DNA from: Pseudomonadales bacterium
GTDB lineage: Bacteria > Pseudomonadota > Gammaproteobacteria > Pseudomonadales > Azotimanducaceae
Direction: 5' to 3'
DNA: 40,751 nt
Assembly (NCBI GenBank): GCA_016779385.1
Contig: JADHNT010000012.1
Location: 1-40,751, forward strand
Part shown: positions 1 to 40,751 of the stretch, in pieces
How the letters are laid out: every line of letters starts with the position of its first letter
Position numbering within the stretch: position 1 is the first letter of the stretch
The notes under the pieces: model-generated
Seen by the model: the letters and a program-made list of their open reading frames with translations, nothing else
What the model was told of the DNA's origin: nothing
Database searches by the model: none
Position numbers and translations under genes: made by a program

Positions 1-272
1 CCATGGCTCGTGAGCGAGTCGGGGAAAAGGACTTCCTCGAGATCTACGTGAACACGTCCCTAGAGGACTGTGAGAAGCGAGATGTGAAGGGCTTATACGG
101 GAAAGCACGGCGTGGCGAAATCCCAAATATGACCGGCATTAACAGCCCCTACGAACCGCCGGAGGCCCCAGACTTCGTCGCCGACGGGGGGCGGGAAAGC
201 CTAGAGACCCTCGTCGAAAAGCTCCTTCCGGTGGTGCTCGCAGCGGTGGAAGAGACCGGCGGGGAGGACTGA
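1..272 (+). CDS. cysC: Adenylylsulfate (APS) kinase, C-terminal part (5' truncated by window edge)
   Basis: About 89 C-terminal residues are visible and the frame is open to the left edge, so the start lies outside the window. The segment EIYVNTSLEDCEKRDVKGLY followed by KARRGEIPNMTGI and SPYEPPEAPD is the conserved end of APS kinases, which phosphorylate adenylylsulfate to PAPS with ATP in sulfate assimilation. The N-terminal Walker A motif is not visible. It could be a stand-alone CysC or the kinase domain of a CysN-CysC fusion; the visible part cannot separate these. The family call is secure, the gene architecture is not. Confidence 0.88.
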   Translation, partial: MARERVGEKDFLEIYVNTSLEDCEKRDVKGLYGKARRGEIPNMTGINSPYEPPEAPDFVADGGRESLETLVEKLLPVVLAAVEETGGED

Positions 273-323
273 TCCGAAGGCGGGCGCGCGTGCTAGCATC
301 GCTGCCCGCAAAAGGAGAAGGTC

Positions 324-938
324 ATGGTCGAAGGCCCCGTGGTGGCCGGCGTCGCCGTTCTGCCCCTATTTTGGTATGCCCTGGTGATGGGCATCACGCC
401 GGGGCCCAACAATTTAATGCTGGCAGCCTCAGGCATGAACTTCGGCCTGCGCCGCTCCCTGCCCCACATTCTCGGCGTGCTGCTGGGCTTTACCACCCTA
501 GCCACGGTGGCCGCCCTTGGACTCGGGGCGCTCTATCTCGCAGCGCCCAAGCTTCAGCTCGTGAGCCGCTACCTCGGCGCCGCGTTCCTACTCTACTTTG
601 CTTGGCGCCTCGCCCAGGCTGGGCGAACGGAAACGGCATCGCCTAGCGCCCCGTTTCGCTTTCACGAAGCCGCCCTCTTCCAGCTGATCAATCCCAAGGG
701 CTGGCTTTACGCCATTAGCTCCGCCTCGGCCTTCCTCTCTTCAGAAGGGCTCGGAGCCGTCGCCGTGCTCACCGGCACCGCTGCAGTCGTTACCGTGATC
801 TCAACCCTCACCTGGACCTGCTTCGGCACCGTCCTGGCTCGGCTGGTTACCTCTCCGGCGCGGCGGCAACGGGTGAACTGGCTCTTCGCGGCCTCGCTGG
901 TCGCTCTCATTCCCCTAATTGTGGGAGACCCGACCTAA
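324..938 (+). CDS. LysE/RhtB-family amino-acid exporter
   Basis: The product is a 204-residue polytopic inner-membrane protein of the usual LysE/RhtB length. It shows the family signature GITPGPNN near residue 24 and FQLINPKGWLYAIS in the middle of the chain, with about six hydrophobic segments. The family exports amino acids or derivatives by exchange with protons; the substrate cannot be read from sequence. The ATG is preceded by AAAAGGAGAAGG, a strong ribosome-binding site. The stop codon lies one base before the ATG of the next gene, so the two are probably co-transcribed. The 51-bp gap to the upstream APS kinase gene shows no clear terminator. Confidence 0.9.
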   Translation: MVEGPVVAGVAVLPLFWYALVMGITPGPNNLMLAASGMNFGLRRSLPHILGVLLGFTTLATVAALGLGALYLAAPKLQLVSRYLGAAFLLYFAWRLAQAGRTETASPSAPFRFHEAALFQLINPKGWLYAISSASAFLSSEGLGAVAVLTGTAAVVTVISTLTWTCFGTVLARLVTSPARRQRVNWLFAASLVALIPLIVGDPT

Positions 939-939
939 G

Positions 940-1974
940 ATGGATTCCCTCACCCAAGCGGCCCTTGGCGCCGCCGTGGGCGAAGCGGTACTGGGCCGCC
1001 GCCTCCCCGGGCTCTGGGCCCTGGCCCTCGGCGCGGCCCTGGGGACCCTGCCGGACCTCGATGTCCTTATTCCCTACGGGAATGCGGTGGACGACTTCAC
1101 CAAGCACCGAGGCTTCAGCCACAGCTTTCTCGTGCTGCTGCTCCTTGCGCCGATCCTGGCCTGGCCCCTTTGGCGATGGCTGGGGCCGGCGGTGAGCTAC
1201 GGACGAAGCTGGGCTTTCTGCACCCTGGCCCTAATTACCCATCCCCTGCTCGATGGCTTCACCGTTTACGGCACCCAATGGTTTTGGCCAAGCACCCGAG
1301 CGCCTGTTTCTCTGTCATCAATCTTTATAGTCGACCCCGCCTACACCCTGCCTCTCCTCCTGGGCCTTGGGGGAACGCTATGGCTTCGGCGTCGCAACGC
1401 CTCTCGAGCGGCATGGCCAAATGCCCTGGGGCTAGCCCTCGCCACCCTCTACCTCGGGGCATCGCTCGGGGCCAAAGCGGTGATCGAAGCTCGGGTGGAA
1501 CGAACGCTGGCCCTCCCGGCGGGGACCTCCGAGGGCACAGTCCTCACCACGCCCGCGCCCCTCAACATTTTGCTGTGGCGCATCGTGGTGGTGGACGGGG
1601 ACAGCTATCAGGAGGGCTACAGCAGTTTGCTCGACCCCCCCGGCGCCCTGCGCTTTCAGCGCTATGACAGCGCAGCGCCGCCCCTGTGGTTGGCGGCGCA
1701 TCCGGACTTTCAGCGTCTGAGCTGGTTTACCCAGGGCTTCTACGGCTTGAAGGCCCTGCCTGAGGGTGCCTATGAGGTCACGGATCTCCGCATGGGGGCG
1801 GAACCCGACTATATTTTTCGTTTCCGCTTTGATCCCCCGGAAGGGCCAAGCCTCCAGGCGCCGCGACCGAGCGCGATCCCCGGCAACGCCCCTCGCAGCG
1901 AAGCCCTGGGCCCCTTGCTTAGGCGTATTACGGACCCCGACGCGCTAAAAGCCTTTCGGCCTCCCGGCGCCTAG
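940..1974 (+). CDS. DUF457/YdjM-type membrane-bound metal-dependent hydrolase
   Basis: The 344-residue protein begins MDSLTQAALGAAVGEAVLG, the typical N-terminus of the YdjM/DUF457 family. This supports the ATG one base after the upstream stop rather than an in-frame start 21 bases earlier. Conserved putative metal ligands are seen in PDLDVLIPYG, FTKHRGFSHSF (residues about 50-60) and ITHPLLDGFTVYGTQWFWP. Several transmembrane segments lie in the first half, followed by a C-terminal soluble region of about 160 residues. The family is annotated as inner-membrane metal-dependent hydrolases of unknown substrate. The stop TAG overlaps the stop of the convergent yciH gene by four bases (CTAG). Confidence 0.85.
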   Translation: MDSLTQAALGAAVGEAVLGRRLPGLWALALGAALGTLPDLDVLIPYGNAVDDFTKHRGFSHSFLVLLLLAPILAWPLWRWLGPAVSYGRSWAFCTLALITHPLLDGFTVYGTQWFWPSTRAPVSLSSIFIVDPAYTLPLLLGLGGTLWLRRRNASRAAWPNALGLALATLYLGASLGAKAVIEARVERTLALPAGTSEGTVLTTPAPLNILLWRIVVVDGDSYQEGYSSLLDPPGALRFQRYDSAAPPLWLAAHPDFQRLSWFTQGFYGLKALPEGAYEVTDLRMGAEPDYIFRFRFDPPEGPSLQAPRPSAIPGNAPRSEALGPLLRRITDPDALKAFRPPGA

Positions 1975-2339
1975 CCCCCGGCGCGCTTTACGGAAAACCC
2001 TTCTGCCTCGAGGAGGGCGCAGGCGGCATCGCGCTGCTCACCCTGAAGCTCAATCACCCCGTCTTTGATAGCGCCGCCGACGCCGCAGCGTTTTTTCAGC
2101 TTTTGCGCCAGCGCCTTCAGCGCGTCCGGCGGGAGCGCCAAACCCGTAATCACCGTGACCCCGGCGCCCTTGCGTCCCTTGGTTTCCCGGCCGACCCGCA
2201 CCACGCCCTGCTTGGGCGCCGTGGGCGCGGAGGCAGGAGGATTGGCACAAACGCACTCTCCGAGCAGCCGCAGGCAGCCGGGGCAGCGGGCCGCCGCGTC
2301 GGTGCTATAGACCCGGGGACTGCCGCTGCGCTTAGCCAT
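1971..2339 (-). CDS. yciH: YciH/SUI1-family translation initiation factor-like protein
   Basis: The 122-residue protein has a C-terminal SUI1 domain recognisable from [21 protein letters not shown] and the block [20 protein letters not shown]. An N-terminal Cys cluster (CPGC followed by CVC, residues about 18-30) suggests a small metal site, as in pseudomonad homologues. The ATG chosen (MAKRSGS) overlaps the end of ung by 8 bases; longer in-frame starts would lie inside ung and add an unrelated arginine-rich stretch. It is the last gene of the xerD-to-yciH run. YciH proteins resemble eIF1 and are thought to influence start-codon selection, but their role in bacteria is poorly defined. Confidence 0.88.
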
Positions 2340-3027
2340 GATGGTCCGTCCAGTCGATGGGTGCCCGGCCCTGGGCCACCAGGTAGGCATTAGCCTGGGA
2401 AAAGGGCCGGGAGCCGAAGAAGCCGCGGTGGGCACTGAGGGGCGACGGATGGGGCGCGGTAAAGATCGCGTGACGGTGCCGGTCAATCTGCGCCCCCTTA
2501 CGTTGGGCGTAGCTGCCCCAAAGCAAGAAGACGATGCGCTCGTAGCGCTCTGAGAGATGGGCAATGACCGCGTCCGTGACCGTCTCCCAGCCCAGCTTCT
2601 GATGGGCGCCGGGGACGCCCTGCTCCACGGTCAGCACGGCGTTCAGCAGCAACACCCCCTGCCGTGCCCAACCCCGCAGATCACCGTTGCGAAAGCTGCC
2701 TTCGGGCAATGCGAGATCCGCGACGAGCTCCTTGTAGATATTTTGCAGGGACGGCGGCACGGGAACCCCAGGGGCCACGGAAAAGGCGAGGCCATGGGCC
2801 TGCCCCGGCCCGTGATAGGGATCCTGCCCCACAATCACCACCCGAACCTGCTCCGGGGGCGCCGCATCCAATGCGGCGAAAATATCTTTCCCCGGGGGAT
2901 AAACGGGGATCCCCGCGGCCTTGCGCTTGCGCAGATGGGCAGCGAGGCCCTGAAGCTCTGCGCTTCGCAGCACGGGCTCGAGCACCGCGGCCCAAGGGGC
3001 ACTCAGACGCAGGGGGCGCTCGGTCAC
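2332..3027 (-). CDS. ung: Uracil-DNA glycosylase, family 1
   Basis: This enzyme removes uracil from DNA to start base-excision repair. The motif [17 protein letters not shown] carries the catalytic Asp (D69 in this numbering), and [13 protein letters not shown] carries the catalytic His. I chose the GTG at 3027, which overlaps the upstream SDR stop as GTGA and gives 231 residues, close to E. coli Ung. An ATG at 3069 would give 245 residues and a 46-base overlap; neither start has a strong ribosome-binding site, so the start is uncertain. The downstream yciH start lies within the last codons of ung. Confidence 0.93.
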
Positions 3028-3959
3028 GGCCGCTCGGGCCAGGGCTCCAGCCCGTGTTCCGTCAGCCATTGATCAGTCAGGGCCCAAAGCTGATCGGCGA
3101 CCTCCGGGGACCCCGCTTCCTTGGAGCAGGCCACAGGCCGGCAATGGGAAAGATAGGCGCCACCGAGGTCGCTCGCGGGGCGATGCACGGCGGCCACGGC
3201 GGTGGTGGCCGCGCCCTGAGCCGGAGACTTGGTAAAGGGCTGAGCGAGACGTACGAGCCAGCGCAGCACGGGGGCGTCCCGGCCGATTTCCGTGGTGACC
3301 AGGGCCCCCGGGTGAAGCGCGCAGGCCATGATCCCCGCACCGCCATAGCGGCGCTGCAGGGCCTTAGCCATGAGCACATTGGCGAGCTTCGCCTGCCCGT
3401 AGGCGACAAGTCCCTTGAACTGGGAGGGCTTTAGGGGAAAGCGCGCGAAATCGAGCTTCGCCGGCGAACGATGGGATTCGCTGGATACCCAGATAATGCG
3501 CGCCCCCGGGGCGGCGAGCAGCTTCGGCATAAGCAGGCGCAGCAGCGCGCTGTGGCCGAAGTGGCAGACCCCCACGGTGCTTTCGAGCCCCTCCACTGTT
3601 GCCTCATAGCGGCTGGTGACGAGCCCTGCATTCGCGATAAAGAGATCGCAGCGCGGCGCGGAAAAGGCTTCGGCCCCGGCGCGGATGCTGGCCAGCGAGG
3701 CCAAATCCAAGGTAAGACATTCGAGACGGGCGTCGGGATGGCGTTGACGAATGCGCTCCGCCGCCGCCGCGAGGGCCTCGGGCCGGCGCCCGGCCAGCCA
3801 CACCCGCGCCCCGGCCCCAGCCAGGGCCTCCGCCGTGGCAAGCCCAATGCCCGCATTGGCGCCCGTAACCAGAGCCTCTAGGCCCCGAAGATCCTCCCCC
3901 GCGAGCACCGCGTCTGCGGTGCTTTTGGCATTAAAGCGCGCAAAGGCGGCGTCAGTCAT
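3024..3959 (-). CDS. Short-chain dehydrogenase/reductase (retinol dehydrogenase/WWOX-like)
   Basis: The 311-residue protein is a classical-fold SDR. The cofactor motif TGANAGIG is at residues 32-39, NAG at 110-112, the catalytic Ser near 159 and YGQAK with Tyr187 and Lys191. The overall pattern is closest to the retinol dehydrogenase/WW-domain oxidoreductase type; the substrate is unknown. At the place of the usual active-site Asn (VNxLGH in relatives) the sequence reads VCHFGH, so the tetrad Asn appears replaced by Cys. The gene starts 8 bases after lysS with AGGAGG overlapping the lysS stop, which indicates translation from the same mRNA. It sits between lysS and ung. Confidence 0.88.
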
Positions 3960-3967
3960 GGGACCTC

Positions 3968-5497
3968 CTAGGTGGGATCGGGGCCATCTGCGGCCTTAGG
4001 TCGCAGGTGGGGGAACAGCAGCACATCCCGAATCGATGGGGCATCGGTCAGCAGCATCACCAGGCGATCAATGCCGATGCCTTCTCCCGCCGTCGGGGGC
4101 ATGCCGTACTCTAGGGCCGTGATGTAGTCGGCGTCATAGTGCATGGCTTCCTCGTCCCCCTCATCGAGCAGGGCCACCTGGGCCTTGAAGCGCTCCGCCT
4201 GATCCTCCGGATCATTCAGCTCCGAGAAGCCATTGGCAATCTCCCGGCCCATGATGAACAGCTCGAAGCGATCGGTTAGCTCTGGGTTGTCGGCGTTACG
4301 CCGCGCCAGGGGCGACACCTCCGTGGGATGCTGGGTGAGGAAGACCGGGTCCGTGATTTTATCTTCCACTTCCGCCTCGAAGAGCTCGAATTGGAGGCGC
4401 CCAAGGCCCCAGCTCGAAGCCACCTTCACGCCCTGCCCTCGCAGCCGCGCGGCAAGCGCCGCCGGATCCCGCACCGCCGCCTCCGTGATATCGGTGTAAG
4501 CCAGCAGCGCCTCCGGCACGGTCAGGCGCGCAAAGGGCTTAGCAAAGTCCAGAACCGTACCCTGGTAGGTCACGGTGGTGGTGCCTAGCACCTGCTCGCA
4601 AAGGCCCCGCAGCAGCGTTTCCGTGAGATCCATCAGATCCCGATAGTCCGCGAAGGCCCAGTAGAACTCGAGCATGGTGAACTCAGGATTGTGCTTGGTA
4701 GAGAGCCCCTCGTTTCGGAAATTCCGGTTAATTTCGAACACCCGCTCGAAACCGCCCACGGTGAGGCGCTTTAGGTACAGCTCTGGAGCGATGCGCAGGA
4801 ACAGCGGCATGTCCAGGGCATTGTGATGGGTGACGAAGGGCTTGGCTGCGGCGCCTCCGGGAATCACATGCATCATGGGGGTTTCCACCTCCATGAAACG
4901 TCGCTCCTCAAGGAAGCGGCGCACCGCACTCACCACCTGGGAGCGCACCCGGAAGGTCTCCCGGGACGCTTCGTTCATAATGAGATCAAGGTAGCGCCGG
5001 CGGTAGCGAAGCTCCGTGTCCGCAATGCCGTAGTACTGATCGGGCAAGGGCCGCAGGGCCTTCGTCAGCAGCCGGGCCTCGGTGAGGTTGAGGTAGAGAT
5101 CACCCTTCCCCGACTTTTCCAGCGTGCCCGTGCCGGCGACGATATCGCCGATATCCCACTGGGCTACGGTTTCCCGGAGCCCGTCCTCGGCCCCCTTTGC
5201 CAGGTAGAACTGAATGGTCCCGGAGCCTTCCTGGAGCACCAGGAAGGGGCCCCGGCGGTTCATGAGGCGCCCGGCCAGGGTGACCCGAAGACCCTCCGCC
5301 TCCAGCGCGGCCTTCTCCCAGTCGCCATAGCGCGCCTTTAGCAGGGCCGCCGTGTGCTCCGTGCCGTCCGCATCGCAGCTGCGCTTGAAGTCGTTGGGGA
5401 AATCCCAGCCGTGCGACCGGAGGCCCTCCAGCTTGCCCCGGCGCCAGGCCATTTGCTCCGCTTCGCTAGACCCCGGGGCCTTACCGTGCTCAGTCAT
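3968..5497 (-). CDS. lysS: Lysyl-tRNA synthetase, class II
   Basis: The 509-residue protein charges tRNA-Lys. The N-terminal OB-fold anticodon-binding domain spans about residues 60-170 ([22 protein letters not shown]). The class II catalytic domain follows, with motif 2 [22 protein letters not shown] and motif 3 [14 protein letters not shown] near the C-terminus. Length and motif order are normal. The ATG is preceded by AAGGAG about 11 bases upstream. It lies 28 bases after prfB; prfB-lysS adjacency is common in Gammaproteobacteria, so they are probably co-expressed translation genes. Confidence 0.97.
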
Positions 5498-5525
5498 GGT
5501 GATTCATCGCTCCTTGGGCGCCGAG

Positions 5526-6624
5526 CTAGAGCCCGGCCTTCAAGCTGGCTTCAATAAAGGGGTCGAGATCCCCGTCGAGGGTGGCATCGGGGTTATTCAC
5601 TTCGATCCCCGTGCGCAAATCCTTCACGCGATTCTGATCGAGCACATAGGAGCGAATTTGATGCCCCCAGCCAATATCGGCCTTGCTGTCCTCGACCTGC
5701 TGCGCGTCGGCCCGGCGCTTTTGCATCTCAAACTCGTACAGCTTGGCGCGCAGCTGCTTCCACGCCTTATCCCGGTTCTGATGCTGAGACCGCTCCGATT
5801 GGCAGGCCACCACGATGCCCGTGGGCCCGTGAGTTAAGCGCACGGCGGAATCGGTGGTGTTCACGTGCTGCCCCCCAGCGCCGGAGGAGCGATAGGTATC
5901 AGTGCGCACGTCGGCCGGATTGATTTCAATCTCAATGTCGTCATCAACCTCCGGCGATACGAACACGGAGACGAAGGAGGTATGACGCCGAGCTCCGGAA
6001 TCGAAGGGAGATTTGCGCACCAGGCGATGAATCCCCGTTTCCGTGCGCATCCAGCCAAAGGCGTAATCGCCGCGGAGGGCGAAGGTCGCCCCCTTGATGC
6101 CCGCCACTTCCCCGGCGGAGAACTCGATGAGCTCCGTGCTAAAGCCGCGCCGCTCGGCCCAGCGCAGATACATGCGCAGGAGCATCTCGCCCCAGTCCTG
6201 GGCCTCCGTGCCCCCAGAGCCCGCCTGGATATCCACGTAGCAGTCGGCGCTGTCCATGGGCCCGGAGAACATCCGGCGAAATTCAAGCTTTTCTAGGGTG
6301 CTGGCTTGCTGAGCAAGCTCGGTGCTGACCTCTTCCAGCGTTTCTGCGTCGCTTTCCTCTAGGGCCAGGGCAAAGAGCTCTTCCGCATCGGCAAGGCCCT
6401 GGCGCAGGGGCACGAGCACCCCGACCACGGCTTCGAGATTGGCCCGCTCCTTACCCAGGGCCTGGGCCTTCTCCGGGGACTCCCAGACGCCAGGTTCAGC
6501 CAGCTCCCGCTCGACTTCCTCTAGCCGTTCCTGCTGGCTAGCGACGTCAAAGATACCCCCAGAGCGCTTCGCTGCGCTGGCGAAGATCCGCCAGCCGCTC
6601 GCGCACGGCGTTACTGTCTTCCAT
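5526..6624 (-). CDS. prfB: Peptide chain release factor 2, expressed by programmed +1 frameshift
   Basis: RF2 terminates translation at UGA and UAA. The open frame 5526-6548 contains the SPF recognition tripeptide (RKSPFDSG) and the GGQ motif (GAGGQHVN), but it lacks the N-terminus. The first 25 codons lie in another frame, from the ATG at 6624, and end in CTT TGA at 6552-6547. Slipping +1 at CTT joins them to give 365 residues, the same total as E. coli RF2, with TGA at codon 26 as in E. coli. AAAGGAG lies about 8 bases before the ATG. The gene starts 11 bases after hom. This is autoregulation, not a broken gene: low RF2 slows reading of the UGA and favours the shift. Confidence 0.96.
6546..6561 (-). 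promoter_or_regulatory. prfB programmed +1 frameshift site with internal Shine-Dalgarno-like element
   Basis: On the minus strand the sequence reads TGGGGGTATCTTTGAC. The slippery codon CTT (6552-6550) precedes the in-frame UGA (6549-6547), and the G-rich element sits three bases before CTT, as in the E. coli site AGGGGGTATCTTTGAC. The only visible difference in the core is T for A at the start of the G-run, which should slightly weaken pairing with 16S rRNA. Confidence 0.95.
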
Positions 6625-6635
6625 CGTGATCTCCT

Positions 6636-7946
6636 TTAGGCGCCGAAGCTTTCAACGCGCAGGCGCAGCACCGAACCGCGCACCGCCGGCAGGGCCTCGA
6701 GGGCCGCAATGGCGCGGTCGATGGCCGCCTCCTCTGCGGTGCGCGTCAACAAGACGATGGGCACGTAGGTCATACCGTCGGTTGCCACGCTGTCCTGGGC
6801 CTTCTGCATGAGCGCCTCGATATTGATACCCTCCGCCGAGAGCAGGGTGGCCACCTGGGCCAGCACCCCCGGGGCATCCTCCGCCAAAATGCGTAGATAC
6901 GCCGGCGCCTGGAAGGCAGCGCTGGGAAGGGCAGGGGCCGAGCCCTGCGCCTCCGCCCGGTAAGCCAGGGGCGGCATGGCCCCCAGGGTGCTGCGGGCCA
7001 AATCCATGAGGTCGGCCACCACGGCCGATGCCGTCGCGTCGCCTCCGGCGCCAGCCCCGACGTAGAGGGTCGGCCCCACGGCGTGCCCCCCCACCATCAC
7101 GGCATTCTGAACGCCGTTCACCTGGGCAAAGAGCGTGCTTTCGGGCACCAGAGCGGGATGGACCCGCAGCTCGAGCCCCGCGTCCCGGCGCCGAGCCAGA
7201 GCCAGGGGCTTGATGCGATAGCCAAAGGCCTCGGCGTACCGGAAATCCTCCGGGGTGACGCGGGCGAGCCCTTCGCTAAAGACGTTGGCCGACGCAATGG
7301 GCACCCCAAAGGCTATGGAGGCCAAGAGCGACAGCTTGTGCGCCGCATCAATGCCTTCCACATCAAAGGTGGGATCGGCTTCGGCGTAGCCCAGGGCCTG
7401 CGCTTCCTTCAAAACGTCTTCGAACGCGCGGCCTGCGCTGGCCATTTCCGTGAGAATAAAGTTCGACGTGCCGTTGATGATGCCCGCAAGCCACTCGATT
7501 CGGTTTCCTGCCAGGCCCTCCCGGAGCGCCTTAATAATCGGGATCCCGCCGGCCACGGCCGCTTCAAAGGCCAGGGGCAGTCCCTTTGCCGTCGCCGCAG
7601 CAAACAGCGCATCGCCATGCTCGGACAGGAGCGCCTTATTCGCCGTAACGACAGCCTTGCCTTCGGCGAGGGCGAGCTCAACGAGGGTTTTGGCATCGGC
7701 CGTGCCGCCCATGAGCTCCACGACCACATCCACGGCGGGATCCCGGGCTACGGCAAGCACATCCCGGTGGACCGGGAGGGAACCCGGATCGAAGCCGGCC
7801 TTCTGAGAGCGCATACCCAGGGCGGTGATTTCCAGGGGCCGGGGCGCCCGGCGGGCGAGGGTCTCACCCTCTTCCCGAAGCAGGCGCACCACGGCCTGCC
7901 CCACCGTTCCTAACCCACAGATGGCGATGCGCAAGGGCGTATTCAT
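6636..7946 (-). CDS. hom: Homoserine dehydrogenase with C-terminal ACT domain
   Basis: This enzyme reduces aspartate semialdehyde to homoserine in threonine and methionine synthesis. The N-terminal Rossmann motif is CGLGTVGQ, the catalytic core shows IINGTSNFIL and DPTFDVEGIDAAHKL, and an ACT regulatory domain begins around residue 350 (LRILAEDAPGVLAQVATLL), suggesting threonine feedback. It is the monofunctional form, 436 residues. An ATG at 7946 follows a GTG at 7949; AAGGAA upstream is compatible with either. It lies between dsbC and prfB; thrC, which often follows hom in this order, is absent here. Confidence 0.96.
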   Translation of the reverse strand: MNTPLRIAICGLGTVGQAVVRLLREEGETLARRAPRPLEITALGMRSQKAGFDPGSLPVHRDVLAVARDPAVDVVVELMGGTADAKTLVELALAEGKAVVTANKALLSEHGDALFAAATAKGLPLAFEAAVAGGIPIIKALREGLAGNRIEWLAGIINGTSNFILTEMASAGRAFEDVLKEAQALGYAEADPTFDVEGIDAAHKLSLLASIAFGVPIASANVFSEGLARVTPEDFRYAEAFGYRIKPLALARRRDAGLELRVHPALVPESTLFAQVNGVQNAVMVGGHAVGPTLYVGAGAGGDATASAVVADLMDLARSTLGAMPPLAYRAEAQGSAPALPSAAFQAPAYLRILAEDAPGVLAQVATLLSAEGINIEALMQKAQDSVATDGMTYVPIVLLTRTAEEAAIDRAIAALEALPAVRGSVLRLRVESFGA

Positions 7947-7961
7947 CACAGGGTGCGTTCC

Positions 7962-8708
7962 TTAGCCGTCCAAGCCCATTTCCGCCGCGAGGGCATCGGC
8001 AGGCAAATAGCCCGGCAGATAGCGGCCATCTTCCAGAAAGAGCGCCGGCGTGCCTCGAACGCCAAGCTGCTGCCCTAGGCGGTACTGATCCGCTACGGGG
8101 TTCACGCAGCGCTTCGGCTCCACGGGCTCCCCGGCTTTTAGGCGGGTAAGCGCCGCTTTGGGATCGCTCGCGCACCAGGCGGAAACGATTTTATCGAAGG
8201 CGTTCGAACCCACCCCCGCCCGGGGGAAGGCGAGGTAGCGCACCTCAATGCCCATGCGATTTAGCGCTGGCACTTCCTGATGCAGCTTCTGGCAAAAGCC
8301 GCAGTCAACGTCCGTGAAGACGTTGACCACCCCAAGACGTTCACCCTTTGCCTGGAAGATAATCATGTCACCCTCAGGCACGGCCTCAAGCAGGCTCAAG
8401 CGCCGCACGGAGCGCACGTCTTCGGAACGGTTGCGCAGGCCCGAGGCACTGATCTCGTAGAGATCCCCGGCCAGAAGATGCTGCCCATCTTCCGTGGCAT
8501 ACAGGATGGTGCCGTCATCCAGGGCCACGGCATAAAGCCCGGCCACCGGGGCCGGCGCGATGGACAAGATGGGCAGGCCGGGACGGGCCGAATCCAACCG
8601 GGCATAAATTTCCGCCGCCGCGGGACCCGTTAGGCTGGCCTCGCCCCGAGCCCCGAGCGCGGTGAGCAGCGCCAGTAACAGCACCGGCGCACGAAATAAC
8701 CAAGACAT
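7962..8708 (-). CDS. dsbC: Periplasmic disulfide isomerase DsbC
   Basis: The 248-residue protein starts with a clear Sec signal peptide (LLLALLTALGARGEA, cleavage near residue 24). An N-terminal dimerisation region is followed by a thioredoxin fold with active site CGFC at 136-139, a second cysteine pair (C179, C201) and the cis-proline motif GTP at 219-221. It rearranges wrong disulfides in the periplasm and is normally kept reduced by DsbD, which is not in this window. The start is fixed by AGGAGG (8715-8720) six bases before the ATG; an upstream in-frame GTG at 8732 has no such site. xerD-dsbC-hom is a common order. Confidence 0.95.
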   Translation of the reverse strand: MSWLFRAPVLLLALLTALGARGEASLTGPAAAEIYARLDSARPGLPILSIAPAPVAGLYAVALDDGTILYATEDGQHLLAGDLYEISASGLRNRSEDVRSVRRLSLLEAVPEGDMIIFQAKGERLGVVNVFTDVDCGFCQKLHQEVPALNRMGIEVRYLAFPRAGVGSNAFDKIVSAWCASDPKAALTRLKAGEPVEPKRCVNPVADQYRLGQQLGVRGTPALFLEDGRYLPGYLPADALAAEMGLDG

Positions 8709-8714
8709 AGCGAA

Positions 8715-8720
8715 CCTCCT
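8715..8720 (-). promoter_or_regulatory. Ribosome-binding site fixing the dsbC start
   Basis: AGGAGG on the minus strand lies 6 bases before the ATG at 8708. It selects this start over the in-frame GTG at 8732, since the site itself lies inside that longer frame. Confidence 0.8.
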
Positions 8721-8795
8721 CGCAAGGGTCACAGTTTCGCACAGCCCCAGCGAGAGTGCGCGCTCCCGGCGACGAGTTCAGAAAGTCTTCTTCGC

Positions 8796-9707
8796 CTAGC
8801 CCCGGGGATGGTGCTCGGCATGGAGGGCCTGCAGCCGGGCCCGGGCCACGTGGGTGTAAATCTGCGTGGTGGACAGATCCGCGTGCCCAAGAAGCAGCTG
8901 TACTACGCGCAGATCGGCGCCGTGGTTCAACAGGTGCGTGGCAAAGGCGTGGCGCAGGGTGTGGGGGGACAGGGGCCGCTGCAAGCCGATTTGCTGCCCA
9001 TAGTGCTTGATACGGTGCCAGAAGGTTTGCCGGGTCATGGGCCGGCCCTGCTGGCTCGGAAAAAGCACGGCACCCTGGCCCAGGGCGGGCCACTGGGCGC
9101 TTCCTTCCTCCACCCAGCGCCGGATCCATTGGTGGGCCTCTTCGCCCAGGGGAACAAGGCGCTCCTTTTGCCCCTTCCCGAGCACCCGAAGCGCCCCCTG
9201 CCGCAGATTCACCATGGCCGGCGTTAGGGACACGAGTTCGGACACGCGCAGGCCACAGGCATACAGCACTTCGAGCATGGTGCGATCCCGCAGGCCAAGC
9301 AGCGTGCTGACATCCGGGGCGGCAAGCAGCGCCTCCACTTCCGCCTCGGACAGGCTGCCGGGCAGGGGCCGGCCTAGGCGCGGGCTGGCCAGCTCCCGGG
9401 TGGGGTCATCCTCCCGAAGCCCTCGCTCAACCTGCCAGCGGAAAAAGCCCCGAAGCGCAGACAAAAGCCGCGCGGTGGAGCGAGGCTTATAGCCCCGTTC
9501 AAAGCGGTGCGCGAGGTAGGCAAAGAGGCTAGAGCGCTCAATCCGAGGCAGCGATTGGTCGGGGCCCAGCCAACGCTGCACCGCTGCCAGGTCGGAGCGA
9601 TAGGCGTTCCGCGTGTGTTCAGACAGGCCTCGCTGAAGCCATAGGTCGTGCAGGAACGCATCGATACGTTCCCCGTCCGGCGCGCTGGCAAGATCGTGAC
9701 TTCCCAT
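8796..9707 (-). CDS. xerD: Tyrosine recombinase XerD
   Basis: The 303-residue site-specific recombinase has an N-terminal SAM-like domain (residues about 10-105) and a C-terminal catalytic domain. The catalytic set is complete: R154 (CGLRVSEL), K178 (GKGQKERLVPL), H249 and R252 (HTLRHAFATHLL), H275 (LLGHADLSTTQIYTHV) and nucleophile Y284. With XerC it resolves chromosome dimers at dif. The dsbC neighbour supports XerD rather than XerC. The start MGSHDL gives the usual length; an upstream in-frame start would add 22 Arg/Gly-rich residues. dsbC begins 87 bases downstream. A palindrome and candidate promoter lie upstream. Confidence 0.95.
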   Translation of the reverse strand: MGSHDLASAPDGERIDAFLHDLWLQRGLSEHTRNAYRSDLAAVQRWLGPDQSLPRIERSSLFAYLAHRFERGYKPRSTARLLSALRGFFRWQVERGLREDDPTRELASPRLGRPLPGSLSEAEVEALLAAPDVSTLLGLRDRTMLEVLYACGLRVSELVSLTPAMVNLRQGALRVLGKGQKERLVPLGEEAHQWIRRWVEEGSAQWPALGQGAVLFPSQQGRPMTRQTFWHRIKHYGQQIGLQRPLSPHTLRHAFATHLLNHGADLRVVQLLLGHADLSTTQIYTHVARARLQALHAEHHPRG

Positions 9708-9808
9708 GGCCTCACTATAACCTTCGCCGCGACGCTGCGCGCCATACCAGCCCCCGAGGCGAGACCTGCGCACTCAAAAGGGGCGCTTTTCCCGCCGATG
9801 GCCGAGAA

Positions 9809-9838
9809 ATTACTGGCACGCTTCCTGCTTAAAGTAAA
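9809..9838 (-). promoter_or_regulatory. Candidate promoter of the xerD operon
   Basis: On the minus strand TTTACT (9838-9833) and AGTAAT (9814-9809) are separated by 18 bases, each matching the sigma-70 consensus at four of six positions. The palindrome at 9840-9857 abuts the -35 element. A TACAAT at 9887-9882 is an alternative -10 without a good -35. Confidence 0.35.
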
Positions 9839-9839
9839 G

Positions 9840-9857
9840 CGCTGACCTAGGTCAGCG
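9840..9857. promoter_or_regulatory. Perfect 18-bp palindrome, probable operator
   Basis: CGCTGACCTAGGTCAGCG is perfectly self-complementary with no spacer. It lies in the non-coding gap immediately upstream of a candidate xerD promoter. A dyad of this size without a loop is more typical of a dimeric regulator's binding site than of an RNA hairpin. The regulator is unknown. Confidence 0.5.
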
Positions 9858-9964
9858 GGTACGCAGGCCGTCTCTCCCCTGATTGTACCCGTCGGTCCAC
9901 CGCGGCGTTTACGCGCTCCCCCTCCCCTAGCGGCCGCGGTGGGCCGGCCCCTTAAATCCAAAGC

Positions 9965-9999
9965 AAAAAAAACGCCCAGGCAGTGCTGGGCGTTTTTTT
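9965..9999. terminator. Bidirectional intrinsic terminator after rplS
   Basis: The perfect stem CGCCCAG (9973-9979) / CTGGGCG (9986-9992) with a 6-base loop is flanked by a run of eight A on the left and seven T on the right. On the minus strand it follows rplS by about 30 bases and would end the ffh-rplS or rpsP-rplS transcripts. Confidence 0.92.
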
Positions 10000-10029
10000 G
10001 TGCCCCGAAGGCGCACAAAACTCGAAAGC

Positions 10030-10479
10030 TTATTCCTCGACGGTGGCCTCTTCCCCAGCCGCTTCCGGCGCCTCTACCACGGGGGCCACGATGTCCACGC
10101 TGGTGTCGCGCTGACCCTTCGTGTTGGCCCCGAGCTTCTCGCGGATCCGGGCGGACCGGCCAGAGCGCTCGCGAAGGTAGTACAGCTTCGCCTGGCGCAC
10201 GTCGCCGCGACGCTTCACCGTAATGCTGTCGATCATGGGGCTGAACGCCTGAAAGGTCCGCTCCACGCCGACGCCGTGGGAGATCTTCCGCAGCGTGAAG
10301 GCGGAGTTGAGGCCCCGGCTACGCACGCCAATGACCACGCCTTCGAAGGCCTGGAGACGCTCCCGGTTCCCTTCCTTCACCTTCACCTGCACGACCAGCG
10401 TATCGCCGGGCCCGAAATCCGGGAGCTCGCGCTGGATCTGCTCTTCCTCAAGGGCCGAGATAATCCGATTCTTACTCAT
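10030..10479 (-). CDS. rplS: 50S ribosomal protein L19, with C-terminal extension
   Basis: L19 sits at the 30S-50S interface. The start [15 protein letters not shown] matches the family; the ATG overlaps the end of trmD by 8 bases with GGAG upstream inside trmD. Core motifs [26 protein letters not shown] and [16 protein letters not shown] are present. The protein has 149 residues against 115 in E. coli: after [20 protein letters not shown] there is an extra acidic tail of about 34 residues rich in Ala, Val and Glu. It is the last gene of rpsP-rimM-trmD-rplS and is followed by a strong terminator. Confidence 0.97.
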
Positions 10480-11239
10480 GACTGCCGTCTCCGCTGCCAC
10501 CATTGCGCTTCTCAGCGCGCTGTTGTTGTTCCTGCCATCGTGCCCAAAGATCGGGTCGCTGGCGCCGGGTTACCGCTTCCGCCTGGGCCTGTCGCCAGGC
10601 GGCGATAGCACCGTGATCGCCGCTGAGCAGCACCTCCGGCACCCGCTGCCCGTCGATCTCCTCGGGGCGCGTATAATGCGGGAAATCGAGCAAGCCCGCA
10701 CTGAAAGATTCTGCCTCGGCGGAGCCTTCATCTCCGAGGACCCCCGGCCGCAGCCGAGCCACCGCATCGAGCACCACCAAGGCGGGCATCTCACCGCCAG
10801 ACAGCACGTAATCCCCGAGGGACCACTGCTCATCGACATCACGATCGATGAGGCGCTGATCGATGCCTTCATAGCGCCCGGCGAGCAAGATCACTTGCCC
10901 CTGCACCGCACAGGCCTCCGCCTTCTGCTGCGCGAAGGGCGCGCCCTGGGGCGACAGGTAGATGACCTTCGCCTCGGGGCAGCGTCGCCGCGCCTCCTCC
11001 AAGGCCGCCCGCAGGGGCCCCACCTTCATCACCATCCCCGGCCCACCGCCATAGGCTTTGCCGTCCACCGTCTGGTGACGGTCTTCCGTGTAGGCCCGAG
11101 GATTAATGGTCTCAAGGCGGACCAAGCCTCGCTCTACCGCCCGACCAAAAACTCCCACGGAGGCCACGGCCTCAATCAACTCGGGGAAGATCGTGACGAT
11201 CACCGCGTGAAAGGGCGTTTCCGCCGTCGCGACCTCCAC
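10472..11239 (-). CDS. trmD: tRNA (guanine-N1)-methyltransferase
   Basis: TrmD makes m1G37 in tRNAs, preventing frameshifting. The 255-residue protein shows the SPOUT knot motifs [15 protein letters not shown] and [12 protein letters not shown] and the N-terminal [12 protein letters not shown]. The GTG at 11239 immediately follows the rimM stop and has CGGAGTTTTAG upstream, so I prefer it to an internal GTG at 11203 that would give 243 residues but has no good ribosome-binding site. The 3' end overlaps the start of rplS by 8 bases. Confidence 0.97.
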
Positions 11240-11746
11240 CTAAAACTCCGGGTCCCAGTGCGCCACCAACGGCGCGTCCGTCGCCCCAAGCTCTGGAAAC
11301 ACTGCCTCGATGAAGGGCAGGAGCCGTTCCCGCTCTCCCACCACCACCAGCACGTCATTCGCGCCAGTCTCGAGCACCCGGTCGACCCGACCCAGGCTGA
11401 CCCCATCGGGGGTTTCCACGGACCGGCCAATAAGGTCGATCCAATAAATCTCGTCATCGCTGGCGGGGAGCACGTCCTTCGCCACCGCAAGCAGCGTGCC
11501 CGCTAAGGCTTCCGCATCGTTCCGGCTGTCACAACCGGCCAGCTTGCATAAAAACCCCTTCGGCTGGGGAATCACCTGCTCGACCTCGCAGCTGACCCAC
11601 TGGCCGCCCTCCTGCTGAAGCCAAGGGCGGTAGCTTAGAAGGTTATCTTCCGGATCGGTGAAGGACTGAAGCCGAAGCCAGCCCCGCACACCGTGGGCTC
11701 GCGTGAGGCGCCCCACCACCACCGGGGCCTCCACCGCAGCGGCCAC
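11240..11746 (-). CDS. rimM: 16S rRNA processing/30S maturation factor RimM
   Basis: RimM assists maturation of the 30S head by binding S19. The 168-residue protein has the N-terminal RimM domain (VVVGRLTRAHGVRGWLRLQSFTDP) and a C-terminal PRC-barrel (YWIDLIGRSVETPDGVSLGRV, then NDVLVVVGERERLLPFIEAVF). Its GTG start overlaps the rpsP stop by one base (TAGTG), and its stop is directly followed by the trmD GTG. This is the standard position in the rpsP operon. Confidence 0.96.
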   Translation of the reverse strand: MAAAVEAPVVVGRLTRAHGVRGWLRLQSFTDPEDNLLSYRPWLQQEGGQWVSCEVEQVIPQPKGFLCKLAGCDSRNDAEALAGTLLAVAKDVLPASDDEIYWIDLIGRSVETPDGVSLGRVDRVLETGANDVLVVVGERERLLPFIEAVFPELGATDAPLVAHWDPEF

Positions 11747-12009
11747 TAGCCTTCGGTAGCCTCGCCTTGCTTTCGCGCTTCCCGCAGGAGCTGAGCGACG
11801 CGATCGCTCGTGCCTGCGCCAACGGCCAGCCAGTGATCGACCCGGGCAAGGTCCACCTTCAGCCGCGCTTCCTGACCGCGAGCCACGGGGTTAAAGAACC
11901 CGAGGCGCTCAATAAAGCGGCCGTCGCGCCGAGCGGCGCTGTCAGCAACATGGATGTGATAAAAGGGACGCTTCTTCGCCCCCGTGCGGGCCAAACGAAT
12001 CGTGACCAT
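11746..12009 (-). CDS. rpsP: 30S ribosomal protein S16
   Basis: The 87-residue protein begins [19 protein letters not shown], the conserved S16 N-terminus. An in-frame extension to 12054 would add 15 residues absent from the family, so the ATG at 12009 is chosen. It is the first gene of the rpsP-rimM-trmD-rplS cluster and lies 131 bases after ffh. The sequence upstream of the start has only a weak purine-rich ribosome-binding site. Confidence 0.96.
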
Positions 12010-12109
12010 ACCGCGCTCGCTACCGTAACGTGTTGCAGCCCTTAAACTTTTCAAGAGCCCTGGGAGATAAAGGCCGCGTAGTCTACGCCAACCCTTACGC
12101 CTTGGGAAC

Positions 12110-12139
12110 CGCCTTTACGACCTTTTAAAAGAAAAGGCG
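12110..12139 (-). other. Inverted repeat after ffh, possible weak terminator or processing hairpin
   Basis: Directly after the ffh stop the minus strand can pair CGCCTTT (12138-12132 region) with AAAGGCG (12116-12110), with an inner CTTTTAAAAG palindrome. No T-run follows, so it is not a clear intrinsic terminator. The rest of the 131-base ffh-rpsP gap shows no convincing promoter. Confidence 0.35.
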
Positions 12140-12140
12140 A

Positions 12141-13535
12141 CTAGCGACGTCGAAGCCCGCCGGGCGGGGGCATGGGGGGCATGCCACCGCCGCCCATGAG
12201 GGCGCCCATGCCGCGCATCATCTTCTGCATGCCACCCTTCTGACCCATTTTCTTCATCATCTTTTGCATTTGCTTGTGCTGCTTCAGCAGACGATTGACG
12301 TCCTGCACCTGCAGCCCCGAGCCCCGGGCAATGCGCTGTTTGCGCGAGCCCGAGATGAGATCGGGGAAGCGGCGCTCCTTCGGGGTCATGGCGCAGATCA
12401 GCGCTTCCATGTGCACGAAGCGCTTTTGATCCATGGACTGCTCTGCCGCCTTGGTCATCTGCCCCATACCCGGAAGCTTTTCGAGCATGCCCTGCATGCC
12501 GCCCATGGACTTCATTTGCTGGAGCTGATCGCGGAAATCTTCGAGGTCGAAGCCCTTGCCCTTCTTGATCTTTGTGGCAAGGCGCTCGGCTTTCTTCCGA
12601 TCGAGCTTCTGCTCCGCCTCCTCGATGAGACTCAGCACATCGCCCATGCCCAGAATGCGACTGGCCATGCGGTCGGGGTGGAAGGGCTCAAGGGCTTCGA
12701 GCTTTTCCCCCACGCCGAGGAATTTGATGGGTCGTCCCGTGATCTGGCGCACGGAAAGGGCCGCGCCGCCGCGGGCATCTCCGTCGGCCTTGGACAGGAC
12801 GACCCCGGTCAGGGGAAGAGCATCGGCGAAGGCCTTCGCCGTGTTCGCCGCGTCCTGCCCAGTCATGGCGTCGACCACAAACAGCGTTTCCGCCGGAGCC
12901 AGGGCTTCGTGGAGGGTTTTAATCTCCGCCATCATGGCGTCGTCAACGGCAAGGCGCCCCGCCGTATCGACGATCAGGACGTCCGCCAGCTGGGTTTTCG
13001 CCGCGGCGACCGCGTCCCGGACAATCGCTTCCGGGGAAGACAAGGCCTGGCTGGGATGCACCGTGACCCCGACCTGGGTCCCGAGCACCGCCAGCTGCTC
13101 GATGGCCGCGGGACGGTAAACGTCTGCGGAGACCATCATCACCCGCTTTTTCTCGCGGATTTTAAGATACTGCGCGAGCTTCCCGGCGGTGGTGGTTTTC
13201 CCCGCCCCCTGGAGGCCAGCCAAGAGAATGATCGCCGGCGGCTTCACGGCGAGGTTCAGCTCGGCGCGCTCCGCACCCATGACCCGAACCAGCTCTTCGT
13301 GAACAATCTTTAGGAAGGCCTGCCCCGGGCTTAGGGCCGAGGAGACTTCCATGCCCAGGGCCCGGGTACGCACCGCATCGAGGAAACCCTGCACCACGGA
13401 AAGGGCAACGTCTGCCTCCAGAAGGGCCCGACGGACCTCCCGGAGTGCTTCTCCGATATTGTCTTCCGTGAGCTTCGCCTTACCCCCGAGGGCGCGCAGG
13501 GTAGTGCTGAGGCGTTCCGTTAAGGAGTCGAACAT
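12141..13535 (-). CDS. ffh: Signal recognition particle protein Ffh
   Basis: Ffh binds 4.5S RNA and signal sequences and delivers ribosomes to FtsY. The 464-residue protein has the N domain, a GTPase G domain with GLQGAGKTTT (residues 107-116), VDTAGR and LSKADGDARG, and a Met-rich M domain with EKLPGMGQMTK and a C-terminal tail dense in Met, Gly and Pro. The start MFDSLTERLS matches the family; a longer in-frame extension of 32 residues crosses the promoter and was rejected. It lies divergently from ypjD, a common neighbour. Confidence 0.97.
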   Translation of the reverse strand: MFDSLTERLSTTLRALGGKAKLTEDNIGEALREVRRALLEADVALSVVQGFLDAVRTRALGMEVSSALSPGQAFLKIVHEELVRVMGAERAELNLAVKPPAIILLAGLQGAGKTTTAGKLAQYLKIREKKRVMMVSADVYRPAAIEQLAVLGTQVGVTVHPSQALSSPEAIVRDAVAAAKTQLADVLIVDTAGRLAVDDAMMAEIKTLHEALAPAETLFVVDAMTGQDAANTAKAFADALPLTGVVLSKADGDARGGAALSVRQITGRPIKFLGVGEKLEALEPFHPDRMASRILGMGDVLSLIEEAEQKLDRKKAERLATKIKKGKGFDLEDFRDQLQQMKSMGGMQGMLEKLPGMGQMTKAAEQSMDQKRFVHMEALICAMTPKERRFPDLISGSRKQRIARGSGLQVQDVNRLLKQHKQMQKMMKKMGQKGGMQKMMRGMGALMGGGGMPPMPPPGGLRRR

Positions 13536-13567
13536 GGGCCGGGGCCTCCAACCGGGGAAAGGCGCGG

Positions 13568-13576
13568 AGTATAGCA
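13568..13576 (-). promoter_or_regulatory. Candidate extended -10 promoter of ffh
   Basis: The minus strand reads TGCTATACT, a TGn extended -10 with TATACT, 33 bases before the ffh ATG. This would give a leader of about 25 bases. No good -35 is seen, as is usual for extended -10 promoters. Confidence 0.6.
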
Positions 13577-13660
13577 GCGCCCCACCCCCCGTGCCTTGCC
13601 CTCTGCCCGAAACACGCAGGCCATGGCACACTGCAGGCCTACTCGCGACGAGGGAGGCGC

Positions 13661-14461
13661 ATGAGCGTCCCGATCCTCGGCCTACTGGCCGTCATCCTCT
13701 ATCTGCTTGGGGCCGCTCAACAGTTCGCCGAGCTCGTCCGCGGACAGGCGCCCCCGCCCTGGCGGCGACTCCTCCTGACCTGGCTTGCGCTCCTGGCCCA
13801 CGGCGGCGCCGTGGCAGGGCTGCTCTTTCCCGGGGGCCAGCTTGATCTCGGGGTGTTCCAAATCGCCACCTTGATGGCCTGGACCATGGTCGCGGTCATG
13901 GTTGTGCTTGGGCTCCGACGCCCGCTTCATACGCTGTTTGTGGTGCTCTTTCCCCTGGCGGCCCTGTCGCTCACCGCCGCCCTGAGCGTCGAAAGCCGCT
14001 ACGTGCCCCCGAGCGATCCCGCACCAGGCTTCGCCCTTCACGTCATCCTGGCCCTGCTGGCCTACTCCGTGCTCACGGTGGCGGCGGCCCAGAGCCTATT
14101 TCTCGCCTGGCAGGAGCGTGCCCTTCGGCGCCGCCAGGCGCGCTGGGTCCTCAAGGCCCTGCCGCCCTTGCAAACGATGGAAACGGTCCTTTTCGAGTGC
14201 GTTGCCCTGGGGCTTTTGCTCCTTACCCTGACCCTCGGCACGGGCACACTCTTCCTCGAAGATCTCTTCGCCCAGCAGGTGGTGCATCACACCGTGCTGT
14301 CCATCGCCTCCTGGGTGGTCTTCGCCATTCTGCTCCTCGGTCGTCACCGCCTGGGCTGGCGCGGGCGCACCGCCATCCGCTGGACCCTGAGCGGATTCTT
14401 CCTGCTGGTGCTCGCCTACTTCGGAAGTAAGGTCGTGCTTGAAGTGATCCTCGGCGCCTAG
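13661..14461 (+). CDS. ypjD: YpjD/CcsA-type cytochrome c assembly family membrane protein
   Basis: The 266-residue protein has about eight hydrophobic segments and the CcsA/CcmC-like layout, including HVILALLAYSVLTVAAAQSLFLAWQE near residue 127 and conserved His residues (HVIL, QQVVHHTVLSIASW). In Gammaproteobacteria this gene usually lies divergently from ffh and before a CorB/CorC gene, exactly as here. The family relates to haem handling for cytochrome c, but YpjD itself has no settled role. A GAGGGAGG ribosome-binding site lies a few bases before the ATG. Confidence 0.9.
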   Translation: MSVPILGLLAVILYLLGAAQQFAELVRGQAPPPWRRLLLTWLALLAHGGAVAGLLFPGGQLDLGVFQIATLMAWTMVAVMVVLGLRRPLHTLFVVLFPLAALSLTAALSVESRYVPPSDPAPGFALHVILALLAYSVLTVAAAQSLFLAWQERALRRRQARWVLKALPPLQTMETVLFECVALGLLLLTLTLGTGTLFLEDLFAQQVVHHTVLSIASWVVFAILLLGRHRLGWRGRTAIRWTLSGFFLLVLAYFGSKVVLEVILGA

Positions 14462-14473
14462 GAGGCACCTGCC

Positions 14474-15739
14474 ATGGAATCCCTTTCCCTGCCGGTACTC
14501 TACGGTTTGATCGCCATCATGATCGTGCTCTCGGCCTATTTTTCGAGCTCCGAGACCGCCATGATGGCGCTCAACCGCTATCGTCTAAAGCACCTGGTGA
14601 AGGCGGGCCAGGGGGGTGCGAAGCGTGCGGATGCGCTCTTAAAGCGCCCGGACCGGCTCCTGGGTATCATCCTATTTGGCAACAACGTCGTGAATTTCTT
14701 CGCAGGCACGGTGGCCACACTCATCGCCTTGCGCCAGTTCGGAGAGGTGGGCCTCGCCGTTGCCCCCTTCGTGCTGACCTTCGTCTTCTTGATCCTGGCG
14801 GAGATCGGTCCGAAAACCATCGCCGCCCATGCCCCGGAACGCATCGCCTTTCCTTCGGCCTACATCCTGAGCCCGATGCTGCGCCTGCTGTACCCCTTCG
14901 TGTGGATCCTCAACGCCTCGGCCAACGCCATTGTGAGACCGTTTGTTAAGGACGCGGGGGACGGCAAGGAAGAGAAGCTCACCCCGGAAGAACTCCGCAC
15001 CGTGCTCCACGAGGGGGCCCATCTGCCGCTCAAGCGCCGGGGTATGCTGCTGTCGATCCTGGATCTTGAGCACGCCACGGTGGATGACATCATGGTGCCC
15101 AAGGCCGATATCTTCGGCATCGATTTAGAAGATGATCTCGACACCATCGTCGATCAGCTCTGCGCCAGCAGCCATACCCGGGTGCCGGTGTATCGGGGCA
15201 GTATCAACGACGTGGTGGGGATGCTGCACCTACGCAACGCCAGCCGCTTTCTGCGCAACCCCGAGCCCACGAAGGCCGCCCTCATGCAGGAAACCCGAGA
15301 ACCTTACTTCGTGCAGGAAAACACTCCGCTGCACACGCAACTGCTGAACTTCCAGAAGGAGCAGCGACGCATTGCGCTGGTGGTGGACGAGTATGGCGAA
15401 GTGAAGGGCATCGTGACCCTTGAGGACATCCTCGAGGAGATCGTGGGGGAGTTCACCTCAGACCTGGCGGCGCGCATTTCGGAGATCCACCCCCAGGACG
15501 ATGGCAGCTTCATCATTGAGGGGACGGCCCTGCTCCGGGATATCAATCGGAGCCTGAAGTGGGAACTGCCCACGGCAGGGCCCCGGACTCTCTCCGGGCT
15601 GGTGATCGAGCATCTGGAGTTTATCCCCGAGGCAAGCTGCTGCCTCCGCCTTGAGGCCTACCGCTTGGAGATCCTGCAGGTGAAGGACAACACGGTGCGC
15701 AGCGTCCGCGTGTTGCCCCCCCCACCGGCCGGCGCCTAG
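14474..15739 (+). CDS. CNNM/HlyC-CorC family transporter (CorB/YfjD-like)
   Basis: The 421-residue protein has an N-terminal DUF21 membrane domain of about four helices (residues 5-150, with AYFSSSETAMMALNRYRLKHL and GNNVVNFFAGTVATL), a CBS pair (about 200-330, with VPVYRGSINDVVGMLHLR and GEVKGIVTLEDILEEIVGE) and a C-terminal CorC_HlyC domain (345-415). The family is linked to Mg2+ and Co2+ transport and resistance. AGGAGG precedes the ATG. It begins 12 bases after ypjD, so the two are probably co-transcribed. Its TAG stop overlaps the stop of convergent leuA in a shared CTAG. Confidence 0.92.
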   Translation: MESLSLPVLYGLIAIMIVLSAYFSSSETAMMALNRYRLKHLVKAGQGGAKRADALLKRPDRLLGIILFGNNVVNFFAGTVATLIALRQFGEVGLAVAPFVLTFVFLILAEIGPKTIAAHAPERIAFPSAYILSPMLRLLYPFVWILNASANAIVRPFVKDAGDGKEEKLTPEELRTVLHEGAHLPLKRRGMLLSILDLEHATVDDIMVPKADIFGIDLEDDLDTIVDQLCASSHTRVPVYRGSINDVVGMLHLRNASRFLRNPEPTKAALMQETREPYFVQENTPLHTQLLNFQKEQRRIALVVDEYGEVKGIVTLEDILEEIVGEFTSDLAARISEIHPQDDGSFIIEGTALLRDINRSLKWELPTAGPRTLSGLVIEHLEFIPEASCCLRLEAYRLEILQVKDNTVRSVRVLPPPPAGA

Positions 15740-17451
15740 CCTTCCTTCCAGCGCCGGTTCAGCCCCGCCAGCACGGCCTCGAAGGAGGCCGTCACGGTAT
15801 TTCGGCTGCTGCCCGCGCCCCAAGTTAGGCCGCCTTCGCTGTCCTTCAGGCCGACGATGCAGAGCGCCGAGGCGCCGGAGCCGGAGGACTCGGACTGCTC
15901 GTGGTAATGATCTATGGCGAAACGCTCATTGATGGCCCGCTCCACGGCATGGACAAAGGCCTCGATCGGACCGTTACCCTCCCCTTCCGAGCTCAGGGCC
16001 TGGCCCGAGACCAGCAGGGACACCTGGCACCGCGTGCCTTCGGATCCATCGTCTAGGGTGTGTTGCTCGAGGGAGTAGCGGTCGAGCCGGTAGGGACCTT
16101 CCACCTCCAAATAGGTACGATCGAAGACCCCGCGAATATCCGACGCCCGTAGCTCACCGCCGCGCTCGTCCGTGACCCCCTGCACCACCTTGGCAAACTC
16201 TACGAGCAGGGTGCGTGGCAGCGACAGCTCGAAATGGTTTTCGAGAACGAAAGCTACCCCCCCTTTCCCGGACTGGCTGTTGACCCGCACCGTTTCCCGG
16301 TAGTGGCCGCCGACGTCCGCCGGGTCGATGGGCAGGTAGGGCACCTCCCAGAGGTCCTCCTGCACCTGACTCATCCCCTTACGGATGGCGTCCTGATGGC
16401 TGCCGGAGAAGGCCGTGAAGACCAGATCGCCGGCGTAGGGATGACGCTCGTGGACCGGGAGCTTGTTGCAGCTCTCCACCACGGAACGCACGTGGCGCAT
16501 ATCCGAAAGGTCGATTTCTGGATCCACCCCCTGGGAGAACATATTCATCGCCAGGGCGACGAGATCCGCGTTACCGGTGCGTTCGCCGTTACCAAAAAGC
16601 GTGCCCTCGACTCGGTCCGCGCCGGCGAGCAAGCCCAGTTCAGAGGCCGCAATACCCGTACCCCGGTCGTTGTGGGTATGGAGGCTAATAGCCACGTAAG
16701 GACGCTCGGGGAGATTTCGGCAGAACCACTCGATCTGGTCGGCATAGATATTCGGCGTTGCCATTTCCACCGTCGCCGGGAGGTTGATGATCATGTTCCG
16801 ATCCGGGCCCACGCCCCAGGCCTGAGCCACGGCGGAGCAGACTTCCACGGCGAAATCGAGTTCGGTCCCCGTAAAGCTCTCCGGGGAGTATTCGAGAATC
16901 ACCTCCGTTTCCGGGATGCGCGCCACCTCCCGCTTCACGAGATCCACCCCCTCCAGGGCGAGATCGATGATCTCCTGGCGGGACTTGCCAAAGACCACCC
17001 GGCGCTGGAGCGTGCTGGTGGAGTTATAGAGATGAAAGATGGCCCGCTTGGCGCCTGCAATGGCATCCACGGAGCGGACGATCAGCTCTTCCCGAGCCTG
17101 GCAGAGCACCTGGATGGTGACGGCCTCGGGGATGCGATTCTCCGTAATGATCTTGCGAACGAAATCAAAATCCGTTTGCGACGCCGCGGGGAAGCCCACC
17201 TCGATTTCCTCGAAGCCAAGGGACAGCAGCAGATTCCAAAAGCGGAGCTTTTCCTCGGGCCGCATGGGATCGATCAGGGCCTGGTTGCCATCCCGAAGAT
17301 CGACGCTGCACCACCGCGGCGCCTTCGTGATGGTCCGGCTGGGCCACTGGCGATCGGGCAGATCGATGGGCTGGAAAGGCCGGTATTTCCGGAAGGGCAT
17401 GGCAGCGTTCCGGCCACCGGCCCGATTGAAGGAATAGCTACTGCGACTCAT
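15736..17451 (-). CDS. leuA: 2-isopropylmalate synthase (long Pseudomonas/actinobacterial type)
   Basis: LeuA condenses 2-oxoisovalerate with acetyl-CoA, the first committed step of leucine synthesis. The 571-residue protein shows WCSVDLRDGNQALIDPM (metal and substrate site), LHTHNDRGTGIAASELGLLAGADRVEGTLFGNGERTGN and HPYAGDLVFTAFSGSHQDAI, then a C-terminal LeuA regulatory domain (after about residue 440). This is the long type found in pseudomonads rather than the enteric form. TTAGGAG precedes the ATG at 17451; a second ATG at 17400 has a weaker site. A leucine-codon-rich leader peptide lies upstream, suggesting attenuation. Confidence 0.96.
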   Translation of the reverse strand: MSRSSYSFNRAGGRNAAMPFRKYRPFQPIDLPDRQWPSRTITKAPRWCSVDLRDGNQALIDPMRPEEKLRFWNLLLSLGFEEIEVGFPAASQTDFDFVRKIITENRIPEAVTIQVLCQAREELIVRSVDAIAGAKRAIFHLYNSTSTLQRRVVFGKSRQEIIDLALEGVDLVKREVARIPETEVILEYSPESFTGTELDFAVEVCSAVAQAWGVGPDRNMIINLPATVEMATPNIYADQIEWFCRNLPERPYVAISLHTHNDRGTGIAASELGLLAGADRVEGTLFGNGERTGNADLVALAMNMFSQGVDPEIDLSDMRHVRSVVESCNKLPVHERHPYAGDLVFTAFSGSHQDAIRKGMSQVQEDLWEVPYLPIDPADVGGHYRETVRVNSQSGKGGVAFVLENHFELSLPRTLLVEFAKVVQGVTDERGGELRASDIRGVFDRTYLEVEGPYRLDRYSLEQHTLDDGSEGTRCQVSLLVSGQALSSEGEGNGPIEAFVHAVERAINERFAIDHYHEQSESSGSGASALCIVGLKDSEGGLTWGAGSSRNTVTASFEAVLAGLNRRWKEG

Positions 17452-17518
17452 GGTTGCGCTCCTAAGCTCCCCGCGCCCGCGCGAGGTGGCTAAAGTGTAA
17501 TCGATCGGGAGGTTTTAG

Positions 17519-17533
17519 GGGGCCGTTGGCCCC
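17519..17533 (-). other. GC-rich hairpin after the leu leader peptide
   Basis: Nine bases after the leader stop the minus strand reads GGGGCC-AAC-GGCCCC, a perfect 6-bp stem with a 3-base loop. It is followed by CTAAAACC, not a T-run, so a canonical intrinsic terminator is not shown. GGGGC earlier in the leader could pair with its GCCCC arm and give an alternative structure. Confidence 0.45.
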
Positions 17534-17541
17534 GGAGCGAG

Positions 17542-17643
17542 TTAGTTAGCCGGCAGCGCCGGCAGTCGTAGTAGGGCGCACAGCCCCGCCCTGCGCAGGG
17601 GCGCAGAAGCGGTGAGTTGCTGGCGATTCGGGCGGTGAGCCAC
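17542..17643 (-). CDS. Putative leucine-rich leader peptide of leuA (attenuator)
   Basis: A 33-codon frame starts with GTG at 17643, has AGGGAG 7 bases upstream, and ends with TAA at 17542. It contains seven Leu codons out of 33, including two adjacent CTA codons (24 and 25), which are typically rare, and the tail reads LCALLRLPALPAN. It lies in the 271-base gap between purT and leuA, after a candidate promoter and before a GC hairpin. Leader peptides rich in the end-product amino acid are known upstream of leu operons, where ribosome stalling on Leu codons controls read-through. I infer the same role here; a chance frame is possible. Confidence 0.6.
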   Translation of the reverse strand: MAHRPNRQQLTASAPLRRAGLCALLRLPALPAN

Positions 17644-17669
17644 GACGTCTCTCCCTAAAAACGATTTCA

Positions 17670-17699
17670 ACGCTAGCACCGCGCGCTCCGCCGGCGCAA
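17670..17699 (-). promoter_or_regulatory. Candidate promoter of the leuA leader
   Basis: The minus strand has TTGCGC (17699-17694) and an extended -10 TGC-TAGCGT (-10 hexamer 17675-17670), spaced 18 bases. Transcription would start near 17663, about 20 bases before the leader peptide start and just before its ribosome-binding site. purT ends only 24 bases upstream of the -35. Confidence 0.5.
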
Positions 17700-17722
17700 G
17701 GCGCCGAAGGGTTCGGGCGGCC

Positions 17723-18934
17723 CTAGGCTTCGGGCTGGATCGCCGCGATCACACTACGCGCGCGCGCCCGGGCCTCATCAACAGCAGCACCCAGGGCCAG
17801 GGCCACACCGAGGCGGCGCCGACCCGCCAGGTCAGGCTTTCCGAACAAGCGCAGGTCACTCGTGGGCACGGCCAGTGCCTGCGCAAGATTGCCGAGCCGG
17901 GGCGCCATGCCCTCCCCTTCCAGGAGCAGCACCGCGGACGCCGCCGGACCCCGGGATTCAAGGCCCGGGATCGGAAGGCCCAGGATCGCCCGGGCATGCA
18001 GTTCAAACTCCGAAAGGCTTTGGGAAAGGAGAGTGACGAGACCCGTATCATGGGGCCGGGGGGAGACTTCGCTAAACCAAACTTCATCCCCCTTGATGAA
18101 GAATTCCACCCCAAACAGCCCGAAGCCTCCGAGGGCCTCCGTAACGGCGGCGGCGTAGGCCTTCGCCTTCTCCAAGGCCGCCGGGGCCATGGGCTGGGGC
18201 TGCCAGGATTCCCGGTAATCGCCGTCCACCTGCACGTGGCCAATGGGATCGCAAAACAGCGTTCCATCCCGGTGGCGGACCGTGAGCAGGGTGATCTCGT
18301 AGTCGAAGTCGATAAAACCTTCGACAATGACGCTTTGTCCTGAACCCCGGGAGCCTTCCCGGGCGTAGCGCCAGGCGGCCGCGGCGTCCTCAGGCCCCTT
18401 GAGGGTGGACTGCCCTTTCCCGGAGGAGCTCATTACCGGCTTCACCACGCAGGGGTAGCCCACGGCCGCCAGCGCTTCCTGGAAGCCCTCTTCGGAATCG
18501 GCGAAGCGGTAGGGCGAAGTTGGCAGGGCCAGCGTTTCCGCCGCCAGGCGCCGAATGCCTTCCCGGTTCATGGTGAGCTGAGCCGCGCGGGCCGTGGGGA
18601 CTACGGTGAAGCCCTCCCCTTCCAGGGTCACGAGCGCCGAAGTGGCGATGGCCTCGATCTCGGGAACGATGAGGTCGGGCTTTTCGCTACGAAGCACGGC
18701 CAGCAGCTGGGCCTCGTCGGTCATGGGCAGCACGTGGGATCGGTGGGCCACCTGCATGGCCGGGGCGTCGGCGTAGCGATCCAGCGCAATGACTTCGCAG
18801 CCCAAGCGCTGCAGCGCGATGGCCACTTCCTTGCCCAGCTCGCCGGCGCCGCAAAGGGCTACCCGGCAGGCCCGGGGCGTTCCCGGCGCACCCCAGCCCC
18901 GCGCTGCCAGCGCTGCTTGTGCTTGCTGTGTCAT
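17723..18934 (-). CDS. purT: Formate-dependent GAR transformylase (phosphoribosylglycinamide formyltransferase 2)
   Basis: PurT uses formate and ATP to formylate GAR in purine synthesis. The 403-residue ATP-grasp protein shows the N-terminal [47 protein letters not shown] and the end block [32 protein letters not shown]. Length is normal. A TGAGGAGGGGCC site, which includes the DUF1289 stop region, precedes the ATG. It follows the DUF1289 gene by 9 bases. Together with purL in this window it supplies two steps of the same pathway, though in different transcription units. Confidence 0.96.
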
Positions 18935-18943
18935 GGCCCCTCC

Positions 18944-19138
18944 TCAGGATTCGGGGGAATCAAATAAAACGCCTGCGGCGCGCATGCGCAGAAGGGTCTG
19001 CCGAAGCACGGCGCGGCGCGCCTCATCGTCCAGCGCGATCCAGCGCGTGATTTCCTCGGCGGAGCGATAGCAGCCCTCGCAGAGGTCCTCGGCATTGAGG
19101 ACGCACACCCCAATGCAGGGCGAGGCGACGTTGCTCAT
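18944..19138 (-). CDS. DUF1289 family small Cys-rich protein
   Basis: The 64-residue protein has the DUF1289 pattern SPCIGVCVLNAEDLCEGCYRSAEEITRW: four conserved Cys (CxxxC and CxxC) followed by the Glu-Ile-x-x-Trp segment. The cysteines suggest a metal or Fe-S site, but the function of the family is unknown. The ATG overlaps the stop of the gamma-carbonic anhydrase gene by one base (TAATG), so translation is probably coupled. purT follows 9 bases downstream. Confidence 0.88.
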   Translation of the reverse strand: MSNVASPCIGVCVLNAEDLCEGCYRSAEEITRWIALDDEARRAVLRQTLLRMRAAGVLFDSPES

Positions 19139-19662
19139 TAAGCGATACGCTCAAGCTGCTCGGCATAGCGACGGGCGTTATCCACGTAGTGCCGCGCCCC
19201 GGCCGCCACCATGGCCCCCTGCGCCTCACTAATCGTCCGCACCACTTTCCCCGGAGCCCCCATGACGAGGGAGTTATCGGGGATTTCTTTGCCTTCGGGA
19301 ATCAGGGCCTTGGCCCCGATGATGCAGTTTTTGCCGATCTTGGCGCCGTTCAACACCACGGCTCCGATGCCGATCAAGCTGCCATCGCCGATGGTGCAGC
19401 CGTGAAGCATCACCATGTGGCCCACGGTTACGTCTTCCCCGATGGTCAGGGGCATGCCCGAATCGGTGTGGAGGACACTACCGTCCTGAATGTTGCTGCG
19501 CGCACCCACGCGGATCCAGTCGTTGTCTCCGCGGAGCACGGCGTTCCACCAGATTGACGCGCCTTCCCCCAAGGCGACGCTGCCAATCACCGTGGCGTTT
19601 TCCGCAATCCAATAGGATCCTTCGGTTTCGAGCTGGCGCTCTCCTAAGCGATAAACGGGCAT
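19138..19662 (-). CDS. Gamma-carbonic anhydrase family protein (YrdA-like)
   Basis: The 174-residue left-handed beta-helix protein shows hexapeptide repeats throughout ([38 protein letters not shown]). Three His positions suited to zinc binding are seen at H65 (VLHTD), H82 and H87 ([10 protein letters not shown]). The end [15 protein letters not shown] is typical of YrdA/CaiE-like proteins. Carbonic anhydrase activity is not proven for many members. It is the first gene of a run with DUF1289 and purT, and is divergent from the Nudix gene with 55 bases between starts. Confidence 0.9.
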
Positions 19663-19717
19663 ACTGCCTCCTCTCTAGGATAAGCCGCGATGGTACCACC
19701 GCACCCCGGGAGACCCC

Positions 19718-20275
19718 ATGAACTACTGCGCACAGTGCGCCGCCCCTGTCGACCACCGAATCCCTGAAGGGGACGACCGCCCGCGCTTCGTTTGCCAGCG
19801 CTGCGGCCAGATTCACTATCAGAATCCCCGCATTATCACCGGCGCGCTCCTCACCGCGGGAGAGCAGGTCCTACTCTGCCGCCGGGCCATTGAGCCTCGC
19901 CAAGGGTACTGGACCCTCCCCGCGGGCTTTATGGAGAACGGGGAAGGGGCCGACGCCGGGGCCCTGCGAGAAAGCTGGGAAGAAGCGGAGGCCCAGGGCA
20001 CGCTGACAGGGCTCTATACGGCCTTTAGTCTGCCCCACATCAATCAGCTGTATCTCTTCTTCCGCGGCACCCTAGACCCCGTGGCCTTCGCCCCAGGGTC
20101 GGAAAGCCTCGAGGTGGCGCTCTTTGCCCCGGAGGCCATTCCCTGGGAGGCCCTGGCCTTTCGCGCCGTGGAAAAAACCCTTCGCTATTGGCTCGAGGAC
20201 CGCGCCGCGGGCCACTTCCCGACGCGCCACGAAACCCTCGAGCCCGATCGCCGCTTCGCGCCGCGCAACGGCTAG
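19718..20275 (+). CDS. Nudix hydrolase with N-terminal zinc ribbon
   Basis: The 185-residue protein has a zinc ribbon at the N-terminus (CAQC at 4-7, CQRC at 26-29) followed by a Nudix domain. The Nudix box starts at G70 with E76, R84-E85 and E88-E89, so the metal-binding REx2EE core is present. The last Gly of the consensus is replaced (EEAEA), which I recall as usual in this subgroup. [12 protein letters not shown] and [13 protein letters not shown] also fit it. Substrates are likely nucleotide diphosphate derivatives such as ADP-ribose or FAD, but not determinable here. Its stop overlaps the stop of convergent purL (CTAG). Confidence 0.9.
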
Positions 20276-23200
20276 CCCAGGGCCTTCCGGGCGTTCTGGA
20301 ACAGGCGCAGCCAGGGGGAAGGCTCGGGCCAGGCCCGGGGCGCCCAGGATAGCTGGCGCGTCAGGAACACCCGCTCCGGGTGGGGCATCATGATGAGCGT
20401 TCGCCCATCGGCGCTGCACACCCCCGCGGCGGATAGCTCGGAGCCATTGGGATTGCTTGGGTATAGGGTGGCGGCCAGGCCATCCCCATCTACATAGCGC
20501 AAGGCGAGTCCGCCCTGAGCCTGAAGGGCCTGCGCCGCGTCGGCGTGGGCAAAGCTCGCCCGCCCCTCCCCGTGGGCCACGGCCACGGGCAGCACGGAGC
20601 CCACCATATCTGCGAGGAACGGCGAAGGGCTGGCCAGCACCTCCACCTGGGACAGGCGCGCTTCAAACTGCTCCGAGCGGTTTCGCAGAAAGCGCGGCCA
20701 GGCCTCGGCGCCGGGGATCAAGGGCGCGAGGGCCGAAAGCATCTGGCAGCCGTTACAGACGCCGAGGGTGAGGCGATCGGCGTGGGCAAAGTGGGCTTCG
20801 AGTTCGCCCCGAGCCCGGTCGTTAAAGCGCAGGGCCTTCGCCCAGCCCTGCCCCGCCCCGAGCACATCCCCGTAGGAGAAGCCGCCGCACACCGCCAGCA
20901 CCTGGAAGTCCGCCAGGGACGTCCGGCCGCTTTGCAAATCGGAGCTGTGCACGTCCACCGTTTCAAAGCCCGCCCCATGGAAAGCGGCGGCCATCTCGAG
21001 CTGACCGTTTACCCCCTGCTCCCGGAAAATCGCGGCCCGAGGTCGGGCTCCGGTGAGCACGGCCGGCGCGACGGGCTCGGCGCTGGGATCGAAGGTGAGC
21101 GTGGGCCGAAGGGCATGGGCCGAACGCCCAATCGCGTCGTACTCTTCGCGGGCGCAGGTTTCGTCATCCCGGAGCCGCGCCATGTGATAACTGGTTTCCA
21201 TCCAGAGCCGCTCGGCCTCGGCCCGAGTGCGCTTGAGAAGCACGGCCCCTGCGCTGTCGCGCACCACCAGGCGCTCGTCCGCAGTGACGGAACCAAGCAC
21301 CTGGAAGGCCGGGTCCAGGCCAGCGGCCTCAGCTTCGGCACGGAGGCGCGGTACCGCATCTTCGCGGACCTGCAGCACGGCACCGAGCTCTTCGCTAAAG
21401 AGCACGCCCAGAGGGTCCTGCGCCGGCAAGGTCAGATCGAAGCCCGCCCGGGCCGCGATGGCCATCTCTACCACCGTCGCCCAAACGCCGCCGTCGCTGC
21501 GGTCGTGGTAGGCCAAAAGGTCCTCTGCGGCGGCCCAGCGCTGCACCAGCGCAAAAAAGGCTTTGAGGCGGGCGGGATCGGCAAGATCGGGCACTTCATG
21601 GCCGAGCTGGCCATAGGCTTGGGCAAGGCTCGATGCCCCAAGGCGGTTCGCGCCGAAGCCTAAATCGAGGAGCACGAGCGTTGTCGCGCCTTCGCCGAGC
21701 TGAAGCTCCGGGGTCAGGGTGCGGGTGCCGTCCTCGACCGGGGCGAAGGCGGAGATCACCAGGGACAGGGGCGAGGTGACGGCTCGGGCGTCCCCGTCCG
21801 CCTCCCAGCAAGTCTGCATGGACAGGGAATCCTTCCCCACAGGAATGGCAATGCCGAGCTCCGGGCACAGCTCCAGGGCCAGGGCGGTCACCGCTTCGTG
21901 CAGCGCCTGATCTTCCCCGGGGGCGCCGGCAGCGGCCATCCAGTTCGCGGACAGGCGCACGGACTCTAGGCCCGGCACGCGGGCCGCGGCGATATTGGTG
22001 ATCGCTTCCCCGAGGGCCATGCGGGCGGAAGCTGGGGGATTCACCAGAGCCAGCTGCGGCCGCTCCCCGAGGGTCATGGCTTCGCCGCCAAGGTCGTAAA
22101 ACCCCGCGAAGGTAACGGCCACATCGGCCACGGGCACCTGCCAGGGGCCCACCATCTGATCCCGGGCAATGAGGCCCGTGATGCTTCGATCGCCGATGGT
22201 AATGAGGAAACTCTTGGAGCCCACGGCGGGCACGGTGAGCACCCGGTCCGCGGCCTCGGAAAGGTCCACGGCACTGCGATCGAGGGGGTCCGGGGTGCGG
22301 TCGACCCGATCGAACTGCCGGGTCATCTTCGGCGGCTTTCCGAAGAGCACGGGAAGGGGAAGGTCCACCGGAGACGCCCCGAGCAGCGCATCGCCCACCT
22401 GGAGGTGATCTTCCCCTGTGGCCCGCCCCACCACCGCATAGGGGCAGCGCTCGCGCGCGCAGATCTCCGCAAAGCGCGCAAGCGCCGCCTGGGGAATGGC
22501 CAGGACATAGCGCTCCTGTGCTTCGTTACACCAAATTTCCAGGGGGGAAAGACCGGGTTCGGCGGAGGGAATGGCGCGCAGGTCGAAGGCCCCGCCCACG
22601 CCCCCGTCCTTGGCCAGCTCGGGCAAAGCATTGGAAAGCCCGCCGGCGCCGACGTCGTGAATCAGGGAAATGGGATTACCTTCCCCCAGGGCACAACACC
22701 GGTCGATGACTTCCTGGCAGCGACGCTGCATCTCCGGGTTGCCCCGCTGCACGGAGGCAAAGTCCAGGGCCTCCTGGCTGACCCCGGTGGCCATGGAGGA
22801 GGCGGCGCCTCCCCCGAGACCAATGAGCATGGCCGGCCCCCCAAGCAACACCAGTGCATCCCCCGGCGCCAGGGGCAGAGCCTCCACATGCTCAGTGCGC
22901 ATCTGCCCCACGCCCCCAGCCAGCATGATGGGCTTATGGTAGCCCCGGCGCTCTAGGCCCAGGCCCAGATCGACAGTTTGCTCAAAGGCGCGGAAGTAGC
23001 CGAGCAGCGCCGGACGGCCGAACTCATTGTTAAAGGCAGCTGCGCCTAGGGGCCCATCGCGCATGATTTCAAAGGGCGAGGCCATGCGCCCGGGGCGCCC
23101 GTAGGGCGTTTCCCAGGGACGAGGCAGGCCGGGAATGTTTAGGTTAGAAACGGTAAAGCCCGTGAGTCCGGCCTTGGGCTTTGAGCCTCGACCCACGGCC

Positions 23201-24162
23201 CCCTCGTCCCGAATCTCCCCCCCAGAGCCCGTGGCCGCCCCGGGGAAGGGCGCGATAGCCGTGGGATGGTTATGCGTTTCCACCTTCATAAGCAGTGGCA
23301 CTGCCTCTTCCACGAAGCCATAGCGCGGGTCATCGCTGCGCACCCATAACCGCTGGGTTTTCGGGCCCTCGAGGACGGAAGCATTATCGCTATAGGCGGA
23401 CAGAATGCCTTCCCCGTTTACCGCAGCGTAGGTGTGGCGAATCATGGAAAAGAGGGACTGGGGCGCCGTTTCGCCGTCAATAATCCAGTCCGCGTTGAAG
23501 ATCTTGTGTCGGCAATGCTCCGAGTTCGCCTGGGCGAACATCATGAGTTCCGTATCCGTGGGATCCCGGTCGAGGGTCGTGAAGGCCTCCGCAAGATAGG
23601 CGATTTCATCGTCTGACAGGGCAAGGCCCCAGGCGCTGTTGGCTTCGGCAAGAGCCCGCGCGCCCTCCGCCAGCAAAGGCACGGTGCGCAGCGCCCGGGG
23701 CGCCTCGGCCGCAAAGAGAGGAGCACCATCGCTCTCCCAGGGAAGAAGCGCTTCGGTCATGCGATCAAAGAGTGCGGCCGTCACCGCCGCCCGCTCCGCC
23801 TCCGGCAGGGCACCGGCGAAATACCAGCGCACCCCGCGCTCCACCCGCCGGACCGTCCCAAGACCACAGCCGTGAAGAATATCCGTGGCTTTCGTCGACC
23901 AAGGCGACTGCGTTCCCGGCCTCGGTACCACCAGCGCAAGAGGTTCCCAGCCATCGCTAGGCGCCCAGGGCGGCCCCTCAAGGACCTCTTCAAGGCGGCC
24001 CCGCTCCCCTTCGGAAAGCGGGGCATCCACCGCCACAAAGGTGCAGGCCGCTGCGGTCACCGCCGTCAACCCCGGGGCCATGGGCTGAAGCTGCTTCAGC
24101 CAGCGCGCCTGGCGCGCCGCCGTCAGGGTGAGGGGGCCGGCGAGGGAAAACACATCGGTCAT
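20272..24162 (-). CDS. purL: Phosphoribosylformylglycinamidine (FGAM) synthase, single-chain
   Basis: PurL converts FGAR to FGAM using ATP and glutamine. The 1296-residue chain matches the large gammaproteobacterial form (E. coli 1295). Visible blocks include [32 protein letters not shown] and [20 protein letters not shown] in the first synthetase half, [16 protein letters not shown] and GKDSLSMQ in the second, and a C-terminal glutaminase with the nucleophile in GVCNGCQM (about residue 1137) and the AHGEG and PHPERVF triad parts. The start [10 protein letters not shown] follows AGGAG; an in-frame extension of 75 residues overlaps tadA and is rejected. tadA ends 2 bases upstream. Confidence 0.97.
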
Positions 24163-24164
24163 GG

Positions 24165-24659
24165 CTAAACAGACTCCTGGGCGCGGGGCGCTTGGCGCCG
24201 AGCGCTGAAAAAAGACCGCAGCAAGGTGGCGGAGGCCTCTCCCAGGAGCCCCTCCTCCACCGCCACCTGGTGATTCATGGCGGCCTGCTCGAGCAGCTGA
24301 AACTGGCTTCGGACGGCACCGGACCGGGGTTCCCGGGTGGCGAAAACCAAACGTTCTACACGAGCATGGATAAGGGCTCCGGCGCACATGGCGCAGGGCT
24401 CAAGGGTGACATAGAGCGTAGTGCCAGGCAGACGATAATTGCCCTCGACCTGCGCTGCGGCCCGAAGCGCAGAGAGCTCCGCGTGGGCACTGGGATCCTG
24501 CGCCCCTATGGGGCCGTTGGCGCCTTCTCCCAAAACAACCTCCCCCCGGGTCAGCACCGCCCCCACCGGGACCTCCCCGGCCTCCGCGGCCGCCTCGGCC
24601 AGGGCCAGGGCCCGGGCCATGCAGGCCTCATCGAAGGCGGAGAACGGCGTCTCAGGCAC
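24165..24659 (-). CDS. tadA: tRNA-specific adenosine deaminase
   Basis: TadA deaminates A34 to inosine in tRNA-Arg. The 164-residue protein has the zinc-binding and catalytic HAE (H59, E61 if started at GTG 24659) and PCAMC (C89, C92), plus EVPVGAVL and [15 protein letters not shown] typical of the family. The start is uncertain: GTG at 24659 and TTG at 24668 both overlap the end of the SMR gene and neither has a clear ribosome-binding site; the first ATG (24620) would remove conserved residues. purL follows after 2 bases. Confidence 0.94.
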
Positions 24660-24978
24660 GGTTGCCAAACCCGTTCACCAGCACCACCCCCACCACAATG
24701 AGGGCGATACCCAGCAGCGCCGGTGGCGTCAAAACCTGACCGAAGGCCAGGCGCCCGATGAGGGTGATCGCCACAATCCCCACGCCGCTCCAGGTGGCGT
24801 AGACCAGAGCGATGGGTAAGGAGGCCAGGGCCAGGGACATAAAATAGAGCGCCAGCAGGTAGCCCCCGGCCATGGTCAAGGTAGGCCCGAGGCGCGTGAA
24901 CTGGGCAGACAGCTGCACGTTGGCCGTGGCCAGCACTTCAAAGGCAATGGAGAGCGCAAGGGCTAGGTAGGCCTTCAC
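24652..24978 (-). CDS. EmrE-like small multidrug resistance (SMR) transporter
   Basis: The 108-residue protein has four transmembrane helices. The key SMR residues match EmrE positions: E14 (proton and drug binding), Y40, Y60 and W63 (YATWSGVGIV). This suggests a proton-coupled exporter of cationic compounds; guanidinium exporters of the same family cannot be excluded. The GTG at 24978 is chosen because GAGGAGG lies 8 bases upstream and the protein then has the standard length. It lies between an AlkA-like glycosylase gene and tadA, with a short overlap into tadA. Confidence 0.92.
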   Translation of the reverse strand: MKAYLALALSIAFEVLATANVQLSAQFTRLGPTLTMAGGYLLALYFMSLALASLPIALVYATWSGVGIVAITLIGRLAFGQVLTPPALLGIALIVVGVVLVNGFGNRA

Positions 24979-24986
24979 CGAGGGAC

Positions 24987-24993
24987 CCTCCTC
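24987..24993 (-). promoter_or_regulatory. Ribosome-binding site fixing the SMR start
   Basis: GAGGAGG lies 8 bases before the GTG at 24978. It rules out a much longer in-frame start at 25431, which would run across the glycosylase gene. Confidence 0.8.
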
Positions 24994-25030
24994 TGGACCG
25001 ACGATAGGGCCATTATGCCAGGGTCCCCGC

Positions 25031-25666
25031 CTAGAGCGGGGCCTCGCTGTAGACCCGCCAGCACAGAAGCGCGAGGGCGCTGCGCTGGGGCGAGAAGGGT
25101 TCGGAGGCGTCCCGCACCTGCCCTTCCGTGGGGCGCGTTTCCCACCCTTGCAGGCGGGCAAAGCCGCCGCGCACGGCAAGATCCCCCGCAGGCCACACAT
25201 CTCGGCGCCCGAGGGAAAAGAGCAGATACATCTGTGCGGACCACACGCCGAAGCCGAGCACGGAGGTGATGGCCTCCACCACCGCCGGGTCTTCCATGCG
25301 CGGCAGGCGGCGCAGGGGCAAGGCGCCCGTCTCCACCGCCACCGCCAGGGCACGGAGGTAGCGAACCTTCTGCCCCGACAGGCCCGCTCCGCGAAGGGTT
25401 TCGTCGGAAGCTGCCAGCACCGCTCCGGCACCGAGCCGCCCTCCCAGGGCCTGGGTAAGGCGCTGACCGATGGCCCGGGCCGCGTGGGTGCTCACCTGCT
25501 GGCCCACGATAATATTCGCCAGGGTGCCAAAGCCCCCGGGGCGAACGCGCCGCTCCGGAGGACCCACGCGCCTAAGGGCCTTGGCTACCGCCGGATGGGC
25601 CGCCGCCAGCGTCGCTAAATCCTCCTCCAGCCAGTGCTGAGGGTGCGCTTTCCCTGACGTCATCAT
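25031..25666 (-). CDS. DNA-3-methyladenine glycosylase, AlkA-like HhH-GPD family
   Basis: The 211-residue protein has the HhH-GPD fold. IIVGQQVST (residues 52-60), the helix-hairpin-helix VLGFGVWSAQMYLLF (136-150) and the catalytic Asp in RRDVWPAGDLAVRGGF (D162, aligned with AlkA D238) are present. It lacks the N-terminal domain of E. coli AlkA, like many short family members. It removes alkylated bases such as 3-methyladenine. Two adjacent ATGs (25666 and 25663) are possible starts; the site upstream is weak and A-rich. The SMR gene starts 52 bases downstream, and OlsB-like starts divergently. Confidence 0.9.
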   Translation of the reverse strand: MMTSGKAHPQHWLEEDLATLAAAHPAVAKALRRVGPPERRVRPGGFGTLANIIVGQQVSTHAARAIGQRLTQALGGRLGAGAVLAASDETLRGAGLSGQKVRYLRALAVAVETGALPLRRLPRMEDPAVVEAITSVLGFGVWSAQMYLLFSLGRRDVWPAGDLAVRGGFARLQGWETRPTEGQVRDASEPFSPQRSALALLCWRVYSEAPL

Positions 25667-25745
25667 TTTTTTATCCCGCTGTCATCGGTCAGTGATCTTA
25701 CGACCGAACACTCCCCTTCGCGAAGCCATTCTAGGGAGTTTTGCC

Positions 25746-26615
25746 ATGACCCCGGCCCTTGAAGCCCCTTTCGTGCCCGCGCTCGCGAGCCCCGTACTGG
25801 CAGAGAACGACGCCTTCGCCGTCCACTGGATTCAGGGGCTTTCCTGCCAAACCCTGGCCGAAGCCCTGGGCTGGGCCCGGGAGCACACCTTCCGAGCCGT
25901 GGGGGAAGGGACCGGACGCCCCTTAGATCTCGACCGCTTTGATCCTCACTACGAGCACCTTCTTCTCATCCATAAGGCGGATCGGCGCCTCGCCGGCGCC
26001 TATCGCCTTGCGCCCCTAAAGCGCGGCCAGGGACTTCGGCACCGCTACTTGCCGACGCTTTTTTGCCTCGAGGACGTTCACCTCGAGGCCCTAGAGGGCG
26101 CTCTCGAGCTCGGTCGTTCCTTCGTATTCCCGACCTATCAGAAGGATCCGGGCGCGCTCTTCCTGCTATGGAAGGGCATCGGTCAGTGCATCGGATTCCA
26201 CCGCGCCAAAAGCCTTCTCGGCCCCGTTTCCGTATCCCGGGACTACGGCCTCCGGGGCCAGGCCCTGCTTGCCCACTGGCTTGGCGCGGGGCGGGACCAA
26301 GCAGTGCTTGCGGGACGCCAGCCCTTGGCCCCGGAGGCCCTTGCCTGGGCCGAAGCGCAGCTCCCCGCGGGCGCGGACCAGCGCGCAGTGGAGGCCGTTC
26401 TCGCCACCCTCCCGGGCGCCCCGGCCAAGATTCCCGTCCTCCTTCGCCACTATTTGGGGCTGGGGGCGCGCGCCCTCGGATCGAACATCGATGGCGCCTT
26501 CGGCAACGCCTTGGACCTTCTGATGCAGGTGGACCTTAGCCAGCTACGCCCTGCGGTGGCCCGTCGCTACCTGGGCTGCGCCGGAGAAAAGACATCCCTC
26601 GGAAGGGCGGCCTAG
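25746..26615 (+). CDS. OlsB-like ornithine N-acyltransferase (GNAT/'hemolysin' family, OlsF C-domain type)
   Basis: The 289-residue protein has the acyl-ACP-dependent N-acyltransferase pattern: AREHTFRAVGEGTG (44-57), LDRFDPHYEHLLL, LAGAYRLAP, ELGRSFVFPTYQ (121-132) and LLWKGIGQ followed by LLGPVSVSRDY. This resembles the N-acyltransferase half of two-domain OlsF and stand-alone OlsB, which make lyso-ornithine lipid. The start MTPALEAP has AGGGAG about 8 bases upstream; an earlier in-frame start at 25692 has none. Its 3' end overlaps the convergent PlsC-domain gene by 80 bases. The substrate amino acid is inferred, not shown. Confidence 0.82.
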   Translation: MTPALEAPFVPALASPVLAENDAFAVHWIQGLSCQTLAEALGWAREHTFRAVGEGTGRPLDLDRFDPHYEHLLLIHKADRRLAGAYRLAPLKRGQGLRHRYLPTLFCLEDVHLEALEGALELGRSFVFPTYQKDPGALFLLWKGIGQCIGFHRAKSLLGPVSVSRDYGLRGQALLAHWLGAGRDQAVLAGRQPLAPEALAWAEAQLPAGADQRAVEAVLATLPGAPAKIPVLLRHYLGLGARALGSNIDGAFGNALDLLMQVDLSQLRPAVARRYLGCAGEKTSLGRAA

Positions 26616-27369
26616 GCGCCAGCCGACGCTCGGCGACCGCCCGTAAGCCCTCCTCTACGCTCCGCGCCAGCGCCTTCCGGGGCGCGGCAGGGAGCGCGGG
26701 CAAACGCTCAACCTCTACCGCCACCGCCGGCGCGCGGGCTAGACGCAGGACGCTTTCTAAGAGCGTATCGTCCCCTAGAAACGCCGGCGCCGGGCTGAGG
26801 CGCCCCGCCCCATCGCAGTAGCGTAAAAAGAGCGGCTGCACAGGGACGCCGGTGCGGGCCGCGAGCTCAAAGCCCATGGGCTTCAGTGGCGCGACGCCAA
26901 CGCCATCGGTGGTCGTACCTTCCGGAAAAAACAGTAGGGACCGCGCCTGAAGCCCTTTCGCAAGCGCCGGCAGCGCCCGGTAGCTGCGAAAGGCTGAGGT
27001 CCGATCAATGAAGGCCATACCCAGGCCCCGGGCGAAGGGTCCGATCACGGGCCACCGACCCACCTCCGCCTTGGCCAAAAAACGCGTCTCCGAAGCCGGC
27101 GGCAGCAGCGCGGACAGCACCACCACGTCGAGCCAGGAGATGTGGTTGACCACGATGAGCTGAGGCGAGGCGGGCAGGGCGAGAGGCGCCGGGAGGCGCA
27201 CAGAGAAGGCGTGGCATAGGGCCCAGGATCCCCAGCGAAGGCATCGGCGCTGCAGGCTCGGCCAGCGGGCCGTGGCCGTGACGCTGAGCAGGAGCCCCAG
27301 CAAGGTGAGTATCACAAAGGGAAGGCGCAGAACGCAGCGCCCCCCTTGCCTGAGCCTGGTCATGGCCAT
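26536..27369 (-). CDS. 1-acyl-glycerol-3-phosphate/lyso-ornithine-lipid O-acyltransferase (PlsC domain, OlsA-like)
   Basis: The 277-residue protein has an N-terminal membrane segment (LRLPFVILTLLGLLLSVT) and the PlsC motifs NHISWLD (75-81, with the His-x4-Asp catalytic pair), a GMAFIDR block near 118 and FPEGT (148-152). GGAGACGGTTC precedes the ATG. PlsC proteins acylate lysophosphatidate; OlsA relatives acylate lyso-ornithine lipid. The OlsB-like neighbour, facing it with an 80-base overlap, suggests the second role, but a plain lysophosphatidate acyltransferase is possible. Confidence 0.88.
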   Translation of the reverse strand: MAMTRLRQGGRCVLRLPFVILTLLGLLLSVTATARWPSLQRRCLRWGSWALCHAFSVRLPAPLALPASPQLIVVNHISWLDVVVLSALLPPASETRFLAKAEVGRWPVIGPFARGLGMAFIDRTSAFRSYRALPALAKGLQARSLLFFPEGTTTDGVGVAPLKPMGFELAARTGVPVQPLFLRYCDGAGRLSPAPAFLGDDTLLESVLRLARAPAVAVEVERLPALPAAPRKALARSVEEGLRAVAERRLAPRPPFRGMSFLRRSPGSDGPPQGVAG

Positions 27370-27467
27370 GAACCGTCTCCGCGGGACAAGGTGCGGGGCA
27401 TTTTCCCCCCACCTCCCTTACCATGGCGTGACGACCCGATGACCAAGCTATGACGAGGGGGCTCAGC

Positions 27468-28139
27468 ATGGAACTCTACGACGCCTTTCGCGGCACCTTT
27501 GCGGCGCGCCACTTCACCGACGATCCGGTCAGCGACGAAACCGTCGCCCGCCTTCTCGAGGAAGCACGCTTTGCCCCCAGCGGTGGCAATCGGCAAGGCT
27601 GGCGCGTGGTGGCGGTGCGAAGCCCCGAGACCCGCGCAGCCCTCGAGCCTCTCATGCTGCCCACCATGCAGCGCTATGTGGCCGAACAGCGCGCGGGGCT
27701 AAGCCCCTGGAACTCCCTTGGACCTTCTACCGTGAGCGCGGAGACCTGCGCGGAAACGGACGTGCCCGACGCCCTTCTCGCCCCCCTGCGCACGGCGCCC
27801 GTGCTGCTCTTCCTCTTTGTGGATCTGGGTAAGGTCGCGGCGATGGATCAGCACCTAGAGCGCGTGGGGGTGATTAGCGGGGCGTCCATCTACCCCTTTG
27901 CCTGGAACATTCTGCTGGCTGCCCACGCAGAGGGGCTGGGAGGAACCCTGACCACCTTCCTGGCCCCGGAGGAACATGCCGTGGCGGAACTTCTTGAGGT
28001 TCCGGAGCACTACGCCTTCGCCGCCATGATCCCCCTAGGGGTACCGAGCAAGCGCCTGACCAAGCTGCGGCGTAACCCCGTGTCGTCCTTTACGACGCTG
28101 GAGCGCTTTACGGGACCGGCGCTTCCGGAGGCGCCCTAA
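27468..28139 (+). CDS. Nitroreductase family FMN oxidoreductase
   Basis: The 223-residue protein shows the nitroreductase N-terminus (RGTFAARHFTDDPVSDETVARLLEEARFAPSGGNRQGWRVV), including the FMN-phosphate-binding Arg-rich segment and the SGGNRQ block, and the late block GASIYPFAWNILLAAHAEGLGGTLTTF. Such enzymes reduce nitro groups, quinones or enones with NAD(P)H; the natural substrate is unknown. AGGGGG precedes the ATG at 27468, favouring it over an ATG at 27450. It is divergent from the PlsC gene (98 bases apart) and its TAA shares CTAA with the stop of the convergent desaturase. Confidence 0.9.
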   Translation: MELYDAFRGTFAARHFTDDPVSDETVARLLEEARFAPSGGNRQGWRVVAVRSPETRAALEPLMLPTMQRYVAEQRAGLSPWNSLGPSTVSAETCAETDVPDALLAPLRTAPVLLFLFVDLGKVAAMDQHLERVGVISGASIYPFAWNILLAAHAEGLGGTLTTFLAPEEHAVAELLEVPEHYAFAAMIPLGVPSKRLTKLRRNPVSSFTTLERFTGPALPEAP

Positions 28140-29041
28140 GCGAGGGGCGGCCCCGCCTTAAGCACTCCGGCGGCCTGCATTTGTCGAGTCGTCAGCCCCT
28201 CTCCGTTCGGTGCCCAGCCCGGCGGGCAGAGGAGCACCCCCCACCGCGCACGGAGCCCTTGCGCGGCCGCGAGATCCCGGCCCAGGGCCCGCCAGCTGGC
28301 CGTGGTGACGATCCAGGGGTTGGCCGAACGAATCGGGGTGAGCACCCCGAAGTCGGGGGCTTCGCGCTCCTCCGCAAAGGTGCCGAAAAGCTTGTCCCAA
28401 ATAATGAGCGTGCCCCCGTAGTTTTTATCGAGGTAAGACAAGTTACTGGCGTGGTGAACGCGATGGTGCGCCGGGGTGACGAACACCGCTTCGAACCACC
28501 GGGGCATGCGCTTGATGTGCTGCGTGTGGGGCCAGAACATGTAGGTGATGTTCACTTGCAGGGCAAGCATGACCGCCAGCGGCTCGAAGCCCAGGAGCGC
28601 CACGGGCAGGTAGAACCAGGGCTCATAGAGCGCTTCCACCACGGACTGGCGGAGCGCTGTCGCCCCTAGGTTGTACTGGGTGCTGGAGTGATGAACGATG
28701 TGCGCCGCCCAGCCCAAGCGAACTTCGTGCAGCACGCGGTGGTGCCAATAGAACGCGAAATCTACCGCCAAGTAGCACAGCACAAAGGTAAGGGGCGTGG
28801 TATCCAGCTGCCAGGGCGCGAACTGGCTCGCAAAGAACATTGCCCCAAAGAACACCCCGCGCATGAGCACCTGGACCCCGGTGTAGGCCAGCCCCGTCGC
28901 GATGCTGCAGAGCGTGTCCTTAAGGCGGTAAAAGTGGGTGTTCCCCCGAAGCTCAAGGAGCGCCTCGAAAAGCACCAGGGCGCCGTAAAACCAAAGGGCG
29001 CCGGCGGCAAAGCCCTCAAGCTCCGCTTCCAGATTGCCCAT
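28136..29041 (-). CDS. Sterol desaturase / fatty acid hydroxylase family protein
   Basis: The 301-residue integral membrane protein has the di-iron histidine clusters HHRVLHE (100-106), HIVHH (114-118), HTQH (172-175) and HHRVHHA (192-198), followed by NYGGTLIIWDKLFGTF, all typical of the family. Several hydrophobic helices surround them. Members hydroxylate or desaturate sterols, carotenoids or lipids using O2; the substrate is unknown. It is the last gene of the long minus-strand run and follows a 52-residue membrane protein gene by 3 bases. A lipid substrate would fit the nearby acyltransferases, but this is only inference. Confidence 0.92.
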   Translation of the reverse strand: MGNLEAELEGFAAGALWFYGALVLFEALLELRGNTHFYRLKDTLCSIATGLAYTGVQVLMRGVFFGAMFFASQFAPWQLDTTPLTFVLCYLAVDFAFYWHHRVLHEVRLGWAAHIVHHSSTQYNLGATALRQSVVEALYEPWFYLPVALLGFEPLAVMLALQVNITYMFWPHTQHIKRMPRWFEAVFVTPAHHRVHHASNLSYLDKNYGGTLIIWDKLFGTFAEEREAPDFGVLTPIRSANPWIVTTASWRALGRDLAAAQGLRARWGVLLCPPGWAPNGEGLTTRQMQAAGVLKAGPPLA

Positions 29042-29044
29042 GGG

Positions 29045-29203
29045 CTAGCTTTGCAGCCGCTTGGCGTCTAAGCGCAGACGCCCCAGAGCCAGGGTCCCCA
29101 GCACGGCCAAGAGGATCGGCGCCATGGGCGGCCCCCCAAGCAGCGCGACCACAATAATGGCCGCGGCCCAGGCCAGGCTCTGCATCACCATCATTTTCCC
29201 CAT
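29045..29203 (-). CDS. Small hydrophobic membrane protein, 52 residues, unknown function
   Basis: The frame from ATG 29203 to TAG 29045 encodes 52 residues. GGAGGGG lies 7 bases upstream of the ATG, a strong site. The protein has two hydrophobic stretches (AWAAAIIVVALLGG and PMAPILLAVLGTLALG) separated by a Gly-Pro-Pro turn and a basic tail (RLRLDAKRLQS), so a two-helix membrane hairpin is likely. Its stop is 3 bases before the desaturase ATG, so coupling is expected and it may be a partner of that enzyme. I do not recognise a family. The rhodanese gene ends 63 bases upstream. Confidence 0.65.
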   Translation of the reverse strand: MGKMMVMQSLAWAAAIIVVALLGGPPMAPILLAVLGTLALGRLRLDAKRLQS

Positions 29204-29266
29204 CTCAAAGCCCCTCCTACCTTCTCAACGCCTTATCTTGTCCCGCAAGCGTTTCAAGCGCTGCGC

Positions 29267-29674
29267 TCACGCCCGGGGCGGGGCCTTCTCGATAGGCCCG
29301 CCCGCGGCTTCCCAGCCCTTAAAGCCGTCGCGCAGGTGGGCCACCTTCTCTAGCCCCATGTGCTGCACCAGCTGGGTGGAAATGGCGGATCGCCAGCCCG
29401 AGGCGCAGTGGAAAACAAAGGTTTTATCTTCCCCAAACTCTTCCTTGAAGTAGGGGCTCTCCGGATCCACCCAAAATTCCAGCATGCCCCGAGGGCAATG
29501 GAAGCTCCCCGGAATGAAACCATCGCGCTGCCGTTCCCGCACGTCGCGAAGATCCACGATGAGCACGTCGTCGCGCTCGAGCAGAGCCTGCCCGGCTTCG
29601 CTATCGATTTCTTCGATCTGGGCTCGGGCCGCGGCCACAAGGGATGCGGCGGAATGTTTAAGGGGTTTGGCCAT
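29267..29674 (-). CDS. Rhodanese-domain sulfurtransferase
   Basis: The 135-residue single-domain protein has DDVLIVDLRDVRERQRDGFIPGS and the active-site loop CASGWRS (C90, R95), the standard length for a sulfur-atom-carrying rhodanese. C90 would hold the persulfide. It has no signal peptide, so it acts in the cytoplasm. AAGGAG lies 7 bases before the ATG; the PLP enzyme gene ends 2 bases upstream. The pairing with a desulfurase-like enzyme suggests a sulfur relay, although that neighbour lacks the usual catalytic Cys. Confidence 0.93.
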   Translation of the reverse strand: MAKPLKHSAASLVAAARAQIEEIDSEAGQALLERDDVLIVDLRDVRERQRDGFIPGSFHCPRGMLEFWVDPESPYFKEEFGEDKTFVFHCASGWRSAISTQLVQHMGLEKVAHLRDGFKGWEAAGGPIEKAPPRA

Positions 29675-29676
29675 GG

Positions 29677-30927
29677 CTAGGCTCCTTTTTTCTGTGCATC
29701 AGCCTTCGGCGGCGTACGCGCCGAAAGCACCTGAATCAGCCGGTCTACTTCGTCTATGGTGTTGTAGTGCGCGAAGGACACGCGCACCACTCCACCCTCC
29801 CCCGCCAGCCCCAGGTGCTCAATCAGGCGTCGAGCATGGAAGTCCCCGTAGCGAACGGCCACCTGGGCGGCTTCCACGGCCTGGGCCACGGCGCCGGCGT
29901 CCCAGCCCGCAAGACGAAAGCTGATGATCGGCAGGCGATCCGCTGCCAGACCATCCGTGCTGCCAACGATGTCGACGTCCGGGCGACTGCGGAGATAGGC
30001 CAGGAGGCGCTCCGCCAAGCGCCCTTCGTGGGCGGCGATGGCCTCAAAAGCCGCATCGAGGGCGTCCGATCCCTCGACCCCCGGCGCGGCATGCTGACCC
30101 AGGGCCTCTAGGTAGGGAGTGATGGCAGCGGCCGCCGCCGCGAGCTCGTAATTGGGGTTGCCAGGCTCAAGCTTCTTCGGCACCGCGTCGATGAAGTGGT
30201 GATATTGCGGCTCCAGCGCTTCAAGGCGGGCGCGGCGCCCCCAAAGCACGCCCTGATGGGGGCCAAAGGTTTTATAGAGGGAGAAGGCGAGGTAATCGAT
30301 GGGCAGGCGGGCCACGTTGATCCGCCGGTGCGGCGCGTAGGCAACGGCATCCACCGCCAGCTGCGCCCCCGCCCCCTGAACCCGCTCGCCAATGGCCTCC
30401 AGAGGCATCACTTGCCCTAGGATGTTGGACGCCCAGGTAACGGCGACGAGGCGCGTTTTCGGCCCCAGAAGCGCGTCAAGATCCTCCAAGCGCGGCACCC
30501 GGGTCTGGGGATCAAGCGCCCAAAACCGGAAGGTCACGCCCCGCTCCGCCAGCACCTGCCAGGGGCCAATGTTCGACTCGTGATCAAACACCGTGAGGAT
30601 CACCTCATCGCCCGGGGCGAACTGCGGAGCCAGGGCCCGGGCCAGGAGCTGGAAACCCCCGGTGGTGGAAGGCGTGAGCACCACTTCCTCGGCTTCGGGC
30701 GCGCCGATCAGGCGTGCAAGGGCGGCGCGATGGGACGCCAAGGCGTCGGCAGCGGCCTGGGACCGGGGATAGGTACCGCCGGTTTGGACATTGGAATGGC
30801 GGAGATAGGCCGTCATCGCCTCTACCGAGGCCTCGAGAATTTGCGTGCCCCCGGCGTTATCAAAATAGGCCCAGCCATCGTCGAGGCCGCAAAAGGCATC
30901 ACGGGCAAAGGCAAGGGGAAAGGTCAT
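29677..30927 (-). CDS. Cysteine-desulfurase-like PLP enzyme (class V aminotransferase, VC1184 type) lacking catalytic Cys
   Basis: The 416-residue class V aminotransferase has YFDNAGGTQ near the start, AVDAVAYAPHR with the PLP-N1 Asp (D193) and the PLP Lys in FSLYKTFGPHQGVLWG (K219). The block VRYGDFHARRLIEHLG aligns with the VRTGHHCAxPL block of SufS-type enzymes, with His364 where the catalytic Cys should be. The only Cys I see is C13. It is thus unlikely to be a true cysteine desulfurase, although automated annotation may call it one. The ATG overlaps the ABC ATPase stop (ATGA) and rhodanese follows after 2 bases. Confidence 0.88.
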   Translation of the reverse strand: MTFPLAFARDAFCGLDDGWAYFDNAGGTQILEASVEAMTAYLRHSNVQTGGTYPRSQAAADALASHRAALARLIGAPEAEEVVLTPSTTGGFQLLARALAPQFAPGDEVILTVFDHESNIGPWQVLAERGVTFRFWALDPQTRVPRLEDLDALLGPKTRLVAVTWASNILGQVMPLEAIGERVQGAGAQLAVDAVAYAPHRRINVARLPIDYLAFSLYKTFGPHQGVLWGRRARLEALEPQYHHFIDAVPKKLEPGNPNYELAAAAAAITPYLEALGQHAAPGVEGSDALDAAFEAIAAHEGRLAERLLAYLRSRPDVDIVGSTDGLAADRLPIISFRLAGWDAGAVAQAVEAAQVAVRYGDFHARRLIEHLGLAGEGGVVRVSFAHYNTIDEVDRLIQVLSARTPPKADAQKKGA

Positions 30928-31646
30928 GGTTCGCTAGGCTCCTCTGGGGCAACGCCCGGGGACAGAAAGGCCCGTACCGCCGCCGGCGCTTCCGGGCCAA
31001 AAAAGCGTACTGCAGGTAGGGGCATGGTGAGCTGGCCCTCCCGAAGCAGCGCCACAGCATCGGCCCAGTGTTCGGCGAAGGCAAGGTCATGGGTCACGGT
31101 CAGCAAAGCCACACCGCGGGCTGTCAGTCCCCGAAGCACAGCGCCCAGCTCCGCAGTGCGCTCCGGGTCCAGCGCGGACGTCGGTTCATCAAAGAGGAGC
31201 ACCGCTGGCCTGAGCGCCAGGGCCCGGGCGATGGCGACCCGCTGCTGCTGCCCCCCGGAAAGGGCGCCAGGCATTTTACCGGCAAACGCATCAAGACCCA
31301 CCTGGGCGAGGGCATCAAGTGCTCGCTCCTCCGCTTCCCCCGCGCCCAAGCCCTGTGCTGCGCGCAGGGCTAAGGTGACGTTGCCGAGCGCATCAAGATG
31401 GGGGAAGAGGCGAAAATCTTGGAAAACGAGGCCCAGGCCTGCGGTGGGATCGGCAAGAGACAGCATGCCCCTATCCAAGGCCTCGAGACCCATAATGCAC
31501 CGCAGAAGCGATGACTTCCCGGCCCCGGAGGGGCCCAGGAGGCAAAGGTGCTCGCCCGGCGCGAGCTCAAGGGAAAGACCCGCAAAGAGCTCATCATCGC
31601 CGAAGGCTTTCCTGGCGCCCCGAAGGCTGAGCACCACGGCGCTCAC
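30924..31646 (-). CDS. Polar amino-acid ABC importer, ATP-binding protein
   Basis: The 240-residue ATPase has Walker A GPSGAGKSS (38-46), Q-loop Gln76 (VFQDFRLFPH), signature LSGGQQQR (129-136), Walker B VLLFDEPTSALD (149-160) and the H-loop His186 (TVTHD). It belongs to the glutamine/cystine-type importers. The stretch between Walker A and the Q-loop is roughly 20 residues shorter than in typical members, so part of the beta-subdomain seems trimmed. GTG start overlaps the permease stop (GTGA), and the stop overlaps the next ATG (ATGA). Confidence 0.93.
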   Translation of the reverse strand: MSAVVLSLRGARKAFGDDELFAGLSLELAPGEHLCLLGPSGAGKSSLLRCIMGLEALDRGMLSLADPTAGLGLVFQDFRLFPHLDALGNVTLALRAAQGLGAGEAEERALDALAQVGLDAFAGKMPGALSGGQQQRVAIARALALRPAVLLFDEPTSALDPERTAELGAVLRGLTARGVALLTVTHDLAFAEHWADAVALLREGQLTMPLPAVRFFGPEAPAAVRAFLSPGVAPEEPSEP

Positions 31647-32305
31647 GAGGGGCGGCCCAAACGCCGCTCGAGCCGACGCACCATGGCCACTAGGGGCAAG
31701 AGGATGAGCAAATAAAGCCCTGCCGCAGCGATGAGAGGCGTGGGGTTGGCCTCGAGGGCCTGAGCCTGGGTGGCCTGCTTCAATAGGTCCGGCATGGCAA
31801 CCACGGAGGCCAGGGCCGTGTCCTTCAGCACATTAATGCTATTTCCCGTCAGGGGCGGAATGACCAAGCGGAAGGCCTGGGGCAGCACGATCAGGCGCAG
31901 AATTTGCGGAAAGCTCAGCCCGAGCACCCGCCCCGCTTCGCTTTGCCCCTCGGGTACGGCTTCAATGCCGGCGCGCACGATCTCTGAAGTATAGGCGCTA
32001 GAAACCGCCGCCAGCGCCAGGGTTGCAGAGGCAAAGGCGCTGAGAGAAAGGCCCACAAAGGGCAGCGCGTAATAGACCAGAATGAGGAGCACCAGCACGG
32101 GCAAGGCCCGGAATACATCCACATAGGCCCGCACGAAGGCCCGCAGGGGCGCAGGGCCGTAGAGTCCGAGAAGCGCGAGGGCCAAGCCGCCTAGCCAGCC
32201 CAGCACGATGCTCAGGGCCCCCAGCTGAAGGGTCAGAAGGAGCCCCTCCCAGAGCAGGGGCCAGGCCCGCAGCAGCACCTCACCGTTAAAGAAGGTCTCA
32301 AGCAT
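31643..32305 (-). CDS. Polar amino-acid ABC importer, permease
   Basis: The 220-residue membrane protein has about five transmembrane helices and the HisM-type pattern RAYVDVFRALPVLVLLILVYYALP, SAYTSEIVRAGIEAVPEGQSEAGRVLGLS and the coupling-helix region FPQILRLIVLPQAFRLVIPPLTGNSINVLKDTALAS. There is one permease gene, so it should act as a homodimer. The gene starts 2 bases after the binding protein gene and overlaps the ATPase start by 4 bases. Confidence 0.94.
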   Translation of the reverse strand: MLETFFNGEVLLRAWPLLWEGLLLTLQLGALSIVLGWLGGLALALLGLYGPAPLRAFVRAYVDVFRALPVLVLLILVYYALPFVGLSLSAFASATLALAAVSSAYTSEIVRAGIEAVPEGQSEAGRVLGLSFPQILRLIVLPQAFRLVIPPLTGNSINVLKDTALASVVAMPDLLKQATQAQALEANPTPLIAAAGLYLLILLPLVAMVRRLERRLGRPS

Positions 32306-32307
32306 GG

Positions 32308-33105
32308 CTAGGGGGCTTGGGGACGCGGCAGGACCGTGACCGTACTGCTATCAGCAGCCGGCGCCTGCCCAAACCATTTCTCGTGAAGCGCGGCCAGGGT
32401 GCCATTGCGCTTCAGTTCTCCGAGCGCCGCATCTAGAGGCTCGAGTACGGCGCTGTCCTTCGCCAGCATGAAGGCGTAGCGCTCGCCGGTCTCGATGCGC
32501 TCGGCGATGCGCAGGAAGGGCTTGTCCTTGGCGTAGTACAACAGGGAGGGAATATCGGAGAGGTAGGCATCAATGCGACGGCTCTGCAGATCGAGCATGG
32601 CCGGCGCCAGGCCCTCGTAGCGCGCGAGGGCTCCGATGCCGTAGCGCTCCCGGGCCGCCGTTGCCCAGATATCTCCGGTGGAGCCCGTATCCACGCCCAC
32701 CCGCCGGCCCTTCAGATCTTCAAGGCTTTCCACGGGGCTGGACCTCAGCACCGTGAGGGACTGGTCGCTGTCGTAGAAGGGCTGGGTAAAGGCTACTTGG
32801 CCCAGGCGCTGAGGCGTCACGGAAATGGAAGACGCGGCCACATCGATGCGCCCAGACTGCACCGCGGCAAAAAGACCGTTAAAGGGAATGTTGCGAAGTT
32901 CAAGATCCCGGCCCAGGGCCTCCGCAAGGGCCCGGGCGAGATCGATCTCAAAACCCACGTATTGCCCACCCCGCGCCTGGAACTCCCAAGGCACGTTGCC
33001 AATGTTCGCCCCCACCACCAGGGGCTCCGCGCGAAGACTTTGGGCCGCGATCAAAACCCCGAGAAGAAACAGGGACCAAGCCCCGCGCCGAAAGGTCACG
33101 CTCAC
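32308..33105 (-). CDS. Polar amino-acid ABC importer, periplasmic binding protein
   Basis: The 265-residue protein has a Sec signal peptide (basic RR, then WSLFLLGVLIAAQSLRA, cleavage near residue 25). The mature part is a family 3 solute-binding protein: PWEFQARGGQYVGFEIDLARALAEALGR, VAASSISVTPQRLGQVAFTQPFYD and GRRVGVDTGSTGDIWA. The substrate is a polar amino acid; cystine, glutamine or similar cannot be separated by reading. Two GTG codons compete (33117 and 33105); I chose 33105, six bases after a GGAG within a purine-rich stretch. Uup lies 49 bases upstream. Confidence 0.93.
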   Translation of the reverse strand: MSVTFRRGAWSLFLLGVLIAAQSLRAEPLVVGANIGNVPWEFQARGGQYVGFEIDLARALAEALGRDLELRNIPFNGLFAAVQSGRIDVAASSISVTPQRLGQVAFTQPFYDSDQSLTVLRSSPVESLEDLKGRRVGVDTGSTGDIWATAARERYGIGALARYEGLAPAMLDLQSRRIDAYLSDIPSLLYYAKDKPFLRIAERIETGERYAFMLAKDSAVLEPLDAALGELKRNGTLAALHEKWFGQAPAADSSTVTVLPRPQAP

Positions 33106-33154
33106 CGTGTACTCCACTCCCCTTTTCCTAACATGAGCCTAGCACCAATTGGGC

Positions 33155-35080
33155 CTAGCCCTCCCCCGTAGCCAGTGCCTCGAGTTCCATCCAACGCTCG
33201 ATGCGCGCCTCGAGCGTCGCTTGAAGCTCGGCCAAGGCCCCCAGGGCAGCTTCCGTCTCCGCCCGGTCACGGGAGAAGAAATCGGGATCGCTCACGGCCG
33301 CCTGTCGCGCTTCGACCTCCCCCTCCAACCTTTCGATTTCTTCCGGTAGCGCCTCTAGCTCGCGCTTCAGCATATAGCTGAGCTTGGCCGGGGCTTTTGC
33401 CGGCGCCTGAGCTGCGGCCGGCCGCGGCGGCGCCACTGCAGGCGCGATGGCCTCTGCCGGGGCCTCGCTCGCGAAACCCGATTCCGCGACCCGGAGAGTA
33501 CGCCCCCGGCGCTTCCAGTCCCCGTAGCCGCCGACATACTCCTGCACGCCGCCCTCTTCAAAAACCAGAATGCTAGTGACGACGTTATCGAGGAAGACGC
33601 GATCGTGGCTCACGACGATGAGGGTGCCATCGAAGGCCAGAAGCTGCTCCTCAAGAACCTCAAGCATTTCCAGATCAAGATCGTTCGTGGGCTCATCGAG
33701 CACCAGGAGGTTATGGGGCTTGGTAAAGAGCTTGGCCAGGAGCACTCGGTTGACCTCACCCCCGGAAAGATGGCGGATCTCCGTGCGCGCGCGTTCCGGG
33801 GTAAAGAGAAAGCCCTGAAGGTAGCTGTAAATGTGGCGGTCGACCCCCCCGACGGTCACCGTGTCCCGGCCCTCGGCAACGTTAAAAGCGATGGACTGAT
33901 CCCAGCGGAGCCCCTCCCGGGTTTGATCAAAGTAGCCTACGGACAATTGCGTACCCCGGCGCACCGCGCCCCCTTCGGGCGTGAGGTCCCCTAGGAGAAT
34001 CCGTAAAAGCGTAGTTTTCCCGACGCCGTTGTTGCCCACCACGCCAATGCGATCACCGCGCAGTACTTCCAGGTGAACGCCCTCAAGCAGCGTTCGCCCG
34101 GCAAAGGCCTGGGCGAGGCCTTGAGCTTCCAGCACGCGCTTGCCGGAGGCCTCCCCCGAACTCAGGGCCACCTCCGCGCGCCCCTGGCGCTGAACCCGCT
34201 CAGCTCGGGTGCGTCGGAGGGCCTCCAGGGCACGAACCCGCCCCTCGTTCCGCGTGCGTCGGGCCTTGATACCCTGGCGAATCCAGGCTTCCTCCTGGGC
34301 TAAGCGCTTATCGAAGAGCGCCTCCGCCGCTGCCTCGGCTTCCAGCGCCTGCGCCTTCAGCCGAAGATAGTCCGCATAGCCTCCGGACCAGCTCTGCACC
34401 ACGCCACGATCGATTTCCACAATGCGCGTGGCGAGGCGCTCCAGAAAGGCGCGATCGTGCGTAATAAAGACCACGGTACCCGAGAACTCGAGGAGAACCC
34501 CCTCGAGCCAGGCGATGGTGGCCAGATCCAGATGGTTGGTGGGCTCGTCGAGGAGCAGAAGCTCGGGCTTGGTGACCAGGGCCCGGCCCAGGGCCACGCG
34601 CCGGCGCCAGCCTCCCGATAGCTCCTCCATGCGCGCCTGGCCCGGTAAGGACAGCTGGGAGAGCACCGCCTCCACCTGCTGCTCCGGCTGCCAACCTTCC
34701 ATCGCGTCGAGCTCAGCCTGAAGCGCTGCAAGCTTTTCGAGGCTCGCGTCATCCGACGCCTCGGCGCTCAAGGCCTCCAGCGCAGCCAACCGCTCAAACT
34801 GCGGCGCCAGCGCCTCCCGGAGATAGGCCCGCACCGTGAGCGCGCGCTCCTCCGGCAGCGCCTGCGGCAAGGTGCTGACCCTGAGCCCGGTGCGGGCTTG
34901 GACCGTTCCCCCATCGGGCACGACCTCCCCGCTCAGGATAGAGAGGAGCGTCGACTTGCCGGCCCCATTGCGCCCAATCAGGCAGACCCGCTCACCCAGC
35001 TCCAGAGCGAAGCTGGCGTCCTTGAGGATCGCGCGATCACCGAAGTGGATGGAAAGGGCGTCGCAGCGAAGAAGGCTCAA
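33155..35080 (-). CDS. uup: ABC-F family ATPase Uup
   Basis: The 641-residue protein has two ABC domains: Walker A 36-44 (GRNGAGKST) with signature LSGGW 154-158, and Walker A 349-357 (GNNGVGKTT) with signature LSGGE 438-442. A charged linker (240-310) and a C-terminal coiled-coil domain (about 565-640, after an Ala/Pro-rich hinge) mark it as Uup rather than EttA. ABC-F proteins act at the ribosome; Uup also affects DNA-related processes. There are no membrane segments. The TTG start overlaps the response regulator stop (TTGA). Its place behind a two-component system is unusual. Confidence 0.94.
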   Translation of the reverse strand: MSLLRCDALSIHFGDRAILKDASFALELGERVCLIGRNGAGKSTLLSILSGEVVPDGGTVQARTGLRVSTLPQALPEERALTVRAYLREALAPQFERLAALEALSAEASDDASLEKLAALQAELDAMEGWQPEQQVEAVLSQLSLPGQARMEELSGGWRRRVALGRALVTKPELLLLDEPTNHLDLATIAWLEGVLLEFSGTVVFITHDRAFLERLATRIVEIDRGVVQSWSGGYADYLRLKAQALEAEAAAEALFDKRLAQEEAWIRQGIKARRTRNEGRVRALEALRRTRAERVQRQGRAEVALSSGEASGKRVLEAQGLAQAFAGRTLLEGVHLEVLRGDRIGVVGNNGVGKTTLLRILLGDLTPEGGAVRRGTQLSVGYFDQTREGLRWDQSIAFNVAEGRDTVTVGGVDRHIYSYLQGFLFTPERARTEIRHLSGGEVNRVLLAKLFTKPHNLLVLDEPTNDLDLEMLEVLEEQLLAFDGTLIVVSHDRVFLDNVVTSILVFEEGGVQEYVGGYGDWKRRGRTLRVAESGFASEAPAEAIAPAVAPPRPAAAQAPAKAPAKLSYMLKRELEALPEEIERLEGEVEARQAAVSDPDFFSRDRAETEAALGALAELQATLEARIERWMELEALATGEG

Positions 35081-35769
35081 GAAGGGGATCCGCGCCGAAC
35101 GAGGGGGGCCCCGAAGCGATAGCCTTCGCCGCGCACTGCGACGATCAGCCGCGCCTCACCTAAACCTTCAAGCTTTTTCCGAAGCCGGCTGAGGGCCGCA
35201 GGTAAGCGGTTTGACGCCTTCGCCGGCTCGCTATCCCCAAAGATAGCCGCTAAAGATTCAACTGGAATTGGCCCGCTTCCGGACCTTAGGAACGCCAACG
35301 CGATCGCCGTTTCCGTCGCACTTAGGCGCACGGCTCGCCCCCTGGGCGAATGAAGCTGCTGAGCCGCTTCATCCAGGCTCCAGGAGGCCTCGCTGGTCCC
35401 TCCAGACCGGCGAGCTACGCTCCGAATAACCGCCTCAAGCTCCTTAAATTCCGCGGGTTTCACGAGGTAAGCATCGGCGCCCTCTCGCCAGCCAAGCAGC
35501 CGATCCCCAGGACCGCTTCGCGCGGTCAGCATAATAATCGCTAGCTCAGGCCGGTGCTCCCGCAGGGATGCCGCAATGGCCAGACCGTCTATTTCCGGAA
35601 GCCCGAGATCTAGAATAACCACCTGCGCTGAGGTGTCGAGAAGCGCAGGCAACACCCCCCGCCCATCGCTTTCGAAGACCACGGAAAAGCCTCGATGCTT
35701 GAGAAAAAAAACGAGATCTTCCCGCAGGGAATCGACGTCTTCGATCACGGCGCAGCGTAGCTCGTCCAC
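35077..35769 (-). CDS. OmpR/PhoB-family response regulator
   Basis: The 230-residue protein has a receiver domain with the acidic pair E10-D11, phospho-acceptor D54 (VVILDLGLPEIDG), T82 (MLTARSG) and K104 (YLVKP), and a C-terminal winged helix (about 145-222, ending RLIVAVRGEGYRFG). It is a DNA-binding transcription regulator. The GTG start is directly behind the kinase stop (TAAGTG) with GGAGGG about 10 bases upstream. It is the evident partner of the two adjacent kinases, and its stop overlaps uup. Confidence 0.93.
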   Translation of the reverse strand: MDELRCAVIEDVDSLREDLVFFLKHRGFSVVFESDGRGVLPALLDTSAQVVILDLGLPEIDGLAIAASLREHRPELAIIMLTARSGPGDRLLGWREGADAYLVKPAEFKELEAVIRSVARRSGGTSEASWSLDEAAQQLHSPRGRAVRLSATETAIALAFLRSGSGPIPVESLAAIFGDSEPAKASNRLPAALSRLRKKLEGLGEARLIVAVRGEGYRFGAPLVRRGSPS

Positions 35770-37716
35770 TTAAGCGTTTCCCTCCGGTAGCCACATCGTT
35801 AATTCAACGCCCGAAGGACGATTAGGCTCAAATTCTACCCGCCCTCCGTGGGCGATCACGATCTGGCGAACCAAAAATAGGCCCAGCCCAAGGCCTGCCT
35901 TACCTCCACCGCCCCCAAGGCGCTCGTACTTTTTAAAAGCTTGCTCTTGTTCCCGGCCACTGAGGGCAGCCCCCTCATTTTCCACCCGAAGCTCATGGCC
36001 CGCCCGGCCGCTATTGTAGGTTCGCTTAACGGCAACATTCACGATCGAGTCCTTCGGAGAATAACGAAGCGCGTTTTCGAAAATATTGAGCAGGGCTAGG
36101 CTGAGGAGCCTCCGATCCCCTTCGACGAAAATTTCCTCGCAAGCTTTCTGAACGCGGATCCTTGCGGCTTCCGACCTGGGGAGTAGCTCAAGCACTTCCT
36201 CGAACAGGTCAGTCAAATCCTGGCGCGAAAGCCGGGGCCGAAAGACGGGGTCGGCAGATGGCGCGTTGCTGCTTAACAACAACCTCAGGCGCTCCACGGA
36301 TTGTTCGAGGGTTTGCAATCGGGAGGCTTCCTCTGGCCCCAAGCCCCCATCCTCCTCGGCAAGCGCCTTAAGTTGAGCGCGCGCGTCGTCCACCTGCGCG
36401 AGGGGATGGCGAGCAGCGCCTACGAGTGCGCGGATCATCGATTCCCGCTCCCCAACGGCCAGCATGGTCTCCCGGCCGATGGCCTCGGCCGCTTCTACTT
36501 CGCGCCTTTTTTCCAAGGTTGCCAATTGGTACGCCCTGCCCCGACGGCTCGAGTTCGCGTTGACGAGCCACATAACGGAGAACTGGGAGATTTGGGCCAA
36601 AGCCGCCGTAACTTCCGAATACGAACTTACGACTAAAACTTGGTAGAAGTGGCAAAAAGTGGCGAGGAGGAAAAGCGTCAACGATAGGGCCTCGCCCCAC
36701 ACCCTTGTCCCAGGCTGCCAGCGCGTCCAGGTTTCGGCCACCAGGGCGGGTAAGGCGGCCAGGGTGTAAAGCTGCACCAGCGGAGCCACCTCCCGGTAGG
36801 CACCCCCCAAGGTGGCCAAAACGGCCCCCAGGCTGAGGGCTATCCCACCCAGCGCCAGGTAATGGAACCGGGGATAACGGCTTCGTGCCTCAAGAAACTT
36901 GCTGAAGAGCCACCAGTTTGCGCCAACTACCAGCAAACCCAGTACCGGCTGCGCCGAGTCCACAAGCTGCGGCGAATGTGGAAACAGAAGCGCTCCAAGG
37001 AGCCCGTCAACCGCCATCCAGTTGAGGATGTTGAGAAAGAGAAACGTCGAAAAGGTCGCAAAAATCCAGCGTCGAAAGATGAAAGCGAAGATGACGTTAG
37101 CGATCAAGAGGGCAAGCACGACCCCATAACGAAGCCCCAAAAGAAGATAGTCTTCGAAGGCGTGGCGCCGAAGGTCCCAAGGCGTCCAAAGCCGAAATAA
37201 CGCGTGCAACGCCCCTCGCGACTCGACAGAAACCAGGAACCGGTTATAACCCGGTTGAAGAAGAAGTCGAAAAACGCCGTGCCGGTAAACATGCGGCCGC
37301 TCGCCGAAGGGCCGCGTATCGCCGAGCACTCCCCTAAAGGCCCAGGGTCCGATCTCGCTTTTTTGGTAGACCTGAACGAGGTCAAGGTAGCTGGGGCGGA
37401 CCTCGAGGCCTCGGGGCCGAGGGTCCTGACCAGGCACGTAGAGCTCAAAAAACACCCAGGCCCGGCCCTGTTCATAGGCTAGGTCAAGATTGCCAGGCAC
37501 CCTCTCAAAGAGCCCCGCTTCAAGGGCTCGCTGCGCATCTTCAAAAGAGCTCCCAGCACTTTCGCTCCCCCAAAATTTCAGCTTCCCCCCACCAAGTTTA
37601 ATGAATGGCTCGTCCCCCACGACGAAAGCCGTGGACATTGCCGGGACTGCCGCCTCGGCCATCGCCGTTATTCCCGCGATCAGCAAGACACACAACGCGC
37701 CCAATCGAGCCATCAT
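35770..37716 (-). CDS. 7TMR-DISM sensor histidine kinase with intact N/G2 boxes and atypical H-box
   Basis: The 648-residue protein has a signal peptide (about 1-23), a periplasmic 7TMR-DISM domain (about 35-185), seven predicted helices (190-385), a coiled coil (395-430), a dimerisation region and an ATPase domain. The putative phospho-acceptor is H437 in ARHPLAQVDD, lacking the Glu/Asp that normally follows the His and the HExRTP pattern. The N-box NIFENALRYSP (544-554) and G2 GLGLGLFLVRQIV are good, but the G1 Asp appears as Asn (VENEG). The ATG overlaps the upstream kinase stop (ATGA). The ligand is unknown; members often sense carbohydrates or lipids. Confidence 0.9.
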   Translation of the reverse strand: MMARLGALCVLLIAGITAMAEAAVPAMSTAFVVGDEPFIKLGGGKLKFWGSESAGSSFEDAQRALEAGLFERVPGNLDLAYEQGRAWVFFELYVPGQDPRPRGLEVRPSYLDLVQVYQKSEIGPWAFRGVLGDTRPFGERPHVYRHGVFRLLLQPGYNRFLVSVESRGALHALFRLWTPWDLRRHAFEDYLLLGLRYGVVLALLIANVIFAFIFRRWIFATFSTFLFLNILNWMAVDGLLGALLFPHSPQLVDSAQPVLGLLVVGANWWLFSKFLEARSRYPRFHYLALGGIALSLGAVLATLGGAYREVAPLVQLYTLAALPALVAETWTRWQPGTRVWGEALSLTLFLLATFCHFYQVLVVSSYSEVTAALAQISQFSVMWLVNANSSRRGRAYQLATLEKRREVEAAEAIGRETMLAVGERESMIRALVGAARHPLAQVDDARAQLKALAEEDGGLGPEEASRLQTLEQSVERLRLLLSSNAPSADPVFRPRLSRQDLTDLFEEVLELLPRSEAARIRVQKACEEIFVEGDRRLLSLALLNIFENALRYSPKDSIVNVAVKRTYNSGRAGHELRVENEGAALSGREQEQAFKKYERLGGGGGKAGLGLGLFLVRQIVIAHGGRVEFEPNRPSGVELTMWLPEGNA

Positions 37717-39578
37717 TTCGGCACCTCGGGTAGGAAGATCGCCCATTCAAGAGTCCCCTCGGGCCAGCGAGAAAATACTTCTCGCCCACCCTCGAGGGAC
37801 CGCAGCACCGACGAGAAGAGCACCAGCCCGTCTAAACGTGCGGGCTGCTTCCGAGGCGCCCCAACGACTCCTCGCAAGGTTGCCCAAGGCTTCTCTTTGT
37901 CCGTCCCGGGCGCCACGCGCAAAGTAAGCCTTGGCACCTGATCCTCCTGGTCCAGCAAGGATAGGAATATGAGGGCCAGAACATCCTCTACCACCTGAGG
38001 GTCGCCCTGCACCGCGGGGGACGACCCAAGGGCCTCCAAGGTAACGCTATGCCTGAGCGTTTCGGGGAGGCGATCAAGCGCTCGGCGCACCACCTCGAAA
38101 AAGTCCGGCGTAATACCCTTGGCCGGAGAGGTCGGCGCCCGCTCCAAATCAATGGCCAGAGAGAACACAAGGCGCAGGCGATCCACCGCCGCCGCAAGGG
38201 TCCGTAAAGCTTGTTGACGCCTCTGCGCGACCGCGGCGCTGGCGTTCTCCAACAGTAAGGACAGGATTTCACGAGAAGAATTGATTCGGGCTACGGGAGT
38301 CCGAAGTTCATGGGCCAACAAGGCCAGGAGCTGTAGACGATCTGCAAGCGCCTTTTGCCGCCTTGCGGCCCCAGCTTGTTCCGCTGCCAGCCCTGCGCTG
38401 ATTGTGGCGCGGGTTTGAGCCATCTCCCCCATGCGGAGGGACAAAGCTGTGGTGAACGCCGCCAAGAACACAAAGTAAGGGCTGCCGGAGACAAAAAGAG
38501 GCGGAAGCGGAGTGTCGTACAGCCCCAGGTTCCTGAGCAGAATGGCGACGGTGGCCATGACGTAGGCGAAAAATGCCGCCGCAAGCGCCCGGGGCGCGGT
38601 CCCTGGGGTCCTTAGCAGTCGATAAAGAACTGCGGGTGACCCTAAAACGCCTAAAGAAGCGTAACCCTGGACCCAGGGCCCAAGCTTCGGATAGGCGCCG
38701 AAGGCGCCGAGGGCTGCCGCGGCGAGGCTTCCCCATACGCCTAAAAGACCGATTCGGTAAAGCCACCGGTGGTAGCGCGCCGCCTCGAAAAGCTCAATAA
38801 AAAATAGCCACATAGCAGCGGCATAGAGGGGCACCAGGATGCTACCCCCTGAAGCGATGAGGCCCTGCCGGTAAGACCATTGAAGGGTGGCTGCGACGAT
38901 CGCAAGGAAGAAGGCGCCGGACAGGCGATCTTTTTGATTAAGGAAGCGCAAGGCGCTCACGATGGAGGACGCTGCGGCAAAACCCAGAACTAGACCGAAG
39001 ATCCAAAAGCGCCACAGCGCAGCCTTCTCAAAAGCCCTCGGCTGCCAGAGGTCGGGACGCGCGGTTAAGCCCGACGCCGAGGCGAGGCGGAGGAAGACCT
39101 GGTGCTCTCCCGGCGAAAGTTGAAGGCGGAATAGGGTCCCCGAATCGGAAGCGATGGGGATAGATTGCTGAGCAACTCGCCCCCCTTTTATGGAACGCAG
39201 CATCCCATCAGGCAATCTATGGAAGACATCGACTTCGTCGATATAGGGTTCGGCGGCTCGTAACCAGCGCTCCTCTTGCAAACCCGGGGGCACGAGCAAA
39301 CTAAAGTGGAGCCAAACCGCGCCGTCTTGAAACCCAAACGCTAACCCTCCGGGGAGGCGCTGAAAGGCACCCACCGAAAAGGCTGCTTCGGCGTCAGCGA
39401 AGGTGGCCGCACCGGCAGAATCTTCCCAATAGCTAAGGGCCCCGTCGGCCAGGTAAAGACGATCCTGAGCCTCCACCACCGCTACGGCTTCGGCCTCTGT
39501 AAGGCTACTCACTAAAAGCAGCGCTAGGACGACAAGCCTTCGGGCGATCGTCTCTCTTTTGGGCGAATCCCTTCGCAT
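37713..39578 (-). CDS. 7TMR-DISM sensor histidine kinase with canonical H-box but degenerate ATPase domain
   Basis: The 621-residue protein has a signal peptide (cleavage near 30), a periplasmic 7TMR-DISM domain (about 38-185), seven predicted helices (190-385), a coiled coil and a DHp domain with the canonical HELRTP at 423-428 (H423). The region after 500 has the size of an ATPase domain but lacks the marks: no N-box Asn (ALIFLSLLDQED), no G1 DxG, and G2 replaced by RLDGLVLFSSVLRSLEGG. It is a paralogue of the next gene by layout. ATP binding is doubtful; it may be a phospho-acceptor for its neighbour. The frame is intact, so it is not an obvious pseudogene. Confidence 0.88.
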   Translation of the reverse strand: MRRDSPKRETIARRLVVLALLLVSSLTEAEAVAVVEAQDRLYLADGALSYWEDSAGAATFADAEAAFSVGAFQRLPGGLAFGFQDGAVWLHFSLLVPPGLQEERWLRAAEPYIDEVDVFHRLPDGMLRSIKGGRVAQQSIPIASDSGTLFRLQLSPGEHQVFLRLASASGLTARPDLWQPRAFEKAALWRFWIFGLVLGFAAASSIVSALRFLNQKDRLSGAFFLAIVAATLQWSYRQGLIASGGSILVPLYAAAMWLFFIELFEAARYHRWLYRIGLLGVWGSLAAAALGAFGAYPKLGPWVQGYASLGVLGSPAVLYRLLRTPGTAPRALAAAFFAYVMATVAILLRNLGLYDTPLPPLFVSGSPYFVFLAAFTTALSLRMGEMAQTRATISAGLAAEQAGAARRQKALADRLQLLALLAHELRTPVARINSSREILSLLLENASAAVAQRRQQALRTLAAAVDRLRLVFSLAIDLERAPTSPAKGITPDFFEVVRRALDRLPETLRHSVTLEALGSSPAVQGDPQVVEDVLALIFLSLLDQEDQVPRLTLRVAPGTDKEKPWATLRGVVGAPRKQPARLDGLVLFSSVLRSLEGGREVFSRWPEGTLEWAIFLPEVPK

Positions 39579-39610
39579 GTCGTCGTTTACCAGGGCCTAA
39601 ATGCACCCCC

Positions 39611-39616
39611 ATCATA
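39611..39616 (-). promoter_or_regulatory. Candidate -10 element of the kinase operon
   Basis: TATGAT on the minus strand, matching five of six consensus positions, lies 32 bases before the kinase ATG. The -35 region at 17 bases spacing (CTGGGA) is poor. This is the only plausible start signal seen for the long minus-strand run. Confidence 0.4.
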
Positions 39617-39683
39617 ATCGAAAACCCAGTCGTTCCCAGGAGGGCTCCTAACCACGTGGATCACCGTGCTACCCTCCCCACAA

Positions 39684-39715
39684 GCATGGCTCCTGGGGGG
39701 AGCATGCGGGTTTTT
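39684..39715 (+). other. Stem-loop followed by five T upstream of the crotonase gene
   Basis: GCATGGCTCC and GGAGCATGC can pair with a single bulged G, and the stem is followed by GGG and TTTTT. It resembles an intrinsic terminator, but there is no plus-strand gene upstream of it, so it would act inside the crotonase leader. Function is uncertain. Confidence 0.4.
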
Positions 39716-39753
39716 ACGCTTTGGCGTGTCCCTAACCCTGTATGGAGAGTGAT

Positions 39754-40515
39754 ATGAGCGAAGAACAAGCGGTCATCGTAGAGCGCCGGGGGCGCGTGAT
39801 GGTGATCACCCTGAACCGGCCCGACGCTATGAATGCCATCAATGGCGCCCTGTCCAATGGGCTCTGGAATGCCATCCAGGAACTGGATAGCGACGATAGC
39901 CTGGTGGCCGGCGTTATCACCGGTAGCGGCCGCGCCTTTTGCGCCGGCATGGATTTGAAAGCCTTTGCCCGGGGTGAGGACATCGGCCCCCTGAACAAGT
40001 TTGTCCGCAGCGGCGCGGAGAAGCCACTCATTGCCGCAGTTAATGGCTTTGCTCTCGCTGGCGGCTGCGAAATCATGCTCACCTGCGACCTCATCGTCGC
40101 GGCCAAGGGCGCCAAGATCGGCATTCGGGAAGTGAAGGTCGGCCTCTTCGCCGCCGCCGGCGGCGTGTTCCGCTTACCCGCTCGCGTCGGCTACGCCAAG
40201 GCCATGGAAATGGCCCTGACCGGGGAGCCCATCACGGCAGAGGACGCGATGGATGCGGGGATGCTTAGCGCCCTGACCGAGCCTGGCGAGGCCCTGGACG
40301 CCGCCGTCGCCCTGGCGGAGCGCATCGCTGAGAACGCCCCCCTAGCGGTCAAGGCCTCAAAGAGCCTCGTCCGTTCGGCGGCCATGGGCATTGAAGAAGA
40401 TAAGCTTTGGGAAATGCAGATTCCCTGGCAGCAGAAAGTCTTCACCTCTAATGATGCCAAGGAAGGGCCGAAGGCCTTTGCGGAGAAGCGCGCCCCGAAC
40501 TGGACCGGAACCTAA
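39754..40515 (+). CDS. Enoyl-CoA hydratase/isomerase family protein (crotonase)
   Basis: The 253-residue protein has the crotonase fold with oxyanion-hole blocks GSGRAFCAGMDLKAF and GFALAGGCEIMLTCD. Both catalytic glutamates of true hydratases are present at the right spacing: E106 (GGCE) and E126 (GIRE), 20 residues apart. The usual PGAGGTQRLPR block reads AAAGGVFRLPAR. It probably hydrates enoyl-CoA in fatty-acid or amino-acid degradation; the precise substrate is unknown. The start MSEEQ at 39754 has GGAGAG just upstream, favouring it over an ATG at 39742. A strong terminator follows. Confidence 0.92.
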   Translation: MSEEQAVIVERRGRVMVITLNRPDAMNAINGALSNGLWNAIQELDSDDSLVAGVITGSGRAFCAGMDLKAFARGEDIGPLNKFVRSGAEKPLIAAVNGFALAGGCEIMLTCDLIVAAKGAKIGIREVKVGLFAAAGGVFRLPARVGYAKAMEMALTGEPITAEDAMDAGMLSALTEPGEALDAAVALAERIAENAPLAVKASKSLVRSAAMGIEEDKLWEMQIPWQQKVFTSNDAKEGPKAFAEKRAPNWTGT

Positions 40516-40532
40516 GTTAGCTAAGGCTCAGC

Positions 40533-40560
40533 AAAAAGGGGCGCTTAGCGCCCCTTTTTT
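40533..40560. terminator. Bidirectional intrinsic terminator between crotonase and the right-edge gene
   Basis: A perfect stem GGGGCGC (40538-40544) / GCGCCCC (40548-40554) with loop TTA is flanked by five A on the left and six T on the right. It serves the crotonase gene and, on the other strand, the frame ending at 40579. Confidence 0.93.
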
Positions 40561-40578
40561 GGTCGGCTATTTGCTTCG

Positions 40579-40751
40579 CTACAGCGGGTCACCCCCTAGC
40601 ACCGCTGGCGTTTCACAGTAGGTCGTCAGGACGTGGTGCTGATGGGCCTCGATGCGCGGGGACATGGCCTCGGCCACCGCCGGCACCTTTCCGTTCGCCG
40701 CGAAGAATTGAAGCATGCCTTGATTTTGCTTCGTCACGGGCATGATCGACG
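40579..40751 (-). CDS. Unidentified protein, C-terminal part (or 54-residue small protein)
   Basis: A minus-strand frame is open from the right edge to TAG at 40579. The visible end reads KQNQGMLQFFAANGKVPAVA, then EAMSPRIEAHQHHVLTTYCE, then TPAVLGGDPL. An ATG at 40743 would allow a complete 54-residue protein, but the frame stays open to the edge, so a truncated gene is more likely. The bidirectional terminator 19 bases after its stop supports a real minus-strand gene. I do not recognise the family. Confidence 0.5.
   Translation of the reverse strand, partial: SIMPVTKQNQGMLQFFAANGKVPAVAEAMSPRIEAHQHHVLTTYCETPAVLGGDPL

Follow-up and report, generated by a model that had tools for sequence, protein, structure and literature searches.

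Can the two halves of a histidine kinase, the phospho-acceptor and the ATPase, be shared out between two full-length receptors that precede a single response regulator? Histidine kinases are usually regarded as self-sufficient homodimers, and the question is raised by two adjacent genes, here termed kinA and kinB, in the window, by which we mean the whole 40,751-nucleotide stretch of DNA that was analysed. All features described below lie on the minus strand, in the order kinA (37713-39578; 621 aa), kinB (35770-37716; 648 aa, with an alternative upstream ATG at 37746) and a regulator gene (35077-35769). The two kinase genes overlap by 4 bases (37713-37716, ATGA), and the GTG start of the regulator directly follows the stop codon of kinB. 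The regulator is of the OmpR type, with the Pfam domains Response_reg and Trans_reg_C, and is presumed to be the single output. The coordinates, strand, overlap and downstream regulator given in an earlier note on this DNA were re-read in the sequence and all stand. That note also gave both proteins the same domain layout, which holds for the extracellular 7TMR-DISMED2 domain, found in KinA (aa 46-179, 39042-39443, Pfam E 1.4e-20) and in KinB (aa 45-178, 37183-37584, E 1.3e-14), and for the 7TM region of KinB (aa 190-376, 36589-37149, E 6.8e-11), but less well for the 7TM region of KinA (aa 192-380, 38439-39005), which at 17.1 bits is under the Pfam cut-off of 29. Thus, both domains of a 7TMR-DISM receptor kinase are above the cut-off in KinB, and the extracellular one alone is in KinA.

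In KinA, it is the phospho-acceptor half that has been kept. Pfam places a HisKA domain at aa 414-481 (38136-38339; E 3.9e-6, 27.2 bits against a cut-off of 26.9), and alignments identify His423 (codon CAT, 38310-38312), within the motif HELRTP, as the predicted phospho-acceptor. The rest of the protein (aa 482-621, 37716-38135) is a degenerate ATPase region in which the place of the N-box reads LALIFLSLLDQED, without the N-box Asn, in which reading of the protein's own motifs revealed neither the DxG of G1 nor a glycine-rich G2, and in which Pfam did not find HATPase_c at E≤10. Motif reading and Pfam therefore bear out the earlier description of KinA as having a perfect HELRTP and no N-box Asn, DxG or G2. 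By sequence, KinA is an acceptor His domain without a working ATPase, as expected of one part of a split kinase, and its HELRT places it among the bifunctional split kinases as defined in one survey (HisKA without HATPase, with the motif HE/DxxN/T; PMC3591291).

KinB is the complement. Its HATPase_c domain (aa 533-645, 35782-36120) was matched by Pfam at E 1.2e-14 and 55.2 bits (cut-off 26.4), the N-box NIFENALRYSP includes Asn548 (codon AAC, 36073-36075) and G2 reads GLGLGLFLV, whereas HisKA was not found by Pfam at E≤10. An ungapped alignment around the H-box outlines a degenerate dimerisation/phospho-acceptor hairpin (about aa 418-491, 36244-36465) and puts Gly433 (codon GGC, 36418-36420) at the phospho-acceptor position; the His itself has therefore been lost, and not merely its acidic neighbour. 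His437, within ARHPLAQ, is four residues past that position and aligns with the Thr of HELRTP. The earlier note was right that the N-box and G2 are kept, but the His that it read as the H-box is off the acceptor site, so that the defect is stronger than it stated. The ATPase of KinB is not fully canonical, since G1 reads NEG instead of DxG. We considered whether loss of the G1 Asp leaves KinB dead and rejected this, as NEG is also present in the single full kinase of a related genome (G219, described below); the KinB of a second relative (G218) has it too, and Asn replaces the G1 Asp in 2/26 other kinases in a motif scan.

Between them, then, the two proteins hold one phospho-acceptor and one ATPase, as the earlier note proposed, with HisKA found by Pfam in KinA alone and HATPase_c in KinB alone. 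Neither chain unites the His box with the N and G boxes of a canonical HisKA kinase, and KinB, by sequence, supplies the ATPase domain on a partner without an acceptor His. A frameshift or sequencing error behind the lost motifs was rejected, as in-frame remnants persist at the ends of the proteins and the other reading frames, in the two kinA/kinB regions scanned, contain no canonical motif, which makes a frameshift unlikely. Structure prediction of both cytoplasmic parts singly, from a two-row alignment of the window sequences, gave models of a confidence too low to be informative (mean pLDDT values of 53 and 43).

The same locus can be followed through a genus sample of five genomes (the window genome, G218, G219, G220 and G221), in four of which it is marked by its flanking genes, a divergent ECH gene on one side and an ABC-F gene on the other; in G221, neither a kinase (at E≤1) nor ECH (at E≤1e-60) was matched. 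The number of kinases at the locus varies: one full kinase in G219, the KinA-KinB pair in the window, and KinX, KinA and KinB over a contig break in G218. The G219 kinase, which is followed by the regulator, has the His box, N-box and G2, with NEG as G1, and matches both HisKA and HATPase_c, although the HisKA match, at 24.0 bits, is below the Pfam cut-off of 26.9. In G218, KinX precedes KinA, the contig ends soon after the KinA His box, and a second contig begins with KinB followed by the regulator and ABC-F, so that a three-kinase array is likely across the break. In G220, KinX again precedes KinA, the contig ends inside the KinA ATPase region, the regulator is truncated where a different contig ends, and no KinB turned up in the sequence as broken by these ends. 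Three kinases are thus probable at this locus in G218, and two are visible in G220 before the contig end.

HELRTP is intact in both KinX proteins, but their second N-box Asn (now Gly or Arg), G1 and G2 are gone. Pfam finds HisKA but no HATPase_c in KinA and both KinX, and HATPase_c but no HisKA in both KinB; the HisKA match of KinA is weak in the sister genomes (18.6 bits in G220 and 19.9 bits in G218, cut-off 26.9). Two copies of KinB are readable, those of the window and of G218, and the latter has an intact ATPase domain, Asp at the acceptor His position and Gly at the place of His437. The KinA ATPase region is absent from the G218 contig and partly readable in G220, where KinA is not proven dead since the remnants AENAG and HQGPG precede the contig end. 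Recurrence of the defects in orthologues, which the earlier note suggested as a check, is consequently seen for KinB, which is without the His in both readable genomes, but the ATPase loss of KinA is legible in the window alone. Orthologous tandem pairs of two canonical kinases, which would have spoken against the proposal, were found in none of 206 family genomes and none of the five genus genomes.

Conservation of the individual domains follows the same division. With the single full kinase of G219 as reference, and DHp helix 1 taken as H-15 to H+25, the identities of helix 1, helix 2 and the ATPase domain are 54, 50 and 21% for KinA of the window and 53, 60 and 31% for KinX of G218, as opposed to 30, 30 and 44% for KinB of the window and 28, 46 and 40% for KinB of G218; the two KinB ATPase domains are 47% identical to each other. 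Over the 29 residues around the His, identity is 59-76% among KinA and KinX and 59-72% between these and the G219 kinase, whereas KinB reaches 24-38% against any copy that is not a KinB. The acceptor helix is kept in KinA and KinX and the ATPase in KinB, which is the pattern expected if donor and catalytic functions were divided. The complementary defects are real, they recur in the relatives that can be read, and the reciprocal conservation is as a division of labour predicts.

These data also bear on whether KinB might be complete in itself, with a different His such as His437 as acceptor, and KinA a dead sensor. KinB does possess a His four residues beyond the canonical position; however, in G218 KinB this residue is Gly and the canonical position is taken by Asp, and of the two proteins it is KinA that has the better conserved acceptor helix. 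We regard this reading as scarcely credible. A mere displacement of the canonical His within KinB was likewise rejected, given that the surrounding alignment is ungapped and that the G218 KinB has no His there.

To see how unusual such losses are, we compared 15 different 7TMR-DISM relatives drawn from within the order, the 11 best matches outside the genus and four more. The HExRTP box is kept in 15/15 and every motif in 13/15; the second N-box Asn is kept in 14 (L011 has Glu) and DxG in 14 (L009 is without it), and the first N-box Asn is replaced in four, L094, L095, L096 and L011, by Tyr, Cys or Gln. Variation in a single motif is not unique to the genus, as it occurs in lone kinases elsewhere (L011, L009), but among the kinases compared, only in the genus are there any that have lost the His or the entire set of ATPase motifs. 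Within the window genome, four family members were matched at E≤1e-5, namely KinA, KinB and two kinases that match in the kinase core alone. A separate scan of genome contigs with KinB gave two weak matches, both confined to the kinase core. A search of a plasmid collection with KinB returned 79 records, none covering 80% of KinB; for the neighbouring ABC-F gene, the best of the hits listed from that collection were gammaproteobacterial, with identities no higher than 47%. The window genome yielded no 16S gene.

The two additional core-matching kinases of the window genome are possible donors to KinA, and this is one of the points in favour of a reading in which KinA is not the substrate of KinB. 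KinA would then be a regulated phosphatase or docking partner, or be phosphorylated by another kinase, with KinB acting allosterically in the manner of DivL or RetS. Earlier reports describe partner-modulating pseudokinases, the ChrS pseudokinase and DivL (PMC9491836), as well as the action of RetS on GacS (PMC5992135), and the HELRT of KinA fits the phosphatase motif HE/DxxN/T (PMC3591291). However, a purely allosteric KinB leaves the reciprocal pattern unexplained, that is, an ATPase domain kept at 44% identity to the full kinase beside a diverged acceptor helix, and we consider this explanation unlikely.

It could also be argued that the locus is decaying and that losses fell by chance on duplicated kinases, their complementarity being coincidental. 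The kinases diverge very fast relative to the flanking genes (window versus G218 identities of 44% for KinA and 41% for KinB, against 74% for the regulator, 93% for ABC-F and 98% for ECH), and the set of kinases varies among species. Relaxed selection could account for part of this far faster divergence. Nevertheless, the reading frames are open, at contig ends as far as they extend; dN/dS between G218 and G220 is 0.145 for KinA and 0.19 for KinX; the 29 residues around the His are identical between these two genomes, in KinX and in KinA; and KinB is without the His in both readable genomes. Within KinX, dN/dS is 0.11 for the linker and DHp and 0.345 for the ATPase remnant, a value by which the remnant is relaxed yet constrained. 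Chance decay is therefore, in our view, very improbable.

As to the origin of the genes, KinA and KinB form separate clades in the tree (support 100/100 and 100/99), and duplication in the window species alone was rejected (AU p 4e-6), so that both lineages are older than that species. The tree puts the single G219 kinase inside the paralogues. A clade of KinA, KinX and KinB without it was rejected (AU p 0.004, with long branches present), and with it, under that model, the simplest history of one gene duplicated after the G219 split. The duplication may be older than that split, with later loss in G219, to the extent that the long branches permit such a conclusion.

Based on these observations, we think it probable that KinA, KinB and the regulator constitute a three-gene split two-component system, made from duplicate kinases that have been partitioned, in which KinB phosphorylates His423 of KinA. 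The observed basis for a split kinase consists of the complementary defects, the loss of the His in a second KinB, the reciprocal conservation, the presence of one full kinase at this locus in G219 and the arrangement of the operon. We infer the heteromer, the phosphotransfer steps and the two-signal gating as follows. Tandem full-length 7TMR-DISM kinases would have been partitioned after duplication, KinA becoming the donor of phosphate and, since HELRT is kept, probably acting as phosphatase subunit as well, and KinB becoming the catalytic ATP-binding subunit. In the heteromer, the ATPase domain of KinB would phosphorylate His423 of KinA, which would hand the phosphate on to the OmpR-type regulator. 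With donor and catalytic subunits separate, output would require both, each with its own extracellular sensor. In both proteins, 32 residues separate the 7TM region from the H-box, which makes a mixed dimer possible, a larger assembly being equally possible. The obligate heteromer proposed in the earlier note is thus supported in part. For the sister genomes, 'two-signal' is too narrow a term because of the further kinase, KinX. More tentatively, and with the balance against it, the locus might encode a receptor built of modules, with one catalytic KinB serving several donor sensors (KinA, KinX), all acting through one regulator, and with species gaining or losing sensors. If so, the number of inputs would vary without new enzymes, and the loci with one, two and probably three kinases would be snapshots of that process.

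Division of a histidine kinase between two proteins is not in itself new. In HK1-HK2-TcrA, the ATPase is on one kinase and the acceptor on the other, and HK1 and HK2 are separate-domain proteins that, unlike KinA and KinB, are not known to carry 7TMR-DISM sensors. The likeness lies in two kinases with one regulator, reported as a single system (Rv0600c-Rv0601c-Rv0602c; PMC8965865, PMC9274095). CheA3/CheA4 of Rhodobacter sphaeroides, neither of which autophosphorylates alone according to that survey (PMC3591291), resembles KinA/KinB, on the evidence of our motifs, in that ATP-binding and phospho-acceptor activities are on two proteins; however, these are chemotaxis CheA proteins without whole domains, whereas KinA and KinB are full-length transmembrane kinases, each with a remnant of the lost half. 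The same source counts 1556 proteins without HATPase among 42417 HisKA proteins, 711 of them with the phosphatase motif. Hik36-Hik43-Rre6 of Synechocystis is a named split histidine kinase with one regulator, which both parts bind in two-hybrid tests, but is a CheA homologue split into two distant genes rather than tandem paralogues (PMC7656254). Paralogous too, with one ATPase domain lost, are ChrS and HrrS of Corynebacterium glutamicum, which heterodimerise in their native form. The ChrS pseudokinase lacking a working ATPase domain is a laboratory-evolved frameshift, the His of ChrS is dispensable, phosphate coming from HrrS, and heterodimers were not seen with truncated ChrS (PMC9491836). 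Among the matches listed from the open-access literature, no report came up of paralogous receptor kinases in tandem whose losses complement each other. Given a natural complementary pair, and a full kinase in the corresponding position of a close relative, the transition from homodimer to obligate heteromer can be put to a direct test, and KinA and KinB supply natural parts for a two-input gate. Split kinases, then, are already known; what appears to be new here is the reciprocal loss in two full-length paralogous transmembrane receptors, along with relatives that have one and probably three kinases at the same locus.

The block formed by the two kinases and the regulator (35077-39578 in the window) was compared with its flanks (30924-35080 and 39742-40515). 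Between the window and G218, a genome of the same genus, both kinases have diverged far faster than either flank, and so, to a lesser degree, has the regulator: identity is 44% for KinA, 41% for KinB and 74% for the regulator, as against 93% for ABC-F, 99% for the permease and 98% for ECH. The amino-acid ABC transporter ATPase gene of G218 (L064:6144-6800) has an apparent frame change close to its end relative to the window copy, possibly an assembly error.

In G218 and in G220, a second genome of the genus, an extra kinase, KinX, lies upstream of KinA (L065:1417-3285 and L067:1780-3648, respectively). Ahead of the His box it is 11 residues shorter than every other copy, and the dS of its 7TM part is 1.66, above that of the rest of the gene (0.66-0.73). 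In both genomes the KinA and KinX genes have in common stretches of 77-79 bases with 78-82% DNA identity (L065:39-115 and 1943-2020; L067:391-469 and 2315-2391), and the His codons of both kinases fall inside them. Either strong constraint or gene conversion could account for these stretches, which may also have caused the G218 contig break.

Other families of the order carry 7TMR-DISM relatives. Two kinases each depart in a single motif: L009:658-2667 lacks the DxG, and L011:922-2910 has Glu in place of the N-box Asn. At G503:C156:5823-10405, in another of these families, two such relatives are neighbours; their open frames are 923 and 939 aa long.
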